Positions 1 through 64,000 of a stretch of DNA of 64,000 nt are shown here, one piece after another. Under the pieces are notes generated by a model. The model was not told the DNA's origin and made no database searches. It saw nothing but the letters and a program-made list of their open reading frames with translations. Every line of letters begins with the position of its first letter. The stretch's first letter is position 1. Made by a program: the position numbers and the translations under genes. Origin of the DNA: Actinobacteria bacterium HGW-Actinobacteria-2 (GTDB lineage Bacteria > Actinomycetota > Actinomycetes > Propionibacteriales > Propionibacteriaceae); contig PHEY01000008.1 of assembly GCA_002841335.1 (NCBI GenBank), positions 1-64,000 of the forward strand. Reading direction: 5' to 3'.

Positions 1-1288
1 CGACCCGCTGCCGGCCAGCCGTCCGCTGGCCACACATCTGGGCATCTCCCGCGGCTCGGTGGTCGCCGCCTACGACCAGCTGCTGGCCGAGGGCTACCTC
101 TCCGCGACCGCTGGCGGCGCCACCGTGGTGAATCCCCAGCTGCGTCGGGTCCATCCGCCGAGCCTGCCCGCCGCCCATTCGGCCGCAGCCACCGAAGATG
201 ACGACGCGCTCGACCTGCGCCCTGGACGTCCGTGGACCGGCGAGCTGATCGGACCGGCCTGGAAGGCCGCCTGGCGGCGGGCCTCGCTGGCCCCGGCCGA
301 CCTTGCGGTGCCGGCACTCGGCCTGCCGGAACTGCGGCAACAGTGGGCTGACCACCTGCGTCGGATGCGCGCGGTCGTCCGCGACCCGAACCAGCTGGCC
401 GTCACCGGCGGCGGCCGCGAGGGCCTGGCGTTGGTCTTGCTGGCACTCAGTGGCGATCACCGGCTCCGAGTCGGCGTGGAGGATCCCGGCTACCCGTCGC
501 TGCGTCGCGTGCCGCTGCGATTCGGCGCCGACCTGGTGCCGCTACCCACCGACCGGCACGGATTGGTCACCTCCGCCTTGCCGGACGGCCCCGCCGCCCC
601 GGACGTGCTGCTGGTCACCCCGAGCCACCAGTACCCCCTGGGCGGCTCATTGCCGATCGACCGCCGCCAGCAACTCCTGGAATGGGCGCAGCAGAATGGA
701 GTGGTGATCGTCGAGGACGACTACGACTCCGAGTTGCGCTACACCTCTTCCCCGCTGCCGGCACTGGCCGCACTGGACGACCCGATCACCGGTCGGGTGG
801 TGTTGCTGGGCACCCTGTCGAAGACCCTGACCCCGGCCTTGGCCACCGGCTTCCTGGCCCTACCCCAATGGCTGGTGCCGGCGGTCACCGACGTCCGCGG
901 TGATCTGGGGCAGCCGCTGGGCTCGGTGGCCCAGCTGGCTATGGCCGACTACCTGGCCAGTGGCGCCCTGCGGCTGCACACCCAACGAATGCGCCAGCGC
1001 TACCGGCGGCGCCGCGCCCAGGTCGTGGCCGCGCTGCGAGATCAACCGGGCCTGCAGGTCTATCCGATGGACGGCGGGCTGCACGCAGTCGTCGAAACCA
1101 TCCGCGAGGAGACCGCCGTCGTCGCCGAGCTCGCCGCGGCCGGCGTCCGGGTCAGCCCACTGTCGAGCTACTGGTCCAGCCCCAGCAGCCACCACGGCAT
1201 CGTCTTCGGCTTCGGCGCCGAACCTGAACCCGAACTGGCCCAGGGACTAGCGCTGATCGCCCAGGTTGCGGGCAAGATGGAGTCGTGA
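1..1288 (+). CDS. MocR/PdxR-type GntR-aminotransferase fusion regulator, 5' end outside window
   Basis: The reading frame is open from base 2, so the gene starts upstream of the window. The first residues (ASRPLATHLGISRGSVVAAY) are the end of a GntR winged-helix DNA-binding domain. The rest is a fold-type I aminotransferase domain with DPGYPSLRR, the SHQYPLGG motif, EDDYDSELRY and GTLSKTL, where the lysine is the expected pyridoxal-phosphate-binding residue. MocR proteins commonly control vitamin B6, GABA or taurine genes; the target here is unknown. The stop overlaps the next gene by 4 bases (GTGA), so the two may be co-translated. Confidence 0.9.
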   Translation, partial: DPLPASRPLATHLGISRGSVVAAYDQLLAEGYLSATAGGATVVNPQLRRVHPPSLPAAHSAAATEDDDALDLRPGRPWTGELIGPAWKAAWRRASLAPADLAVPALGLPELRQQWADHLRRMRAVVRDPNQLAVTGGGREGLALVLLALSGDHRLRVGVEDPGYPSLRRVPLRFGADLVPLPTDRHGLVTSALPDGPAAPDVLLVTPSHQYPLGGSLPIDRRQQLLEWAQQNGVVIVEDDYDSELRYTSSPLPALAALDDPITGRVVLLGTLSKTLTPALATGFLALPQWLVPAVTDVRGDLGQPLGSVAQLAMADYLASGALRLHTQRMRQRYRRRRAQVVAALRDQPGLQVYPMDGGLHAVVETIREETAVVAELAAAGVRVSPLSSYWSSPSSHHGIVFGFGAEPEPELAQGLALIAQVAGKMES

Positions 1289-2121
1289 AGGCGCGGATCG
1301 CACTCCTGGTGGCCACCACCCTCGTGGCGGTGACCGGCTGCGCAGCGGTCGACGAGGTGATGAACCCCGGCACGACGGCGGCGCCGAGCCCACGTCCGGT
1401 CGCCACCACCACCAAGGCCAGCCGGATCTGGCATCCGGGCCACGGGCTCACCTGGCAGATCCAGTACTCCGGGGAGTTGGCCGCAACCACGGCCCAGGTG
1501 GTCGACCTCGACGGCGTCGAGACCACCAAGGCACAGGTCGCCGCGCTCCACGCCCAGGGCAAGAAGGTGATCTGCTACCTCAACGCCGGCGGCTACGAGA
1601 GCTGGCGCCCCGACCGCAAGAAGTTCCCCAGATCGGTGATCGGCAAGCCCCTGGGCGACTGGCCGGGCGAACGCTGGCTCGACATTCGCAAGCTGAAGAA
1701 GCTGATGCCGATCATGACCAAGCGCATCCAGCAGTGCAAGGCCAAGGGCTTCGACGCGGTCGACCCCGACAACATGGACGGCTACGCCAACGCCCCCACT
1801 GGCTTCCCGCTGAAGCAGAAGCACGCTCTGGCCTACCTCAAGGCACTCCGCAAGGCCGCACATGCCCGCGGCTTGGCGATCGGACTGAAGGGTGCCCTTG
1901 AGTTGGTCGGCAAGGCCACCGGCCTGGTCGAGTTCGCGGTCAACGAGCAGTGCCTGCAGTACGACGAATGCGGCGCCTACGCCCCACTCACCCGCGTCGG
2001 GAAGCCGGTCTTCCACATCGAGTACCAGGGATCGATGGACTCGATCTGCCCGCGGGTTCCGGCCGGCTTCAGTACCGTCCGCAAGCACCTGGAGCTGGAC
2101 GCCTGGGCCGAGCACTGCTGA
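1285..2121 (+). CDS. Secreted lipoprotein, GH114 / endo-alpha-1,4-polygalactosaminidase-like
   Basis: 278 residues. A lipoprotein signal (TTLVAVTGC, Cys about residue 19) is followed by a TIM-barrel-like domain. Motifs typical of the GH114/TM1410 family are WQIQYSGEL, VVDLDGVE, VICYLNAGGYESWRPD, GERWLDIR and FDAVDPDNMDGYAN; the acidic residues of the last are expected to be catalytic. The family cleaves or binds galactosamine-containing polysaccharide, so a cell-surface role is likely. The GTG start overlaps the stop of the upstream regulator. Confidence 0.82.
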   Translation: MKARIALLVATTLVAVTGCAAVDEVMNPGTTAAPSPRPVATTTKASRIWHPGHGLTWQIQYSGELAATTAQVVDLDGVETTKAQVAALHAQGKKVICYLNAGGYESWRPDRKKFPRSVIGKPLGDWPGERWLDIRKLKKLMPIMTKRIQQCKAKGFDAVDPDNMDGYANAPTGFPLKQKHALAYLKALRKAAHARGLAIGLKGALELVGKATGLVEFAVNEQCLQYDECGAYAPLTRVGKPVFHIEYQGSMDSICPRVPAGFSTVRKHLELDAWAEHC

Positions 2122-2125
2122 GCGA

Positions 2126-2659
2126 TCAGACCAGCAGTTTGCGCAGGGCCTTGACCGCCCGGTGCTGCAACAGCTTCACCGCGCCTTCGCTGCGTCCCAG
2201 GATCTCGGCGGTCTCGGCCAGGGAGAATCGGTCGACGAAACGCAATGCGATCACCGCTCGCTGATCAGGAGTGAGCTGATTCAGGATCTCGGTGACGCCG
2301 GCATCGGCCAGCATCGCCTCCTCCGGTCCGGCGACGGTCTCCTCGGTCGCATGTTCGGAAGGATCGGCCACCGGCACCACCGGACGCCGTCCCGTGTGCC
2401 GCCAGGCATCGGCCAGCCGGCTCCGGGCGATGGTGAACGTCCAGGCACGGAAGCCGGCCTCGTCACCGACAAAGGTCGGGGCGTTGCGAACGATCTGGAT
2501 GAAGCACTCGGCCACCAGGTCTTCCGGCTCGGCAGCGCCCTGACTACGCAGGAAGCGCAGCATCGGTGGCGCGAACTCCCGATACAGCTCAACCCAAGCC
2601 CACTCCAGGCCGTCAACGGCAGCCTGGAGGACTTGGGGGAAGCGTGCACCGATGGGCAT
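2126..2659 (-). CDS. ECF-family RNA polymerase sigma factor
   Basis: 177 residues with sigma region 2 (EDLVAECFIQIVRNAPTF, FRAWTFTIARSRLADAWR) and region 4 (LTPDQRAVIALRFVDRFSLAETAEILGRS, with the recognition helix near EGAVKLLQHRAVKAL). The length is normal for an ECF sigma factor. It lies 105 bases downstream of a membrane protein on the same strand that could act as anti-sigma factor or surface target. It converges with the GH114 gene, with only a few bases between the stops. Confidence 0.88.
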   Translation of the reverse strand: MPIGARFPQVLQAAVDGLEWAWVELYREFAPPMLRFLRSQGAAEPEDLVAECFIQIVRNAPTFVGDEAGFRAWTFTIARSRLADAWRHTGRRPVVPVADPSEHATEETVAGPEEAMLADAGVTEILNQLTPDQRAVIALRFVDRFSLAETAEILGRSEGAVKLLQHRAVKALRKLLV

Positions 2660-2764
2660 GTGGCGTTTGGTCCGAGGTTGGGAATCGTTCAGCCGAGACT
2701 AACCTGACCCGAGGCTGTTCGGCTCCCACTGTGCGGAATCCATCACCCGCGTTCCAGTGACGGT

Positions 2765-3469
2765 TCAGTCCTTGTCCTTCTTCTCTGACGACTTTGTCGT
2801 GGCACTGACCTTGGCAGAGCTCTTGGTCGTGTCGGATTCATCGTCATCGGACTTGCCGTTGTTGGACTTCTCGTCGTCGGAGGTTTCCTTGGCGGACGGC
2901 TTCCCGGTCTGCGTGGACCGCGGGTTGGCATGCTCGTTCGGTTCGCCGTGCTCGGACTCGGTCGCCTTGCCGTGCTCGGATTCGGTCGCCTCGTCGCCCT
3001 CATCGGACTCGTCACGCTCCTGGCTCTGCCCCGGCGCTGCCGTCTGCGGCGCCTGCGGGCGCCGGCTCGGCTCGGGAACGGCCGGATGGGTCGGATCCGG
3101 GGTGATCGGATGCCCGATGGCCGGCCCGAAGTTCATCTGACGCAGAGCGTCCAGTGGGTCCACGCCCATCGCAGCGGCCACTCCCGCGCCCGCGGTCAGG
3201 ACGGCGAAGACGCCGGCGACACCGGCCAGCAGGAAGCGCCGGACCTGTGCGGCCCGCCGCTCTCGGCGGTGTGTCCGGGGGAAGGACTCCAACGCCGAGA
3301 GCGCGGCGCGTACTCGCGCGACATGTGCAGTCTCCAGCGACGCCACCGAAGGGAGGTCTGCCGTAGATTGCACCCGGCTGAGGAAGGCGGCCACGCGGCC
3401 CAACTCAGGGTCGTCGGTGCCGAGTTCGCCCGCCAGCAATCGGTCGAAGTCAGCGCGTCCGCTACCCAT
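2765..3469 (-). CDS. Single-pass membrane protein with acidic tail, putative anti-sigma or surface protein (copy 1)
   Basis: I chose the ATG at 3469, which has GGAAGG 6 bases upstream; an in-frame TTG at 3508 has no ribosome site. About 234 residues: an N-terminal cytoplasmic domain beginning DFDRLLAGEL, one membrane segment (FLLAGVAGVFAVLTAGAGVAAAMG), then a long low-complexity tail rich in Asp, Glu, Ser and Lys. The layout and N-terminal pattern match the next gene ([10 protein letters not shown]), so the two are paralogues. Adjacency to the ECF sigma gene suggests an anti-sigma role, but no ZAS zinc motif is visible. Confidence 0.7.
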   Translation of the reverse strand: MGSGRADFDRLLAGELGTDDPELGRVAAFLSRVQSTADLPSVASLETAHVARVRAALSALESFPRTHRRERRAAQVRRFLLAGVAGVFAVLTAGAGVAAAMGVDPLDALRQMNFGPAIGHPITPDPTHPAVPEPSRRPQAPQTAAPGQSQERDESDEGDEATESEHGKATESEHGEPNEHANPRSTQTGKPSAKETSDDEKSNNGKSDDDESDTTKSSAKVSATTKSSEKKDKD

Positions 3470-3537
3470 ATCGTCCCTTCCCACCGTCATACCGCTGGTG
3501 TCGGCCAATTAGTTACTCACCGACACCGAGAAAAAAA

Positions 3538-4145
3538 TCAGTCGTCGTCTTCGTGTTCGTCTTCGTGGTCACCCTCGTCGGAGTCCTCGTGCTCGTCCTC
3601 GTCGTGTGACTTGGTGGCGGTCTTCGTCGGCTTGGGCTTGGCTTTCGCCTTGTGGGTGACGGTCTTCTTGTGAACGACCTTCGGCTTCTCGGTCTCCAGC
3701 GGAGCGGCTTCCTCACTCGGCTCGGATTCGGTGGCAGCCGGGGTGGGTGCCACCGGTGGCTGGCTCACTGCAGGTGCCGCCTGACTCACCGGCGCCACCG
3801 GCAGCTGCATCTTCAGGTTGGTGGCCTGTTGATTGAGCCCACCGGTGAGTGCCGCCGCCAGACCGGCGCCGGAGGAGACCGCCAACACGGCTGCGGCCGC
3901 CACGGCCAGAACCAGGCGCGACGGCTTCATCGGAGGCGGAACCAGATTTCGCTGCAACGCCGACCTGGTGCGTACCTGTCGGGCCTCATTCACCACTGCC
4001 GCCAACTGGGCGGCATCAAGCGGGCCGTCGGCGCTGGGGAACACCGAGTTGAGTCGTTGGCTGAAAGCTGCGGTCTGCGTCCACGCGGGGTGATCATCGG
4101 GAAGGTCGCCGGAAAGGAACCGCTCGATGTCGTGTTCGTTGATCG

Positions 4146-4149
<4 letters not shown>
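3538..4149 (-). CDS. Single-pass membrane protein with acidic tail, putative anti-sigma or surface protein (copy 2)
   Basis: 203 residues. The N-terminus has the motif [15 protein letters not shown], followed by a membrane segment ([23 protein letters not shown]), a Pro/Ala-rich linker, a Lys/Thr-rich stretch and an Asp/Glu/His-rich C-terminus. The ATG overlaps the stop of kbl by 4 bases and GGAGGA lies 5 bases upstream. It is a tandem paralogue of the gene at 2765-3469. The tail could bind cations or interact with wall polymers; function unknown. Confidence 0.7.
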
Positions 4150-5396
<1,247 letters not shown>

Positions 5397-5436
5397 GCCC
5401 GGCAGCCTACGCCGGACGCTGCCGGCTCAGCTCGCC

Positions 5437-6474
5437 CTAGGACCAGTCGAGGATCACCTTGCCGCATTCGCCGGCTCGGGCGGTGGCGAAGCCTTGCGCC
5501 CACTCCTCAGCGGGGAAACGGTGGGTGATCACCGAACGGACGGCGTCGGCGAAGGTCGGCGAGGTAGCCAGCATCGAACTCATCAGATACCAGGTCTCGA
5601 ACATTTCCCGCCCGTAGATGCCCTTGATGGTGATCATGTGGGTGATCACCCGACCCCAGTCGATCGGATACGGGTCCTTGGGCAGGCCGAGCATGGCCAC
5701 CTTGGCGCCGTGATTCAGGTTCGCCAGCATCTCGGCCACCGCGGACGGCGCCCCAGACATTTCCAGGCCGATATCGAAGCCCTCCCGCATACCGAGGTCG
5801 CGCTGCGCGTCGGCGATCCGGGTGGTGCTCACGTTCACACACAGGTCCGCGCCGGCGGCCGCGGCCAGGCCCAGCCGGTAGTCACTGATGTCGGTGACCA
5901 CGACGTGCTTGGCACCGGCATGGCGGACGATCGCGGCCGCCATCACCCCGATCGGCCCGGCCCCGGTGACCAGGACGTCCTCGCCGACCACGGGCCACTG
6001 CAGCGCGGTATGGGTGGCGTTGCCGAGCGGATCGAAGATCGCCCCTAACTCGGGGTCGATGGCCTCAGGCTGAAGCCAGACGTTTGAGGCCGGCAGGACG
6101 ACGTAGTCGGCGAACGCGCCGTTGGTGTTCACGCCCAGCCCGACGGTGTTGATGCACACGTGGCGCCGTCCGGCGCGGCAGTTGCGGCAGCGCCCGCAGA
6201 CGATGTGGCCCTCTCCTGAGGCCCGATCCCCCGGCTTGATCCCGGTCACCTCGGCGCCGACCTCGACCACTTCGCCGTAGAACTCATGACCGATGGTCAG
6301 CGGAGCCACCACGGTGCTGGCAGCCCAGTCGTCCCACGACTCCAGGTGGAGGTCGGTGCCGCACAAACCGGCCCGCAGCACCCGGATCTTCACTTGGTCA
6401 GGGCCGCATTCAGGCTCCGGAACATCGATCAGCTCCAACCCGGGTCCGGGCTTGGTCTTCACCAGGGCACGCAT
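5437..6474 (-). CDS. tdh: L-threonine 3-dehydrogenase
   Basis: 345 residues, a zinc-dependent medium-chain dehydrogenase that oxidises L-threonine to 2-amino-3-oxobutyrate with NAD. Visible motifs: GLCGTDLHLESWDDWA (catalytic zinc Cys), GHEFYGEVVEVG, the structural zinc loop CGRCRNCRAGRRHVC, and the Rossmann motif GAGPIGVMAA. It is the first gene of the tdh-kbl unit; the product is passed to Kbl. The start sits at the end of a run with no upstream gene on the same strand, so its promoter is probably in 6475-6530. Confidence 0.95.
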   Translation of the reverse strand: MRALVKTKPGPGLELIDVPEPECGPDQVKIRVLRAGLCGTDLHLESWDDWAASTVVAPLTIGHEFYGEVVEVGAEVTGIKPGDRASGEGHIVCGRCRNCRAGRRHVCINTVGLGVNTNGAFADYVVLPASNVWLQPEAIDPELGAIFDPLGNATHTALQWPVVGEDVLVTGAGPIGVMAAAIVRHAGAKHVVVTDISDYRLGLAAAAGADLCVNVSTTRIADAQRDLGMREGFDIGLEMSGAPSAVAEMLANLNHGAKVAMLGLPKDPYPIDWGRVITHMITIKGIYGREMFETWYLMSSMLATSPTFADAVRSVITHRFPAEEWAQGFATARAGECGKVILDWS

Positions 6475-6531
6475 CAGACCTCCTTATCAGCGCCAACTTA
6501 GCCGCCGGAGGGCGCTATCGCCGAAGAAACG

Positions 6532-6566
6532 ACAAGTGCCACCGCCGTGTTGGCGATGGCACTTGT
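6532..6566 (-). terminator. Intrinsic-type hairpin after the RDD gene
   Basis: Perfect 10-bp arms (ACAAGTGCCA and its complement) lie just past the stop at 6584. Read on the minus strand the stem is followed by a T-rich CGTTTCTTC. It separates the RDD gene from tdh. Confidence 0.7.
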
Positions 6567-6583
6567 GTGAAGAATGAGACGAA

Positions 6584-7195
6584 TCAGCTCCAGCGGATAA
6601 CGCCAGCCTCCGGGTCAGCGGAGTTGTTGATCGCGACGGTCTTCAGGATCTTGTCAGCGAGGGTCTGCTTCTTGGCGTCCCAGAGCGGGAAGAGCCAGCC
6701 GACGAGGCAGATCAGGCTGTCAATGATGTGGGCGAACTGGCGGGCGATGCCGGGGCCGACCCCGATGACGTCACCCGTCTCTTCGCTGACCACCTTGATC
6801 TTGGCGATCGCCTTGCCCGGGGTCACGCCGTACTTACCGACCAACAGGCCGAGGTAGACGTAGAGCCCCACGTTCAGCAGGAAGCTCACGGCGCCGCTGA
6901 GGGTGGTGCTGAAGTTGGCCAACACCTGGGTGATGATGCTGAAGACGATGCCGGGGACGATGTAGTCGATGACACCACCGAGGGCGCGGGCCGGCCACTC
7001 GGCGAGTCCACCAGCGGCACCACCGGTCGGAGCCGGCGGGTAGCTGCCCATGGACGGAGCCGGCGGCGGCGGGTAGGCGCCAGGAGGCGCGGCGTATGGG
7101 TCACTCGCGGGCGGCGGGGTGAAATCACTCGCGGGCGGCGGGGTGTAGCCGCCCGGTTCGCCCGGCTGCGGCGTGGTCGGATACTGATCGGACAT
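6584..7195 (-). CDS. RDD-family membrane protein with Pro-rich N-terminus
   Basis: Start chosen at the ATG of MSDQYP (7195), with GGGAG upstream; a longer start at 7216 is less likely. About 203 residues: a Pro/Ala-rich cytoplasmic N-terminus with the repeat PPPASD, then a C-terminal RDD domain (WPARALGGVIDYIVPG, membrane helices about 100-150, and GKYGVTPGKAIAKIKVV). RDD proteins are often found in stress or transport contexts; no specific role can be given. It is divergent from the DUF2752 gene. Confidence 0.85.
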   Translation of the reverse strand: MSDQYPTTPQPGEPGGYTPPPASDFTPPPASDPYAAPPGAYPPPPAPSMGSYPPAPTGGAAGGLAEWPARALGGVIDYIVPGIVFSIITQVLANFSTTLSGAVSFLLNVGLYVYLGLLVGKYGVTPGKAIAKIKVVSEETGDVIGVGPGIARQFAHIIDSLICLVGWLFPLWDAKKQTLADKILKTVAINNSADPEAGVIRWS

Positions 7196-7275
7196 GCTTC
7201 TCTCCCTGTAGAGCAATGGTGGTCCTGATCCTAGGGCCTGAGACCGACGATAGGGAACGACGTCATAATGGCGCT

Positions 7276-7674
7276 GTGTACGAAATGGCCGCCTCGGATC
7301 GCAGTTCTGCCGTCAGAAGACTGCAGTCCGTGGGCTCGTTCGCCCTGGTAGGAGCCGGCCTGAGCCTGGCCTATCGGATCACCGGGTTGGGCCTGCCTTG
7401 CCCGTGGCGGATGCTTACCGGCACGTTGTGCCCGCTGTGCGGGGCCACTCATGTGGGCAACGATCTGCTCTCGTTCGACTTCGCCGCAGCGTGGTCAGAT
7501 AACGCATTCGTGCTCAGCGGTGCTGCTGTCTTAGCGGTGCTTTCAGGTTTCTGGGCTGTCGAGGCACTGGGCGGTCCGGCCGTCCGCCTGCCCGGGGCCT
7601 TGCGCAATGCACGGTTGTGGTGGGGCCTCCTCGGCCTGACCGCCGTGGTCTTCGCAGTCGTCCGGAACCTTTAG
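7276..7674 (+). CDS. DUF2752-family membrane protein
   Basis: 132 residues from the GTG at 7276. The family motif GLPCPWRMLTGTLCPLCGATH is present, with paired Cys residues, and about three membrane helices. I chose this start because a -10-like CATAAT lies at 7264-7269, six bases before the GTG, the arrangement of a leaderless actinobacterial transcript; ATG at 7285 is the alternative. Function of the family is unknown. Confidence 0.75.
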   Translation: MYEMAASDRSSAVRRLQSVGSFALVGAGLSLAYRITGLGLPCPWRMLTGTLCPLCGATHVGNDLLSFDFAAAWSDNAFVLSGAAVLAVLSGFWAVEALGGPAVRLPGALRNARLWWGLLGLTAVVFAVVRNL

Positions 7675-7683
7675 CAATAAGCA

Positions 7684-7713
7684 GAGCGCCCGAACCCTGA
7701 GGTCCGGGCGCTC
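7684..7713. terminator. Bidirectional hairpin between convergent genes
   Basis: Perfect 9-bp arms (GAGCGCCCG / CGGGCGCTC) around an 11- to 12-base loop, lying between the stops of the DUF2752 gene and the convergent wall-protein gene. There is no T-run, as is common in high-GC actinobacteria. Confidence 0.65.
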
Positions 7714-7744
7714 GCCCGCGAACTGGCCGTATGGGGAGCCGAGC

Positions 7745-8155
7745 TCAGTTCGCTACTCGGCGGCGTGTCGCCAGCAGCAGGCCGCCACCTGCCACCAGCA
7801 ACAGCCCGCCGAGCGTTCCTCTCGCGAGAAGGTCTCCGCCGCCGGTGTTGGCGAACTCGTCACCACCGGCGCGGAAAGCCCACCGCACGTCGTTGTCGTT
7901 CTTGGTCGATTCGCACGCACTCGCATCGCCGCACACCACCGTCGCCCAGACGTCGATCCGGATACTCAACCCGGAGGTCTCGATCGGCTCATCCGCGAGG
8001 AATTCCACCGACAGCGGAGATGCGTCGGAGTAGGCATTTGCGGCGGGAGCGGCGAAGCAAAGCATGAAGATGAGAGAAATCCCCGCCAGCACTCTGAGGA
8101 TGAACCTCCGACCCGGAAACCCCCCGGGTGAACGTGCCGGCACGCCAAGTCGCAC
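7745..8155 (-). CDS. Small secreted protein with sortase-like FANTG tail
   Basis: Start taken at the GTG of VRLGVPARS (8155), preceded by a G-rich ribosome site. About 136 residues: signal peptide (FILRVLAGISLIFMLCFAAPAANA), a short exported domain with two Cys (VVCGDASACES), then FANTGGGD, a hydrophobic stretch (LGGLLLVAGGGLLLA) and a terminal TRRRVAN. This is the layout of sortase-anchored proteins, with Phe in place of the first Leu of LAxTG/LPxTG. No sortase gene is in the window. Confidence 0.6.
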   Translation of the reverse strand: MRLGVPARSPGGFPGRRFILRVLAGISLIFMLCFAAPAANAYSDASPLSVEFLADEPIETSGLSIRIDVWATVVCGDASACESTKNDNDVRWAFRAGGDEFANTGGGDLLARGTLGGLLLVAGGGLLLATRRRVAN

Positions 8156-8334
8156 AACTCCCCCCTCTACCTGATCGGCACCGCCATGCCAACCCCCTCC
8201 AGGTATTGGCACCAATCTGCCAGAACGCCTCGCCACAAGCCCATTGAGCTACTAACCTGTATCAAGGCATTGGGGTTCGGCATTGATCCTGGTCAACGCC
8301 GACACCCCCGTTCGGGTACATGGGTGGAGGAGCG

Positions 8335-9078
8335 GTGACGGTCGACGACGCGGTTGCGGGTCACGCCTTGCGCAGTCTGCGACTACTCCTGGAGGCCTAT
8401 GCGGCGTCCGAGCTTCCTCAATGGGATCTCTTCGCCGCCAACGTGAAGATGGTGCGCGTCGAGCCGGGAAACATCCTGTTCTCGGCCGGAGAGATCCATC
8501 CCTACGTCTACTTCGTTCAGCATGGCCTCCTCAAAGCGCAAATGAGCGTGGAGGGCGGCCGCCGCCAGGCGACCGTCTTCTTCCCCCAAGAAGGGGATGT
8601 TCTCGCCTCGATGACCGCCCTGGGCATGGAGGGAGTGCGCAGGGCGGCGATTCGTGGTCTGCATCCCCGTTCGGCCACCATTCAGGCCGCCGTCGAGGCG
8701 GAGACCATCCACACGGTCAAGGCGCTGGAGTCGAGTCTGCTCGCCCGGGTCAGCTTCCGCGTGATCGATCACCTGGCCACCCAGCATCTGCCCTGGGCAC
8801 GACTGATCGCCGCGATCTCGGTGATGCACGCCACCACCTTGCAGGCCGACGTCGCCTGGCTGCGGAGCACCCCGGAGCAGCGCTACCGGATCCTGCTCAC
8901 CGAACATCCAGGCCTGGTGAACCGGGTGACTCAACGCGATTTGGCGAACTTCCTCAACATCACCGATGTCGCCCTGAGTCGCATCGCCAAGCGAGTGCGC
9001 AACAACACCAGCGAGACCGACAAGGCCATTCTGGACGGCGCCGAAGCGGACACGGCCGACGCTGCGGCGATCACCTGA
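8335..9078 (+). CDS. Crp/Fnr-family transcriptional regulator
   Basis: About 247 residues. A cyclic-nucleotide-binding-like domain (VEPGNILFSAGEIHPYVYFVQHGLLKAQ, about residues 40-130) is followed by a dimerisation helix and a C-terminal winged helix (VTQRDLANFLNITDVALSRIAKRV). No N-terminal Cys cluster typical of Fnr is seen, so oxygen sensing through an iron-sulfur cluster is unlikely. The GTG at 8335 has GGAGGA just upstream; ATG 8320 is an alternative. Confidence 0.85.
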   Translation: MTVDDAVAGHALRSLRLLLEAYAASELPQWDLFAANVKMVRVEPGNILFSAGEIHPYVYFVQHGLLKAQMSVEGGRRQATVFFPQEGDVLASMTALGMEGVRRAAIRGLHPRSATIQAAVEAETIHTVKALESSLLARVSFRVIDHLATQHLPWARLIAAISVMHATTLQADVAWLRSTPEQRYRILLTEHPGLVNRVTQRDLANFLNITDVALSRIAKRVRNNTSETDKAILDGAEADTADAAAIT

Positions 9079-9198
9079 GCCGAAAACCGGCACAATCGTC
9101 TTTCCTTTCGGTGAGGCTCTTCCCTGTTTGGCCTTCTGAGGCTTAGGTTCTTTGCCGATGCCCGGATCGAACCAGCCCCGATCTGCGCAGGCCAGCCG

Positions 9199-10572
9199 AT
9201 GACCACTGTGGTGTGGTTCCGTCGTGACCTGCGTACGACCGACAATCCGAACCTCACCGCTGCAGCCGCGCGCGGTGAGGTCGTTGCCTGCTATGTGCTC
9301 GACCCCGCCCAGGTCGCTGCCGAAGGGCCGACCAGCACCGGATGGCTGGCGGCCAACCTCCGCGCCCTCAACGCCTCCCTCGATGGACGGTTGTGCGTAC
9401 GGGTGGGCGCGCCGCAGGAGGTGATCCCGGCGCTGGCGGCCGAAGTCGGTGCAGCGGTGGTTCAAGCGGCATCCGAGTGTGAGGCCCCCGCCGCTTTGCG
9501 CGACTCCGTGGTGCGCGACGCCCTCGCCCGCAGGGGTGTCGCCTGGCGCGAAGTCGGCTCGCCGTACGCGGTCACCCCGGGCAAGGTCACCACCCGCGAC
9601 GGCAGCGGCTTCAAGGTCTTCAGCGCCTTCGCCAAGTCGTGGCAGGCCCATGGTTGGCCCGATCCCGCGCCCTCACCGGCGTCGCTGTCGCTGATCCCGG
9701 TGGCGAGTGACGCGTCTGCGTGGCGCAAGCTCGACAAGGCGATCACCATGTGTCCGATCGCGCTGCCGCCGGCCGGCGAGGAAGCGGCCCGGCAGCTGTG
9801 GCAGAAGTTCGCCCGCAAGCGCCTGGACGACTACGCAGTCATGCGCGACCGTCCCGACTCGTCCGGGACGACCTGGCTCTCGCCGTACCTGCGACTCGGC
9901 GTGATCCACCCGCGCACCCTGCTGGCCGACCTGGTCGGGCACAGCGGCGCCGGCGTGGACCGGTTCATCGTCGAGTTGGCGTGGCGCGAGTTCTACGCCG
10001 ACGTTGCCTGGCGCAACCCCAGCTCGCTGGAGGCGGACCTCAATCCCCTGCCGATCACCTACGACGAGCCCGGCGAGCAGTTCACCGCCTGGTGCGAGGG
10101 CCGCACGGGCTACCCGTTGGTCGACGCCGGACAGCGGCAACTCCTGGCCACCGGCTGGATGCACAATCGGGTGCGGATGATCAGTGCCAGCTTCCTCACC
10201 AAGGATCTGCACGTGTGGTGGAAGCACGGTGCCGACTTCTTCGCTCGTCACCTGCTGGACTCCGACGCCGCCTCCAATGTCCACGGCTGGCAGTGGGTGG
10301 CCGGCACCGGCACCGACGCCGCCCCGTACTTCCGGATCTTCAACCCGGTCGCGCAAGCCGAGCGGTTCGATCCGGACGGCGACTATGTGCGCAAATGGGT
10401 GCCGGAGTTGACGCACCTGCGCGGCGGCACCGTCCACCGTCCCTGGGAGGCTGCGGACGGCTACTCCCGCGGCTATCCGCAACGGATCGTCGATCACGAG
10501 ACCGAGCGCCTCGAAGCGCTGGCCCGCTACCAGGCCAGCAAGGCACCCGCCGCGCCCCCATCGCTCGCGTAA
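9199..10572 (+). CDS. phr: Deoxyribodipyrimidine photolyase (class I CPD type)
   Basis: 457 residues. It repairs cyclobutane pyrimidine dimers using light. The N-terminal antenna domain starts TTVVWFRRDLRTTDNP. The FAD-binding domain has SPYLRLGVIHPR, ELAWREFYADVAW, GRTGYPLVDAGQRQLLATGWMHNRVRMISASFLTKDL and WQWVAGTGTDAAPYFRIFNP, which include the conserved FAD and substrate contacts. No strong ribosome site precedes the ATG. It is a single-gene unit between the Crp/Fnr regulator and a secreted protein. Confidence 0.94.
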   Translation: MTTVVWFRRDLRTTDNPNLTAAAARGEVVACYVLDPAQVAAEGPTSTGWLAANLRALNASLDGRLCVRVGAPQEVIPALAAEVGAAVVQAASECEAPAALRDSVVRDALARRGVAWREVGSPYAVTPGKVTTRDGSGFKVFSAFAKSWQAHGWPDPAPSPASLSLIPVASDASAWRKLDKAITMCPIALPPAGEEAARQLWQKFARKRLDDYAVMRDRPDSSGTTWLSPYLRLGVIHPRTLLADLVGHSGAGVDRFIVELAWREFYADVAWRNPSSLEADLNPLPITYDEPGEQFTAWCEGRTGYPLVDAGQRQLLATGWMHNRVRMISASFLTKDLHVWWKHGADFFARHLLDSDAASNVHGWQWVAGTGTDAAPYFRIFNPVAQAERFDPDGDYVRKWVPELTHLRGGTVHRPWEAADGYSRGYPQRIVDHETERLEALARYQASKAPAAPPSLA

Positions 10573-10680
10573 AAAGCCGTTTACTACAGCCCGCCGGCAG
10601 CTCCCGGCTTCCTATGGTCATTGACGCGGAGGGGACAGCCGCGCGGACGGACGCGCGCGCCGCACTGATCGGGGGACGCA

Positions 10681-12354
10681 ATGAGCTCTTCAACGCCCAA
10701 CACCACCACTGCCGGCTCTCGGGTGCGGCGCGGACTCGCCACCGTCGCGATCAGTGTCGCCCTCATCGGTATCGCGCCGCCGATCGTCGCCTCCGCCGCT
10801 CCGCCGGTGACCTTCGCTGACAGCCACGTCGAAGCAGCGGTGCGCACCGCACTGCACATCAGCTCACCCACGCCGGTGACGACCGACGACATGTTGGCGC
10901 TGACCAGTCTGAGTGTCGGCAGTCCGTCGGTCACCTCGCTCGGCGGCCTGGAAGCCGCGACCAACCTCACCACCTTGGACGCCGGCAGCAACCCTGCCCT
11001 GACGTCCATCCAACCGATCGCGGGGTTGACCAAACTCACCTACCTGAACATCGGATGGTGTGATGTTCAAAGCTATGAACCGCTGACCGGACTGACGAAC
11101 CTGGAGACGCTGTACGCCAGCCACAACGTCGACATCACTGATCTGTCCGCCCTCGGCGGGCTCACCAAACTCACCTCACTCAGCATTGCTCAACTCGCCG
11201 CCACGAGTCTCGAGCCCCTCTCCGACCTGACCGGGCTGACCTACCTCGATGCCGGCTACCTGGCGGTGACCGATCTGAGTCCGCTCGCCGGACTCACCGA
11301 GTTGACCTCGCTTAACCTCTACAGCAGCGGGACGCTGTCGAACCTCACTCCGCTGGCGGCGCACACCAAGCTGACCTGGGCGAACTTCTCCGACGCTGAG
11401 GTGTACGACCTCACCGGGCTTGAGAACCTCAATGCCGGGGGCACGATCCACCTGCATTCCGACTACCTCGACCTGACCCCCGGCTCGCCGGCCAGTCAGA
11501 TCGTCGACACTCTCCGCTCACGTGGCTACACCGTCAACGTGACCCCGCAAAAGGTGGGCGGCGTGCTGAGCGGCACGGTCACCGACGCCAGCGGGACGCC
11601 ACTGGCCGGCGTCACCGTCGCCCTCACTGATGGGCCTCGGACGATCACAGACGTCACGGGCGGATACACCATCGGGCTGGCCAAGCAGCGGCATTGGACG
11701 GTCGGCTTCAGCAAGGCCGCCTACACCGCCACGTCAACTACCGCGGACGTGTGGATCGGCTCGACGACCACCGTGGACGCGGTGCTCAGTCCGCTGCCGG
11801 GGACGATCAGCGGAACCGTCAGTTCGGGTGGCACCGGTGTGGGGGGAGTCACGGTCAGCCTGGACGGCTCACCGGCCACCATCACGGCACCCGACGGTAG
11901 CTACACCCTGCCCGCCGCAGCCGGAGGCCACACGCTCACCTTCACCAAGGCGTACTACCTCAACGCCACCGCCAGCCCCACCGTGCCGGCGGGGTCCGGA
12001 GCGACCGCACATGTGACCCTCACTCCGGTCCAACTGAGCCAGACGATCACCAGGTCGCCCCAGAAGGCCACCATCACCGCCAAACGAAAGCGTGGCAAGG
12101 CAACCGTGATCCTGCGAGCCACCTTCACCGACGCCCGCGGAGCGATCGCCGGGCAGACGGTGCAGTTGCAGCGCAGCACCAACGGCAAGACCAAGTGGAA
12201 GTCGGTGAACACTCGCCGCACCGACCTGACCGGCACGGCGTCGGTGACCATCACCACGAGGAAGCGCCAAACCGTCTACTACCGCTGGTTCACCGCGACC
12301 ACCGCCGCGGACCTCACCAAGACCAGCGGCAAGCAGAAGGTGAAGATCCGCTGA
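10681..12354 (+). CDS. Secreted leucine-rich-repeat protein with carboxypeptidase-like domains
   Basis: 557 residues. Signal peptide (about 1-39), an internalin-like cap, then about seven 22-residue leucine-rich repeats (pattern L-T-x-L-x-x-L, about 75-260). Two carboxypeptidase-regulatory-like beta domains follow (GVLSGTVTDASGTPLAGVTVAL; GTISGTVSSGGTGVGGVTVSL) and a basic beta-rich C-terminus ending KTSGKQKVKIR. There is no sortase motif or membrane anchor. It probably acts at the cell surface in adhesion or wall binding; the partner is unknown. Confidence 0.78.
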   Translation: MSSSTPNTTTAGSRVRRGLATVAISVALIGIAPPIVASAAPPVTFADSHVEAAVRTALHISSPTPVTTDDMLALTSLSVGSPSVTSLGGLEAATNLTTLDAGSNPALTSIQPIAGLTKLTYLNIGWCDVQSYEPLTGLTNLETLYASHNVDITDLSALGGLTKLTSLSIAQLAATSLEPLSDLTGLTYLDAGYLAVTDLSPLAGLTELTSLNLYSSGTLSNLTPLAAHTKLTWANFSDAEVYDLTGLENLNAGGTIHLHSDYLDLTPGSPASQIVDTLRSRGYTVNVTPQKVGGVLSGTVTDASGTPLAGVTVALTDGPRTITDVTGGYTIGLAKQRHWTVGFSKAAYTATSTTADVWIGSTTTVDAVLSPLPGTISGTVSSGGTGVGGVTVSLDGSPATITAPDGSYTLPAAAGGHTLTFTKAYYLNATASPTVPAGSGATAHVTLTPVQLSQTITRSPQKATITAKRKRGKATVILRATFTDARGAIAGQTVQLQRSTNGKTKWKSVNTRRTDLTGTASVTITTRKRQTVYYRWFTATTAADLTKTSGKQKVKIR

Positions 12355-12375
12355 GGCGCTGGCCGGCCCTGGCCG

Positions 12376-12479
12376 GGTTTCGACGGGCTCAACCAGCAGG
12401 CTGGCCGCACGGCGAAGACCTCGACGCCACCGCGACCTCGGCCGCAGGGTGAGCAGGCCGCTCAGCGGCCGGGTCGAAG
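12376..12479. repeat. Dispersed palindromic repeat, degenerate copy
   Basis: Between two genes on opposite strands lies a stretch containing GTTTCGACGGGCTCAACCAG and a related GGTCGAAG end. It matches parts of the repeats at 18869-18955 and 59144-59252. Nothing else is seen in this gap. Confidence 0.55.
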
Positions 12480-12487
12480 CCTTCGGC

Positions 12488-13510
12488 TCAGCCCTTGGTC
12501 ATCTTCCCCATCTTGACCACCTCGAAGGCGCTGCCGGGCACCTTCTTCAAGGTGTTGAGCTGGCCGTCGTCCCAGCGAGAATCGGGTGCCCCGGAGAAGA
12601 ACCAGTTGCCACCGTTGTCGGCCAGGATCAGGCCGTAGTCCTTCATCGCTTGCAGGATCACCCGGGCCTGCTTGGGGTAGCCGGAGATCTTGAAGCTCTT
12701 CTTCAACCGCACCCGCATGCCCATCGGCGGCAGGCTGGAGCTGCGGTTACTGCTGGCGTAGTGCCGCGCCGGTGACACGAACGCCTTGCGGGTCCGGGAC
12801 ACGGTGAAACGGATGGCGTGAGTGATCTTGCCGGCAGCAACCTCGTCGTAGCGCACCAGGCCGGGCAGAATCGGCAGGCCGGCGGCGTCCGCGCTGGTCC
12901 AGTACTTCGGCCGTAGCTTGTTGGACTTCAGGTTGAAGACCGCCCCGGCCCCGGCCTCCCAGCTGTCGTCGGCATGCGGGTAGGCGTTGCCCATCTCGTA
13001 CAGCATCATGTTCTGGCGGTCGAGGACCAGGACGTGGCGGTCACCATCGGACGCCTCACCACCCTCGATCGGCGCATTGGCGGGCACCGGATACATGCCC
13101 TTGCCCGAGCCGTTCCCCACGCCGCTGGGGTCTCCGGAATCGGACTCGTCGCCGTACCAGACGAAGTCGATCGGCACCTTGGGCTGACTGCCGGAGACCA
13201 CCACGTACGGGATCCCGAACGGGCCGCCGTCCCAGTCGGCACCGAAGTCGGGATGCAGCTTGCCGGAGATGGCCTTGATCAGCTTCTTGGAGTTCTTGTC
13301 GACCTTGCTCTTGTTGATCTTGGTGTTCCACGGGTTGCTCTTGGGGAAGATCTGGATCCCCTGCAGACTCGGGCTTTCATAGGCCAGCGCCTGCGCCGTC
13401 ATCCGCGGGACGGGGACCGCTGCCGGTGGCGGCGCGGCCGCACAACCACCCACGAGGGCGAGCACGCCCAGACCGATCATCATCGAACGCAACCCGGTGC
13501 CAGAGGTCAT
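12488..13510 (-). CDS. Conserved secreted lipoprotein of unknown function
   Basis: 340 residues. The signal ends in a lipobox (LALVGGC). The mature part has a pattern I associate with a widespread uncharacterised secreted family: IFPKSNPWNTKI, LHPDFGADWDGGPFGIPYVVV, PIEGGEASDGDRHVLVLDR, LPILPGLVRYDEVAAGKITHAIRF, ARHYASS and LILADNGGNWFFSGAPDSRW. The function of that family is not known to me. The gene is in a run of minus-strand envelope genes. Confidence 0.75.
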   Translation of the reverse strand: MTSGTGLRSMMIGLGVLALVGGCAAAPPPAAVPVPRMTAQALAYESPSLQGIQIFPKSNPWNTKINKSKVDKNSKKLIKAISGKLHPDFGADWDGGPFGIPYVVVSGSQPKVPIDFVWYGDESDSGDPSGVGNGSGKGMYPVPANAPIEGGEASDGDRHVLVLDRQNMMLYEMGNAYPHADDSWEAGAGAVFNLKSNKLRPKYWTSADAAGLPILPGLVRYDEVAAGKITHAIRFTVSRTRKAFVSPARHYASSNRSSSLPPMGMRVRLKKSFKISGYPKQARVILQAMKDYGLILADNGGNWFFSGAPDSRWDDGQLNTLKKVPGSAFEVVKMGKMTKG

Positions 13511-13554
13511 GGCCCGACTCTAGGGGGCGGGCACCGATCTGGGTAGGCCGGAAC

Positions 13555-14367
13555 TCAGCCGTGCAGATAGACCTTGCCGGGCGTCGGCGACCCGCCGAGC
13601 AACTCCGGGACGGTGACCAGCACGAACCCCTTGGCCTGAAGCTTGTCGATGATCGCCGGCACCGCCGCCCGGGTGGACGGCCACACGTCGTGCAGCAGGA
13701 CGATCGAGTTCCGCTTGGTCGCCTTCAGCACCCGGCGGATCACCACGTCGGCCTTGCGGACCTTCCAATCCTCCGGGTCGACGTTCCACAGGATCACCGG
13801 AGAACCAAGCTTCGCCAGGGTCTTGCGGACCTTCTTGTCCTGTTGGCCGAAGGGCGGCCGCACCAGCATCGGACGTTCGCCGGTCGCCGCGGTGATCACC
13901 TGCTGCGTCCGAACGAACTGGGAACGGATCTTCGTGGCCTTCGACCCGAACATCAACGGGTGATTCCAGGAGTGATCGCCGACCGCGTTGCCCTCGGCGA
14001 TCATCCGACGCAGCAGGCCGGGGCGCTTCCTCGCCATGATCCCCAGGACGAAGAAGGTGGCTCGCGCGCCGCGCGCGGACAGCGCGTCCAGGACGTGGGA
14101 GGTGTTCTTCACCGGTCCGTCATCGAAGGTCAACGCGACGCATTTGACCTTGGTGCAGTCGACCGCCGTGGGCGGCGGCGGGCTGGTGACCGGCGGCACG
14201 GGGCTGACGGTGGCGGGGCTGACGGTGGCGGGGCCGACGGTGGCGGCGCCCGCCGTGGTGGGAGCGGGGAGCGGCACGGTCGGTCGGGCCGACGGTGCCG
14301 CGGTTGCTGCCGGAACCATCGCCTGCACGCTCAGGGATAGGACCATGCCCGCGAGCACCGCCATCAC
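13555..14367 (-). CDS. Secreted polysaccharide deacetylase (NodB domain)
   Basis: About 271 residues from a GTG preceded by GAGGAG; a longer TTG start at 14403 is possible. Signal peptide, a Pro/Thr/Val-rich linker, then a NodB domain: TFDDGP (catalytic Asp and metal Asp), DHSWNHP (metal His residues), RPPFGQQD, and LHDVWPST near the end. All key motifs of carbohydrate esterase family 4 are present, so it is probably active on peptidoglycan or another N-acetylated glycan outside the cell. Confidence 0.88.
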   Translation of the reverse strand: MMAVLAGMVLSLSVQAMVPAATAAPSARPTVPLPAPTTAGAATVGPATVSPATVSPVPPVTSPPPPTAVDCTKVKCVALTFDDGPVKNTSHVLDALSARGARATFFVLGIMARKRPGLLRRMIAEGNAVGDHSWNHPLMFGSKATKIRSQFVRTQQVITAATGERPMLVRPPFGQQDKKVRKTLAKLGSPVILWNVDPEDWKVRKADVVIRRVLKATKRNSIVLLHDVWPSTRAAVPAIIDKLQAKGFVLVTVPELLGGSPTPGKVYLHG

Positions 14368-14428
14368 CCCTGGTCTCCTCACAGTTCGAGGATAGGTCGG
14401 CAACCTGAACGGGCGATGAACGCGTGCC

Positions 14429-15169
14429 TCAACTCTGGGTGGGCTGTGGCACCGGAGCCGTCTGCTCCGACGTCGCGGTGGGCACCGGGGCCTCGGTGGG
14501 TGCCGGAGGCTCGGTGGGCGGCGCGCTGGTCGGGGGATCGGTCGGGGTCGGCGTCACGGTCACGGTCACCGTCGGGGCCGGCGTCACCACCGGCGCAGTG
14601 GACGCAGACGGCTGCGGGCGCGGCCGGGTGACCTGCCCGACGGAGGTTCCCTGAGTGCCGTCAAGGGAGTGCCCGGTGGCGAGCTCGATCACGGTGACCG
14701 CCGCCGCTGCGATCGCGAAGATCGCCAAGGCACTGACGCCCATCCGCACCAGCAGGCGGCGTCGCTGCGAGACCGGTTCCACCGCCGGTGCGACCATGAC
14801 CTCCACCTGGTCGGCGTCCGGTGCCTCCGGCATCCCCTCACCTGTCGCCGCGGTCTCGGCATCGCTGGGCTCAGCCACCGACACGCGGTCGTAGCCACGT
14901 TTGATCGCCGCGGTAACCGTGCGATGCGTCCGATCGATGCCGACGCTGTACAGCGTCCCGGCGATACCGCCGACCACACTGGCCACCGCCGCGCCGATCA
15001 CGGTTCCGGCAACCCCCAAGGTGCTGCCCAGCGCAGCCGCCGTGGCCGCCGCCAACGCCCCGCCGATGATCTGCGGGAGCGAGAGGTTCACCTTCATCGG
15101 CTCGCGGCCGACCGGCGCCGCGTCGGCGGCGTCAGTCGTGGTGGATGGACGGGTACGGTCTTCGGTCAC
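14429..15169 (-). CDS. Membrane protein with Thr/Pro-rich extracellular tail
   Basis: 246 residues starting with GTG. A paired hydrophobic region near residues 32-75 (glycine/alanine-rich), an acidic loop, a third helix (MGVSALAIFAIAAAAVTVIELA, about 143-165), then a long tail rich in Pro, Thr and Val. No known domain recognised. It resembles actinobacterial envelope proteins that reach through the cell wall. The gene lies between the NodB deacetylase and the glycosyltransferase. Confidence 0.65.
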   Translation of the reverse strand: MTEDRTRPSTTTDAADAAPVGREPMKVNLSLPQIIGGALAAATAAALGSTLGVAGTVIGAAVASVVGGIAGTLYSVGIDRTHRTVTAAIKRGYDRVSVAEPSDAETAATGEGMPEAPDADQVEVMVAPAVEPVSQRRRLLVRMGVSALAIFAIAAAAVTVIELATGHSLDGTQGTSVGQVTRPRPQPSASTAPVVTPAPTVTVTVTPTPTDPPTSAPPTEPPAPTEAPVPTATSEQTAPVPQPTQS

Positions 15170-15209
15170 GCTGAAACATCACTCCTTGGTCAGCATTCGA
15201 GAGTAGCCC

Positions 15210-16373
15210 CTAGCGCGAAACGCCGCCCCGGCGCGCATGAACTCCCAACTGACCGGCGATCACTCGGGCCACTTCGCGGGCCGCCTGCGGCTGAGCGGCG
15301 GCAGCACTCGCGGCGGCCACTCGCGCTCGCGCTTGCGGAGCATCGACCCAGGCGCGCACCGCGTCGGTGACCGCACGGGGACGCGGCGCCCACACCCCAG
15401 CCCCCTGGCGCAGGACGTGGGCAACATTGCCGTCCTCATGGCCGGGGATGCTGGCGAACAGCACCATCGGCAGGCCCGACACGAAGGCTTCGGTGATCGC
15501 TCCGGTGCCGGCCTTGGTGACAAAGATGTCCGCGGCAGCCATGAAGGCGGGCAACTCGTCGGTGAAGCCGTACACGTGGGTGGGCGTCCGCCACGAACGC
15601 TGGGACAGCTCCGTGGCAAGTTCGGTGTTGCGGCCACACAGGATCACCAGCGTCACCGGGAGCTCGGCCTCATCGATGGCTTTGGCGACCTTCTTGACCG
15701 GCCCGAGGCCCTCGGCCCCACAGGCCACCAGCACGACCGAGCGATCGGCGTCCCAACCCTGTGTGGCGCGCCACGCGTCCCGGTCAGGAAGGGGCTGGGT
15801 GAACCCCGCCCGCACCGGCAGGCCGACCACCCGCAGGTTCCCGGTCGGGATGCCGTGTTGAGTCGCGGTCTTGGCCGCCTGCGCGGTCGGCACCACCACC
15901 AGATCGGCCCGCCGATCGAACCAGAACGCGTGCGCGGAGACGAGGTCGGTCACCACCGTGAGATACGGACGGGGCGCGCGGCGCATCGCCCGCATCACGG
16001 TCTGGTTGACCAACGGATGCACCGACACGATCAGGTCGGCCGGATTGTCGTTCAGCAAGCGCGTCATCGCCCGCCGAACATAGGGGTAGGTGGCCGCGGA
16101 GACCGCATGCGTCCGAGCGGTGCCGTCACTGGCGCGATACGGCAGGTGCAAGGCCCTCCGCCACCGAGCCGCCGGACGGAAGAGTGTCGGCGCGTACTTC
16201 ATCGGCCGGGGACAGTACTGCTCGAAGAAGTCGACCATCCGCGACTCGAATCGGCCGGGAAACTCCAGTTCGAGCGCCTCGATGACCGCCTCTGCCGGAG
16301 CGCGGTGCCCGCCGGCGGTGTCGGAGAACAGGAACAAGACCCGTTTCCGGCCGTCGGCGGAACCGCGGCTCAT
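15210..16373 (-). CDS. Glycosyltransferase, MGDG-synthase/processive glycolipid type
   Basis: 387 residues. I set the start at 16373 (MSRGSADGRKR, with GGAAG upstream) because the longer frame runs into the neighbouring gene. The N-terminal domain has LFLFSDTAGGHRAPAEAV, the MGDG-synthase signature. The C-terminal GT28-like domain has LVACGAEGLGPV, CGRNTEL, GFTDELPAFMAAADIFVTKAGTGAITEA and PGHEDGNVAHV, the nucleotide-sugar site. It probably adds a sugar to a diacylglycerol or other lipid at the membrane. 29 bases separate it from the upstream DUF3048 gene. Confidence 0.83.
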   Translation of the reverse strand: MSRGSADGRKRVLFLFSDTAGGHRAPAEAVIEALELEFPGRFESRMVDFFEQYCPRPMKYAPTLFRPAARWRRALHLPYRASDGTARTHAVSAATYPYVRRAMTRLLNDNPADLIVSVHPLVNQTVMRAMRRAPRPYLTVVTDLVSAHAFWFDRRADLVVVPTAQAAKTATQHGIPTGNLRVVGLPVRAGFTQPLPDRDAWRATQGWDADRSVVLVACGAEGLGPVKKVAKAIDEAELPVTLVILCGRNTELATELSQRSWRTPTHVYGFTDELPAFMAAADIFVTKAGTGAITEAFVSGLPMVLFASIPGHEDGNVAHVLRQGAGVWAPRPRAVTDAVRAWVDAPQARARVAAASAAAAQPQAAREVARVIAGQLGVHARRGGVSR

Positions 16374-16402
16374 CGTCCGCACTTCCGCAGGGTGGCCATC
16401 GA

Positions 16403-17587
16403 TCAGGCGAAGGTGACCTTCGGGTTCGCGCCGGGCATTTCGACGAAGGTGCGCCCGGGCGCCATCTTCAACGGCGTGCCGTCGTCGAGGGTGAACGCCC
16501 ACGGCTCGTTGACCGCACCCTTGGTCCAGGTGCCCGTGACGTACTTGCCCGCGTGGGCGTAGTAGAACTTCCCGGTGCCGTTGATCACGTGGTAGATGGG
16601 CTCGGGGTGCGAAGCGCCATTCTCGGTGATCTTGCCCGTGGACGAGTTGATCCGTCCGTAGGTGATCGGCGCCAGGATCACCAGGATGTTCTCGGTGGTG
16701 ACCTGCACCTTGCCCGCGAGCAGGTGGGGGCCCCACGGCATGTAGCGCTTGTAGACCTTCTTGGCCTCGTCCCACTTGTAGGACATCGTCCAGTTCATCT
16801 TCTTCGCCCACGGCACCTTCACTGAAACGGCTGGCTGGCCGTTCACCGTGCTGGCTTCAGCTTCATCGGCCCAAGGGAAGTAGTTGATCTGGGGGCCGTC
16901 GGTGAACTTCTTGGCCAAGGTGGCCAGCTTGCCCGGACGGCAGAACACCGCCTTGTCGCGTTTGATGCCGTTGTAGTTGTAGACGAACTTGCCGTTGATG
17001 TCGTAGGCGACGTACTTGCCGCCGAAGGCTGCCTTGGCCGTCATGTAGTCGATCGGGGTGAAGAAGTTGGAGAACGCCTTCATGTACCGCAGCACCCACC
17101 CGGTGCCGCCGGTACTGCCGATGATCCCGGTGATCGGCGCCATCAAGGCTGCATCCACCGGACGCATCGAGCGCACCGCCTGCACGGCCTCGGCGTACTT
17201 GCTGTGGAACACCGGCATCAACCGCGTACCAGCCTCGCCTGAGGGCAGCGAGGAGTAGCCGTCGTTCTCAACGAAAACGATGTCGGCGTCGTTGATGCCC
17301 TGCTGCACGAGCATGCCGTTGTGAATGTGCTCACGCTTGTTGTCGGGAACCTTCACCGCGACCGCCACCTGCTTGGGGTCATCTCCTGCAGCCAGCGGAA
17401 CCCCGGTCAGCGGCCAACGCGGAGTCTGCGGCGTCGATGGGGTCGGAGCGCCGCTCGACGCCGGGCCGGGGGGTACCGTGCCCGCGGGCGCCTGCGGGGC
17501 GCACCCGGCGAGCGCGCCACCGGCGACCGCTGCGCCAGCGATGCCCAAGGATCCCAAGAGCACATTTCGACGACTCACAGGCTGCAT
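16403..17587 (-). CDS. DUF3048-domain lipoprotein (YerB-like), Tat or Sec exported
   Basis: 394 residues. The N-terminus SRRNVLLGSLGIAGAAVAGGALAGC carries twin arginines and a lipobox. The mature protein has the DUF3048 pattern: VAVKVPDNKREHIHNGMLVQQGINDADIVFVEND, RLMPVFHSKYAEAVQAVRSMRPVDAAL and a C-terminal part with KFYYAHAGKYVTGTWTKG. B. subtilis YerB is the known relative; its role is unclear. It is first in a likely two-gene unit with the glycosyltransferase. Confidence 0.85.
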   Translation of the reverse strand: MQPVSRRNVLLGSLGIAGAAVAGGALAGCAPQAPAGTVPPGPASSGAPTPSTPQTPRWPLTGVPLAAGDDPKQVAVAVKVPDNKREHIHNGMLVQQGINDADIVFVENDGYSSLPSGEAGTRLMPVFHSKYAEAVQAVRSMRPVDAALMAPITGIIGSTGGTGWVLRYMKAFSNFFTPIDYMTAKAAFGGKYVAYDINGKFVYNYNGIKRDKAVFCRPGKLATLAKKFTDGPQINYFPWADEAEASTVNGQPAVSVKVPWAKKMNWTMSYKWDEAKKVYKRYMPWGPHLLAGKVQVTTENILVILAPITYGRINSSTGKITENGASHPEPIYHVINGTGKFYYAHAGKYVTGTWTKGAVNEPWAFTLDDGTPLKMAPGRTFVEMPGANPKVTFA

Positions 17588-17796
17588 TCGTATCCTCCAA
17601 CAGAGCTATCCGGGTCGGTCTGGGTGGCCGAACCCGGAGCCATCCTAGGCGCGACTCAAGCGCTCAGCGACAGGTTTCGCCCCGCGTCGGCGTGAAATCA
17701 CCTGACAAGCCACCCAATGCCCAATACGATCCGTGGGTCACCACCGCACCCCTGAGGGTCGTGACACAATGAAGGTGCCAGTACCGCGGAGGTGTA

Positions 17797-18495
17797 ATGA
17801 CAAGTCGAGCCCAACGACGCGAGGTGACTCAGCGCGCGATCTTGGACGCGAGCCTGAAACTCTTGGCCGATGGCGGTCAGGAGGCGCTGACGGTGCGCGG
17901 TTTGGCCCGCGAACTGAATCTGGTTCCGTCCGCGCTCTATCGGTACGTGACCAATCGCGCCGACCTGCTGAACATCCTGTTCGAGCACGTCTACAACGAC
18001 TACGCCGACACCGTCCAGGCTGCCCACGACGCCGTGGCCCGCGAGGATGTCCGCGGACGCTGGCGCGCGGTTGCCTTTGCACAGCGCGAGTGGGGTTTGG
18101 AACACCCGCACGAGTGGACCCTGATCAACGGCACGCCGCCGCGTGACTACAGCGCACTGGTCAACCAGCCGATCCCGGCAGCCAGCCGGGTGCACGTGAT
18201 GCTCGCGCTGCTCGGTGCCGACGTCGAAGCGGCGGGCTACCGTCCGCGGGTTCAGGCCGAGGACTACGGCACCAACCTGGACGGCCTGCGCGAGTTCGCG
18301 GCCACCACCGGGGCGAACGTGCAGCCGGAGACTCTGGTTGCCGGGGTGGCTGCGTGGCACATGATCACCGGCGTACTGCGGGTCGAGTTCTTCCGGGCCT
18401 ACGCCTACGACATCGTCGCTCCGGCCGACTACTTCGCCTTGATCGTGGCCGGCAGCGAGAAGCTGCTCTTCGGCGACGGCCCGGTCAACGCCTGA
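17797..18495 (+). CDS. TetR-family transcriptional regulator
   Basis: 232 residues. The helix-turn-helix is at about 10-55 (TQRAILDASLKLLADGGQEALTVRGLARELNLVPSALYRYVTNRADLL). The C-terminal ligand domain is helical and ends with LIVAGSEKLLFGDG. GGAGGTG precedes the ATG. No obvious target is adjacent: the upstream gene is divergent and the downstream one converges. A self-regulating role through 17700-17796 is possible. Confidence 0.88.
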   Translation: MTSRAQRREVTQRAILDASLKLLADGGQEALTVRGLARELNLVPSALYRYVTNRADLLNILFEHVYNDYADTVQAAHDAVAREDVRGRWRAVAFAQREWGLEHPHEWTLINGTPPRDYSALVNQPIPAASRVHVMLALLGADVEAAGYRPRVQAEDYGTNLDGLREFAATTGANVQPETLVAGVAAWHMITGVLRVEFFRAYAYDIVAPADYFALIVAGSEKLLFGDGPVNA

Positions 18496-18518
18496 GGCGT
18501 GCCTCCGCTCGCGACGAC

Positions 18519-18821
18519 TCAGACTTCGTAGTCGACGCAGACGCGCTCGGTGCGCACCTCGCTGATCAGTTGCCCGAGCGCGACGTGGTCGGGGTGGGTG
18601 GCGTAGGCGTGCAGCGCCTCGACCGACTCGAACTCGCTGTACAGCACCAAGTCGTAGCTGTGCTCGAAGCCGTCGACCGGGATCACCGGTTCGAAGGCGA
18701 GCATCCCGGGGACGAGCCCGTCGAGGGCGGCCAGCTGCTGTTGCACGCGGACCAGGTTGGTGGCCTTGTCGGCACCGGCAGCCTGATCGGCGAACTTCCA
18801 CATGACGATGTGCTTGATCAC
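18519..18821 (-). CDS. Dabb-family (stress-responsive alpha/beta barrel) protein
   Basis: 100 residues from the GTG at 18821, which starts the domain directly (IKHIVMWKF). The pattern IKHIVMWKF...LVLYSEFESVEALHAYATHPDHVALGQLI is that of the dimeric Dabb barrel. Members include stress proteins and small cyclases or monooxygenases; no catalytic role can be assigned. Longer starts read into the adjacent repeat and are unlikely. Confidence 0.8.
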   Translation of the reverse strand: MIKHIVMWKFADQAAGADKATNLVRVQQQLAALDGLVPGMLAFEPVIPVDGFEHSYDLVLYSEFESVEALHAYATHPDHVALGQLISEVRTERVCVDYEV

Positions 18822-18868
18822 GGCGCACAGCCTAGAGCCGTGTGGTGGCACCTTCTTGCCGGTTCCAA

Positions 18869-18955
18869 GGGTTTCGACACGGCCGCTGTGCGGCCTGCTC
18901 AACCAACTCCCGCCGCTGGTTGAGCAGCGAACGCAGTGAGCGTGTCGAAACCCCC
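18869..18955. repeat. Dispersed palindromic repeat (GTTTCGACACG...GCTCAACCA family)
   Basis: A large interrupted inverted repeat: GGTTTCGACACG and GCTCAACCA on the left, TGGTTGAGC and CGTGTCGAAACC on the right. Related parts occur at 12376-12479 and 59144-59252. It lies between the Dabb and fprA genes. Confidence 0.75.
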
Positions 18956-18979
18956 TGGGTAGAGCCCGTCGAACCGGAC

Positions 18980-20287
18980 TCAGCCGACGGTGGCCTGCTG
19001 CTCGGCGAAGACCAGGTCGAGCAGCTCATGCCAGGCCTCGATCTTGGTGCGCTCGCGCCCGAGCAGATCACCACGGGCGATCTCGGCTTCGTCGATCCGC
19101 CGCCAGTCGGCCAGTGAGCTGGCGCGCACGCCGTTGGCCGCCAGCAGGGCGTCCGGGTCGGCCAGTTCGCGCACCGGGGCGGTGGCCAGATCGGCGACCA
19201 GGTTCGCCACTGTCTCGGCTGAGTCCTTCTTGTTGGCTCCGATCAGGCCGCTGGGGCCGCGCTTGATCCAGCCGGTCACGTACTCACCGGGGCGGGCGCT
19301 CAGGTCGTCGTCCAGGACGCGACCTTCGAGGTTCAGGATGCGTCCGTCGGAGAAGGGGACGCCCGGCAGCGGCACGCCGTAGTAGCCGATCGAGCGCAGC
19401 ACCAGCTCGGCCGGCACCTCGATCCGGGAGCCGTCGACGTTCGATTCGAACACCACCGCAGACACCGATCCGTCTCCGGTGATCTCGACCGGCCGGTGGT
19501 TGAACAGCAGGTGCAGATGCCGGGTGGCCCCCGGGGTCGGCTCGGCGATCGCCTTGGCGATCGACTCCACGTTGGCCTTCGCGCGCCGCTCCAGCGACTC
19601 GGTGTCGATGGCGCTCAGGTCGGCACCGATCAGTTCGGTGTCGACGCCGTCGAGGCCGAGCAGTTCACGCAACTCGACATTGGTGAACGACGCGGCCTCA
19701 GGACCACGGCGTCCGACCAACCACACATGTTCGATCTGAGTCGCCCGCAGCTCGTTCAGCACCGACTCGGGCATGTCGGTGACCGACAGCTCGGCGGGGT
19801 CCTTCAGCAGGATGCGAGAGACGTCCACAGCGACATTGCCGACGCCGACCACGACCGCGCTGCGCACGGCCGACAGATCCTGGTGGTGGGCGTCGGGGTG
19901 ACCGGAGTACCAGGAGACGAACTCACGTGCCGACCGACTGCCGTCCAACTCACTCTCGCCGGGAATCCCCAGAGTGCGGTCGAGTTCGGCGCCGTAGGCG
20001 TAGATCACCGCGTCGTAGCAGCGCAGCAGCTCGGTGGGACTCACCTGCTTGCCCACCTCGACCAGTCCGAAGAACCGGACGTTGGGGTGGTCGAAGGCCT
20101 GTGCCAAGGTCTTGGCCACCGCCTTGACGCTGTCATGGTCGGGCGCGACGCCGTAGCGCAGCAGGCCGAACGGCGTGGGCAGGCGGTCGAAGATGTCGAT
20201 GGCCACCTCCACCTCGGTCTGACTGGCGAGTTGCCCGGCGGCGAAAAGGCCCGACGGTCCGGCTCCAACGATCGCTACTCTGCGCAC
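18980..20287 (-). CDS. fprA: NADPH-ferredoxin (adrenodoxin-type) reductase
   Basis: 435 residues from the GTG at 20287, with AAGGAGGG six bases upstream. The start puts the FAD motif VAIVGAGPSGLFAAGQL at the N-terminus. Later motifs: DRLPTPFGLLRYGVAPDH, VVVGVGNVAVDVSRIL (NADP fold), EHVWLVGRRGPEAASFTNVELREL, and YVTGWIKRGPSGLIGANKKDSAETV (FAD contact). It passes electrons from NADPH to ferredoxin for P450s or other ferredoxin-linked enzymes. The partner ferredoxin is not in the window. Confidence 0.92.
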   Translation of the reverse strand: MRRVAIVGAGPSGLFAAGQLASQTEVEVAIDIFDRLPTPFGLLRYGVAPDHDSVKAVAKTLAQAFDHPNVRFFGLVEVGKQVSPTELLRCYDAVIYAYGAELDRTLGIPGESELDGSRSAREFVSWYSGHPDAHHQDLSAVRSAVVVGVGNVAVDVSRILLKDPAELSVTDMPESVLNELRATQIEHVWLVGRRGPEAASFTNVELRELLGLDGVDTELIGADLSAIDTESLERRAKANVESIAKAIAEPTPGATRHLHLLFNHRPVEITGDGSVSAVVFESNVDGSRIEVPAELVLRSIGYYGVPLPGVPFSDGRILNLEGRVLDDDLSARPGEYVTGWIKRGPSGLIGANKKDSAETVANLVADLATAPVRELADPDALLAANGVRASSLADWRRIDEAEIARGDLLGRERTKIEAWHELLDLVFAEQQATVG

Positions 20288-20386
20288 TTGGCCCTCCTTG
20301 GCTCTGCCGCGATTCTGACGTGTTCGGCGTGGTCTGCCAAGAAGCGACATCCACGATTGCTAGGCCCAACATCAGCTCGGTGCGGT

Positions 20387-21124
20387 TTATTCGCCCAGGA
20401 TCAGCACCGTCGCGGTCGACAACTCCTGCAGCTGACCGCCCACATGCCGGACCTGATCGCCGAGCAGCTCGAACTGGCTGGGGTAATCGGCCAGCGCCAG
20501 CCGCCAGCGCCCGGCCACCTCCGGTTCGTCGACCACCACCGCTCCCGGCTCGCTGTGGCGCCCAGGCGAGGCCACCTGGACGAACCGGACGCCGCTGACC
20601 GCCGCCGCGATCCGGTGACACGCCACATGATCGGGGTGCCCATAGCCGCCGAGCTCGTCGTAGCTGATCAACACGTCGGCACCGAAGGATTCGACGAAGG
20701 TGGCCAGGTCGGCGGCGGCCTCGTCCGGCGACGCCAGCGCCAACGCCAGGGGTTCAGCCTCCGCACTCGGCCCGGCCAGCGTCGGCGTCACCCAGCGCAT
20801 GCCCGAGTCGAGGTAGCGCCGCGGTGCCCGTCCGGCCGCTCGGGCGGGTGGGGTGCCCAGCCAGGCCCGTTCGGTCACCCCGAGATCGTCCAGGGCGCGG
20901 CGCAGCTCGCATTCCCGCTGGGCCACAAAGGACGCCGGGGTCAGCGCCGCGAACGCCGGCGTCGGCTCGCCCTGCTCGCCGCGGGTGGCGGTGACCACGG
21001 CCACCGGGTTCCCGGCCGCTCGCAGGGCCAAAATCAGCGCGCCGGTGGACAGGGTCTCGTCATCGGGATGGGCGTGCAGCAGGACCACCCGATCGGTGGG
21101 GGCAAACAGCTCCGCGATCCTCAT
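20387..21124 (-). CDS. mshB: PIG-L/LmbE deacetylase, probable mycothiol MshB
   Basis: 245 residues from the ATG of MRIAEL (21124), with GGAG upstream and 5 bases after the stop of the glycosyltransferase. HAHPDDETLSTGALI holds the zinc ligands (H-x-D-D); RYLDSGMRW and YDELGGYGHPDHVACHR (second zinc motif) match MshB. MshB removes acetate from GlcNAc-inositol in mycothiol synthesis. The name is supported by motifs and by the adjacent MshA-like gene; another LmbE deacetylase remains possible. Confidence 0.7.
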   Translation of the reverse strand: MRIAELFAPTDRVVLLHAHPDDETLSTGALILALRAAGNPVAVVTATRGEQGEPTPAFAALTPASFVAQRECELRRALDDLGVTERAWLGTPPARAAGRAPRRYLDSGMRWVTPTLAGPSAEAEPLALALASPDEAAADLATFVESFGADVLISYDELGGYGHPDHVACHRIAAAVSGVRFVQVASPGRHSEPGAVVVDEPEVAGRWRLALADYPSQFELLGDQVRHVGGQLQELSTATVLILGE

Positions 21125-21129
21125 CGCGG

Positions 21130-22347
21130 TCACTCCTGGCCCAGCAGCGTTCGGTACAGCCCCGCCAAACGCTGCCCCGTCCAAGCCCAGTCGAAGCGCC
21201 GGGCGTGCACCCGCGCGACCGTTCCCTGCATGGCCAGCAGAGACGGATCCGACAGCAGCCGGGTGATGGCCCGTCCCCAGTCCTCGGGGGCTCGGGAATC
21301 CATCAGCTGTCCGGTTTCGCCGTGCGCGACGGCCTCCCGCAGACCGCCGGACGCGGAGGCGATCACCGACACCCCACTGGCGGCCGCCTCCAACGCGACC
21401 AGACCGAACGTCTCCGAATGCGACGGCACCAGGACCAACCGAGCACCGCGCAGCAACCGCGCCAGCTCGGCGCGGGGTTGTGGTCCGAGGAAGGTCACCT
21501 GGTCGGTCAACCCGAGTTCATCGACCAGCGACCGCAGGCTCGCGGTGTAGTCGGCGAAGTCGGCGGATGCGTCGCCGGCCATCACCAGCTGCGGACGCAG
21601 CTCGGGCGGCACCTGAGCCAGCGCAGCAATGGCCAGATCGGGCCCCTTGAGCGGCTGCAGCCGGGCAGCGAAGGCCAGGTAGCCGTTCGACCCGACCTCG
21701 ACGCCCGGCGGCGTCCATCGGGCTTCACCGGCCGCCAACGGACGAAACTGCTCCTGGTCGACCCCTGGGGGAATGATCCACACTTTGTCAGGGTCGGCTC
21801 CGCAACGTTCGATCACCGTGTGCGCTTCGGCAGCCGAGATCGCCACCACGGCGTCCGCGGCCTGAGCGATCAGCGCCTCCCCTGGCACCCGCCGTACCGA
21901 CTCGGGCGGCTCACCGGCCGACAGTGGCGACCCGGGCAGGGCGGCCACGGAGTGATAGCTCTGCACCAGCGGGACGCCGCGACGGCGGGCCACCGGCAGC
22001 GCGGCCACCCCAGACATCCAGTGGTGGCAGTGGTAGAGCTCGACTTCGTTCAGGGCGTCCAACCCGGCGGTGAACTCGTCCAGGTGATCGTCGATGCGGC
22101 TCTTGGGTAACGGGGTGGGCGGACCGGCGTCCACCTGGCGCAACCTGACCCCTGGCGCGAGTTCGCTGAGCTCGGGATCATCCGGACTGGTTCGGCGGGT
22201 GACCATCTCGACCTGGAAGCCGAGCGTGGCCAACTCGAATGCCTGGCAACGCTCGACGACGTTCATCCCGCCGGCATCGCCCGACCCTGGCAGATGTGCC
22301 GGGGAGGTGTGCATCGACACGATGCGCAGCGTCGTCGGCTCCTTCAC
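21130..22347 (-). CDS. mshA: GT4 glycosyltransferase, probable D-inositol-3-phosphate glycosyltransferase MshA
   Basis: 405 residues from the GTG at 22347 (VKEPTTLRIVSMHT). MshA signatures: SMHTSPAHLPGSGDAGGMNVVERCQAFELA, PPGVDQEQFRPL, FAARLQPLKGPDLAIAAL, FLGPQPRAELARLLRGARLVLVPSHSETFGLVALEAAASGVSVIAS (EX7E). MshA transfers GlcNAc to inositol phosphate, the first mycothiol step. The reading frame is open far upstream, through the next gene, but those residues are not protein-like. It forms a unit with the mshB-like gene. Confidence 0.75.
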   Translation of the reverse strand: MKEPTTLRIVSMHTSPAHLPGSGDAGGMNVVERCQAFELATLGFQVEMVTRRTSPDDPELSELAPGVRLRQVDAGPPTPLPKSRIDDHLDEFTAGLDALNEVELYHCHHWMSGVAALPVARRRGVPLVQSYHSVAALPGSPLSAGEPPESVRRVPGEALIAQAADAVVAISAAEAHTVIERCGADPDKVWIIPPGVDQEQFRPLAAGEARWTPPGVEVGSNGYLAFAARLQPLKGPDLAIAALAQVPPELRPQLVMAGDASADFADYTASLRSLVDELGLTDQVTFLGPQPRAELARLLRGARLVLVPSHSETFGLVALEAAASGVSVIASASGGLREAVAHGETGQLMDSRAPEDWGRAITRLLSDPSLLAMQGTVARVHARRFDWAWTGQRLAGLYRTLLGQE

Positions 22348-22410
22348 CCGCCGAGCATAACCCGCACGGACTGGGTCGGGAGGGCCGGTGAAACGTGACA
22401 AACTTGGTCG

Positions 22411-23679
22411 GTGAACGCCCTTTCCGCCCCCGCCGGTAACGCACCGACGGGCGGACGCCGGGCACTCTTCCTGGTGATCCTGGCCAGCCTGGGCATGATC
22501 GGGCCGTTCTCGATCGACACGATGTTCCCGGCCTTCGCGCGGATGGGCGCCGAGTTCGGCGCCAGCGAACTCGCGCTTCAGCAGATCATCAGTTCCTACA
22601 TGCTCACCTTCGCGGTGATGAGCCTGGTGCACGGACCCTTGTCGGACGCTCTGGGGCGTAAACCGGTGGTGGTGGCCGGCACGGTGATCTACATCGGCGC
22701 GTCCATCGGCTGCGCGCTGGCCCCCAACCTGGGGGTGCTGCTGGTGTTCCGCGCCGTCCAGGGCCTGAGTGCCGGTGCGGGCGCGATCATCAGTCGGGCG
22801 ATGGTCCGCGATGTCTACGCCGACGCCCAGGCTCGGCGGACGATGAGTCACATCGCGATGATCTTCGGCCTCGCCCCCGCGCTGGCTCCGGTGGTGGGTG
22901 GGTTTCTGCTGGGCTTCAGCGGCTGGCGGATCATCTTCTGGTTCCTGGTCGCGGTCGGCGTGGCGATGTTCGTCCTGGTGGTGTTCTTCCTTCCCGAGAC
23001 CCACCCGGCCGACCGACGCACACCGATGCGCTTCCGTCCCCTGGTCGCCGGTCTGTGGTCGGTGGCTCGCACCCCGTCGGGACGTCGCCTCAGCTTCGCG
23101 GCGATGTTCAACAACGGCGCGATGTTCCTCTACGTGTCCTCGGCTCCGCTGCTGGTGGGCAATCTGCTGCGACTCGGCGAGCAGGACTACTGGATGCTGT
23201 TCGTCCCGCTGATCTCCGGCATGGTGATCGGCTCGTGGGTGTCCGGACGCCTGGCCACTCGACTGAGCGGTACCCGGGTGGCGAACCTGGGCTACCTGAT
23301 CAGCCTCAGTGCGGGTGCAGCCAACCTGGGGGTGTCGTTGATCCCGGGCACCACCACCTTGCCGTGGGCGGTGCTGCTGCTGCCGATCCTCACCTTCGGC
23401 ATCGCGTTGACTTTCCCCGTGCTCACCTTGGCGATGCTCGACCTGTTCCCGTCCGCGCGCGGTTCGGCCTCCTCGATGCAGAACTTCGTGGCCCTGCTGG
23501 GCAACACCCTGGTCGCCGGCGTCCTCGCCCCGGCGTTGGGCTTCTCCCTGACTGCGTTGGCGGCAGGGTCGTTCGCCTACACGATCCTGGGCGCACTGCT
23601 GTGGCGTCGCCACCTGGCCACCACTCCGATCGCACCGCCGGCCAGCCCGGACGCGGCCGCCTTCGAGCCGCTGGAGTGA
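22411..23679 (+). CDS. Bcr/CflA-type MFS drug exporter
   Basis: 422 residues, 12 predicted membrane helices. Typical features of the family: SIDTMFPAFARMGAEFGASELALQQ near helix 1, HGPLSDALGRKPVVVAG (motif A after helix 2), FRAVQGLSAGAGAIISRAMVRDVY, and GRLATRLSG in the second half. The substrate is unknown (bicyclomycin or chloramphenicol-like compounds in relatives). It starts with GTG, divergent from mshA by 63 bases, so the two share a promoter region. Confidence 0.88.
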   Translation: MNALSAPAGNAPTGGRRALFLVILASLGMIGPFSIDTMFPAFARMGAEFGASELALQQIISSYMLTFAVMSLVHGPLSDALGRKPVVVAGTVIYIGASIGCALAPNLGVLLVFRAVQGLSAGAGAIISRAMVRDVYADAQARRTMSHIAMIFGLAPALAPVVGGFLLGFSGWRIIFWFLVAVGVAMFVLVVFFLPETHPADRRTPMRFRPLVAGLWSVARTPSGRRLSFAAMFNNGAMFLYVSSAPLLVGNLLRLGEQDYWMLFVPLISGMVIGSWVSGRLATRLSGTRVANLGYLISLSAGAANLGVSLIPGTTTLPWAVLLLPILTFGIALTFPVLTLAMLDLFPSARGSASSMQNFVALLGNTLVAGVLAPALGFSLTALAAGSFAYTILGALLWRRHLATTPIAPPASPDAAAFEPLE

Positions 23680-23684
23680 GCTCG

Positions 23685-24224
23685 ATGATTCGCTCCGCAC
23701 TCCCGGGCAGCCTGGCCGCCACGCTGGTCGCGGTGTCGCTGAGCGGTTGCCTCCCGGCCTCGACGGCGACCGCACCGACGGTCGACGATCCAGCGCCGGA
23801 GTCCGTGGTGGTGATCTCCACCGCCGACGGCGATACCTTCACCGGGCGCGACGCGAGCGGCGCAAAGGTGAAGGTGCGCATGCTCGGCATCGACGCCCCC
23901 GAGATGGCTCACAGCGGTCAGTCGGCCGAATGCGGCGCCAACGCGGCCGGTGCCCGGCTGCACGATCTGATCGTCGGCAAGACCGTCCGGCTGATCGCGG
24001 ATGGACGCTCCGACGATGTCGATAGGTACCAGCGTCGCCTGCGCTACGTCGAGGTGGACCAACGCGATGTCGCGCTCGTCCTGATCAGCGAGGGGCTGGT
24101 CGAGGCCTGGTATCCCACCTCGGAGCCGCGCCCCGAGCGGCACCCGGCCTATGCGGCGGCGCAGCGCTCAGCTCGCGATTCACGAGTGGGCTCCTGGCAG
24201 ACCTGTGACAAGCTGGGACGGTGA
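23685..24224 (+). CDS. Secreted thermonuclease-like (SNase) lipoprotein
   Basis: 179 residues. Lipoprotein signal (LAATLVAVSLSGC), then an SNase fold: DGDTFTGRDASGAKVKVRMLGIDAPEMAHSGQ contains the active-site Arg and Asp region, then DRYQRRLRYVEVDQRDVALVLISEGLVEAWYP. Staphylococcal nuclease relatives cut DNA and RNA with calcium. The ATG is 5 bases after the MFS gene and the end overlaps galM by 4 bases, giving a compact three-gene run. Confidence 0.85.
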   Translation: MIRSALPGSLAATLVAVSLSGCLPASTATAPTVDDPAPESVVVISTADGDTFTGRDASGAKVKVRMLGIDAPEMAHSGQSAECGANAAGARLHDLIVGKTVRLIADGRSDDVDRYQRRLRYVEVDQRDVALVLISEGLVEAWYPTSEPRPERHPAYAAAQRSARDSRVGSWQTCDKLGR

Positions 24225-25207
24225 ATCCAACGACGGGTCAGCTGATCATTCAGCGTGCCGACATCCGGCTCGAACTCCTCCCTCTGGGCGCGACCTTGCG
24301 CCGCCTCGACGTCGCGATCGGCGGCGGCTGGCGCAACATCACCTTGGGCCATCCGACCATCGCCGACTACCAGGACGATCCGGGTTACCTGGGCGCCAGC
24401 GTGGGCCGCTTCGCCAACCGCATCGACCACGCCCGGATCACCGTGGACGGCGTGACCCACGAGTTGGCCGCAAACCTGACGCCGAACCAGCTGCACGGCG
24501 GTCCGGGCGGATTCTCCACCCGGCCGTGGGACGTCCTCGGTGTCGGTGAGGACTGGGCCGAGTTCGGCCTGACCAGTCCCGATGGCGACCAGGGCTTTCC
24601 GGGCGAGGTCGTCGCACGCGCCCGGTACGAGGTGTTGGACGACGGAGTCGCGATCACCTACACGGCGACCACCTCGGCACCCACGGTGGTGAACCTGACC
24701 AACCACGCCTACTTCAATCTCGACGGCGAGGGCGCCGGCACGATCGAGGATCATCGACTGCTCGTGGACGCCGACGCCTTCACCGTCCTGCGAGACGACG
24801 GAGTGCCGACCGGCGAAATCCACACGGTCGAGGGCACCGGACTGGATCTGCGCACGCCGCAGCTGATCGGCGCAGCCCGAGACCAGGCGGTGGCGAAGGG
24901 CTGGGGACGCGACGGCGGAATCGATCACAACTTCGCCATCAACGGATCCGGAATGCGGCGGCACGCGGTGCTGTCCACCGCCGACCTCAGCCTGACGGTG
25001 TTCAGCGACTTGCCGGGGGTGCAGGTGTACACGGGCAATCACTTCGCCGGCGAACCAGGAACCTCGGGGGCGCCCTACCCGACCTTCGCAGGTGTGGCTC
25101 TGGAGACCCAGGCGTTCCCCGATGCACCCAATCACGACAACTTCCCCAGCACGGTGTTGCGGCCCGGCCAGGAGTATCGGACGACCACCCGCTGGCAGTT
25201 CACCTGA
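24221..25207 (+). CDS. galM: Aldose 1-epimerase
   Basis: 328 residues. It interconverts alpha and beta anomers of hexoses. Motifs: YLGASVGRFANRID (substrate Arg), NQLHGGPGGFSTRPWDV (catalytic His), VNLTNHAYFNLDGEG (second His), GIDHNFAI, and ETQAFPDAPNHDNFPSTVLRPG with the catalytic Glu region. All key residues appear present. GTG start overlapping the nuclease gene. It may serve sugar use, though no sugar transport genes lie nearby. Confidence 0.92.
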   Translation: MNPTTGQLIIQRADIRLELLPLGATLRRLDVAIGGGWRNITLGHPTIADYQDDPGYLGASVGRFANRIDHARITVDGVTHELAANLTPNQLHGGPGGFSTRPWDVLGVGEDWAEFGLTSPDGDQGFPGEVVARARYEVLDDGVAITYTATTSAPTVVNLTNHAYFNLDGEGAGTIEDHRLLVDADAFTVLRDDGVPTGEIHTVEGTGLDLRTPQLIGAARDQAVAKGWGRDGGIDHNFAINGSGMRRHAVLSTADLSLTVFSDLPGVQVYTGNHFAGEPGTSGAPYPTFAGVALETQAFPDAPNHDNFPSTVLRPGQEYRTTTRWQFT

Positions 25208-25262
25208 GCCGACTCGAGGTTGGACGGAGCGCCCATACCGGCCCTTCGTCACAGCTGTAACC

Positions 25263-25284
25263 CGACACGCCGACGACACGCCGA
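25263..25284. promoter_or_regulatory. Tandem 11-bp operator of small RNA gene A
   Basis: Two perfect back-to-back copies of CGACACGCCGA, preceded by GTAACC. The same pair occurs upstream of copy B. Direct repeats spaced by 11 bp are the typical site form of OmpR/PhoB-type response regulators. The centre is about 85 bases before the predicted transcription start. Confidence 0.7.
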
Positions 25285-25322
25285 TTCGCTCGAAACTTCT
25301 CGATTTTCCGGGTCAAAACCTC

Positions 25323-25351
25323 TTGCACCCCGGGTGGAACAGGACTAGAAA
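25323..25351 (+). promoter_or_regulatory. Sigma-70-type promoter of small RNA gene A
   Basis: -35 TTGCAC, 17-base spacer, -10 TAGAAA. The identical -10 context GGACTAGAAATCTG and a TTGCGG -35 with the same spacing occur at copy B. Predicted start near 25358. Confidence 0.7.
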
Positions 25352-25357
25352 TCTGTT

Positions 25358-25538
25358 TACCGGATCACTTCGGTGGTTCGGGGATCGGAAGCAGGAAGTC
25401 AGCCGACTGGCGGTTCGCCGCTGGAGCCCCCGGTGATGCGTGGGGTGTGTTGACTGGTCGCTTCTGGTGTATCGGTTCTGGCCATCACGTCAGGTCGAGG
25501 GAAGGCCCCGGAGACTCATACTCGCCGGGGCTTTTTCC
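25358..25538 (+). ncRNA. Structured small RNA, copy A (unnamed family)
   Basis: A transcript of about 180 bases is predicted between the promoter and an intrinsic terminator, with no credible ORF. Near the 5' end is a 9-bp hairpin with a UUCG loop (25360-25381). A purine-rich block reading GGAAGCAGGAAGTC follows. A C/G hairpin carries GTGATG in its loop (25433-25438), which can pair with CATCAC at 25483-25488 as a pseudoknot. The same layout, with pair-preserving changes, is found in copy B on the other strand. I do not recognise the family. It accounts for the gene-free stretch after galM; from 25541 to 25698 nothing else is seen. Confidence 0.7.
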
Positions 25539-25540
25539 CT
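25504..25540 (+). terminator. Intrinsic terminator of small RNA A
   Basis: GCCCCGG and CCGGGGC arms around a 13-base loop, followed by CTTTTT. The loop AGACTCATACTCG is identical in copy B. Confidence 0.85.
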
Positions 25541-25698
25541 TGTCCGACCAGCAATCCTCGCGCCAGCCGTTCACTCAGCGCTCGCCCGACCCACCGATTG
25601 CTCACCGACACACTCGACGCCCGCCTTAGGCACTCAACGCTCGCTTGAACGGGGCTCTCGACGCGCAGGCGAGCCCTCGGTGGCGGGGAGCGAGCCGA

Positions 25699-28185
25699 TC
25701 ACAGGCCCTGACGCAGCGCCTCGGCGAGCAACTCCTCGCGGCTGGTGGCGTTCAGCTTCCGGTAAAGGTTGGTGCGGTGGAACTTCACCGTGTTCACCGA
25801 CACGTACAGCTCTCGGGCGATCGCGGTGTTGGTCAGACCGCGCCGGACGCCGTCCAGCACCTCCAACTCACGCGTCGCCAGCCGCACTGCCCCGCGGCTG
25901 TCGTGATCGACCCCCACGTAGGCCGCGGCCAGGCCGAGGCTGCCCCGGACGATCGGCGCCACATTGGCAGGAAGTCGCTCGATCAGCGTGCCGATCTCGT
26001 CCGGCGAAGCCAACACCAGCGGCAGCGGCGCCGCCTGGTACTTCAAGGCAGCCCCGCCACGCACCAGCACGGCGATCGCGGTCGCCTCTTCGCCGGCACG
26101 CAGGTTGTTGACAGCGGTCAGCAGCGCCAACTGCCACGCCACGCGGGGGGCTGAAGGCAGCTCGGTGTCGGTGGGTAGCTCGGCTGTTCGAGCGGCACCC
26201 GTGCCCACCTGAATCATGCCCTCCAGCAGCCGGCGTCCCCACGGCGGCCAGCGGTGAGTGGCCCCCGGAGGCAACGAGCGGACATAGCCGGCCACCTCGG
26301 CCAATGGACGACCCCAGGATCGCCCGGTGGCCGCCATCACGATGATCTCGGCGACCATCGCGTAGCACCCCGGTGCCTCCGGATGATGCTGCCAGGCCGA
26401 CCAGCGCGGTGTGCTCAACACCTGGTCGATCAACTCGTCCAGACCTTCGCGGTTTCCGGTCGCCACCAGCGCCACGGCGCGCAGGTAGACCAGCATGGGC
26501 CAGTCGGTGGGATGGGGAAGGCGGAACATCGCGACTCGGGTGAAGGCCTCGGCGCTGGCGAAGTCGCCGCGGTCGAAGGCCTCGCCGCTGTCGATGACGC
26601 CGTGAATCATGTGGTCGAACTCGCGGTGGAACTGACGCGGCGCCAGTTGCACCGTCCTCAGCTCGGCCCGGGCGGTACCCAGGAAGACCGCGGCCATCCG
26701 CAGCGTGGAGATCAACGTGCTCAGTCGCAGCTCGCCCACGCCGCCGACCAGTTCGGGGCTGCGGCGCAACTGCGACAGCAATGCCTGGGCGATGCCGGAC
26801 ACCAGATCGATACGGCCGAGCTGGACCATTCCCTTGACCATGAGCAACGAGTCCGAAACGAACCCCGGCCCGATCAGCTCGGTCCACTCCTCCGGCTTGG
26901 TCTGGATCAACGTGGCCCAGCGAATGGTGGCGCGAATCGCCACCCCGATCTCACCGACACCCAACGCCAACGTCGCCGCCTTGGCCAGGTAGGACAGCTG
27001 ATCGCCGATGGTGCCGCCGATCGATCCGGACAGGACCGCCCGCTGGGCATCGACCAGCTCAGGATCCGCAGGCAGCTCACCGCGGTTGGGCAGCACCAAG
27101 GTCGCCACCACCAGGAGGTTCGAGTACTCCCGGAGCACCGCGGGGTCGGTGGCCACGAAGATCTCCAGCAGCAGGTCGGCATCGGCATCGGCCAGCTCCC
27201 ACAGCCAGTCGCCGGCCACCACATCGGCATCGGCCAGCGACTGGTTGGCCACCAGCATGGCCACCGCCAGCCCTGGCTCACCGCACTGCTGCGCACAATC
27301 GGCGATCAACGCCCGGTCCGCCTCCGCCACGGCGGCGTCCACCGGCCAAGCCTGCAAGAGGTGCCATCGCACGGCGGGGAACCACACGAACTGACGCGCC
27401 GCGCTCAGCCCCTGCCTGATGGTGCCCCACCCCATCCGCGCCATCCGCGAGAACAGGTAGTCGGCGCGTTCGCTGCCGTACAAGCGGGTGAGCAGGTCCA
27501 AGGTGATCGCCGGTACGCGGGCGAGTTGGCGGGTCTGAGTGTGGAACTCCGTAGCCCCTTCACGCTGGGGGGTCCATCCACCGACGGCCTGTTCGATGCT
27601 GATGGTGCCGGCCAGGCACTCCTCGCCGAACAGCTCGATGACCCGCTCCACCAGCATCGGAACGCCGTGGGTAGCCTCCAGGATCGCCCGGACGGTGGCG
27701 TCGGTAGCCTGCGGCAATGCCTCGGCCAGCATCGCCGACACTTCCACGCTGGTGTAGGCGAGTTCGGCATCATCGAGCACCTGGTGGCTCACCTGAGCGG
27801 CTACTGCCAGGTTGATCAACTGCTGGGCGTCGACCGCGGTCGCCACCAGGCGTAACCCCGGCAATGACGCCACCAGGTCGATCAGCGTCTTGTTGGCTTC
27901 CGCAGGCAGCTCGTCCATCCGCTGAACACCCAAAGTGATGGGATCGGAGGAAAGCGCAACGGCTTCGCGAATCGGGATGACGAAAGCATCCCAATCGTCG
28001 GTCTCGACCGTTTGTGCACCCACAGCAAAACCAGCAACCTGCAATTGATAAGCGAGTCGACCGGCCATTACTGCCGGGGAAAGTTGTCGGTGGTCAAAGT
28101 CGACCACCACTCTCCGACCGGCCATTTCCTGACTGGCCCACGCGTGGATCAGGGCGCTCTTATGGGTGCCGACGCCGCCTTCCAC
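25699..28185 (-). CDS. Large MalT/LuxR-type ATP-binding transcriptional regulator
   Basis: 828 residues from the GTG at 28185. Layout: N-terminal STAND-type NTPase region, helical repeat middle, and a C-terminal LuxR helix-turn-helix (ATRELEVLDGVRRGLTNTAIARELYVSVNTVKFHRTNLYRKLNATSREELL). The P-loop is odd: EGGVGTHKS has His where Gly is expected. The GTG has no ribosome site and cuts off the strand before the P-loop. The frame stays open upstream, and a CTG at 28248 follows AAGGAG by 5 bases, so the true start may be there (849 residues). The target is unknown; the gene converges with small RNA A. Confidence 0.85.
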   Translation of the reverse strand: MEGGVGTHKSALIHAWASQEMAGRRVVVDFDHRQLSPAVMAGRLAYQLQVAGFAVGAQTVETDDWDAFVIPIREAVALSSDPITLGVQRMDELPAEANKTLIDLVASLPGLRLVATAVDAQQLINLAVAAQVSHQVLDDAELAYTSVEVSAMLAEALPQATDATVRAILEATHGVPMLVERVIELFGEECLAGTISIEQAVGGWTPQREGATEFHTQTRQLARVPAITLDLLTRLYGSERADYLFSRMARMGWGTIRQGLSAARQFVWFPAVRWHLLQAWPVDAAVAEADRALIADCAQQCGEPGLAVAMLVANQSLADADVVAGDWLWELADADADLLLEIFVATDPAVLREYSNLLVVATLVLPNRGELPADPELVDAQRAVLSGSIGGTIGDQLSYLAKAATLALGVGEIGVAIRATIRWATLIQTKPEEWTELIGPGFVSDSLLMVKGMVQLGRIDLVSGIAQALLSQLRRSPELVGGVGELRLSTLISTLRMAAVFLGTARAELRTVQLAPRQFHREFDHMIHGVIDSGEAFDRGDFASAEAFTRVAMFRLPHPTDWPMLVYLRAVALVATGNREGLDELIDQVLSTPRWSAWQHHPEAPGCYAMVAEIIVMAATGRSWGRPLAEVAGYVRSLPPGATHRWPPWGRRLLEGMIQVGTGAARTAELPTDTELPSAPRVAWQLALLTAVNNLRAGEEATAIAVLVRGGAALKYQAAPLPLVLASPDEIGTLIERLPANVAPIVRGSLGLAAAYVGVDHDSRGAVRLATRELEVLDGVRRGLTNTAIARELYVSVNTVKFHRTNLYRKLNATSREELLAEALRQGL

Positions 28186-28389
28186 GAAGATCGTCGGTGT
28201 GGCTGCGTTCAGAAGTGCCAGCAGCCGCTTGCGGGTCGGTGGTGTCAGGTCAGCTCCTTGGCGGGTGAGCAGTCACAGGGCCTCTAGCTGAGTCATACGC
28301 GGCGGCGCCCCTCGCCATTGTGCCCGACGACAGCGGTCACGGGAACTCTGAACACCCAACATGACGAACTACTGTCAACCGCTTGTTGA

Positions 28390-28905
28390 TTATCGCGGCG
28401 TCGACACCGATAGAAGTCGAGCCGGATACCGGCGCATCACGACGATCGCGCCGCCAAAAAGCAGCCCCACCATCGGCATTGCCGACAACGAAAGATCCAC
28501 CACACCACCGGTCGGTTCGTCGGCGACACTCCGTCCGACCTGATCGAAGGGGGTGCCGTGGTCGGATCGCCGCATCGATCCGACCACGGACGTTTTTGGG
28601 GTGACCCGCGGGGACGGCAGGGTCACCCCGTCCGAGACTCCAGCGGCAGACGATCGCCATTGATCGACACCTTGGATCCCGGTGCTACCGAACGCGATCC
28701 CCACATGAGTGGCACTTCGTTGGGCCACGGAGGAAGCGTCCGGAAGGGGGCTAGCGGAAGCTGATTGGGCGCCCTTCACCGCGCCCAGAAGAAGCGCGAG
28801 CAGGGCGCCCAAGAGGGCAAGGAGGAGAACCATCCAGGAGCGGAGGGGTGTCCTTCGGCGCGGTGAGGACACCCCACGATCGTGCGATGCGGCCGGAACG
28901 GTCAC
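28390..28905 (-). CDS. Small protein with two membrane segments, unknown function
   Basis: About 171 residues from the GTG at 28905, with AAGGAGG nine bases upstream; longer starts cross non-coding sequence. A short basic N-terminus (SSPRRRTPLR), a leucine-rich helix (SWMVLLLALLGALLALLLGAV), a Ser-rich extracellular part, and a C-terminal helix (VDLSLSAMPMVGLLFGGAIVVM) ending in RRYPARLL. No domain recognised. It lies upstream of the MalT-like regulator on the same strand, with about 140 bases between. Confidence 0.6.
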   Translation of the reverse strand: MTVPAASHDRGVSSPRRRTPLRSWMVLLLALLGALLALLLGAVKGAQSASASPLPDASSVAQRSATHVGIAFGSTGIQGVDQWRSSAAGVSDGVTLPSPRVTPKTSVVGSMRRSDHGTPFDQVGRSVADEPTGGVVDLSLSAMPMVGLLFGGAIVVMRRYPARLLSVSTPR

Positions 28906-29136
28906 GTCACACTCCCTCCTTGAGGCCCCTCTTGCCTCGTGTTTGTCCGGCCCCCCGGCTACGGACGTGCCCGACTCTAGGTGGCGCGCTTCTACCGATG
29001 GGAGGCCTGCAACCCCGTTCCACCCTTCACCCACCCACCGCCCACCTGACTGCCTACCCGCCCCCCACCCGAGAACCCACTACCCCTTTCGGAGCGCCTA
29101 CCCGCGTCTGCGGACGGGCCCGCGCATGCTGGGCCG

Positions 29137-29559
29137 ATGAGTGCTGAGACTGTGCGTGCGGTGAGTGTCGACCGCGTCGGAGAGCGCCGATTCCGGGCCC
29201 GCAACGTCCGCGGTGGCGAGCTGATCTTCGGTGAAGGCGAGGATGCCGATTTCACTCCGGTGGAGTTGCTGCTGACCGCCCTAGCCGGCTGCTCGGCCAT
29301 CGATGTGGACTACCTGACGACCCGTCGCGCCGAACCGGAGAGCTTCGAGGTCGACGTCCGCGCCGACAAGCTGTCCGATGAGGCCGGCAATCACCTGGGA
29401 CCGATCGAGGTGCGCTTCACGGTGCGGTTCCCTGACGGCCCGGACGGCGATCGCGCCCGCGAGATGTTGCCGACGGCGCTACGGCGCTCCCATGATCGAC
29501 TTTGCACGGTGTCGCGCTCAGTCGAACTGGGCACCCCGGTGACCATGGTGGCCGACTGA
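29137..29559 (+). CDS. OsmC/Ohr-family protein
   Basis: 140 residues. OsmC fold with FTPVELLLTALAGCSAIDVDYL (first redox Cys) and RSHDRLCTVSRSVELGTPV (second Cys). The pair of cysteines is that of thiol-dependent peroxidases acting on organic hydroperoxides. ATG start; its promoter region 28906-29136 is shared with the divergent small membrane protein and is pyrimidine-rich, with no clear repeat. Confidence 0.88.
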   Translation: MSAETVRAVSVDRVGERRFRARNVRGGELIFGEGEDADFTPVELLLTALAGCSAIDVDYLTTRRAEPESFEVDVRADKLSDEAGNHLGPIEVRFTVRFPDGPDGDRAREMLPTALRRSHDRLCTVSRSVELGTPVTMVAD

Positions 29560-29572
29560 TCTGTCCCGGACA

Positions 29573-29752
29573 AGGGAAAAGGCCCCGGCGAGTATGAGTC
29601 TCCAGGGCCTTCCCTCGGAATCGACGTGATGGCCGAGACCGATCAGAAGCTACCAGCTGGTCTACCCCACATCACTGGGGTTGCCACGAGCCAAGAGCCC
29701 GACGCAGACCGACTTCCTTCTTCCGATCCGGGATCACCGAAGCGATCCAGTA
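29573..29752 (-). ncRNA. Structured small RNA, copy B (unnamed family)
   Basis: Inverted homologue of copy A, about 180 bases. The UUCG hairpin is at 29731-29748 (GGATCGC / GTGATCC). The purine block GGAAGAAGGAAGTC is kept. A perfect 6-bp ACCCCA/TGGGGT stem has exactly GTGATG as its loop (29670-29675), and CATCAC at 29626-29631 can pair with it. The 12-mer GGCCATCACGTC is identical in both copies. The gene lies convergent to OsmC and downstream of the MarR gene. Confidence 0.7.
29574..29610 (-). terminator. Intrinsic terminator of small RNA B
   Basis: On the minus strand GGCCCTGG and CCGGGGCC pair with one G-U, then TTTTCCC. The loop is identical to copy A. It lies 15 bases past the OsmC stop and may also end that transcript. 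Confidence 0.85.
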
Positions 29753-29758
29753 CGCAGA

Positions 29759-29787
29759 TTTCTAGTCCGTTCCAGCGACCCCCGCAA
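29759..29787 (-). promoter_or_regulatory. Sigma-70-type promoter of small RNA gene B
   Basis: On the minus strand: -35 TTGCGG (29787-29782), 17-base spacer, -10 TAGAAA (29764-29759). Confidence 0.7.
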
Positions 29788-29825
29788 GTAGTTTGGGGTG
29801 ACGTTTTTGGCCAGTTTTCGCAGTC

Positions 29826-29847
29826 TCGGCGTGTCGTCGGCGTGTCG
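29826..29847. promoter_or_regulatory. Tandem 11-bp operator of small RNA gene B
   Basis: Two perfect copies of TCGGCGTGTCG, the reverse complement of the pair at 25263-25284, at about the same distance from the promoter. Confidence 0.7.
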
Positions 29848-29878
29848 GGTTACAGATGTGAAGAAACGGACGAATCGG

Positions 29879-30364
29879 TCATTCCGACGACTTGGCGCGA
29901 GACATCGCCTCCAGGAAGATCTCCGAGCTGCGCCGGATCGCTTCCAGGTCTTCCACCGTCATGTTCTGGATGACCTTCATCATCGCCCGCTGAACCAGCG
30001 AGTCCATCTGCCGAATGAGCGCGCGACCTTCGTCGGTCAGATGTAACCGCCGGACGCGCCGATCCTCGTGGTCGTCCACCCGGGCCAACAGACCCTTCTC
30101 GACCAGGCGGTCGATCAGCCCGCTGGCGGTTGGTGCGCTCACTCCCAACCGCTCACCCAACTCATGGCCGGCCAACCCAGGCTCCTTGGCGATGAAGCCG
30201 AGGACCCGCAGCTGCTGCATGGTGAGGTCGGACGGATTCGGCGTCGGGCCGGCGATCGCCAGTGCTTCGTCATGGACTTTGCCCTGCAGTGTAAGGATGT
30301 CGGTGACCAAACGATTGCGTTCGGGATCCAGCCCGAGGGCGTCCAGGTCGACGATTGGGTGCAA
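29879..30364 (-). CDS. MarR-family transcriptional regulator
   Basis: 161 residues from a TTG at 30364, preceded by GGAGGG at 6 bases. Winged helix with MQQLRVLGFIAKEPGLAGHELGERLGVSAPTASGLIDRLVEKGLLARVDDHEDRRVRRLHLTDEG, including the wing DxRxR motif. It is divergent from the RND transporter, with about 100 bases between and two palindromes there, so it most likely represses the transporter and itself. Confidence 0.9.
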   Translation of the reverse strand: MHPIVDLDALGLDPERNRLVTDILTLQGKVHDEALAIAGPTPNPSDLTMQQLRVLGFIAKEPGLAGHELGERLGVSAPTASGLIDRLVEKGLLARVDDHEDRRVRRLHLTDEGRALIRQMDSLVQRAMMKVIQNMTVEDLEAIRRSSEIFLEAMSRAKSSE

Positions 30365-30385
30365 CGCATTCCCTCCATCCCAGTC

Positions 30386-30409
30386 AGCAATTGCTTAGTA
30401 GTAGACTAA
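30386..30409. promoter_or_regulatory. Probable MarR operator
   Basis: Two palindromes touch here: AGCAATTGCT (30386-30395) and TTAGTAGTAGACTAA (30395-30409), whose arms TTAGT/ACTAA form the usual MarR spacing. They lie between marR and the RND gene. Confidence 0.7.
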
Positions 30410-30462
30410 CCAATGTGGACGTAGTCTGGTCCACCGGCCCCTCCTACCGAAGGAACTTCGTC

Positions 30463-33400
30463 GTGGTCCGACTCACCAAGGGTAGCCTCGCTCAGCGCAG
30501 CGTAGTGCTCCTGCTCAGCCTGCTCGTGATCGGCGTGGGCGTGTACGCGGCCAGCGCGTTGAAGCAGGAACTGATCCCCTCGATCGAGTTGCCGCGCGGA
30601 AGCGTTCTGACGCTCTACCCCGGCGCTTCGCCTGAGGTCGTGGAATCGCAGATCTCCAAGCCGATCGAGTCGGCGGTCAAGGCGGTGACCGGCGTGACCA
30701 GCGTCACGTCCAAGAGCTCCTCGGGGGTCTCCCAGGTCACCGTCCAGTGGGACTACGGCGTCAAGTCCGACGACATGGCCAACAAGCTGCGCAGTGCCAT
30801 CGACGCCATCTCTGGCGGCCTGCCCACTTCGGTCAGCCCGCGAGTGATCACCGGCAGCTTCGACGACATTCCGGTGGTCGTGCTCGCCTTGAGCTCCAGC
30901 GACGACTCCGCCACCTTGACCACCAAGGTGAATCAGCTGGTCACCCCGGCATTGAAGACCGCAGCCGGAGTGCGCGACGTGAGCGTGTCGGGCGAGGACA
31001 TCCACGAGATCCTGATCACCTTCGACCAGTCCGACCTCAACGACCGCAGCATCGACCCGGCCACGATCACGCAATTGTTCCCCGCCAACGCCAACGCCGT
31101 GCCATCGGGGACGATCCGCAGTGACGCCTCGAACCTGGACGTGCAGACCGGCGCGACCTTCAGCTCAGCCGAGCAGATCGCCGGGCTGCAGATCCCCACC
31201 TCCGACGGCCCGGTACGCCTGGGTGACATCGCCACGGTGATCGAACAGCCGGTGGAGACCACGAGCATCTCCCGAGTGGGCGGCAAGACCGCCCTGGTGC
31301 TGCAGGTGATCAAGAATCCGGACGCCAACACCGTTTCGGTGGCCAAAGCGGTCTCCGCGATGATCCCCGACCTCGAGAAGCAATTGGGCAACAACGCCAC
31401 CTTCACCACTGTCTTCGACCAGGCTCCCTACATCGAGCAGTCGATCCACGACCTCAGCGTCGAAGGCGGCATCGGCCTGGCCATGGCGATCCTGGTGATC
31501 CTGATCTTCCTGCGCTCGATCCGTCCGACCGTCATCACGGCGGTCTCGATTCCGCTCTCACTTCTGATCGCTCTGTTGGGCCTGTGGCTGGGCGGCTACA
31601 CCCTGAACATCCTCACCTTGGCCGCTCTTACCGTGGCCATCGGCCGCGTGGTGGACGACTCGATCGTGGTGATCGAGAACATCAAACGACACCAAGCGAT
31701 GGGCGAATTCGGCGCCGAGTCGATCATCCGGGCCGTCAAAGAGGTCGCCGGCGCGGTGACCAGCTCGACGCTGACCACCGTGGCAGTGTTCGCCCCGATC
31801 GGGCTGGTCGGCGGACAAGCCGGCGAGATCTTCCGACCCTTCGCGTGGACGGTGACCCTGGCATTGGCGGCCTCGTTGTTGGTGGCGTTGACGGTGGTTC
31901 CGGTGCTGGCCAGCTGGTTCATGCATCCCTCTGCCGCCGAACAGCGCGTGATCGATGCCCGCGGAGACGCCGCCGAACCCGACACCTGGCTGCAGAAGCT
32001 CTACCTGCCTGCACTGAACTGGTCGCTGGCCCACCGCTGGATCACCATCGGCCTGGCCGCGTTCCTGTTCATCGGGACCATTGCGCTCACACCCCTGCTG
32101 AAGACCGACTTCCTCGGCGAGCAGGGCAACGAATCCCTGATGATCAGCCAGAAGATGCCTCCGGGGACGTCGCTGTCGGAGACCGATGCCGCGGCGCGCA
32201 AGATCGAAACCGTGCTTGCCGGCGACCCGGCCGTCCAGACCTACTCCACCAGCATCGGTGGCAGCACCAGCGTCTTCATGGGCAGCCAGGCCGACACCAA
32301 CCAGGCCAGCTACACCGTGCCGCTGAACCCCGGGTACTCGGCCAAGGACGTCGTCGACCGGATTCGCAAGAACATCGCCGCCCTCGGCACTGCCGTAGGC
32401 ACCGTGGAGGTCAGCGTCGGCAACAGCACCTCCGGCGTCGTGGTCTACGTCGAAGGCTCCGACCAGACCAAGCTCAAAGCCGCCAACGACCAGGTGGTGG
32501 CGATGATGAAGACCATCCCCGACCTGGCCAACATCACCTCCGACCTGTCGGAGGCTCGCGAGCAGGTGGCGGTGGATGTCGACAACAAGGCCGCAGCCGA
32601 GCTCGGCATGAACCAGGCCACCATCGGCCAGGCGGTGGCGCGCGCGGTACGCGGGCAGCAGATCGGCCAGATTGCCTCAGGTGACGACACCCTCAAGGTG
32701 TACCTGCGCGTGGAGAAGCCGGTGAAGAGCCTGGCGGAGTTGCGCAACATCGAGCTGCCGGTGACCCAACTGATGAACGGCAACGCCAAGACCGAGGCCT
32801 CCCAGGCGGTGCAGGACAAGTCGAAGGCGCTGCAAAAGGAGGGTCAGGCCGCCGCGACCGACGCCTACAACGCCCAGGTGAAGGCGCTGAAGAAGGCCAA
32901 GAAAGACGCTCAGGCCGCCACCAAGGGCCTGCAGGCCAAGCTGGCTGGTTACCAGGCACAGCTCGCCGCCCTTCAGGCCAAGTGTGCCGGTGGATCAAGC
33001 GACCCCGAGTGCGCCAACTTGGCGGTCGGAGTGGCGCAGCTGAATCAGCAGATCGCGGCGACGGCGTCCCAGCTCGCACAGGTTCAAGCCACGCCGGCGA
33101 GCATCGACAAGCAGCTGCAGACCCTGAACACCTCCCGGAAGAAGACCCTGGAGTCCCAGGCCCAGTCCGAGGCGCTTTCCCAGGAGTCCAAGGACGCGGC
33201 CGAGGCGACTGCCGATGCCGTCCGACTGAACGCGGTGGCTTCAGTGAAGGTGGTTCAGGCTCCGGCGATGGTCACCCGCGTGGACGGCGTCCGCTCGGCC
33301 ACGATCAGCGCCAGCTCGGAGTCCACGAACCTGAGCGCAACCACCGCTCAGATTCAGACCGGCCTGGCCGGACTGAACCTGCCCGACGGGATCAGCTACC

Positions 33401-33975
33401 GCATCGGTGGCGTGAGCCAGCAACAGGCCGATTCGTTCTCGCAGCTGGGGCTGGCGATGCTGGTCGCGATCGCGGTGGTGTACCTGATCATGGTGGCGAC
33501 TTTCGGCTCCTTGCTGCAGCCGCTGATCCTGCTGGTCTCGATCCCGTTCGCCGCCACTGGCGCACTGGCCTTCTCGTTGATCACCGACACCGCGTTGGGC
33601 TTGCCGTCCATGATCGGCCTGCTGATGCTGATCGGCATCGTGGTGACCAACGCGATCGTGCTGATCGACCTGATCAACCAGAAGCGGAAAGCCGGCTTGG
33701 GGGTCGCCGAGTCGATTCAGGCCGGCGCCCGACTGCGCGTGCGTCCGATCATCATGACCGCCTTGGCTACGGTGTTCGCCCTGGTGCCGATGGCGCTGGG
33801 CCTGACCGGCGGTGGCGTGTTCATCTCCAAGCCGCTGGCGATCGTGGTGATCGGCGGCCTGGTGAGCTCGACCGTGCTGACCCTGATCCTGGTGCCGGTG
33901 CTGTACGAGATCATCGAGTTGGGCGCCGAGAAGCGCGCCGCCCGCAAACAGGCGCGCCTGGCCGCCACCAACTGA
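30463..33975 (+). CDS. AcrB-type RND transporter with inserted coiled coil
   Basis: 1170 residues from the GTG at 30463, with AAGGAA seven bases upstream. Two halves of six membrane helices. The first half has the motif TLAALTVAIGRVVDDSIVVIENI (proton-relay Asp pair region) and the second GLLMLIGIVVTNAIVLIDLINQKRKAG. Between about residues 783 and 925 there is a long Ala/Gln/Lys-rich coiled coil, broken by CAGGSSDPEC, where the second extracytoplasmic docking region is expected. It is probably an efflux pump working without an outer-membrane channel. Confidence 0.88.
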   Translation: MVRLTKGSLAQRSVVLLLSLLVIGVGVYAASALKQELIPSIELPRGSVLTLYPGASPEVVESQISKPIESAVKAVTGVTSVTSKSSSGVSQVTVQWDYGVKSDDMANKLRSAIDAISGGLPTSVSPRVITGSFDDIPVVVLALSSSDDSATLTTKVNQLVTPALKTAAGVRDVSVSGEDIHEILITFDQSDLNDRSIDPATITQLFPANANAVPSGTIRSDASNLDVQTGATFSSAEQIAGLQIPTSDGPVRLGDIATVIEQPVETTSISRVGGKTALVLQVIKNPDANTVSVAKAVSAMIPDLEKQLGNNATFTTVFDQAPYIEQSIHDLSVEGGIGLAMAILVILIFLRSIRPTVITAVSIPLSLLIALLGLWLGGYTLNILTLAALTVAIGRVVDDSIVVIENIKRHQAMGEFGAESIIRAVKEVAGAVTSSTLTTVAVFAPIGLVGGQAGEIFRPFAWTVTLALAASLLVALTVVPVLASWFMHPSAAEQRVIDARGDAAEPDTWLQKLYLPALNWSLAHRWITIGLAAFLFIGTIALTPLLKTDFLGEQGNESLMISQKMPPGTSLSETDAAARKIETVLAGDPAVQTYSTSIGGSTSVFMGSQADTNQASYTVPLNPGYSAKDVVDRIRKNIAALGTAVGTVEVSVGNSTSGVVVYVEGSDQTKLKAANDQVVAMMKTIPDLANITSDLSEAREQVAVDVDNKAAAELGMNQATIGQAVARAVRGQQIGQIASGDDTLKVYLRVEKPVKSLAELRNIELPVTQLMNGNAKTEASQAVQDKSKALQKEGQAAATDAYNAQVKALKKAKKDAQAATKGLQAKLAGYQAQLAALQAKCAGGSSDPECANLAVGVAQLNQQIAATASQLAQVQATPASIDKQLQTLNTSRKKTLESQAQSEALSQESKDAAEATADAVRLNAVASVKVVQAPAMVTRVDGVRSATISASSESTNLSATTAQIQTGLAGLNLPDGISYRIGGVSQQQADSFSQLGLAMLVAIAVVYLIMVATFGSLLQPLILLVSIPFAATGALAFSLITDTALGLPSMIGLLMLIGIVVTNAIVLIDLINQKRKAGLGVAESIQAGARLRVRPIIMTALATVFALVPMALGLTGGGVFISKPLAIVVIGGLVSSTVLTLILVPVLYEIIELGAEKRAARKQARLAATN

Positions 33976-33981
33976 CGAAAC

Positions 33982-34023
33982 TGAGGGCGATTTCGCACCG
34001 AACACGGTGCGAAATCGCCCTCA
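33982..34023. terminator. Palindromic repeat (GAGGGCG...GCACC family), copy 1, probable bidirectional terminator
   Basis: Perfect 19-bp arms around a 4-base loop, between the RND stop and the convergent DUF559 gene, whose stop lies inside the right arm. The same element is at 34996-35038 and 48973-49020. Confidence 0.8.
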
Positions 34024-34941
34024 CTCTCCACAGCGGGGGCAAGGGGTGGGGGCGCTGGGCCAGCCTCGGGAGTGGAGTGCGGCTGCCACGGTGGCGGCGA
34101 CCCGGCAGGGGGAGGTGACGACCTGGTGCCATCCGAACCGCATCGTGAAAATCCCCATCAGCGTGTGATCGTTGTCGCGGTCCATGTCACGCCACACGGC
34201 GGCGCCACGGTGGTACGCCCGACCATCTAGTTCCACAACGAGCGCGTAGTCCTGATACCAGACGTCGACACGGCGACCACCTGACACACGTGCCTGGCGC
34301 CGCGCCCGCGGTAGACCATGTGCCTTCTCCACATCCTGCAAGTAGCGCAGCTCAAGAGGACTTTCCGCCCCCTGCCTCACCGCACCCACAACGTCGGTGA
34401 TGAGGCGGCGCTGCGGCTGCCACTTGGAGTGAGCCAACAGGCCCTCGATCTCGGCAGCAACCTCGGGGCGACGCCGCATCGCCTGGGCCGTCAGGATCAC
34501 CAAGTCTCCGGGAGAGAGGCTGCCCGCACAGTCGAGCACAGTCTGGGCCATGCGGGTCCGAGGGGGATCGCCGACTCCCCTTCTGCTGCTCCTCACCATC
34601 TGCCACGCGGGATGCTGAACGCGTCGGTCGTCGACGTACAGCCGGATCGTTGCGGGCGCGTCCGGCACCAGCCCATGGAGATGCGCCGCAGCCTCTCCGC
34701 CCACGACAGCACTTGCGCCCCCTGCCAGTACCCCGGCCCACGCCAACTGGAGCCACCCACCGTGAGAGGTGGTGTAGACCCCACGGACGACGCGCGTCAG
34801 CTCGCCGGCGGCCACCATGCGCGCGATCACCCGGTCACTGGCACCAAGGGCGATCAGCTGCTCACGCGACAAGACCCCCGCCTGTCGCTGGGCGAGGGCT
34901 ACCGCCGGGACCGAAAGACGGCTTCGAGGTATCACACCCAC
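34021..34941 (-). CDS. AbiEi-like antitoxin domain fused to DUF559 nuclease-like domain
   Basis: About 306 residues from a GTG near 34941; the longer frame to 35055 would translate the palindromic repeat and is rejected. N-terminal winged-helix domain of the AbiEi antitoxin type (AQRQAGVLSREQLIALGASDRVIARMVAAGELTRVVRGVY). C-terminal DUF559/Vsr-like domain (SPLELRYLQDVEKAHGLPRARRQARV, RVDVWYQDYALVVELDGRAYH). Such single proteins are common in actinobacteria and often lack a partner toxin. No AbiEii toxin is adjacent. Start is uncertain. Confidence 0.78.
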   Translation of the reverse strand: MGVIPRSRLSVPAVALAQRQAGVLSREQLIALGASDRVIARMVAAGELTRVVRGVYTTSHGGWLQLAWAGVLAGGASAVVGGEAAAHLHGLVPDAPATIRLYVDDRRVQHPAWQMVRSSRRGVGDPPRTRMAQTVLDCAGSLSPGDLVILTAQAMRRRPEVAAEIEGLLAHSKWQPQRRLITDVVGAVRQGAESPLELRYLQDVEKAHGLPRARRQARVSGGRRVDVWYQDYALVVELDGRAYHRGAAVWRDMDRDNDHTLMGIFTMRFGWHQVVTSPCRVAATVAAALHSRGWPSAPTPCPRCGE

Positions 34942-34995
34942 CAGTCTCGGAATCCGCGGGGGAATCCGTTCGGTCGGCGGGTGATCTGTGGAAAC

Positions 34996-35038
34996 TGAGG
35001 GGGGGTTTTGCACCGTACTCAGTGCGAAATCGCCCTCA
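34996..35038. repeat. Palindromic repeat, copy 2 (degenerate left arm)
   Basis: Right arm matches copy 1 (TGCGAAATCGCCCTCA); the left arm is altered to a G-run and TTTTGCACC. It lies between the phosphoesterase gene and the DUF559 gene. Confidence 0.75.
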
Positions 35039-35051
35039 CTTCCGGTGATCC

Positions 35052-35888
35052 TCACCAGGTGAGGACGTCCCGGGCTAGCTCGCGGCCGTCGAGGGTGAGT
35101 AGGCGGGTGCTCAGGCCTGCGTCGGTGACCAGGACGTCGCGGTAGGTCCGCTCGGGAGCGCCCCAGCTGCCTCCGACGTGACCGTCGAAGAAGTAGCTGA
35201 CGCCGTCGTCGTCCTTGACCGACACCTGGTCATGGTCATGTCCGTTGAAGACCGCGCGGACGTTCGACGTGCCGGCGAGTAAGGCACGGGTTTGGGGGCA
35301 GTCGATGCCGTGCTTGGTCCATTTCTTCACGGTGATGTGGAAGATGACGAAGACATCGCGCTGCCTCGCCTCGCCGGCGAGGGCCTCGGCCAGCCACTGT
35401 TGGTTGGGGCAGAGGTAGTCGCCGGCGGCGTTGGAGGTGCTAGCCAGAATCACGCTGCGATCACCGAAGCGCACCACCTGATCCGCCGGAGCCCCCCACA
35501 CCTGCTGCCACTCGGCCCCGGTCAACTCGTCATGGTTTCCCGGCGTGACCAGCAGCCGCGGCCTCAGCCCCGCCAGGGCCACTTTCGCCTGTTGAGCCAG
35601 ACCCACCCCACCGTGCGAGATGTCGCCGTTGAGCGCCACAAAAGCCAGCGGGTCGGCAGCGTCGGCAGCGTTCAGCCCGGCGACCGCCTGCGCGAACCCG
35701 GCCTGGTAGTCGGTTCCCGGTTCGCCGTAGTGGAAGTCGCTGGCAACCGCGAAGTGCAGTCGGTCGACCACCGGTGTGGGTGAGGCGGAGGGCGCGGCGA
35801 ACGGAACTGGCGGGACGGCCGTGGCGCATCCGGTCAGCACGCTCGTCAGCACAGCGGCGCGGATGATCGAGGTCCGGCGCACACGCAT
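35052..35888 (-). CDS. Secreted calcineurin-like phosphoesterase lipoprotein
   Basis: 278 residues from the ATG at 35888, with AAGGAGGG five bases upstream. Lipoprotein signal (VLTSVLTGC). Metallophosphoesterase motifs in order: ASDFHYG (DxH), ALNGDISHGG (GDxxx), TPGNHDEL (GNHD), FHITVKKW, and FNGHDHDQV (GHxH). The Fe/Mn site seems complete. The substrate is unknown; an extracellular phosphomonoester or diester is likely. Confidence 0.88.
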   Translation of the reverse strand: MRVRRTSIIRAAVLTSVLTGCATAVPPVPFAAPSASPTPVVDRLHFAVASDFHYGEPGTDYQAGFAQAVAGLNAADAADPLAFVALNGDISHGGVGLAQQAKVALAGLRPRLLVTPGNHDELTGAEWQQVWGAPADQVVRFGDRSVILASTSNAAGDYLCPNQQWLAEALAGEARQRDVFVIFHITVKKWTKHGIDCPQTRALLAGTSNVRAVFNGHDHDQVSVKDDDGVSYFFDGHVGGSWGAPERTYRDVLVTDAGLSTRLLTLDGRELARDVLTW

Positions 35889-36095
35889 GGCACCCTCCTT
35901 GGTTTCGCCGTCGAGGCGGACGTACCGGGATTGCGACACGGCAGCGACAGCCCTGCGAAATCCGGTTACTAGTTTGTCATCGAGGGATCACAACGCCGGG
36001 TTGATCCGCACCACCCGGCCGGGGCGAGGGGAGACAGCTCCGGCCGGGTTCGTGCTGTTCGGGCTGTCAGCGGGGCGTGGCAGAGTTGTCCCACC

Positions 36096-39000
36096 ATGGA
36101 CGCCGACGTGTTGGAGCCCTTCTCTGCGGCTACCCGAGAGTGGTTCGCTGCCAACTTCGCCGCGCCCACCGCCGCCCAGGCCGGCGCGTGGTCGGCGATC
36201 TCGTCCGGGGAACACACCCTGGTGGTTGCCCCGACCGGTTCGGGTAAGACGCTGGCCGCCTTTTTGTGGGCACTCGATCGGCTGACCAGTCAGCCCGCCC
36301 CCACTCCCGCTCGCTGCCGGGTGCTGTACATCTCGCCGCTGAAGGCGTTGGCCGTGGACGTCGAGCGCAACCTCCGCAGCCCGCTGGTGGGGATCGGTCA
36401 CGCCGCCGAGCGCCTCGGCCTGCCGCGCCCGGAGGTCCGGGTCGCCGTGCGCTCCGGCGACACTCCCGCCGAAGAACGTCGCAGTTTCGCGCGCAACCCG
36501 GCAGACATCCTGATCACCACCCCGGAGTCGCTGTTCCTGCTGCTCACCTCAGCGGCGCGCGAAGCGCTGACCGGCATCGAGACCGTGATCATCGACGAGG
36601 TGCACGCCCTGGCCGGCACCAAGCGGGGCGCCCATCTGGCCCTCAGTCTGGAACGTCTGGACGCGCTGCTGCCCCATCCGGCGCAACGGGTCGGGTTGTC
36701 GGCCACGGTGCGTCCGGTCGAGGAAGTGGCGCGTTTCCTGGCCGGCGGACGTCCGGTCACCCAGGTCTGCCCGCCGTCGACCAAGCGCTGGGACCTGTCG
36801 GTGGTGGTGCCGGTAGCCGATCTCACCCAGTTGGACGCCGGGTCCGAGGCTCGCACCGAGGCGTCCTCCTCGATCTGGCCGGCGGTGGAAGGGCGCATCG
36901 CCGACGAGATTGCCACCCATCGTTCGACCTTGGTGTTCGTGAACTCCCGGCGACTGGCCGAGCGGCTCACCGCCCGACTGAATGAGATCTGGGTGGAGCG
37001 GACCGATGCCGGCACCGCGCCGATACCCGGCACGATGATGGACGGCCCGGCCACTGCGCGGGATCACACCCGCCCAGCCACCCGCTCGCCCGCCGAGGTG
37101 ATGGCCCAATCGGCGATCTCCAGCGGCGCGCCCCCGGTGCTGGCCCGGGCGCACCACGGCTCGGTCAGTCGGGAGCAACGTCAGCTCATCGAGTCGGAGC
37201 TGAAGGCCGGACGGCTGCCGGCGGTGGTGGCCACCTCGTCGCTGGAGTTGGGCATCGACATGGGCGCGATCGACCTGGTGATCCAGGTGGAAGCACCACC
37301 GTCGGTGGCGTCCGGCCTGCAACGGGTCGGACGGGCCGGTCATCAGGTGGGCGCGGTCTCGCGCGGTCTGCTGTTCCCGAAGTTCCGCGGCGACCTGGTG
37401 CAGACCGCAGTCGCCGCCGAACGAATGCTGAGCGGGCAGATCGAGGCGCTGCGCGTCCCGTCCAACCCGCTGGACGTGCTCGCCCAGCAGATCGTGGCGA
37501 TGGTGGCGATGGATTCGCTGACCGTGCCGCAGGTCGAAGCTCTGGTGCGCCGGGCCGCCCCCTTCACCGCGCTCACCCGCCCCGTCCTCGAAGCCGTCCT
37601 GGACATGTTGGCCGGACGCTACCCCAGCGAGCAGTTCGCCGAGCTGCGCCCCCGCCTCAACTGGGACCGCAGCACCGACATCCTGACTCCGCGTCGCAGC
37701 GCCCAACGCCTCGCGGTGACCTCCGGCGGCACCATTCCCGACCGCGGTCTGTACGGGGTGTTCCTGGCCGGAGAGGACGCCGGGCGCCGGGTCGGCGAGC
37801 TCGACGAGGAGATGGTCTACGAGTCGCGGGTCGGGGATGTGATCGCCCTGGGCACCTCCAGTTGGCAGGTCACCGAGATCACCCACGACCGGGTGCTGGT
37901 GGTGCCGGCGCCGGGTCAAGCCGCCCGACTTCCGTTCTGGAAGGGCGAGTCGCTGGGTCGTCCGGCTGAGCTGGGCAAGGCCGTGGGCGGCTTCGTCCGC
38001 GAACTCTCCGGGCTGTCGCGCACACAGGCCGATGCCCGATTGGCCGCGGTCGGGCTGGACGAGTGGGCGCGGGCGAATCTGCTGGACTACCTGGCCGATC
38101 AGCGGGAAGCGATTCGGCAACTGCCGCACGATCAGCAGCTGGTGGTCGAGCGGTTCCGCGACGAGCTGGGCGACTGGCGGGTGGTGGTGCATTCACCCTT
38201 CGGCGCGGGCGTTCATGCGCCGTGGGCGTTGGTGGCCGCTGCCCGGCTGCGCGAGCGCTACGGCGTGGACGTCCAGGCGATGCACGCCGATGACGGCATG
38301 GTGTTCCGGCTGCCTGACACCGAGTGGGCCGACGATGTCGACCCCGGTGCCCGCCCAGTGGTCCGTGGCGGTGACCCGGCCCTGGCCGAACTGCTCGAAC
38401 TACTTTTCCCCGACCCCGAGGACATCGCCGCGCAGGTCCGCTCCCAGCTCGGCGGCTCGGCGCTGTTCGCGTCCCGTTTCCGGGAGTGCGCCGGACGCGC
38501 CCTGCTGCTGCCCAACCGCCGTCCCGGCCAGCGTCAGGCCTTGTGGCAGCAGCGTTTGCGGGCGTCCCAGCTTCTCGAGGTGGCCAGCGAGTTCCCCGAG
38601 TTCCCGATCGTGCTCGAGGCCGTCCGCGAGTGCGTCAACGATGTCTTCGACGTGCCCGCCTTGGAACAGCTGCTGGCCGACGTGCGCGCCCGCACCATCA
38701 CCACGGTGGCGGTGGAGACCCCTCACCCCTCCCCGTTCGCCAACTCGCTGCAGTTCGGCTACGTGGCCCAGTTCCTCTACGAGGGCGACTCGCCGCTGGC
38801 CGAACGCCGCGCCGCCGCCCTGGCTCTCGACCCGAGCTTGTTGGCCGACCTGCTGGGCACCACCGAGGCGCTCTCCCTGGCCGACCTGCTCGATCCCGAT
38901 GCGCTCACCACCACCGAACGTGAACTGCAACACCTCAGCGCTGAACGTCGGGCCCGCGATGCCGAGGACGTCACCGACCTGCTGCGGGTGCTCGGGCCAC

Positions 39001-40739
39001 TGACCACTGAGCAGGTCGCTGCGCGCAGCCGCCAACCCGAGGCGGTGCCCGAGTGGCTGGACGGATTGGCGCGGGCCCGCCAGGTGCTGGCGCTGCCGCA
39101 ACAGCGCTGGGCGGTGATCGACGATGCGGCTCGGCTGCGTGACGGACTCGGGCTGGCCCTGCCCGCGGGTATCGCCGAGGTGCTGCTGGGGCCGTCGTCT
39201 GATCCTCTCGGCGACCTGCTCACCCGCTATGCCCGCACCCACACGGTCTTCACCGCTGCCGATGCCGCCGCCTGGTTGGGCGTCGGCGTGGCGGTGGCCA
39301 GGGACGTGCTGCGCCGCCTGGTCGCCGACGGGCGGCTGGTCGAAGGCGATCTGCGTCCGCCCGGTTGGGCGCCGGTGGAGACGAGCGGGCCGCCGACCCC
39401 CGGCTCGCAGTACGTCGAGGCCGGGGTGCTGCGACTGCTGCGGCGCCGATCCTTGGCCGCGTTGCGGCACAGCGTCGAGCCGGTGGCCGCGACCGACTTC
39501 GCCGCCTTCCTGCCGCACTGGCAGGGGGTGGGTCAGCGGCGTGGCTTGGAGGGGTTGCTGCAGACCATCGATCAACTCGCGGGCGTGCCGGTGCCGGCCA
39601 GTGCGCTGGAGTCGCTGATCCTGCCTGCCCGCGTCACCGACTACTCCCCCGCACTCTTGGACGAACTGACCGCTTCCGGTGAGGTGCTGTGGCAGGGCCA
39701 CGGCGCGCTCGGCACCAACGACGGCTGGGTCTCGCTCCATCCGGCCGAGGTCGCCCACCTGACCTTGACTCCGGCCACCGAGGCGCTCACGCCCGAACAG
39801 AGCCAGCTGCTGGAGCTGATCGGCGGCGGCGGCCACTTCTTTCGTGGGCTGGTCGAGTCGGCACCGTTCGGTGAGGCCGTCTTGGCGGAGCTGCTGTGGC
39901 AACTGGTGTGGGCCGGACGGCTGACCAACGACACCTTCACCGGCCTGCGTTCCTTGCTCAATGCGGGCACGGTCACCCACCGCAGCCGGCCCACTGCGGC
40001 CCGGGGGCGGCACCGTCCAGCCTTGTCGGCGGCGGCTTTGGCGAGACGCGCAGCACCGGCCCATACCGCCGGGCGTTGGTCGGCGCTGCCAGCCGCGAGC
40101 ACCGACGTCACCGTCCGGGCGGTCACACGGGCCGAGCTGCTTCTGGATCGCTACGGCGTGCTCACTCGCGGCAGCGTGGCCGGCGAGGATGTGCCCGGCG
40201 GTTTCGCCGCGGTCTATCGAGTGCTGGCCGCCGCCGAGGAGGCCGGACGTCTGCGCCGCGGCTACTTCGTCGAGGGGCTCGGGGCAGCCCAGTTCGCCGG
40301 GCCGGGTGCGGTCGACCGGCTGCGAGCGAGTTCGCCCGATGCCGCCGGGCCGACATCGGCTGCGCCGGCGAAGGCGTTGCTGCTGGCCGCGACCGATCCG
40401 GCCAACCCGTACGGCGCCGCCCTGGCCTGGCCCGGACGTGGCACCAGCGGCCACCAGCCGGGCCGCAAGGCCGGCGCGGTCGTGGTGTTGGTCGCCGGGC
40501 GGCTGGTGCTCTACGTGGAACGCGGCGGCCGCACGCTGCTGTCCTTCACCGAGGACGCGGCCGACCTGGCGCTGGCGGCGTCCGCCCTGGCCGACGCGGT
40601 TCATGCCGGGTATCTGGGCCGAATGACGGTCACCAAGGTGGACGGCGAGGCTGCGCTGGGATCGTCCCAGCCGTTGGCGCAGGCGTTGGCCGCGGCCGGA
40701 TTCGGGCTCACCCCGCAGGGCTTGAGAGTGCGTCGCTGA
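36096..40739 (+). CDS. lhr: Large ATP-dependent helicase Lhr
   Basis: 1547 residues, the full length of bacterial Lhr. Superfamily 2 core: P-loop APTGSGKTLAAFLWALDRL (about residue 45), SPLKALAVDVERNL, TTPESLFLLLTS, IIDEVHAL (about 165), GLSATVRP, TSSLELGIDMGAIDLVIQVEAPPSVASGLQRVGRAGH. A winged helix and large Lhr C-terminal regions follow. Lhr is a 3'-5' single-strand DNA translocase induced by DNA damage in mycobacteria. The stop overlaps the nei2 start (TGATG), indicating coupled translation. Confidence 0.95.
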   Translation: MDADVLEPFSAATREWFAANFAAPTAAQAGAWSAISSGEHTLVVAPTGSGKTLAAFLWALDRLTSQPAPTPARCRVLYISPLKALAVDVERNLRSPLVGIGHAAERLGLPRPEVRVAVRSGDTPAEERRSFARNPADILITTPESLFLLLTSAAREALTGIETVIIDEVHALAGTKRGAHLALSLERLDALLPHPAQRVGLSATVRPVEEVARFLAGGRPVTQVCPPSTKRWDLSVVVPVADLTQLDAGSEARTEASSSIWPAVEGRIADEIATHRSTLVFVNSRRLAERLTARLNEIWVERTDAGTAPIPGTMMDGPATARDHTRPATRSPAEVMAQSAISSGAPPVLARAHHGSVSREQRQLIESELKAGRLPAVVATSSLELGIDMGAIDLVIQVEAPPSVASGLQRVGRAGHQVGAVSRGLLFPKFRGDLVQTAVAAERMLSGQIEALRVPSNPLDVLAQQIVAMVAMDSLTVPQVEALVRRAAPFTALTRPVLEAVLDMLAGRYPSEQFAELRPRLNWDRSTDILTPRRSAQRLAVTSGGTIPDRGLYGVFLAGEDAGRRVGELDEEMVYESRVGDVIALGTSSWQVTEITHDRVLVVPAPGQAARLPFWKGESLGRPAELGKAVGGFVRELSGLSRTQADARLAAVGLDEWARANLLDYLADQREAIRQLPHDQQLVVERFRDELGDWRVVVHSPFGAGVHAPWALVAAARLRERYGVDVQAMHADDGMVFRLPDTEWADDVDPGARPVVRGGDPALAELLELLFPDPEDIAAQVRSQLGGSALFASRFRECAGRALLLPNRRPGQRQALWQQRLRASQLLEVASEFPEFPIVLEAVRECVNDVFDVPALEQLLADVRARTITTVAVETPHPSPFANSLQFGYVAQFLYEGDSPLAERRAAALALDPSLLADLLGTTEALSLADLLDPDALTTTERELQHLSAERRARDAEDVTDLLRVLGPLTTEQVAARSRQPEAVPEWLDGLARARQVLALPQQRWAVIDDAARLRDGLGLALPAGIAEVLLGPSSDPLGDLLTRYARTHTVFTAADAAAWLGVGVAVARDVLRRLVADGRLVEGDLRPPGWAPVETSGPPTPGSQYVEAGVLRLLRRRSLAALRHSVEPVAATDFAAFLPHWQGVGQRRGLEGLLQTIDQLAGVPVPASALESLILPARVTDYSPALLDELTASGEVLWQGHGALGTNDGWVSLHPAEVAHLTLTPATEALTPEQSQLLELIGGGGHFFRGLVESAPFGEAVLAELLWQLVWAGRLTNDTFTGLRSLLNAGTVTHRSRPTAARGRHRPALSAAALARRAAPAHTAGRWSALPAASTDVTVRAVTRAELLLDRYGVLTRGSVAGEDVPGGFAAVYRVLAAAEEAGRLRRGYFVEGLGAAQFAGPGAVDRLRASSPDAAGPTSAAPAKALLLAATDPANPYGAALAWPGRGTSGHQPGRKAGAVVVLVAGRLVLYVERGGRTLLSFTEDAADLALAASALADAVHAGYLGRMTVTKVDGEAALGSSQPLAQALAAAGFGLTPQGLRVRR

Positions 40740-41536
40740 TGCCCGAGGGCGATACCGTCCGACGGGCCTGCGCTCAGCTGGAACACCATCTGGCCGGGCA
40801 GCCGTTGACCGTCGCCGAGCTGCGCTGGCCGACGCTGGCCGGCACCGACCTGCGCGGGACGACCGTGGTGACCGTCGCCGCCTATGGCAAGCACCTCCTG
40901 ATTCGGCTCGACAACGGCTGGACGCTGCACACCCACCTGCGCATGGACGGGCGCTGGGCGTTCGTCGCGCCGTCCGGCCCGAGCAAGGTGCGGTACTCGC
41001 CGCAGACCCGGGTGGTGTTGGGCACGTCGGAGTGGCTGGCCGTCGGGCTGAGCCTGGGGATGCTCGATCTGGTGCGCACCCGCGACGAGCACACCCTGAT
41101 CGCCCACCTCGGGCCGGACATCATGGCCGACGACTTCGACGCCGAGGAGGCGATCACTCGGCTGCGCGCCTTCTCCGGGACGATCGGCGTCGCGTTGCTC
41201 GACCAGACGAACCTGGCCGGCATCGGTACCTTCTGGGCTGCCGAAGGCCTGTTCGTCCGGCGGCTGGACCCGTGGCGTCCGGCTGGCGAGGTGACGGCGG
41301 ATCAGCTGGACGCCCTGATCAGCTGGACCCGGCGGACGATGCTCGCCGCGCTCACGACTCCCATTCAGACCAGCACCGGCGTCAGCGCGCCCGGGCGGAA
41401 CAGCTACGTTCATGGCCGCCATCGCCAGGCCTGTCGCCGCTGCGGCACCCCGATCGCGGTGGCTCAGATCGGGCCGCCGACGAAGGAGCGTCCGATGTTT
41501 CATTGCCCGCGCTGCCAGGGTGTGGCGCGCGACTGA
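40739..41536 (+). CDS. nei2: Fpg/Nei-family DNA glycosylase (endonuclease VIII type)
   Basis: 265 residues. It removes oxidised bases and cuts the strand. The N-terminus MPEGDTVRR supplies the catalytic Pro2 and Glu3 (Nei type); HTHLRMDGRW, LLDQTNLAGIGTFWAAEGLF (helix-two-turn-helix) and the zinc finger CRRCGTPIAVAQIGPPTKERPMFHCPRCQ are all present. Overlap with lhr supports a shared role in damage repair. Start fixed by Pro2. Confidence 0.92.
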   Translation: MPEGDTVRRACAQLEHHLAGQPLTVAELRWPTLAGTDLRGTTVVTVAAYGKHLLIRLDNGWTLHTHLRMDGRWAFVAPSGPSKVRYSPQTRVVLGTSEWLAVGLSLGMLDLVRTRDEHTLIAHLGPDIMADDFDAEEAITRLRAFSGTIGVALLDQTNLAGIGTFWAAEGLFVRRLDPWRPAGEVTADQLDALISWTRRTMLAALTTPIQTSTGVSAPGRNSYVHGRHRQACRRCGTPIAVAQIGPPTKERPMFHCPRCQGVARD

Positions 41537-41539
41537 ATC

Positions 41540-41557
41540 GTTACCAGTTTGTTCACT
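41540..41557 (+). promoter_or_regulatory. PHO-box-like direct repeat upstream of the nuclease gene
   Basis: GTTACCA-gttt-GTTCACT, two 7-base units at an 11-base step, resembling the GTTCACC repeats bound by PhoP in Streptomyces. Preceded by TGAATC. A related site is at 44847-44864. Confidence 0.5.
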
Positions 41558-41666
41558 GCCCCGACCCACGCCGGGCCTTGCCAGCGTCATACGCCCCTGC
41601 CTAGGCTCGCAACCGTCAACGGCGACACCGCCCAGCCCCACTCCTCCCGCAAAGGAACACCCCTCG

Positions 41667-44600
41667 ATGAAACGCAGCTACACGGTCGCTTTGGCGACCC
41701 TTGCCCTGCTGGCTCCAGCATTCGCCTTCAACAGTCCAACAGCGCAAGCCGCCAGCGGTGACCATGTGGTGATCAATGAGGCCTACCTCAACGGCGGCAG
41801 CACTGGCGCCACCTATCTGAACAAGTACGTCGAGTTGTACAACCCCACCGACGCTGCGGTTTCTCTGTCCGGCTGGTCGCTGCAATACCGCTCTTCGTCG
41901 AGCACCGCGAACGCCTCGAACGTCGTGGCCTTGACCGGCACCATCGCCGCGAAGGGCCACTACGTCATTGCGGGCACCGCGAACTCCACCACTGGTGCCA
42001 ACTGGGTGTCCTCGGTCGTTCCGGACGCCACCACCACCGCGTCCTGGTCGGGGTCATCGGGGACGCTGATCCTGGCCAACGTGGGCACCGCTCTGGCGCC
42101 GCCGGCCGGATCGGTCGTCTCCGACACCGACGCGATCGTCGACCTGCTGGGCTATGGCTCGTCCAACACCTTCGAGACCACCCGCGGCTGCACCCCCGGC
42201 GTCGCCGTGGCCTGTGCGCGCACCAGCGGCATCGACACCGACGTCAACGTCGCCGACTTCACTGCTGTGGGCACCTTCGCCCCCACCAACTCCCAAGGCG
42301 TCACCTATGGCGACGTGACCCCGCCGCCCCCGCCGCCGCCCGCCACCAACGACAAGACCATCGCTGAAATCCAGGGCAACAGCGCGGACAGCCCGTTGGT
42401 CGGCCAGACCGTGACCACCACCGGCTTCGTCACCGCGCGCTACAACACCGGCGGCTTCAACGGCTATGTGATTCAGGCAGCCGGCAGCGGCGCGACCATC
42501 GATGACACCTCCGACGGGTTGTTCGTCTACTCCAGCGCCACCGCGGGCAGCGTCGCCATCGGCGACTACGTCCAGGTCACCGGTGCGGTGAGCGAGTTCA
42601 AGGGTCTGACCGAGATCACCGTCAACACCGGAAACCTGACCAAGCCGGACGCCACCGGCCTCACCCCGCCGGTTCCGGCGAAGGTCTCCTGGCCCGCCAC
42701 GGACGCCGGGCGCGAAGCGCTGGAGTCGATGCTGATCGCACCCCAGGGCGACTTCACCGTCACCGACACCTACGACACCAACTACTACGCCTCCATCGGG
42801 CTGGCTGCCGGCACTGAGCCGCTGCTCATCCCCACCGAGGTCGGACGCCCGGGCTCAGCCGCCTACAACCAGACCGTCACCGACAACGCGGCTCGCGCCC
42901 TCACCCTCGACGACGGCGCCTCGACCAACTTCAACTCCGCGTCGAACAAGTCGATCCCGCTGCCGTACCTGTCGTTGGACAAGCCGGTGCGCGTCGGGGC
43001 TGCGGTGACGTTCACCCAGCCGGTGATCGTCGACTACCGCAACAGCTTGTGGAACCTGCAGCCCACCCAGCAGCTGACCGTCGCCAACGCTGACACCGTG
43101 CAGCCGGCCACCTTCGCCAACACCCGCACGTCCGCCCCGGCTGACGTCCACGGTCGGTTGAAGATCGCCAGCTTCAACGTGCTGAACTACTTCACCACCA
43201 CCGGTGCCGACGCCGTGGCTGCGGGCGCGACCTGCTCGTTCTACAACGACCGCGCGGGCAACCCCATCACCGTGAACACCTGCACCAACCCGGGCGTGCG
43301 CGGCGCCGCTGATGCGACCAACCTGGCTCGTCAGCAGGCCAAGATCGTGGCTGCGATCAATGCCCTCGACGCGGACGTGGTTTCCCTGGAGGAGATCGAG
43401 AACGCCACCATCGCCGGCAAGCCGCGCGATGCTGCGGTGGCCACGCTGGTCGATGCGCTGAACGCGGCAGCCGGTTCCACCCGGTGGGCCTACGCTCCGA
43501 GCCCGGCGACCATTCCCGCTGGTGAGGACGTGATCCGCACCGCATTCATCTACAACCCGAACGCGGTCGCACTCGTCGGCGATTCGGTGATCTCGGCCGA
43601 TCCGGCCTTCGACAATGCCCGTCCGTCGTTGGCTCAGGGGTTTGCGCCGGTGGGCGAGCCCGGTCACGCTTTCGTGGCGATCGTGAACCACTTCAAGTCG
43701 AAGGGCTGCCCGTCCCCAGTACTGCCGGCCGACGATCCCAATGCCGATCACGGCGACGGCCAGGGCTGCTGGAATGCGTCCCGGGTGGATCAGGCCACTG
43801 CGTTGGTGGCCCTAGCCGATCAGCAGAAGGCAGCCCTGGGTACCGATCGGGTGTTCCTGACCGGCGACTTCAACTCCTACACCCAGGAGGATCCGATGCA
43901 GGTGCTGTACACGGCCGGCTACGTCGACCAGGGCAGCAAGACCGACAAGTACACCTACTCCTTCGACAGCCAGTCCGGCTCGCTGGATCACATCCTCGCT
44001 TCGGCCGCAGCGGAGAAGATCGTCACCGGGGCCGACATCTGGAACATCAACTCCGGGGAGTCGATCGCGCTGGAGTACAGCCGGTTCAACTACAACGTGA
44101 CCAACTTCTACGACGCCTCACCGTTCCGTTCCAGCGATCACGATCCGGAAATCGTAGGCTTCTCGCCCTCGACGACCGCGCTGACGCTGAGCGCCGCTTC
44201 GGTGCGCTACGGCAAGGCGGTGACCGCCACCGCAACGGTGACCGGCCCGAAGACCGGCACCGTCCGGTTCACCGTGGACGGGGACGTCACTGACGTGGCG
44301 TTGGTCGACGGTGTGGCCACGCTGGTGCTTCCCCAGAAGCTCGCGGTGGGCAACCACCAGGTCAGCGCCGGCTACCTGATCGCTTCCACCGGGGTGGTTG
44401 CGGATTCGTCCTCGGCGTCATTCTCGGTGACCAAGGCCACCGTGAAGCCCATCGACAAGCAGGAATGGCGCCTGGCGTCCGCCTCACGGCCGCTGACCTT
44501 CACGGTCAAGACCCAGGCCCTGGGCGATGACGTGTGGGCCACCGGCACCCTGAAGACCTACCTGAACGGCAAGGTGGTGGCGACCACGTCGCTGACCGAA

Positions 44601-44747
44601 GCCGATCACGGGACCGTCCGGATCACCGTGCCGGCAAAGGTGCTGAAGTCTCACCGTCACCGAGTGATCACCATCGTCACCAAGCTCACCGACTCCGCGA
44701 CCACCGAAAAGGCCACGTTGAAGGTGCTGCACGCGATCCTGCTCTAG
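41667..44747 (+). CDS. Secreted ExeM/NucH-type endonuclease
   Basis: 1026 residues from the ATG of MKRSYTV. Signal peptide, an LTD domain (VINEAYLNGGSTGATYLNKYVELYNP), an OB-like region (TVTTTGFVTARYNTGGFNGYVIQ), an endonuclease/exonuclease/phosphatase domain (LKIASFNVLNYF, DADVVSLEEIENA, NHFKSKG, LTGDFNSYTQED, RSSDHDPE; the catalytic Asn, Glu, Asp and His are visible), then an Ig-like and a C-terminal beta module ending VLHAILL. That last module is shared with the next gene. It probably degrades extracellular DNA for phosphate. Confidence 0.88.
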   Translation: MKRSYTVALATLALLAPAFAFNSPTAQAASGDHVVINEAYLNGGSTGATYLNKYVELYNPTDAAVSLSGWSLQYRSSSSTANASNVVALTGTIAAKGHYVIAGTANSTTGANWVSSVVPDATTTASWSGSSGTLILANVGTALAPPAGSVVSDTDAIVDLLGYGSSNTFETTRGCTPGVAVACARTSGIDTDVNVADFTAVGTFAPTNSQGVTYGDVTPPPPPPPATNDKTIAEIQGNSADSPLVGQTVTTTGFVTARYNTGGFNGYVIQAAGSGATIDDTSDGLFVYSSATAGSVAIGDYVQVTGAVSEFKGLTEITVNTGNLTKPDATGLTPPVPAKVSWPATDAGREALESMLIAPQGDFTVTDTYDTNYYASIGLAAGTEPLLIPTEVGRPGSAAYNQTVTDNAARALTLDDGASTNFNSASNKSIPLPYLSLDKPVRVGAAVTFTQPVIVDYRNSLWNLQPTQQLTVANADTVQPATFANTRTSAPADVHGRLKIASFNVLNYFTTTGADAVAAGATCSFYNDRAGNPITVNTCTNPGVRGAADATNLARQQAKIVAAINALDADVVSLEEIENATIAGKPRDAAVATLVDALNAAAGSTRWAYAPSPATIPAGEDVIRTAFIYNPNAVALVGDSVISADPAFDNARPSLAQGFAPVGEPGHAFVAIVNHFKSKGCPSPVLPADDPNADHGDGQGCWNASRVDQATALVALADQQKAALGTDRVFLTGDFNSYTQEDPMQVLYTAGYVDQGSKTDKYTYSFDSQSGSLDHILASAAAEKIVTGADIWNINSGESIALEYSRFNYNVTNFYDASPFRSSDHDPEIVGFSPSTTALTLSAASVRYGKAVTATATVTGPKTGTVRFTVDGDVTDVALVDGVATLVLPQKLAVGNHQVSAGYLIASTGVVADSSSASFSVTKATVKPIDKQEWRLASASRPLTFTVKTQALGDDVWATGTLKTYLNGKVVATTSLTEADHGTVRITVPAKVLKSHRHRVITIVTKLTDSATTEKATLKVLHAILL

Positions 44748-44753
44748 CCGGAC

Positions 44754-44793
44754 GGGCGGGCGTCACCACCGTGCGAGATGGTGGCGTCCGCCC
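44754..44793 (+). terminator. Imperfect GC hairpin after the nuclease gene
   Basis: GGGCGG and CCACC pair with GGTGG and CCGCCC across an internal loop, starting 6 bases after the stop. No T-run. Confidence 0.55.
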
Positions 44794-44846
44794 TCTGGTC
44801 GGACCGGTTTGCGTTACGAGATTCGTTGCCCACAACCGTATGAATC

Positions 44847-44864
44847 GTTACCAACCTGACCCCA
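44847..44864 (+). promoter_or_regulatory. PHO-box-like direct repeat upstream of the nucleotidase gene
   Basis: GTTACCA-acct-GACCCCA in the context TGAATCGTTACCA, 13 bases of which are identical to the site at 41535-41546. Confidence 0.45.
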
Positions 44865-44998
44865 AAAGACCCTGGTCGGCACCCGCGGCGGCCCGTAACG
44901 TGTCGGCCATTGGCCAGCCAACAGCCAGTCAGTGAAACCCCCTAGCCGAACCTGCTAGGCCGGCGCTCGCGCGCCACCCGTCATCAAGGAGGACCGTA

Positions 44999-47569
44999 GT
45001 GAAACCAATCCCCCACCTCAGGCTCAAGGGCCTATTGGTCGGCACCGTCGGTGCCGCGCTGATCGCCGCGCCGCTCGCCGTCGCCCCGGCCCAAGCGGCC
45101 CCGACGGACACCACGATCGCGTTGCTGAACTTCAACGACTTCCACGGTCGCATCGACACCAACACCACCAAGTGGGCCACCACCATCGAGGCCGAACGCG
45201 CCACCTACGGCGACGCCAACACGCTGCTGCTCAGTGCTGGCGACAACATCGGCGCCTCGGTGTTCGCCTCGGCCACGCAAGCCGACCAGCCCACCATCGA
45301 CGTGCTCAACGCGTTGGACCTGAAGGCCTCGGCGGTCGGCAACCACGAGTTCGACAAGGGCTGGGACGACCTGAAGACGCGAGTCATCAACAACGGTTCG
45401 AACGCCACGTGGGACTACCTCGGTGCCAACGTGTACGCCAAGGGCACCACCACGCCGGTCCTGCCCGAGTACTCGATTCAGACCATCGACGGCATCAAGA
45501 TCGGCGTGGTTGGCGTGGTCACTACGGAAACCCCGACGCTCGTGTCGCCCGCAGGAGTCAGCACCCTCGACTTCGGTGACGAGTTGGTCGCACTGAACCG
45601 CGTGGCCAATCAGCTCAAGGACGGCAACGCCGCCAACGGCGAAGCCGACGTCGTGGTGGCAGAGATCCATGACGGCGCCTCGATCAGCGATGGCACCTGG
45701 ATCGTCACCAACCCGGTGACGCCGGCGGCCACCCTGGCGCAAGCCAAGGCCGCAAGCGCCGCATTCACCAACATCGTGGACAACACCAGCCCCAAGGTGG
45801 ATGTGATCTTCAACGGTCACACCCACACTGCCTACGCCTGGACCGACCCGAACCACAGCAACCGTCCCGTCGTTCAAGCAGCCAGCTACGGTAGCCACAT
45901 CGGCAAGGTTGTGCTCACCGTCGACAACACCACGAAGGCTCTCACCAGCGCCACCGCCTCGGTGGTCGCACGCTCCCTGTCCGCAGACGCCTCGACCTAC
46001 CCCCGCGTGGCTGCGGTGAAGACGGTCGTGGACGCCGCCCTGGCGCACGCTGCGATTGTCGGTAACGAGCCCATCGGCGAAATCACCGGAAGCATCACCA
46101 CCGCATTCAGCGGCGGCTCCTTCGTCAACGGTGCGTGGACCGGTGGTACGGCCGGCGATCGCTCCAAGCAGTCCACCGTGGGCAGGTTGGTGGCCGACTC
46201 TCTGCTCACCACCTTGTCTGACCCCGATCGCGGCGGCGCCGACATCGGCCTCACCAACCCGGGCGGGCTGCGTGCCGACCTCCTCTACGCCAAGTCCGGC
46301 GCAGAAGCTTCCGACGGCATCGTCACCTACGCCGAAGCGAACGCCGTCCTGCCCTTCGTGAACAACCTGTGGACCACCACCATTACCGGCGCCCAGTTGA
46401 AGCAGGTATTGGAAGAGCAGTGGCAACCTGATGGCGCCAGCCGCCCGTACCTGGCGCTGGGACTGTCGAGCAACGTCAGCTACACCTATGATCCGACCGC
46501 GAGCCGTAACAACCGCATCACCAGCGTGTGGGTGAACGGCAAGCTGGTGAAGGCTGGCGACAGCTTCACCATCGGCACGGTCAGCTTCCTGACCTCCGGT
46601 GGCGACAACTTCACCACCTTGGCCCAGGGCACGAATGCAAAGGATTCCGGCCTGGTCGACTACGAAGCCTGGATCGCTTACCTGAAGGCGCACAAGCCCA
46701 CGGCCCCGGACTTCGCCAAGCCGAGCGCAGTGCTGACCGCCGCCAGCACGGCCAAGGTCGGTGAGTCCTACACCGTGTCGGTCTCCGATCTGAACCTGAC
46801 CTCGCTCGGTTCGCCGGAGAACACCTCCCTGGAGGTGCGGGTGGGTAACACCCTGGTCACCACCGTCCCGGTCTCCGGCGGTGCGGCCAGCGCCACCTTC
46901 ACGATGCCGTCCACCGAGGCCGTCACCTTGACCGCGCTGCCGTCCAAGACGCTGGTGCGGGTTCCGGTGACCACCACCCCGCTGGCCACGTCCACCACCC
47001 TGACGGTGAACAAGACCAAGGTGCCCTTCGGCACCGCGATCACCGCCACCGCCAAGGTGACCGGAACCACCTCGGGCACGGTGTCCTTCGCCGTGGCCGG
47101 CAAGACCGTCACCGCACCGCTGGTGAACGGAGTGGCCACCGCCACGCTGCCGAACGACATCCCGGTGGGCAGCCAGCAGGTCGTGGCCAGCTTCGTCGCC
47201 GACACCAAGGCTGCAGCCAGCAGCTCGGCGCCGGTCACGATCAAGGTGGTCAAGGCCACGGTCAAGGCCATCAACAAGGCTCAGGTCTCCGTGGCCAGCG
47301 CCAAGAAGCCCTTCACCTTCACGGTGAAGACCAAGGCTCTCGGTGATGGCGTGTGGGCCACCGGCACCTTGAAGACCTACCTGCACGGGCACCTGGTCGC
47401 CAAGACCACGCTCACCCAGGCAGACAAGGGCACCAAGAAGGTCACCATCGCAGCCAAGTACCTCAAGTGGTACGGACGCGGCGCCTCGCTGACCGCTCAC
47501 ACCAAGCTGACCAACTCGTCCACCACCAAGGACGCGACGGTCAAGCTGATCCGCCTGATCCTGGTCTAG
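44999..47569 (+). CDS. Secreted bifunctional metallophosphatase / 5'-nucleotidase (UshA-like)
   Basis: 856 residues from a GTG with AAGGAGGA five bases upstream. Signal peptide, metallophosphatase domain (LLNFNDFHGRID, LLSAGDNIGAS, VGNHEFDKGWDDL, EIHDGA, FNGHTHTAY), 5'-nucleotidase C-terminal domain (QSTVGRLVADSLL, TNPGGLRADL, PFVNNLWTTTITGAQLKQVLEEQ), then Ig-like repeats and a terminal module KALGDGVWATGTLKTYLHGH shared with the nuclease. It releases phosphate from nucleotides outside the cell. Confidence 0.9.
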   Translation: MKPIPHLRLKGLLVGTVGAALIAAPLAVAPAQAAPTDTTIALLNFNDFHGRIDTNTTKWATTIEAERATYGDANTLLLSAGDNIGASVFASATQADQPTIDVLNALDLKASAVGNHEFDKGWDDLKTRVINNGSNATWDYLGANVYAKGTTTPVLPEYSIQTIDGIKIGVVGVVTTETPTLVSPAGVSTLDFGDELVALNRVANQLKDGNAANGEADVVVAEIHDGASISDGTWIVTNPVTPAATLAQAKAASAAFTNIVDNTSPKVDVIFNGHTHTAYAWTDPNHSNRPVVQAASYGSHIGKVVLTVDNTTKALTSATASVVARSLSADASTYPRVAAVKTVVDAALAHAAIVGNEPIGEITGSITTAFSGGSFVNGAWTGGTAGDRSKQSTVGRLVADSLLTTLSDPDRGGADIGLTNPGGLRADLLYAKSGAEASDGIVTYAEANAVLPFVNNLWTTTITGAQLKQVLEEQWQPDGASRPYLALGLSSNVSYTYDPTASRNNRITSVWVNGKLVKAGDSFTIGTVSFLTSGGDNFTTLAQGTNAKDSGLVDYEAWIAYLKAHKPTAPDFAKPSAVLTAASTAKVGESYTVSVSDLNLTSLGSPENTSLEVRVGNTLVTTVPVSGGAASATFTMPSTEAVTLTALPSKTLVRVPVTTTPLATSTTLTVNKTKVPFGTAITATAKVTGTTSGTVSFAVAGKTVTAPLVNGVATATLPNDIPVGSQQVVASFVADTKAAASSSAPVTIKVVKATVKAINKAQVSVASAKKPFTFTVKTKALGDGVWATGTLKTYLHGHLVAKTTLTQADKGTKKVTIAAKYLKWYGRGASLTAHTKLTNSSTTKDATVKLIRLILV

Positions 47570-47577
47570 CCAACAAC

Positions 47578-47617
47578 GCCACGCGCACCGTCCGATCCGT
47601 CGGGCGGTGCGCGTGGC
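47578..47617 (+). terminator. Strong hairpin after the nucleotidase gene
   Basis: Arms of 13 perfect base pairs plus extra pairs (GCCACGCGCACCG and its complement), 9 bases after the stop. Confidence 0.75.
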
Positions 47618-47648
47618 ATGTCTGGGCCCACTCGGTAGGGTCAGGGCC

Positions 47649-48338
47649 ATGCAGACCAGGCTCCGCGGCACCCTCGACTGGGCGAAGGCCAACCCCTCGG
47701 CGATACTCCTGCTCGCCCAGCTGCTGGGCATCGTGCTGTACGCCTTCGTCGATGAGGCCGGCGTCCGATCGATCGGACGTCTGGTGCTCAGCCTGTTCGG
47801 CATGGTGGTCGTGGCGCTGGCGCTCGCGGTGCTGCGCGAGTCGCCGATCTACACCTGGCTCGGCGTGATGATCGGCATTCCGGCGGTGATCCTCACCTTC
47901 GTCGAGTGGGGCACCGGCGATCCGGGCTGGAGCCTGGCGTCCAGTCTGGTTCACGTCGCCTTCTACGCCTACACGCTGATCGGCCTGCTCAGCTACATGT
48001 TCGCCGACGATCAGGTGACCGCCGACGAGGTGTGGTCGATCGGTGCGACCTTCACCGTGGCGGTGTGGCTGTGGGCGTACGCCTACTCCACCGTGCAGCT
48101 GATCGCGCCCGGCTCGTTCACTGCGGCGATCGACGTCGACGCGCCACGGACCTGGCTGGAGCTGCTGTTCCTGTCGACCACCACCATGACCAGCACCGGA
48201 CTGTCGGACGTGATTCCGGTCAAGCCGCTGGCTCGATCGGTGGTGATGATCCAACAGATTGCGGGGATGCTGTATCTCGCGGTGGTGGTGGCTCGTATCG
48301 TGGGTCTTACGCTGAATCGATCCCGGAGGCAGTCATGA
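47649..48338 (+). CDS. Six-helix ion-channel-like membrane protein
   Basis: 229 residues from the ATG at 47649. Six membrane helices with a re-entrant loop before the last: WLELLFLSTTTMTSTGLSDVIPV. It sits where potassium channels have TVGYGD, but reads TSTGLSD, so selectivity is uncertain. A TAGGGT element ends about 7 bases before the ATG, suggesting a leaderless transcript. The end overlaps the MBL gene by 4 bases. Confidence 0.72.
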   Translation: MQTRLRGTLDWAKANPSAILLLAQLLGIVLYAFVDEAGVRSIGRLVLSLFGMVVVALALAVLRESPIYTWLGVMIGIPAVILTFVEWGTGDPGWSLASSLVHVAFYAYTLIGLLSYMFADDQVTADEVWSIGATFTVAVWLWAYAYSTVQLIAPGSFTAAIDVDAPRTWLELLFLSTTTMTSTGLSDVIPVKPLARSVVMIQQIAGMLYLAVVVARIVGLTLNRSRRQS

Positions 48339-48958
48339 AAGAACTCACCGACAAGGTCAGTTGGCTCACCGATGCGGTCGGTGCTCGCTGTTACTGGATC
48401 GACCTCGGCCCCGATCAGGTGGCCATCGTCGACCCCGGCATGTCGGCAGGGCTGAACCGGGTGGCCCGCGAGCTGCGGCGCGCGGGGCGCTCGCCGTACG
48501 AGGTCACTGAGATCCTGCTGACCCACGCTGACGTTGACCACGCTCAGGTCGCGGCCGAGTGGCAGCGCCGCACCGGGGCCCGGGTGTGGCTCGGCTCAGC
48601 GGACGCGGCGATTCTCACCGGCGCCGCCCGTCCGGCCAGCTCGTTCCGCCAGTTCTCCAGCAAGATCGGCACCCCTGAACTTCCCGGACGCCTCCAGCTG
48701 TTGTCCGGCGACGACGAGATCCTGCCGGGGCTGACCGCCCTGCAGACTCCTGGGCACACCCCCGGACATCACGCGTTCCGCTTCGACGGCGTCCTGTTCG
48801 CCGGCGACGCCGCCCGTTGCCAGGACGGACGTCTGGTGCCGATGGGGTCCTTCCTCGACGACGACCCGCGCAAAGCCAGCGCCGCCCTCTCCCGCCTACG
48901 CGCCCTGGAGGTCGACTGGTACGCCTGCGGCCATTCCGACCCCGCCCGCAAGCTGTAG
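48335..48958 (+). CDS. Metallo-beta-lactamase-fold hydrolase
   Basis: 207 residues. MBL motifs: VAIVDPGMS, LTHADVDHAQVA (usual HxHxDH changed to THADVDH, first His replaced by Thr-His shift), LQTPGHTPGHHAFRF, LFAGDAARC, and ACGHSDPARKL at the end. A glyoxalase II or RNase-like hydrolase is possible; the substrate is unknown. ATG overlaps the upstream channel gene, with GGAGG at 48325. Confidence 0.85.
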   Translation: MKELTDKVSWLTDAVGARCYWIDLGPDQVAIVDPGMSAGLNRVARELRRAGRSPYEVTEILLTHADVDHAQVAAEWQRRTGARVWLGSADAAILTGAARPASSFRQFSSKIGTPELPGRLQLLSGDDEILPGLTALQTPGHTPGHHAFRFDGVLFAGDAARCQDGRLVPMGSFLDDDPRKASAALSRLRALEVDWYACGHSDPARKL

Positions 48959-48972
48959 CTGCGCTGTGTGAA

Positions 48973-49020
48973 AAGTGAGGGCGGTTTCGCACCATGTTCG
49001 GTGCGAAACCGCCCTCACTT
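48973..49020. terminator. Palindromic repeat, copy 3, probable terminator
   Basis: Perfect 21-bp arms with a 6-base loop, 15 bases after the MBL stop. Compared with copy 1 an A-T pair is replaced by G-C in both arms, so pairing is preserved. Confidence 0.8.
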
Positions 49021-49084
49021 GTGACTACGGCGCCCACTTGACGAACCCGCACCTTTTTGGCAATGCTTGTGTTGCGTATTCAAG

Positions 49085-49103
49085 TTAGGGAAGCCTAACC
49101 TAA
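49085..49103. promoter_or_regulatory. DtxR/IdeR iron box upstream of efeU
   Basis: TTAGGGAAGCCTAACCTAA matches 17 of 19 positions of the DtxR/IdeR consensus and lies 13 bases before the efeU ATG. Iron-loaded repressor bound here would block the operon. Confidence 0.88.
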
Positions 49104-49116
49104 GCGGACGGATGTC

Positions 49117-50154
49117 ATGTTTCTCGCCTCGTTCTTGATCGGGCTGCGTGAAGGCCTGGAGGCCGCGCTCATCGTCGGCATCCTGGTGGCCTTCATCCAC
49201 AAGCGCGGACGAAACGACGTCCTGGCTCGGGTGTGGTGGGGCGTCGGGTTGGCCATCGGTCTGTCGCTGGCACTGGGTGCGATCTTCACCTTCGGCGCCT
49301 ACGGCCTCAGCTTCGAGACCCAGGAGATCATCGGCGGCCTGATGTCGCTCTTCGCGGTGGCGATGGTCACCTGGATGGTCTTCTGGATGATGAAGACCGG
49401 CCACCGGATGAAGTCCGAACTCGAGTCCAGCGCCGCGTCCGCGCTGGCCATCGGCAGCGGCTGGACGATCGCCTGGATCGCCTTCCTCTCGGTCGGCCGC
49501 GAAGGCCTGGAGACCACCCTGATGCTGTGGGGGTGGGCGACCCAACCCGAGGCCCTGCTCGGCGCACTGGTCGGGATCCTGGCCGCCTGCGCTCTGGGCT
49601 ACTTGGTCTACCGCGGCATGCTGCGGATCAACTTCAGCACCTTCTTCGCCTTCACCGGCGCCTTCTTGATCATCGTCGCGGCCGGCATCCTCGCCTACGG
49701 CATCCACGACCTGCAGGAGGCCGCCGTCCTGCCTGGGCCGTTCTCCGGCGCCCCGATCACCCCCACCGACCCGCTCACCGGGAACGTGCTGGTCGGGCTC
49801 ACCGACGGCCCGTTCTGGATGGCCGCCTACCCGTTCGGCTGGGCCTTCGACCTGACCGCGTTCATCGACCCCACCGGCATCTGGGCCACCCTGGCCAAGG
49901 GTACGATCGGCTTCACCCCGCAGATGAGCTGGCTGGAGGTCACCATCTGGGCGATCTACCTGGCGGTAGTGTTGCCCCGATTCCTCTCCCAGGCCCGCGC
50001 CAATCGGCGAGCCGTGCAGGCCGCCCGCGCCGAGAAAGCCGCTGCGACCCCAACCGAGCCGGCACCCGTGCCCGCCACCACCGCTCCCACCCCCGAACAC
50101 ACCACATCGTCGGACGTCTCACTGACGCCCGTGCCCGAAAGGACCGCCTCATGA
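49117..50154 (+). CDS. efeU: Iron permease EfeU (FTR1 family)
   Basis: 345 residues, seven membrane helices. The two REGLE motifs that carry ferric iron are present: LREGLEAALIVGILVAF and VGREGLETTLML. A C-terminal Pro/Thr/Ala-rich tail is cytoplasmic or disordered. It imports iron together with EfeO and EfeB. The stop overlaps efeO by 4 bases. Confidence 0.94.
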   Translation: MFLASFLIGLREGLEAALIVGILVAFIHKRGRNDVLARVWWGVGLAIGLSLALGAIFTFGAYGLSFETQEIIGGLMSLFAVAMVTWMVFWMMKTGHRMKSELESSAASALAIGSGWTIAWIAFLSVGREGLETTLMLWGWATQPEALLGALVGILAACALGYLVYRGMLRINFSTFFAFTGAFLIIVAAGILAYGIHDLQEAAVLPGPFSGAPITPTDPLTGNVLVGLTDGPFWMAAYPFGWAFDLTAFIDPTGIWATLAKGTIGFTPQMSWLEVTIWAIYLAVVLPRFLSQARANRRAVQAARAEKAAATPTEPAPVPATTAPTPEHTTSSDVSLTPVPERTAS

Positions 50155-51422
50155 CCCCCTCCCGCCTGGTCGCGGTGGCCGCCGGTGCCGCCCTCGTGCT
50201 CACCGGCTGCGTCGCCAATCAACCGATGGGTGGAGCCTCCTCCGCGTCCGAAGTGATCAGCGTCAGCGCCTCGGAAACAGCCTGCGCGGTCGCACCAGCC
50301 ACCGCGGCCAGCGGTGTTGTGCGCTTCCGGATCACCAACAACGGCCCGCAAACCACCGAGTTCTACGTGCTGGCCGCCGACGGCCTCCGCGTGGTGGCTG
50401 AGAAGGAGAACATCGCCACCGGAGCGACCTCGGAACTGAGCGCGCAAATGCAACCGGGCAGCTACTTCACCGCCTGCAAGCCCGGCATGCGTGGGGAGAA
50501 TGTCGGCAAGGCGGCTTTCACCGTCACCGGCGGGCCGGTGCAGATGACCGGCAACGATCAAGCGCTGCTCGGCCAGGTGGTCACCAAATACGTGAGCTTC
50601 GTGAAGAACGAGATCGCCGAGCTTCAGCCCCAGGCCGCCAAGCTTGCCGACGCCTACGCCGCCGGCGACGATGCGACTGCGCGCAGCCTGTTCGCGACCA
50701 CCCGACTGCACTACGAGCGCGTTGAGCCGATCGCCGAGGCTCTGGGCATCCTCGACCCCCGCATCGACTACCGCGAGATCGACTACAAGGCCGAAGCGGC
50801 CGCGCTGGCCAAGGACGACCCGACCTTCACCCAGTGGTTGGGCTTCCACCGCATCGAAAAGGATCTGTGGGTGCCGGCCAAGGACGCGCTCCAGCCCGAC
50901 GGCAGCCCCGCGTGGGGCGACTGGCGTCCGTCCACTCCGGCCGAGCGTGCGGTGATCGCCAAGACCCTGGTGGCCGACATCGGACGGCTGTACGACACCG
51001 TTCACGCCGACAACTTCGCCGCCACCCACCACGTCGACCTCGCCACCGTCTCCAACGGCGCCTCCGCACTGCTGGAGGAGATCGCCACCTCGAAGGTCAC
51101 CGGCGAAGAGGACTGGTGGTCCCACACCGACCTGTACGACTTCCAGGGCAACCTGCAAGGCGCCCGCATCGCCTTCGACCTGGTCGCGCCCGTCGCCGAA
51201 GGCCAGAGTGAAGCGGGCAAGCCGCTGGTCGCTCGGATCGACACCGAGTTCGACAAGCTCCAGGCATTGCTCGACAGCCACGGCTCGGTGAGCTCGGGCT
51301 TCACCTCCTATGACAAGGTGTCGCGCTCGCAACGGCGGCAACTGGTCGAACAGATCGATGCCACGCGCGAGCCGCTGTCGAAGCTGACCAATGCCGTGCT
51401 GGGCATCGAGGGCGGCAAGTGA
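50151..51422 (+). CDS. efeO: EfeO, iron-uptake lipoprotein (cupredoxin plus M75 domain)
   Basis: 423 residues. Lipoprotein signal (GAALVLTGC), an N-terminal cupredoxin-like domain (about 40-130), and a C-terminal M75 imelysin domain with FHRIEKDLW (HxxE metal motif) and TDLYDFQGNLQGARIAFD. It binds iron outside the membrane and hands it to EfeU. Overlaps with both neighbours show one operon. Confidence 0.94.
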   Translation: MTPSRLVAVAAGAALVLTGCVANQPMGGASSASEVISVSASETACAVAPATAASGVVRFRITNNGPQTTEFYVLAADGLRVVAEKENIATGATSELSAQMQPGSYFTACKPGMRGENVGKAAFTVTGGPVQMTGNDQALLGQVVTKYVSFVKNEIAELQPQAAKLADAYAAGDDATARSLFATTRLHYERVEPIAEALGILDPRIDYREIDYKAEAAALAKDDPTFTQWLGFHRIEKDLWVPAKDALQPDGSPAWGDWRPSTPAERAVIAKTLVADIGRLYDTVHADNFAATHHVDLATVSNGASALLEEIATSKVTGEEDWWSHTDLYDFQGNLQGARIAFDLVAPVAEGQSEAGKPLVARIDTEFDKLQALLDSHGSVSSGFTSYDKVSRSQRRQLVEQIDATREPLSKLTNAVLGIEGGK

Positions 51423-52759
51423 GCGGCGCCACCCCCACTCAAGACCCGGGGTCTCTGCGCGACCTCGATGCCGCCTCCGAGCCGGCCGACGGCTCAGGCG
51501 GCGCCCCCCGTGGGCTCTCCCGGCGGGGACTGCTGGCTCTCAGCGGAGGCCTCGGCCTGACCGTCGGAGCCCTCGCCGGGGGCACGGCGGCGGCACTCTC
51601 CCGGCCGTCCGTCGCCGATGGTGCCGGCCTGGCGTACCCGTTCTTCGGTGAACACCAGGCCGGCATCACCACCCCAGCCCAGGATCGCCTGCACTTCGCG
51701 GCCTTCACCATGCGCGCGGGCGCCACCCGCGACGACCTGATCGAACTGCTGCAGGACTGGACCTACGCGGCGTCCCGGCTCACCCAGGGCCAGGACGTGA
51801 GCCCGCACGGCGCCTTTGATGGTGGCCCCTACCTGCCGCCGGACGACACCGGCGAGGCCGCCGACCTCGGTCCGAGCGGGCTGAGCATCACCTTCGGCTT
51901 CGGCCGGACGCTGTTCGTCACCGCGGAGGGCACCGATCGCTTCGGGCTGGCCGCCCAGCTGCCACCCGACTTCACCACCCTGCCGACGATGGTCAACGAC
52001 TTCATTCAGCCGGCGCGCTCCGGCGGGGACCTGTGCATTCAGGCGTGCGCGAATGATCCGCAGGTGGCGGTGCACGCGATCCGCAACCTCACCCGCATCG
52101 CCATCGGACGGGCCACCTTGTCCTGGTCGCAGTTGGGCTTCGGGCGCACCTCATCGACCTCCACCAGCCAGCAGACACCGCGCAACCTGTTCGGCCAGAA
52201 GGACGGCACCAACAACCTCAAGGCCGAGGAGCCCGAGCGGCTGGCCGAGCACGTCTGGATCAGCGAGGGACCGTCGTGGTCGCACGGCGGGTCGTACCTG
52301 ATCGCGCGGCGGATCGCGATGACCATCGAGGTGTGGGACGGCCTGCAGCTCACCGAACAAGATCGCGTCCTGGGCCGGGCGAAGGGCAGCGGAGCACCCT
52401 TGTCGGGAGGAACCGAGTTCACCGCCCCCGACTTCACCAAGGCCGGCACCGACGGAGCACCGCTGATCGACCCCCGCTCCCATGTGGCGCGCACCAACCC
52501 GGCGAACAACGGCGGCATCGCGATGCTGCGCCGCGGCTACAACTTCGTCGACGGCAATGACGACCAAGGCCGACTGGACGCGGGGCTGTTCTTCATCGGC
52601 TTCGTGAAGGCGCCGGCGCGGTTCGCCGCCGTCCATACCAACATGGCCCGCGACGACATGTTCGTCGAGTATCTGAAGACCACGTCGTCCTCGGTGTTCC
52701 TGGTTCCGCCCGGCGTCGCCGCCGACGGCTATGTCGGGCAAGCACTATTCGCCAGTTGA
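51419..52759 (+). CDS. efeB: EfeB, Tat-exported DyP-type heme peroxidase
   Basis: 446 residues. A Tat signal (LSRRGLLALSGGLGLTVGALAGG) near residues 35-65, then a dye-decolourising peroxidase domain with FGQKDGTNNL (the GxxDG motif with catalytic Asp), an axial His region near MVARTNPANNGG (SHVARTNP), and FFIGFVKAPARFAAVH. It probably oxidises ferrous iron or acts on heme for uptake by EfeUO. GTG start overlapping efeO. Confidence 0.94.
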   Translation: MSGATPTQDPGSLRDLDAASEPADGSGGAPRGLSRRGLLALSGGLGLTVGALAGGTAAALSRPSVADGAGLAYPFFGEHQAGITTPAQDRLHFAAFTMRAGATRDDLIELLQDWTYAASRLTQGQDVSPHGAFDGGPYLPPDDTGEAADLGPSGLSITFGFGRTLFVTAEGTDRFGLAAQLPPDFTTLPTMVNDFIQPARSGGDLCIQACANDPQVAVHAIRNLTRIAIGRATLSWSQLGFGRTSSTSTSQQTPRNLFGQKDGTNNLKAEEPERLAEHVWISEGPSWSHGGSYLIARRIAMTIEVWDGLQLTEQDRVLGRAKGSGAPLSGGTEFTAPDFTKAGTDGAPLIDPRSHVARTNPANNGGIAMLRRGYNFVDGNDDQGRLDAGLFFIGFVKAPARFAAVHTNMARDDMFVEYLKTTSSSVFLVPPGVAADGYVGQALFAS

Positions 52760-52819
52760 TCGGCGTCGTTGGCCGAAGAGGACCTGACGCCGGGGCGTCC
52801 GGCAGGTTAGGTTGATCGG

Positions 52820-53341
52820 GTGAGGCTCGAAGTACTCGCGACCCGGCATCGCAGCCTGGCGGTCACAGCGTGTGAATGGCGTGCGTTCGGCATGGCCGAC
52901 CCCGAACGGATGGCCGACGAGGTCTTCGAGCGCCTGGTGAACTGCGATGATCCCAACTTCACCGACTTCTACGCCGCCGTGGACGCGGTGGTCACACTCA
53001 CCTACGCCCGCCACGCGGCGAAGGAGAGCACCCTCGACCGGCTGACCCGCGGCATGAAGGTATCCCGCCCCGGCCCCACCGACGCAATGCTGCTGGTGTT
53101 GAGCAACCTGCGCCACAAGCACCGCCAGCTCCTGCAGCTGCGCTACTGGGACGCGCTGACCCCAGCCGAAGCCGCCGAGGCTCTGCAGCTCACCGCCGAG
53201 GCATTCGCCGAGCGCGAGGCCAAGGCCGAGGAACGGTTCATGGCCAAGGCCACCCGTCGCTACCCCGAACTCGCCGGACGGGCGGTCGGTCCGTTGGTGT
53301 CGGCAGCCAAGCCGGGCGTCCACCGTCGCCGCGTCGAGTAG
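52820..53341 (+). CDS. Sigma-70 region 4-like protein
   Basis: 173 residues from a GTG at 52820. The middle has LRHKHRQLLQLRYWDALTPAEAAEALQLTAEAFAEREAKAEERF, a region 4-like helix-turn-helix. Region 2 is poorly recognisable, so the protein may be a degenerate ECF factor or a DNA-binding relative. It follows efeB by 60 bases. A TTAGGTTGA half-site lies just before the start; too weak to call an iron box. Confidence 0.6.
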   Translation: MRLEVLATRHRSLAVTACEWRAFGMADPERMADEVFERLVNCDDPNFTDFYAAVDAVVTLTYARHAAKESTLDRLTRGMKVSRPGPTDAMLLVLSNLRHKHRQLLQLRYWDALTPAEAAEALQLTAEAFAEREAKAEERFMAKATRRYPELAGRAVGPLVSAAKPGVHRRRVE

Positions 53342-53383
53342 CGCATCAGCCTCACTGCCTGCAGGAAGAGCTCAACGACGCGG

Positions 53384-54331
53384 TCAGTCGCAGGCGTGGG
53401 TGCCCAACTCGAGGACCGGAAGCTGACTGGCCGCTTCGGCCACCACGAACCGCCACAGCTGGGTTGCCGCCGGGGTGAGGGTGCGTCGACTCATCCGCAC
53501 CACCAGCCAGTTGCGGCAGATCGGCAGGCCGGTCACGTCCAGCACGGCGAGCCGCCCGTCGGCGAGCTCCCCGGCGATGGTGTGCCCCGAGATCAGCGCC
53601 ACCCCCATGCCTGCCATCACCGCCTGCTTGATGGTCTCGTTCGAGCTCAGCACCATGCCGATGTTGGGCTCACGTCCGGCGGTCGCGAACAGCGAATCCA
53701 AATGCAGGCGCGTGCCGGAGCCGTGCTCGCGGGCCAGGACCGGCTCTTCGGCCACCGTGGCGAAGTCGTAGGGACGCCCGGTACGCGCCTGCTCGACCAC
53801 CAGTCGGTGGTCCGGCGCGGCGATGATCACGTAGGGGTGCTTGCCGAAGGCCTCGGCAAGCATCTGTGCTGCCGCCGGCGGACGTCCCATCACCACCAGG
53901 TCGACCTCGAAGCTCTCCAGCCATCCCAGCACCTCGTCACGGTTGCCGATGCGCAGCGCGATCTCGATCCCGGGATGCGCCCGCTGGAAGGCGGCCAGGA
54001 CGAAGGGGGCGTAGTACTTCGCGGTGCTCACCGCACCCAGGGTCACGTGGCCACTGCCGGCCGACCGCAATGCTTTGAGTTCCTCAGCGGCGTCGGCCAG
54101 CTCGGCGTCGATGCGATGGGCCGCTTCCACCAGGATCCGTCCGGCCTGGGTGGCGTGTTGGCCGCCAGGGCCGCGCTCGATGAGGGGCAGGCCGACCTGG
54201 CGTTCCAGGAGCCGCACCTGCTGGGCGATCGCCGGACCGGTGAGGTGGAGACGTTCGGCGGCGGCGGCCAGCGAGCCGGTCTCGACGACCGCCCCCAGGA
54301 AGCGGAGTTGCCGCAGCGTGATGTCCTTCAT
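53384..54331 (-). CDS. cbbR: LysR-type regulator, probable CbbR
   Basis: 315 residues from the ATG of MKDITLRQLRFL. N-terminal winged helix (LRFLGAVVETGSLAAAAERLHLTGPAIAQQVRLLERQVGLPLIERG), linker helix and a periplasmic-binding-like effector domain (AVSTAKYYAPFVLAAFQRAHPGIEIALRIGNRDEVL, SSNETIKQAVMAGMGVALISGHTIAGEL), the latter like CbbR. It is divergent from cbbF with 80 bases between, the standard arrangement for a CBB activator responding to metabolites such as RuBP or NADPH. Confidence 0.9.
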   Translation of the reverse strand: MKDITLRQLRFLGAVVETGSLAAAAERLHLTGPAIAQQVRLLERQVGLPLIERGPGGQHATQAGRILVEAAHRIDAELADAAEELKALRSAGSGHVTLGAVSTAKYYAPFVLAAFQRAHPGIEIALRIGNRDEVLGWLESFEVDLVVMGRPPAAAQMLAEAFGKHPYVIIAAPDHRLVVEQARTGRPYDFATVAEEPVLAREHGSGTRLHLDSLFATAGREPNIGMVLSSNETIKQAVMAGMGVALISGHTIAGELADGRLAVLDVTGLPICRNWLVVRMSRRTLTPAATQLWRFVVAEAASQLPVLELGTHACD

Positions 54332-54333
54332 GA

Positions 54334-54370
54334 AGATGCATAGTATCTCTTTGCTTGCGCCAAAAATACT
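54334..54370. promoter_or_regulatory. Candidate CbbR-binding region
   Basis: Between cbbR and cbbF: an interrupted palindrome AGAT-N7-ATCT (54334-54348) and a wider pair AGTAT (54342-54346) / ATACT (54366-54370). Such symmetrical AT-rich elements in a divergent LysR promoter are typical binding sites. Confidence 0.5.
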
Positions 54371-54411
54371 GTGCCTTCCCTTTCGTTCGATCGAGGCCGA
54401 CACTGGACAGC

Positions 54412-55470
54412 ATGTACAGCGATCAGATGTCTCTCGCGGACGCCCTGGCCACCTGGAGTGGCGAGTCGGACGAGCGTCAGGCCTTGTCCGAGATCGTTGT
54501 CGCGCTCGCTGAAGCCGGCGTCCGGCTGTCGAAGGCCATCGCCATGGCCCCGCTGGAGCCGCCCGCCGTCACCATCACGCCGAGTGCGGGTGAGGGCACC
54601 AACGCCAGCGGTGACGAGCAGAAGCCGATGGATCTGTACGCCGACAAGGTGGTGCTCGATGCCCTGGCCGGGCTGGACGTGGCCGCGTTCTGCTCCGAAG
54701 AGGCCGACGAGCCGGTCACCCTGCGAGCCGGCGGACGCTACGTGGTGGCCGTCGACCCGGTGGACGGCTCGTCCAACCTGGACGTGAACGCGCCGGTCGG
54801 CACCATCTTCGCGATCCTGCCCGCCGTGGACAGCGAGGATCAGATGCCGGCGATCCTGCAGGCCGGCAACCGCCAACTGGCCGCCGGAATGATCGTCTAC
54901 GGACCGAGCACGGTGCTGATGCTGACCGTCGGCGAGGGCACCGACCTCTACGTCCTGGACCTCAACACCCACCACTTCCGGCTGGCCCGTGGTGGCATCC
55001 AGTTGCCCACCGAGGCCAACGAGTACGCGATCAACGCCTCCAATGCCCGGCATTGGGGGCCGGGGATCGCCGAATACATCGGCGACCTGGTGCGCGGCAA
55101 GTCGGGGCCCCGCGAGCAGGCGTTCAACATGCGCTGGCTGGCGTCCCTGGTGGCCGAGGCCTATCGGATCCTCACTCGCGGAGGGGTCTTCCTCTACCCC
55201 GCCGACGACCGCAAGGGCTACGAGAACGGCCGGATCCGGCTGGTGTACGAAGCCAACCCGATCTCGTTTCTGGTCACTCAGGCCGGCGGCAAGGCCACCA
55301 ACGGGGTCGACGACATCCTCGACCTCACGCCCATCCACCTGCACCAACGCGTGCCGCTGGTGTTCGGCTCGGCAACCAAGGTCGATCGGGTACGTCGCTA
55401 CCTGGTCGATCCCAACCTTCAGAACGCCAGCTCGCCACTGTTCTCCTCCCGCGGCCTGTTCCGCGACTGA
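54412..55470 (+). CDS. cbbF: Fructose-1,6-bisphosphatase class I (CBB type)
   Basis: 352 residues from MYSDQMSLADAL. Motifs: EEADEPV (metal), DPVDGSSNLDVNAPVGTIFAI (active site), YGPSTVLMLTVGEG, and RLVYEANPISFLVTQAGGKATNG (substrate). It makes fructose-6-phosphate for RuBP regeneration, and may also dephosphorylate sedoheptulose bisphosphate as CbbF does. First gene of the operon; 33 bases separate it from cbbP. Confidence 0.92.
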   Translation: MYSDQMSLADALATWSGESDERQALSEIVVALAEAGVRLSKAIAMAPLEPPAVTITPSAGEGTNASGDEQKPMDLYADKVVLDALAGLDVAAFCSEEADEPVTLRAGGRYVVAVDPVDGSSNLDVNAPVGTIFAILPAVDSEDQMPAILQAGNRQLAAGMIVYGPSTVLMLTVGEGTDLYVLDLNTHHFRLARGGIQLPTEANEYAINASNARHWGPGIAEYIGDLVRGKSGPREQAFNMRWLASLVAEAYRILTRGGVFLYPADDRKGYENGRIRLVYEANPISFLVTQAGGKATNGVDDILDLTPIHLHQRVPLVFGSATKVDRVRRYLVDPNLQNASSPLFSSRGLFRD

Positions 55471-55503
55471 CCCGAACCCGCCACTGACCCTAAGGAGCCC
55501 ACC

Positions 55504-56379
55504 ATGTCGGTGAAGCATCCGATCATCGTCGTCACCGGTTCCTCCGGCGCCGGCACCAGCACGGTGCAGAACACCTTCGACCAGATCTTCCGGCGCGAAG
55601 GCGTCAAGGCCGCCCACATCGAAGGCGACGCCTTCCACGCCTACGACCGCGCCGGCATGGGTGAGCAGATCGCCCGGGCCGCCGAAGCGGGCAACAACCA
55701 CTTCAGCCACTTCAGCGCCGAGGCCAACCTGTTGGACGAGCTGGGTGCGGTCTTCGCCGAGTTCGGCGAGAGCGGTACCGGGCGCACCCGCCACTACGTC
55801 CATGACGAGATCGAGGCGCAGACCTACGGCAGCCCGCCCGGCACCTTCACCGACTGGCATCCGTTGGATCCGGACTGCGACGTGCTGTTCTACGAGGGCC
55901 TGCACGGTGCCGCGTCCACCGATACTGTCGACTTATCCACCTATGGAGATTTGAAGATCGGTGTCGTGCCGGTGATCAACCTAGAGTGGATCCAGAAGCT
56001 GCACCGGGACCGGTCCGAACGCGGACACGAGCCCGAAGCGATCTCGGCGGCGATCCTGCGCCGGATGCCGGACTACCTGAAGACGATCACCCCGCAGTTC
56101 TCCCGCACCGACATCAACTTCCAGCGGGTGCCGCTGGTGGACACGTCCAACCCGTTCATCGCCCGGACGATCCCCACCCCGGACGAGTCGATGGTGGTGA
56201 TCCGCTTCCGCGACCCGGCCGGCATCGACTTCGGCTACCTGGTGTCGATGATCAACGGCAGCTTCATGTCGCGGGCGAACTCGATCGTCGTCCCGGGCGG
56301 CAAGCTCGATCTGGCCATGCAGCTGATCCTGACCCCGCTGATCAAGCGCCTGGTCGAAAACAAACGGCGGGCCGGCTGA
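55504..56379 (+). CDS. cbbP: Phosphoribulokinase, proteobacterial class I
   Basis: 291 residues, the length of the octameric bacterial class. P-loop GSSGAGTST at 12-20. Asp42, Arg49, Glu131, Lys165, Arg168 and Asp169 fall at the same numbers as the Rhodobacter sphaeroides enzyme. It phosphorylates ribulose-5-phosphate to RuBP, the RuBisCO substrate, and has almost no other role, so it marks a functioning cycle. AAGGAG precedes the ATG. Confidence 0.95.
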   Translation: MSVKHPIIVVTGSSGAGTSTVQNTFDQIFRREGVKAAHIEGDAFHAYDRAGMGEQIARAAEAGNNHFSHFSAEANLLDELGAVFAEFGESGTGRTRHYVHDEIEAQTYGSPPGTFTDWHPLDPDCDVLFYEGLHGAASTDTVDLSTYGDLKIGVVPVINLEWIQKLHRDRSERGHEPEAISAAILRRMPDYLKTITPQFSRTDINFQRVPLVDTSNPFIARTIPTPDESMVVIRFRDPAGIDFGYLVSMINGSFMSRANSIVVPGGKLDLAMQLILTPLIKRLVENKRRAG

Positions 56380-56481
56380 TGATCGTCCGCACCACCCACG
56401 GCTTCGTTCGCGGAGTCCCCACAGCTCTGGCCCGATCGACGGAGACCTCTGCCGGGACTGCTCCTGATTTGGCCCAGAGGC

Positions 56482-56515
56482 AGGCCGGCCAGCACCACTG
56501 GTTGCTGGCCGGCCT
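56482..56515 (+). promoter_or_regulatory. Strong intercistronic hairpin between cbbP and cbbA
   Basis: Perfect 13-bp arms (AGGCCGGCCAGCA and complement) with an 8-base loop and no T-run, 39 bases before the cbbA ATG. It may attenuate, or protect the downstream message. The rest of the 174-base gap holds only a possible 53-codon ORF. Confidence 0.65.
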
Positions 56516-56553
56516 CACCCACCACCACACCACTCACTGACGAGGAGCCGACC

Positions 56554-57624
56554 ATGGCCCGCATCACGCTACGACAGCTGCTGGATCACGCCGGCGAGCA
56601 CGGCTACGGCCTGCCGGCGTTCAACGTCAACAATGCCGAACAGGTGCTGGCCATCATGCGCGCAGCCGAAGCCACCGACTCCCCGGCCATCCTTCAGGTC
56701 AGCCGCGGTGCCCGCAGCTACGCCGGCGACGCCATGGTGCGCAAGATGATCGAGGCCGCCGAGGAGATGTTCCCCACCGTGCCGATCTGCGTCCACCAGG
56801 ACCACGGCAACGGCACGGGCGTGTGCTTCTCGGCGATCGACCAGGGCTACACCTCGGTGATGATGGACGGCTCGCTGCTGGAGGACGCCAAGACCCCCAC
56901 CACCTATGAGCAGAACGTCGCCGTGACCACGGCGGTGCGCGAGTACGCCCACGCCCGCGGGGTGTCGGTCGAGGGTGAGCTGGGCGTCCTGGGACGCCTG
57001 GACACCGGCACCGGCGAGCAGGAGGACGGCCACGGCGCGACCGGCACGCTGGATCGCAGCCAGCTGCTGACCGATCCCGACCAGGCCGTCGACTTCGTCC
57101 AGCGCACGGGAGTGGACGCCCTGGCGATCGCCATGGGCACCTCGCACGGCGCGTACAAGTTCGACAGCAAGCCTGATGCCGAGGTGCTGTCGATGGAGAC
57201 GGTCAAGGCGATCCACCGCCGCCTGCCCGATCTGCATCTGGTGATGCACGGCTCCAGCTCGGTGCCCCAAGAGTTGCAGGACATCTTCAATGCCTGGGGC
57301 GGGCAACTGCCGCAGACCTATGGCGTGCCCATCGAGGAGATCCTCGAAGGCATCCGCTACGGCGTCCGCAAGGTCAACATCGACACCGATCTGCGCCTGG
57401 CCATGACCGGCGCCTTCCGCAAGGTGGCGGTCAGCAACCCGGTGGAGTTCGATCCGCGGAAGTTCCTGATTCCGGCCATGGAGGCGGTCACCGACTTGTG
57501 CCGCCTGCGCTACGAGCAGTTCGGCTCGGCCGGTCAGGCATCCAAGATCACTCCCGTCCCCCTGCCCGACATGGCCGCCCGCTACGCCGACGGCAGCCTC
57601 GACCAGCGCGTCACCACCGGATAG
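56554..57624 (+). CDS. cbbA: Fructose/sedoheptulose-bisphosphate aldolase, class II CbbA type
   Basis: 356 residues. Zinc-dependent class II aldolase: [28 protein letters not shown]-like stretch ([10 protein letters not shown], residues 78-87, zinc His and catalytic Asp), [46 protein letters not shown]. The C-terminus [20 protein letters not shown] is typical of CbbA. It joins triose phosphates in RuBP regeneration. GAGGAG precedes the ATG. Confidence 0.94.
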
Positions 57625-57649
57625 TCCCGGCCCAACCAAGGAGCCCAGC

Positions 57650-59020
57650 ATGGATCAGTCGAGTCGCTACGCCGACCTCAGCCTCACCGAAGGCGACCTG
57701 ATGGCCGCCGGCACCCACATCCTGTGTGCCTACAAGCTGAAGCAGAAGCCCGGGCAGAGCTACCTGTCGGCCGCTGCCCACCTCGCCGCAGAGTCGTCCA
57801 CCGGCACCAACGTGGAGATCTCCACCACCGACGACTTCACCCGCGGGGTGGATGCGCTGGTCTACTACGCCGACGAGGCGTCCGAGGACGTGCGGATCGC
57901 CTACCCGCTGGACCTTTTCGACCGCAACATGACCGACGGCCGGATGATGATGGTCTCGTTCCTGACCCTCACCATCGGCAACAACCAGGGCATGGGCGAC
58001 ATCGAGTACGCCAAGATGGTCGACTTCTGGGTGCCGCCGGAGGTGATTCGCCAGTTCGACGGGCCGAGCATGAACATCGCCGACCTGTGGCGCATCCTCG
58101 GCCGTCCGACCACCGACGGCGGCTACATCTGCGGCACCATCATCAAGCCGAAGCTGGGCTTGCGTCCCGAGCCGTTCGCCAAGGCGGCCTACGAGTTCTG
58201 GCTGGGTGGGGACTTCATCAAGAACGACGAGCCGCAGGGCAACCAGGTGTTCGCGCCGGTGAAGCAGACCATTCCGCTGGTCTACGACGCGATGAAGCGG
58301 GCGATGGACGAGACCGGCGAGGCCAAGTTGTTCAGCATGAACATCACCGCCGACGATCACCACGAAATGCTGGCTCGCGCCGACTACGCCTTGGGTGTCT
58401 TCGGGCCGGACGCCAACAAGCTGGCCTTCCTGGTGGACGGCTACGTCGGCGGCCCGGGCATGATCACCACTGCGCGGCGCAACTACCCCAACCAGTTCCT
58501 GCACTACCACCGGGCCGGGCATGGGGCGATCACGTCCCCCAGCTCGAAGCGTGGCTACACCGCGTTCGTGCTGGCCAAGATGGCCCGGCTGCAGGGCGCG
58601 TCCGGCATCCATGTAGGCACGATGGGCCACGGCAAGATGGAGGGCGAGGCTGACGACCGGGTGATCGCCTACATGATCGAGCGGGACGAGGCCCAGGGGC
58701 CGGTGTACTTCCAGAAGTGGGACGGCATCAAGGCCACCACGCCGATCGTCTCCGGCGGCATGAACGCGCTGCGTCTGCCCGGCTTCTTCGCCAACCTGGG
58801 GCACGGCAACCTGATCAACACCGCTGGTGGCGGCTCCTACGGCCACCTCGACGGTCCGGCGTCCGGTGCCTTGTCGCTGCGACAGGCCTACGAAGGCTGG
58901 GCCGCCGGAGCTGATCCGGTGGAGTGGGCCCGGACGCACCGGGAGTTCGCCCGGGCGTTCGAGTCGTTCCCCGGCGACGCCGATGCGCTGTACCCGGGTT
59001 GGCGGGAGAAGCTCCTCTGA
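57650..59020 (+). CDS. cbbM: Ribulose-bisphosphate carboxylase, form II
   Basis: 456 residues, close to Rhodospirillum rubrum CbbM (466), and starting with the same MDQSSRY. All active-site residues keep R. rubrum numbers: Lys166 and Lys168 ([10 protein letters not shown]), carbamylated Lys191 with Asp193 and Glu194 ([14 protein letters not shown]), His287 and His291 (HYHRAGHGA), loop 6 Lys329 ([11 protein letters not shown]). No small subunit gene is present, as expected for form II. Last gene of the operon, 25 bases after cbbA with AAGGAG. No RuBisCO activase (CbbQ/CbbO) is visible. Form II in an actinobacterium is unusual. Confidence 0.97.
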
Positions 59021-59024
59021 TTGT

Positions 59025-59062
59025 GGGGTGAGAGTCCATCGGCGGACGGATTCTCACACCCC
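59025..59062 (+). terminator. Hairpin after cbbM
   Basis: GGGGTGAGAGTCC pairs with GGATTCTCA..CCCC with a 2-base bulge, 4 bases after the stop. No T-run; probable end of the cbb transcript. Confidence 0.6.
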
Positions 59063-59143
59063 GGTTCCGTCTCATCACGGCGGCGGAGCCACTGGGGTCG
59101 GCGGTGCTAGCTGGGGGCTCACCGCCGACCCCCTCAGTTTCTG

Positions 59144-59252
59144 CGCTGGTTGAGCGGCGGCGCGGTCAATCCAGCCCTGCTGGTTGAGCAGCGGCGCAGC
59201 CAACCCACCCCTGCTGGTTGAGCAGCGAGCGATGCGAGCGTGTCGAAACCCC
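59144..59252. repeat. Dispersed repeat, three GCTGGTTGAGC units and GTGTCGAAACC end
   Basis: Three direct copies of CTGGTTGAGC(A/G)GCG spaced about 30-45 bases, then CGTGTCGAAACCCC. The same pieces form the palindrome at 18869-18955. With the hairpin before it, this fills the gap downstream of cbbM. Confidence 0.7.
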
Positions 59253-59321
59253 TCCGCGCCTGCTCACAAATCCGCACCCGAGTCTTCCCCCAGCCAGCGG
59301 CCAGGGGGCTAGCCTGGGCAG

Positions 59322-59939
59322 ATGATCGCATTCGTCGCGTTCGATCTGGGCAAAGTGTTGGCCTCCCCGGCCGACCTCTACACCGCGCCCGCGGCCTACC
59401 TCGGGGTGCCGCCGTCGGCCTACGAGGCCGTGTATCGCAGCGGGCGCGCCACCTATGACGGCGGCGGTTCCCGCGTCGAATACTGGGGCCCGCTGCTCAC
59501 CGGGTTGGGCATCGAGCCGACCGCCGAGGCGATCACCCACCTGGCCGAGCTCGACGCCGAGCTGTGGATCCAGTTGCGTCCCTCGGCCGAAGCGATGCTG
59601 GTGACGGTCTACTCCTGGGGGCTGCGGACCGCGCTGGTCAGCAATGGGCCGCTGGCGCTGGGACGGGCCGTCCGGTTTGCCGAGTGGGCGCCACTGATCG
59701 ACCGCGTCTTCATCTCTTCCGAACTGCGCCTCAGTAAGCCCGACCCGGCGATCTTCCCGGCAGTCACCGATCAACTCGGCATCGCCCCCGAGGAGATCGC
59801 CTTCATCGACGACCGTGTCGACTCAGTCGAGGCCGCTGCCGCTTTCGGCTGGCAGAGCCATCTGTGGGTGGACGACGCCGACTCCCTGGCCTGGCTGGCC
59901 GAGGTGTGCGGCCAGGTGTTGCCCGTCCAAGGCGCCTGA
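59322..59939 (+). CDS. HAD-superfamily hydrolase
   Basis: 205 residues. HAD motifs: FDLGKVL (motif I, with Gly-Lys where the second Asp often is), LVSNGPLALG (motif II Ser), SKPDPAIFPAV (motif III Lys) and FIDDRVDSVEAAAAFGWQSHLW (motif IV). It is probably a phosphatase or dehalogenase-like member. It could be a sugar-phosphate phosphatase given the CBB genes, but nothing proves that. Confidence 0.85.
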   Translation: MIAFVAFDLGKVLASPADLYTAPAAYLGVPPSAYEAVYRSGRATYDGGGSRVEYWGPLLTGLGIEPTAEAITHLAELDAELWIQLRPSAEAMLVTVYSWGLRTALVSNGPLALGRAVRFAEWAPLIDRVFISSELRLSKPDPAIFPAVTDQLGIAPEEIAFIDDRVDSVEAAAAFGWQSHLWVDDADSLAWLAEVCGQVLPVQGA

Positions 59940-59944
59940 GCGGG

Positions 59945-60361
59945 TTACTGCTCCGTCGCGCTCGCCACTCTCAGGCGGGAGTCGGCGCGCACCGCCACCA
60001 CGAGCAGCACCGCGTTCAGCGCCTCCAGGCCCGCATATCCCACAGACACCGGGTTGGCCGAGCCGGTCATCGTGATCCCGATCAGCCGCCCCGCGCACAG
60101 ACCGATGCCGATCAACATGGCCGACACCAGGCCGAGCCGCGTCCGGGAATCGTCGAGCGCGCAGTAGCCGTACCACAGGCTGATTCCCACCATCATCACC
60201 CCGACGTCGGTCATGACCCGGACGCTGTCGGGCCGGGAAACCCCCGCGCCCACCAGCGACGCAAACACGTCGGGAGCAGCGGTGTAGCCGGCCCCGAACC
60301 CCAGCCATACGGCGGCATTCAGCCACAGCAGGACCTTCGCGAACTTCTGAGAACTCATCAT
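59945..60361 (-). CDS. DUF4345-like membrane protein
   Basis: About 138 residues from ATG-ATG at 60361 (the second ATG is better spaced from AGGAG). Four membrane helices, with GYTAAPDVFASLVGAGVSRPDSVRVMTDVGVMMVGISLWYGYCAL and GLCAGRLIGI. The pattern is of small DUF4345-like proteins of unknown function. It converges with the HAD gene. Confidence 0.7.
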   Translation of the reverse strand: MMSSQKFAKVLLWLNAAVWLGFGAGYTAAPDVFASLVGAGVSRPDSVRVMTDVGVMMVGISLWYGYCALDDSRTRLGLVSAMLIGIGLCAGRLIGITMTGSANPVSVGYAGLEALNAVLLVVAVRADSRLRVASATEQ

Positions 60362-60506
60362 GCTCTCCTCTCGCGCCGACGTCGCACGGGTCGTGTCGCG
60401 ATATATCGCTCCGGCGAATCTAGGGCCAGCACCGGTCTCGGTCAACCGGCGAGCGCCGACTTATCCGGGTTATGAGCGCAGACTCCGGCGCTCCTGATAC
60501 CAACCA

Positions 60507-60561
60507 CCGAGTTGCCGTGGTTTTGAACGCCATTTCGCCCTTGAAAACCCCGGCAACTCGG
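60507..60561. repeat. Imperfect palindrome CGAGTTGCC...GGCAACTCG
   Basis: Arms CCGAGTTGCCGTGGTTTT and its near complement; a third arm-like piece (CAAAACCCCGGTAACTC) is at 60593-60610. Unlike the other repeats in this window. Confidence 0.55.
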
Positions 60562-60666
60562 CGGTGACTGGCCACGCCCGCCCAGGAAGCCCGCAAAACC
60601 CCGGTAACTCAGCTCTTCGGCCTGGCATCCCAGCGATGTCGCCGTGCACGAACACCACCCCGACCG

Positions 60667-60744
60667 GACGGCGTTGCCGCCGGGGACGGGGTCGATCGAT
60701 AGGAACCTGCCGGTGGCCGGGTTGTAGAGCCGGGCGCCCATCAC
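60667..60744 (-). pseudogene. RHS-core remnant
   Basis: The minus strand encodes MGARLYNPATGRFLSIDPVPGG, the core motif at the end of RHS/YD-repeat proteins. It is followed by no toxin tip and preceded by non-coding sequence with half of a palindromic repeat. So only a short relic of an RHS gene remains. Confidence 0.6.
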
Positions 60745-60751
60745 GGTGAGG

Positions 60752-60785
60752 CGACGCGCCCATAGTGAGGGCGATCTGAAACGTG
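60752..60785. repeat. Half copy of the GAGGGCG palindromic repeat (copy 4, decayed)
   Basis: AGTGAGGGCGATCTGAAACG resembles the left arm of the copies at 33982 and 48973; the second arm is missing. Confidence 0.4.
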
Positions 60786-60821
60786 TCCAAGCGTGCCCGC
60801 CAACCCGAGGCGATGCGGCAG

Positions 60822-61862
60822 CTACTCCCCCGGATACCGCACACCGATCTGACGACGAATGTCGTCGAGGGTCTCCATGATGGCCACCGATTCGTCCAGC
60901 GGGAGCTGGGGTGATTCGGTGAAGCCGTCGGCAACCAGTTGCGCGAAATGGGCGGTCTCGTGGGCTAGGCCTTGATGGCCGACCATCACGTCCGGCGGGC
61001 TGGTGATCGCCTCACCGGACGGGCTGACCAGACGCACGCGTCCCGGTGTGTAGAACTCGCCGTCGAGTTCGATCCGGCCGTGCTCGCCGCAGATCGCCAT
61101 GGTCGTGGGGGTCCGCGCGGCCAGGGTCGTCGACAGCAGCGCCTGGGCGTGCGGGTGATTCACGTAGTCACCGAAGGTGATGCTGAGCTGGCGATCCACC
61201 CCGGCGGGCGTCAGCTCCCCGACCACCCGGACGGTGCCCGGGCGTCCCAGCGCGAAGAAGCTGTACGACACCGGGTAGATGCCCAGGTCGAGCAGCGCGC
61301 CACCGGCCAGTTCTGGGCGCATCAGCCGCTCGACGTGCGTCAGCGCCTGCCCGTGATCACCCAGGACAGTCTCGATCTCGCCGATCACCCCGTCGTTCAG
61401 CAATTGGCGGACGATGTCGGTACGCGGCAGGAACCGCGTCCACATCGCCTCCATCAGCGCCACCCCGTGGGTGCGGGCGGCGTCGACCACTCGGCGCGCT
61501 TCCTTGGCGTTGCGGGTGAAGGCCTTCTCCACCAGGACGTGCTTGCCGGCCTCGATCGCCAACATCATCTGCTCGGCGTGCTCGCTGTGCGGGCTGGCGA
61601 TGTAGACCGCCTCCACGCTCGGATCGGCCACCAACTCGGCATAGGACCCATAGGCGGTGCCAATGCCGAACTCGGCGGCGAACTCCTGCGCGCGCGACAA
61701 GCTGCGCGAGCCGACCGCGACCAATTCCTGGCGGGTGAACGTTCGGGCGGCCGAGGCGAAGGCGTGGGCGATCCAGCCCGGCGCCATCACCCCCCAATTC
61801 AACGGCGGGGCCGTGGCAGGATCGGGCACACGTGAAACCGGCATCGATGACGGGAAGACCAT
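60822..61862 (-). CDS. Gfo/Idh/MocA-family oxidoreductase
   Basis: 346 residues. N-terminal Rossmann fold (LNWGVMAPGWIAHAFA, VAVGSRSLSRAQEFA), VEAVYIASPHSEHAEQMMLAIEAGKHVLVEKAF (the EKP-like motif is EKA here), and the C-terminal domain with GGALLDLGIYPVSYSFFALG. It probably oxidises a sugar or sugar-like diol with NAD(P). A dihydrodiol-dehydrogenase-like subgroup fits; the substrate is unknown. Confidence 0.87.
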   Translation of the reverse strand: MVFPSSMPVSRVPDPATAPPLNWGVMAPGWIAHAFASAARTFTRQELVAVGSRSLSRAQEFAAEFGIGTAYGSYAELVADPSVEAVYIASPHSEHAEQMMLAIEAGKHVLVEKAFTRNAKEARRVVDAARTHGVALMEAMWTRFLPRTDIVRQLLNDGVIGEIETVLGDHGQALTHVERLMRPELAGGALLDLGIYPVSYSFFALGRPGTVRVVGELTPAGVDRQLSITFGDYVNHPHAQALLSTTLAARTPTTMAICGEHGRIELDGEFYTPGRVRLVSPSGEAITSPPDVMVGHQGLAHETAHFAQLVADGFTESPQLPLDESVAIMETLDDIRRQIGVRYPGE

Positions 61863-61915
61863 GGCCTCACGTTAGTCAGCCCGGCGCCACGGTGGGTACC
61901 GTCCGCGAAAGCTAC

Positions 61916-62905
61916 CTACGACAGCGTCGAGACCAGAATCGCCTTGATCGAGTGCATCCGGTTCTCGGCCTGATCGAACACGATGGACGCCGGCGACTCG
62001 AACACCTCGTCGGTGACTTCCAACTCGGGCAGCCCGAACCGCTGGAAGACCGTCTCACCGACCGACGTCTCGCGGTTGTGGTAGGCGGGCAGGCAGTGCA
62101 TGAACTTCACTTCGTCCACCCCGGTGCGCTCCATCAGCGCAGTGTTCACCTGGTAGTCCTGCAACAGCAGGATCCGCTCGGTCCACACGCTCTCCGACTC
62201 ACCCATCGACACCCAGATGTCGGTGTGCAGGAAGTCGCAGCCCTTCACCCCGTCCAGTTCCTCGGTGAGGGTGATCCGGGCGCCGGTTTCCTCGGCGATC
62301 TGCTTCGCCGATGCGATCACCGAGGCCGGCGGCAGCAGCTTGGACGGCGCCACGATCCGCACGTCCATGCCGAGCAGCGCGCCGCCGATCAGCAGCGAAC
62401 AGCCGACGTTGAAGCGCGCGTCACCGACGTAGGCGAAGCTGATGTCGTGGTCGTCCTTGCCCGAGGACTCACGCATGGTGAACATGTCGCACAGGCTCTG
62501 GGTGGGGTGCCACTCGTCGGTCAGGCCGTTCCACACGGGCACCGACGAATACTTCGCGATGGTCTCCACGGTGGTCTGCTTGGCGCCGCGGTATTGGATG
62601 CCGTCGAACAGCCGCGACAGCACGCGCGCGGTGTCGGCCGGGGATTCCTTGTGACCCAACTGGGACGAGTTGCCGTCCATCTGGGTGACGTGGGCGCCCT
62701 GGTGATGCGCGGCCACTTCGAACGCCGAGCGGGTACGGGTGGAGGTCTTCTCGAAGATCAGCGCGATGTTGGCCCCGGTCAGGCGCGGCACTTCGGTGCC
62801 CGCCTTGCGGGCGGACTTCAGCTCAGCGGTCAGGTCGAGCAGGTGATGCCACTCGGCTGGGCTGAAATCGACTTCCTTGAGAAAGTGACGACCACGAAGG
62901 TTCAC
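61916..62905 (-). CDS. argF: Ornithine carbamoyltransferase
   Basis: 329 residues from the GTG at 62905, with AAGGAG six bases upstream; a longer frame is not needed. Motifs: [15 protein letters not shown] (carbamoyl phosphate), [47 protein letters not shown], and MHCLPAYHN (HCLP). It makes citrulline from ornithine and carbamoyl phosphate. No other arginine gene is adjacent, so it may be anabolic (ArgF) or catabolic (ArcB). Confidence 0.94.
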
Positions 62906-63032
62906 GGCAGGCTCCTTTTCGCCGATCCGGTAGGAGAACTCTGCCAGGTTTTGGACGACCGCACCGGGCCGGTCGTGCTGCTTAGGACGGGATTGGCTCG
63001 CCCAGGGCAGCGCATCGTGCCAGCATTGAGCC

Positions 63033-63410
63033 ATGTTCGCGAGATTCTTGGCCAGCGCCGCGGCCCTCGGCGTAGCCACCTGGTTGGTCCCCGGGATTCA
63101 CACCGGCACTAGCGACACCTGGACGAAGGTATGGACGGTGGCCGCGGTCGCCGTCATCTTCGGCATCGTCAACTCGGTGGTGAAGCCACTGTTCAAGTTC
63201 GCCACCGCCCCGCTGATCTTCTTCTCCCTCGGGCTGTTCCTGCTGGTCATCAACGCCCTGCTGCTGATGCTGGTCTCATGGATCGCCGGAATGCTGGGGC
63301 TGTCGTGGGAAGTGGTCGACTGGGGTGCCGCGTTCTGGGGCGCTCTGATCGTCTCGGTGGTGAGCTTCATCCTCAACGCCTTCTTCAAGAAGGGTGAAGA
63401 ACACCGGTGA
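63033..63410 (+). CDS. Phage-holin-family-4-like membrane protein
   Basis: 125 residues, four membrane helices: [61 protein letters not shown], and a last helix before FFKKGEEHR. This small family (Phage_holin_4_2) is common in bacterial chromosomes and not tied to phage. It overlaps the phosphatase gene by 4 bases and is divergent from argF. Confidence 0.85.
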
Positions 63411-63886
63411 GCACGACCCAACCCCAGATCATGTTCGTCTGCTGGGGCAACATCTGCCGGTCCCCGATGGCTGAGATGATCGCGCGCGCCAAGGCCGCCG
63501 AAGAGGGCTTCCACGGCGTGACCTTCACCAGTTCGGGCGTCTCGGCTGAAGAGGCCGGCAACCCGATGGACCCGCGCGCGGTCGCCGTGCTGAAGCAGGC
63601 CGGCTACCCGGTCGGTCCGCACACCGCGCACCGGGCGACTGCTGAGGAGATCGAAGACGCCGACCTGGTGATCGCCATGGAGTCGCTCCACCTGACCAAG
63701 CTGCGTCAGCTGGCCCCGCACGCCGACCACCTCTACTTGCTCAGCGACTTCAACCCCGACGCAGTTCCGGGATCCGAAATCGAAGACCCCTGGTACGGCG
63801 ACGACAGCGATTTTGTGGTCACCTTGCATCAGATCGAGGCATCGATGAAGGAGCTGATGAAGCGCGTCCGCGAACTGCTCGGTTGA
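63407..63886 (+). CDS. Low-molecular-weight protein tyrosine phosphatase
   Basis: 159 residues. The P-loop is VCWGNICRSP (Cys nucleophile, Arg at +6) and the acid Asp is in IEDPWYGDD (DPWY). Such phosphatases act on protein phosphotyrosine, for example in exopolysaccharide control. GTG start overlapping the membrane-protein gene. Confidence 0.92.
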   Translation: MSTTQPQIMFVCWGNICRSPMAEMIARAKAAEEGFHGVTFTSSGVSAEEAGNPMDPRAVAVLKQAGYPVGPHTAHRATAEEIEDADLVIAMESLHLTKLRQLAPHADHLYLLSDFNPDAVPGSEIEDPWYGDDSDFVVTLHQIEASMKELMKRVRELLG

Positions 63887-63963
63887 GCGCCGGACAACCC
63901 GAATCAGCGTTCACGCGGGACGGTGACACCCGTGTGACTGGCCCTTCGTGGCAGGCTGTAGCT

Positions 63964-64000
63964 ATGCACATCCTCGTTGTCGACGACGATCAAGCGGTCC
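63964..64000 (+). CDS. Response regulator, 3' end outside window
   Basis: Only 12 residues, MHILVVDDDQAV, are visible, typical of a receiver domain start, with the acidic DDD pocket. The ATG lies 77 bases after the phosphatase. The output domain is not seen. Confidence 0.65.
   Translation, partial: MHILVVDDDQAV

Follow-up and report, generated by a model that had tools for sequence, protein, structure and literature searches.

The two genes described here, copies A and B, each stand alone and encode members of a structured RNA family present in several families of Actinomycetia. They lie in a 64,000-nt stretch of the genome of Actinobacteria bacterium HGW-Actinobacteria-2 (hereafter, the window), and the existence of the RNA family to which they belong is near certain. 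It is apparently a large family of actinobacteria, undescribed within Rfam 15 and the literature searched. The original prediction had posited two inverted copies of an undescribed structured small RNA gene, each made up, in the same order, of a tandem operator, a promoter whose spacer is 17 bases long, a structured transcript of about 180 nt and a terminator; the sites of the two copies as well as the parts and their order were confirmed (Table 1), and the terminator loops of A and B are identical, as had been claimed. The lack of a match in Rfam 15 and the covariation in the wider family support the reading as an undescribed structured small RNA, and so, strongly, does the search of related genomes with a new covariance model built from the copies. 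The further claim that the copies are free of ORFs stands in the sense that those crossing the copies are chance ORFs, nucleotide changes tracking base pairing.

Copies A and B face each other. Their predicted transcripts are 79% identical, and BLAST aligns the two copies at 73% identity across about 300 bases. The covariance model built from copies of the genus, R1, matches copy A at 25356-25545 (E 2.1e-49) and copy B at 29568-29754, both being among the sequences from which R1 was built. Each copy folds more stably than its shuffled versions (z -3.3 for A and -3.1 for B), with one of 200 shuffles folding as well in the case of A and two of 200 in the case of B. A simple sigma-70 consensus scan of positions 24900-30300 found no promoter and did not list the terminators of A and B; the predicted promoters of the two copies rest on conservation. 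Between the copies, at 28556-28589, lies a terminator-like hairpin of 14 pairs whose loop is unrelated, indicating that CUCAUAC, the terminator loop of A and B, is not a general terminator loop in the window. A probable third, divergent member of the family, ending near position 117713 of G000:C8 elsewhere in the same genome (L186:1100-1540), sits between genes for an AHSA1-domain protein and a methylpurine-DNA glycosylase (Pfam).

Table 1. Features of copies A and B and their neighbouring genes in the window.
Feature	Position	Strand	Basis or remark
Copy A	25258-25545	+	
Copy A operator, two GACACGCC sites	25264-25271, 25275-25282	+	11 bp apart; match to WhiA core GAYACRCY
Copy A promoter: -35 TTGCAC, 17-base spacer, -10 TAGAAA	25323-25328, 25346-25351	+	Sequence; conserved in genus alignment
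Copy A predicted transcript	25358-25540	+	Predicted start site
Copy A P1 hairpin, UUCG loop	25360-25381	+	Folding, covariation
Copy A P2/P3 long-range stems around P4 and P5	25384-25468	+	Folding, covariation
Copy A L5 GUGAUG, kissing loop 5' half	25433-25438	+	Kissing-loop alignment
Copy A L6 CAUCAC, kissing loop 3' half	25483-25488	+	Kissing-loop alignment
Copy A terminator hairpin	25502-25534 (CUCAUAC loop 25515-25521)	+	Folding
Copy B	29568-29847	-	
Copy B operator, two GACACGCC sites	29839-29846, 29828-29835	-	11 bp apart; sequence search
Copy B promoter: -35 TTGCGG, 17-base spacer, -10 TAGAAA	29787-29782, 29764-29759	-	Sequence
Copy B predicted transcript	29572-29752	-	Predicted start site
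Copy B L5 of kissing loop	29670-29675	-	Kissing-loop alignment
Copy B L6 of kissing loop	29626-29631	-	Kissing-loop alignment
Copy B terminator hairpin	29579-29611 (CUCAUAC loop 29592-29598)	-	Folding
Aldose epimerase gene (neighbour)	24221-25207	+	Pfam
LuxR-type regulator gene (neighbour)	25699-28185	-	Pfam
OsmC gene (neighbour)	29137-29559	+	Pfam
MarR gene (neighbour)	29879-30364	-	Pfam

Covariation backs the predicted structure, which comprises a P1 hairpin with a UUCG loop, the long-range stem of P2 and P3, interrupted between the two by an internal loop and closing a junction, as well as P4, P5, P6 and the terminator P7. RNAalifold applied to 25 copies from the genus yielded 42 pairs, 22 of them with changes on both sides. 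When the structure is written out in full, with 55 pairs including a kissing loop, 93.2% of the cells in the genus alignment are paired, compared to 30-46% when the pairing is slid, and both-side changes occur at 22 of the 55 pairs. A wider alignment of 66 members at E <= 1e-8 was collected with R1 from 58 chosen sources, with 13 rows from the genus itself; here, both-side changes are found at 47 of 49 pairs, and 87.7% of the cells are paired against 35-51% for slid versions, in an alignment that is fitted to R1 and thus leans towards the structure of the model.

The kissing loop between L5 and L6 is absent from R1 and nevertheless covaries. Within the genus, its GUGAUG/CAUCAC form is nearly invariant, so that the genus alone carries little information, but among the 66 members 94.6% of its cells are paired, with 33 both-side cells compared to 10.1 in shuffles. 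GUGACG/CGUCAC occurs in 21 rows and GUGAUG/CAUCAC in 13, alongside single forms including GUGAAG/CUUCAC, GUGUUG/CAACAC and GUGAGG/CCUCAC. All six pairs form in 47 of the 66 rows, and none in six rows that are aligned with gaps at this place. The signal comes mostly from one pair (C-G in 26 rows, U-A in 26); three pairs display both-side changes, a number met by 82 of 500 shuffles. Slides of -3 and +3 also pair well (89% and 80%), but with only 0-2 both-side cells.

In the genus, DNA matches at E <= 0.001 were found in 17 of 30 genomes, that of the window included, some of them as fragments only. All 13 genomes with both directions on one contig carry a convergent pair, with 0.47-4.2 kb between the matches, and one (G011) has a third copy in the same direction as the second. 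Among the 12 pairs compared, identity is 87-98% in the five closest (0.5-1.8 kb) and 71-80% in the seven separated by 3.3-4.2 kb; in one genome (G007), the copies are identical over alignment columns 103-203, that is, the 3' half. The greater similarity of close pairs, together with this identical 3' half, suggests gene conversion. Four contigs in two genomes (G013:C33 and C39; G019:C70 and C115, loci L021 and L024) start inside RNA copies, as if the assembly had been broken by near-identical copies.

At the level of the host family, 46 of 197 genomes contain an R1 match at E <= 0.01. Of 20 weak places checked, eight have the CUCAUAC loop and 12 lack it; we judge the latter to be false matches, so that the tally of 46 is probably too high. 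With the best match at E <= 1.2e-6, a cut-off chosen after the loops of the weak matches had been seen, 35 of the 197 genomes and 8 of 29 genera remain, and all 35 genomes have the heptaloop in a fetched locus. The pattern GGCCC-N5-ACTCATACT-N5-GGGCC, when searched over species genomes, identified at least 116 stretches, all actinobacterial among the matches listed, where four or five of the five inner bases can pair at all 127 pattern sites. A scan of 394 genomes of the class recovered 38 sites in 36 genomes, compared to none for the reversed pattern; because the pattern requires one stem sequence, this is a minimum count. Of the at least 116 loci, 77 were searched with R1, as was L186 (L078, L095 and L127, from the genus itself, and L147-L182 were left out). 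The search produced 103 matches at E <= 0.1; 52 of them, distributed over 47 of the 78 loci, reach at least 40 bits. About 27 bits are accounted for by the terminator alone (L110), and in some of the 47 loci (L069, L070, L071 and L113) only the ends are aligned. Nocardioides (L076, 66.8 bits), Terrabacter (L114), Knoellia (L105) and Janibacter (L122) provide clear cases of homology in the RNA body and Kribbella (L138, 45.3 bits) a weaker one, and in Nanopelagicales the R1 matches are near the level of the terminator. The terminator hairpin reaches beyond the RNA body, into Nanopelagicales and Frankiaceae. Tandem copies are frequent outside the genus (L073, L074, L117, L128, L133 and L141).

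The claim that the RNA belongs to no known family was supported. No Rfam 15 family reached its gathering score in the window, matches at E up to 10 over each copy were weak and unrelated, and 18 loci of relatives yielded only two tRNAs at the gathering score. Weak terminator-type matches at relaxed E-values, such as sodF_sRNA and Ms_IGR-7, were rejected: in one relaxed search, the sodF match was to the other strand, and Ms_IGR-7 was matched without 32 of 40 model positions between its first stem. Among the papers listed in searches of the openly licensed literature, none appeared to describe the RNA, which is not proof of novelty; a search of that literature for ACUCAUAC returned, among the matches listed, no bacterial sRNA by title. 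The 6C RNA is an actinobacterial structured sRNA with C-rich loops; such loops were not seen here, and there is no match to its Rfam covariance model. CoRP of Corynebacterium is likewise a recently described actinobacterial structured RNA, set apart from the RNA of the window by its description rather than by sequence: it is reported to be 516 nt long, to have tRNA genes on its flanks and to have close homologs only in Corynebacterium (PMC11077062).

The terminator loop of the RNA is constant. CUCAUAC is present in all 66 rows of the wider alignment, of which 42 were fetched because of this motif, and R1, built from CUCAUAC copies, favours the loop; it is also present in 24 of the 24 rows that were not fetched by the motif, 13 of these from the genus itself. 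In these 24 rows, the closing pair is A-U in 21, U-A in two and C-G in one, and a 7-nt loop that stays constant while its closing pair varies speaks for the loop itself being recognized. All 24 display the features of a Met-type anticodon loop, namely, seven nucleotides, U33, CAU at positions 34-36 and a purine (A37), and the loop carries a U-turn signature (UCA). Two tRNA-Met(cat) genes were recovered among 30 of the 43 tRNA places of the host genome, both with the loop CUCAUAA. Position 38 is C in the RNA loop and A in both of these tRNAs, making the likeness six of seven rather than full identity. The RNA and the anticodon arms of tRNA-Met and tRNA-fMet thus have in common a 7-nt loop, C-U-CAU-A, on a stable stem, whereas the RNA loop ends in C instead of A, is not part of a cloverleaf and is located within a terminator.

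Hairpins with this loop are not confined to the RNA body of A and B, as follows from two loci (L169:1432-1460 and L176:3213-3241) where a CUCAUAC terminator hairpin directly follows a protein ORF (adenosine deaminase by eye). In L070, L077 and L182, the hairpin closes a series of other short hairpins, whose loops are UUCG or CUCG, in what seems to be a different long RNA, and four loci of Nanopelagicales (L075, L088, L118 and L134) contain a longer form with a GUGCUGGCGGGG-like motif before the CUCAUAC hairpin. Tandem CUCAUAC hairpins, 54 bases apart, were seen at L060:1684-1744. The number of CTCATAC occurrences counted in 12 genomes was not informative.

The second conspicuous feature of the two copies is the operator. 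The tandem operator GACACGCCGACGACACGCCG, with up to three mismatches allowed, occurs at exactly two sites in the 64 kb of the window, 25264-25283 (+) and 29827-29846 (-), compared to a mean of 0.03 in shuffles, and is present in the 25 aligned copies of the genus (26 alignment rows, two of which represent one copy), with one mismatch in the L028 copy. Each of its two sites, GACACGCC, matches the published core of the WhiA site, GAYACRCY (GACAC), and lies upstream of the promoter in both copies. WhiA of Streptomyces is reported to bind GACAC (PMC3781837). WhiA of Mycoplasma gallisepticum is reported to be an ATP sensor that recognizes GAYACRCY in the promoter of rpsJ and acts as a repressor of this operon (PMC11701221). 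At the rpsJ genes of the genus, GACACGCC is found 87-97 bp upstream of the QKIRI/DKIRI codons in 23 of the 25 readable loci (L316, unreadable, is left out of the count); of the two exceptions, L297 carries GACACACC and L318 has no site. Among 86 dereplicated members of the RNA family, 28 carry GACACGCC upstream and 36 carry CTGTGGAC, whereas 0.2 and 0.4, respectively, would be expected from 2597 control windows taken from these loci. The exact tandem operator is present in ten of the 86, several of them from the genus of the window, and the remaining 76 include 18 with GACACGCC and 36 with CTGTGGAC.

In the order, 43 of 196 genomes contain the composite pattern TGTGGACGACACGC, with 48 sites in all compared to five for the reversed pattern. 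Fourteen of the 30 loci fetched lead to a CUCAUAC hairpin, three to a whiB gene and three to a dnaB gene (Pfam check: two of the three whiB genes and one of the three dnaB genes, L267); the other 10 have no assignment, several falling within coding sequence. In L267-L269, TGTGGACGACACGC lies upstream of dnaB, the gene for the replicative helicase. In L290-L292, TGTGGACGACACGCC is located about 80 bp upstream of the whiB gene, which fits cross-regulation between WhiA and WhiB. As for the regulator itself, whiA is encoded in 27 of the 30 genomes of the genus, that of the window included; the three genomes without whiA (two of them incomplete) are also without the RNA, and seven (G009, G014, G022, G023, G025, G026 and G028) have whiA and no RNA match by DNA search or search with R1. 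The commonest motif upstream of the wider members is TGTGGA (1.79 versus 0.07 per 200 nt), which also resembles half a DnaA box, and WhiA may therefore not be the sole or general regulator. In the genus of the window, control of the RNA by WhiA through the tandem sites is likely, and the putative regulator looks growth-linked; against the WhiA reading, GACACGCC, the predicted WhiA site, is short.

Taken together, the loop and the operator lead us to favour, tentatively, the view that copies A and B represent a new WhiA-linked class of structured RNA which acts in trans through its Met-anticodon-like loop. Under this proposal, WhiA, alone or with a WhiB-type partner, would control the RNA in the genus via the two tandem sites, whereby the RNA level would follow the growth or energy state, as in the case of the rpsJ operon. 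The body of the RNA would keep the terminator hairpin exposed and stable and would present CUCAUAC in trans to a partner that recognizes Met-anticodon-like loops, candidates being MetRS, a tRNA-Met-modifying or tRNA-Met-cleaving enzyme and the AUG codon on the ribosome, and the RNA would thereby tune translation as a decoy or competitor. Reading of the loop in trans by such a partner is something we infer, and it is uncertain. Mimicry of tRNA-Met would explain the length and the sequence of the loop jointly and fits the link to the control of ribosomal proteins, but the likeness to tRNA is limited to the loop, CUCAUAC hairpins also stand at the ends of other transcripts and, with a motif of 7 nt, the Met reading could be a coincidence. 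Rather doubtful is the more elaborate proposition of a widespread actinobacterial RNA whose own terminator mimics the anticodon hairpin of Met or initiator tRNA and whose WhiA sites, shared with the S10 operon, couple the growth or energy state to translation.

The strongest rival, which we regard as possible and somewhat doubtful, is that the terminator hairpin serves as a shared handle for an RNA-binding protein (an actinobacterial chaperone or stability factor), its likeness to an anticodon being incidental. It owes this rank to the occurrence of the same hairpin at the ends of transcripts with other bodies, including those of L169 and L176, those of L070, L077 and L182 and the longer Nanopelagicales forms described above. 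In the host genome itself, a further CUCAUAC hairpin, on the minus strand and in the leader of the AHSA1 gene, precedes the probable third member by 337 bp. Across the fetched loci, many of them selected by the motif, 114 distinct hairpins close CTCATAC, compared to at most two for each of 60 permuted heptamers. The handle would, however, leave the exact 7-nt length and the CAU of the loop unexplained, and the protein is hypothetical.

A role as a base-pairing sRNA, which would block translation by annealing to GUAUGAG at start codons through a CUCAUAC seed, appears unlikely. The seed is complementary to AUG and its flanks, and GGAG-N-GTATGAG has a modest excess in the 30 genomes of the genus (95 sites versus 60 for the reversed pattern); in 30 loci, each from a different genome, such starts belong repeatedly to three genes (L240, L242 and L244; L251, L252 and L255; L237 and L238). 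No gene is found in more than three of these fetched loci, which are a subset of the sites, and there is no common target; in L240, L242 and L244, moreover, the start overlaps the upstream stop, which by itself favours ATGA. In the host genome, AGTATGAGT occurs only opposite the three RNA loops and at the start of an rpoZ-like ORF (by eye). The start-codon antisense role is the weaker explanation.

Binding to RNA polymerase, in a function like that of Ms1 or 6S RNA, is quite improbable. Such a function would suit the RNA, which stands alone, is structured and has a similar size, in view of the reports that 6S RNA has not been found in its phylum and that Ms1 was missing from some of the orders searched (PMC9130861). 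Ms1, considered as a candidate for its size and phylum, resembles the RNA of the window, as do MTS2823 and scr3559, in being a standalone structured sRNA of about 230-300 nt from the same phylum; it was rejected since both synteny and fold differ. Ms1 adjoins a gene for a HAD-IB hydrolase and forms a long hairpin with a central bubble, as described in PMC4191392 and PMC9130861, whereas the RNA of the window has other neighbours (aldose epimerase, LuxR, OsmC and MarR) and a multibranched fold with a kissing loop and the constant CUCAUAC terminator loop. None of 11 HAD-IB loci of relatives contains ACTCATACT, although one (L206) has a CTCATAC without a closing pair; the HAD-IB match in the host genome is below threshold, and four other members of the genus have one over the cut-off. 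Like 6S RNA, the RNA of the window is small and structured, with its own promoter and terminator, but the fold differs and the Rfam covariance models of 6S RNA match neither the window nor the loci of relatives. Finally, a palindrome acting at the level of DNA (a target of mobile elements or a recombination site) and transcribed by chance would account for the inverted pairs and for the greater similarity of closer ones, suggestive of gene conversion, but is highly implausible given that changes track RNA pairing through the body, kissing loop included, that promoter and operator are conserved and that no viral contig matched the exact pattern.

Few conserved structured RNAs of Actinobacteria are understood. 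The family described here, common to Propionibacteriaceae, Nocardioides, Kribbella and Intrasporangiaceae-type genera and absent from Rfam 15, would be one of the phylum's more widespread unassigned RNAs. The constant Met-anticodon-like loop raises the question of which partner reads it, and the WhiA-type operator raises the further question of whether WhiA controls an RNA besides the genes for cell division and ribosomal proteins.
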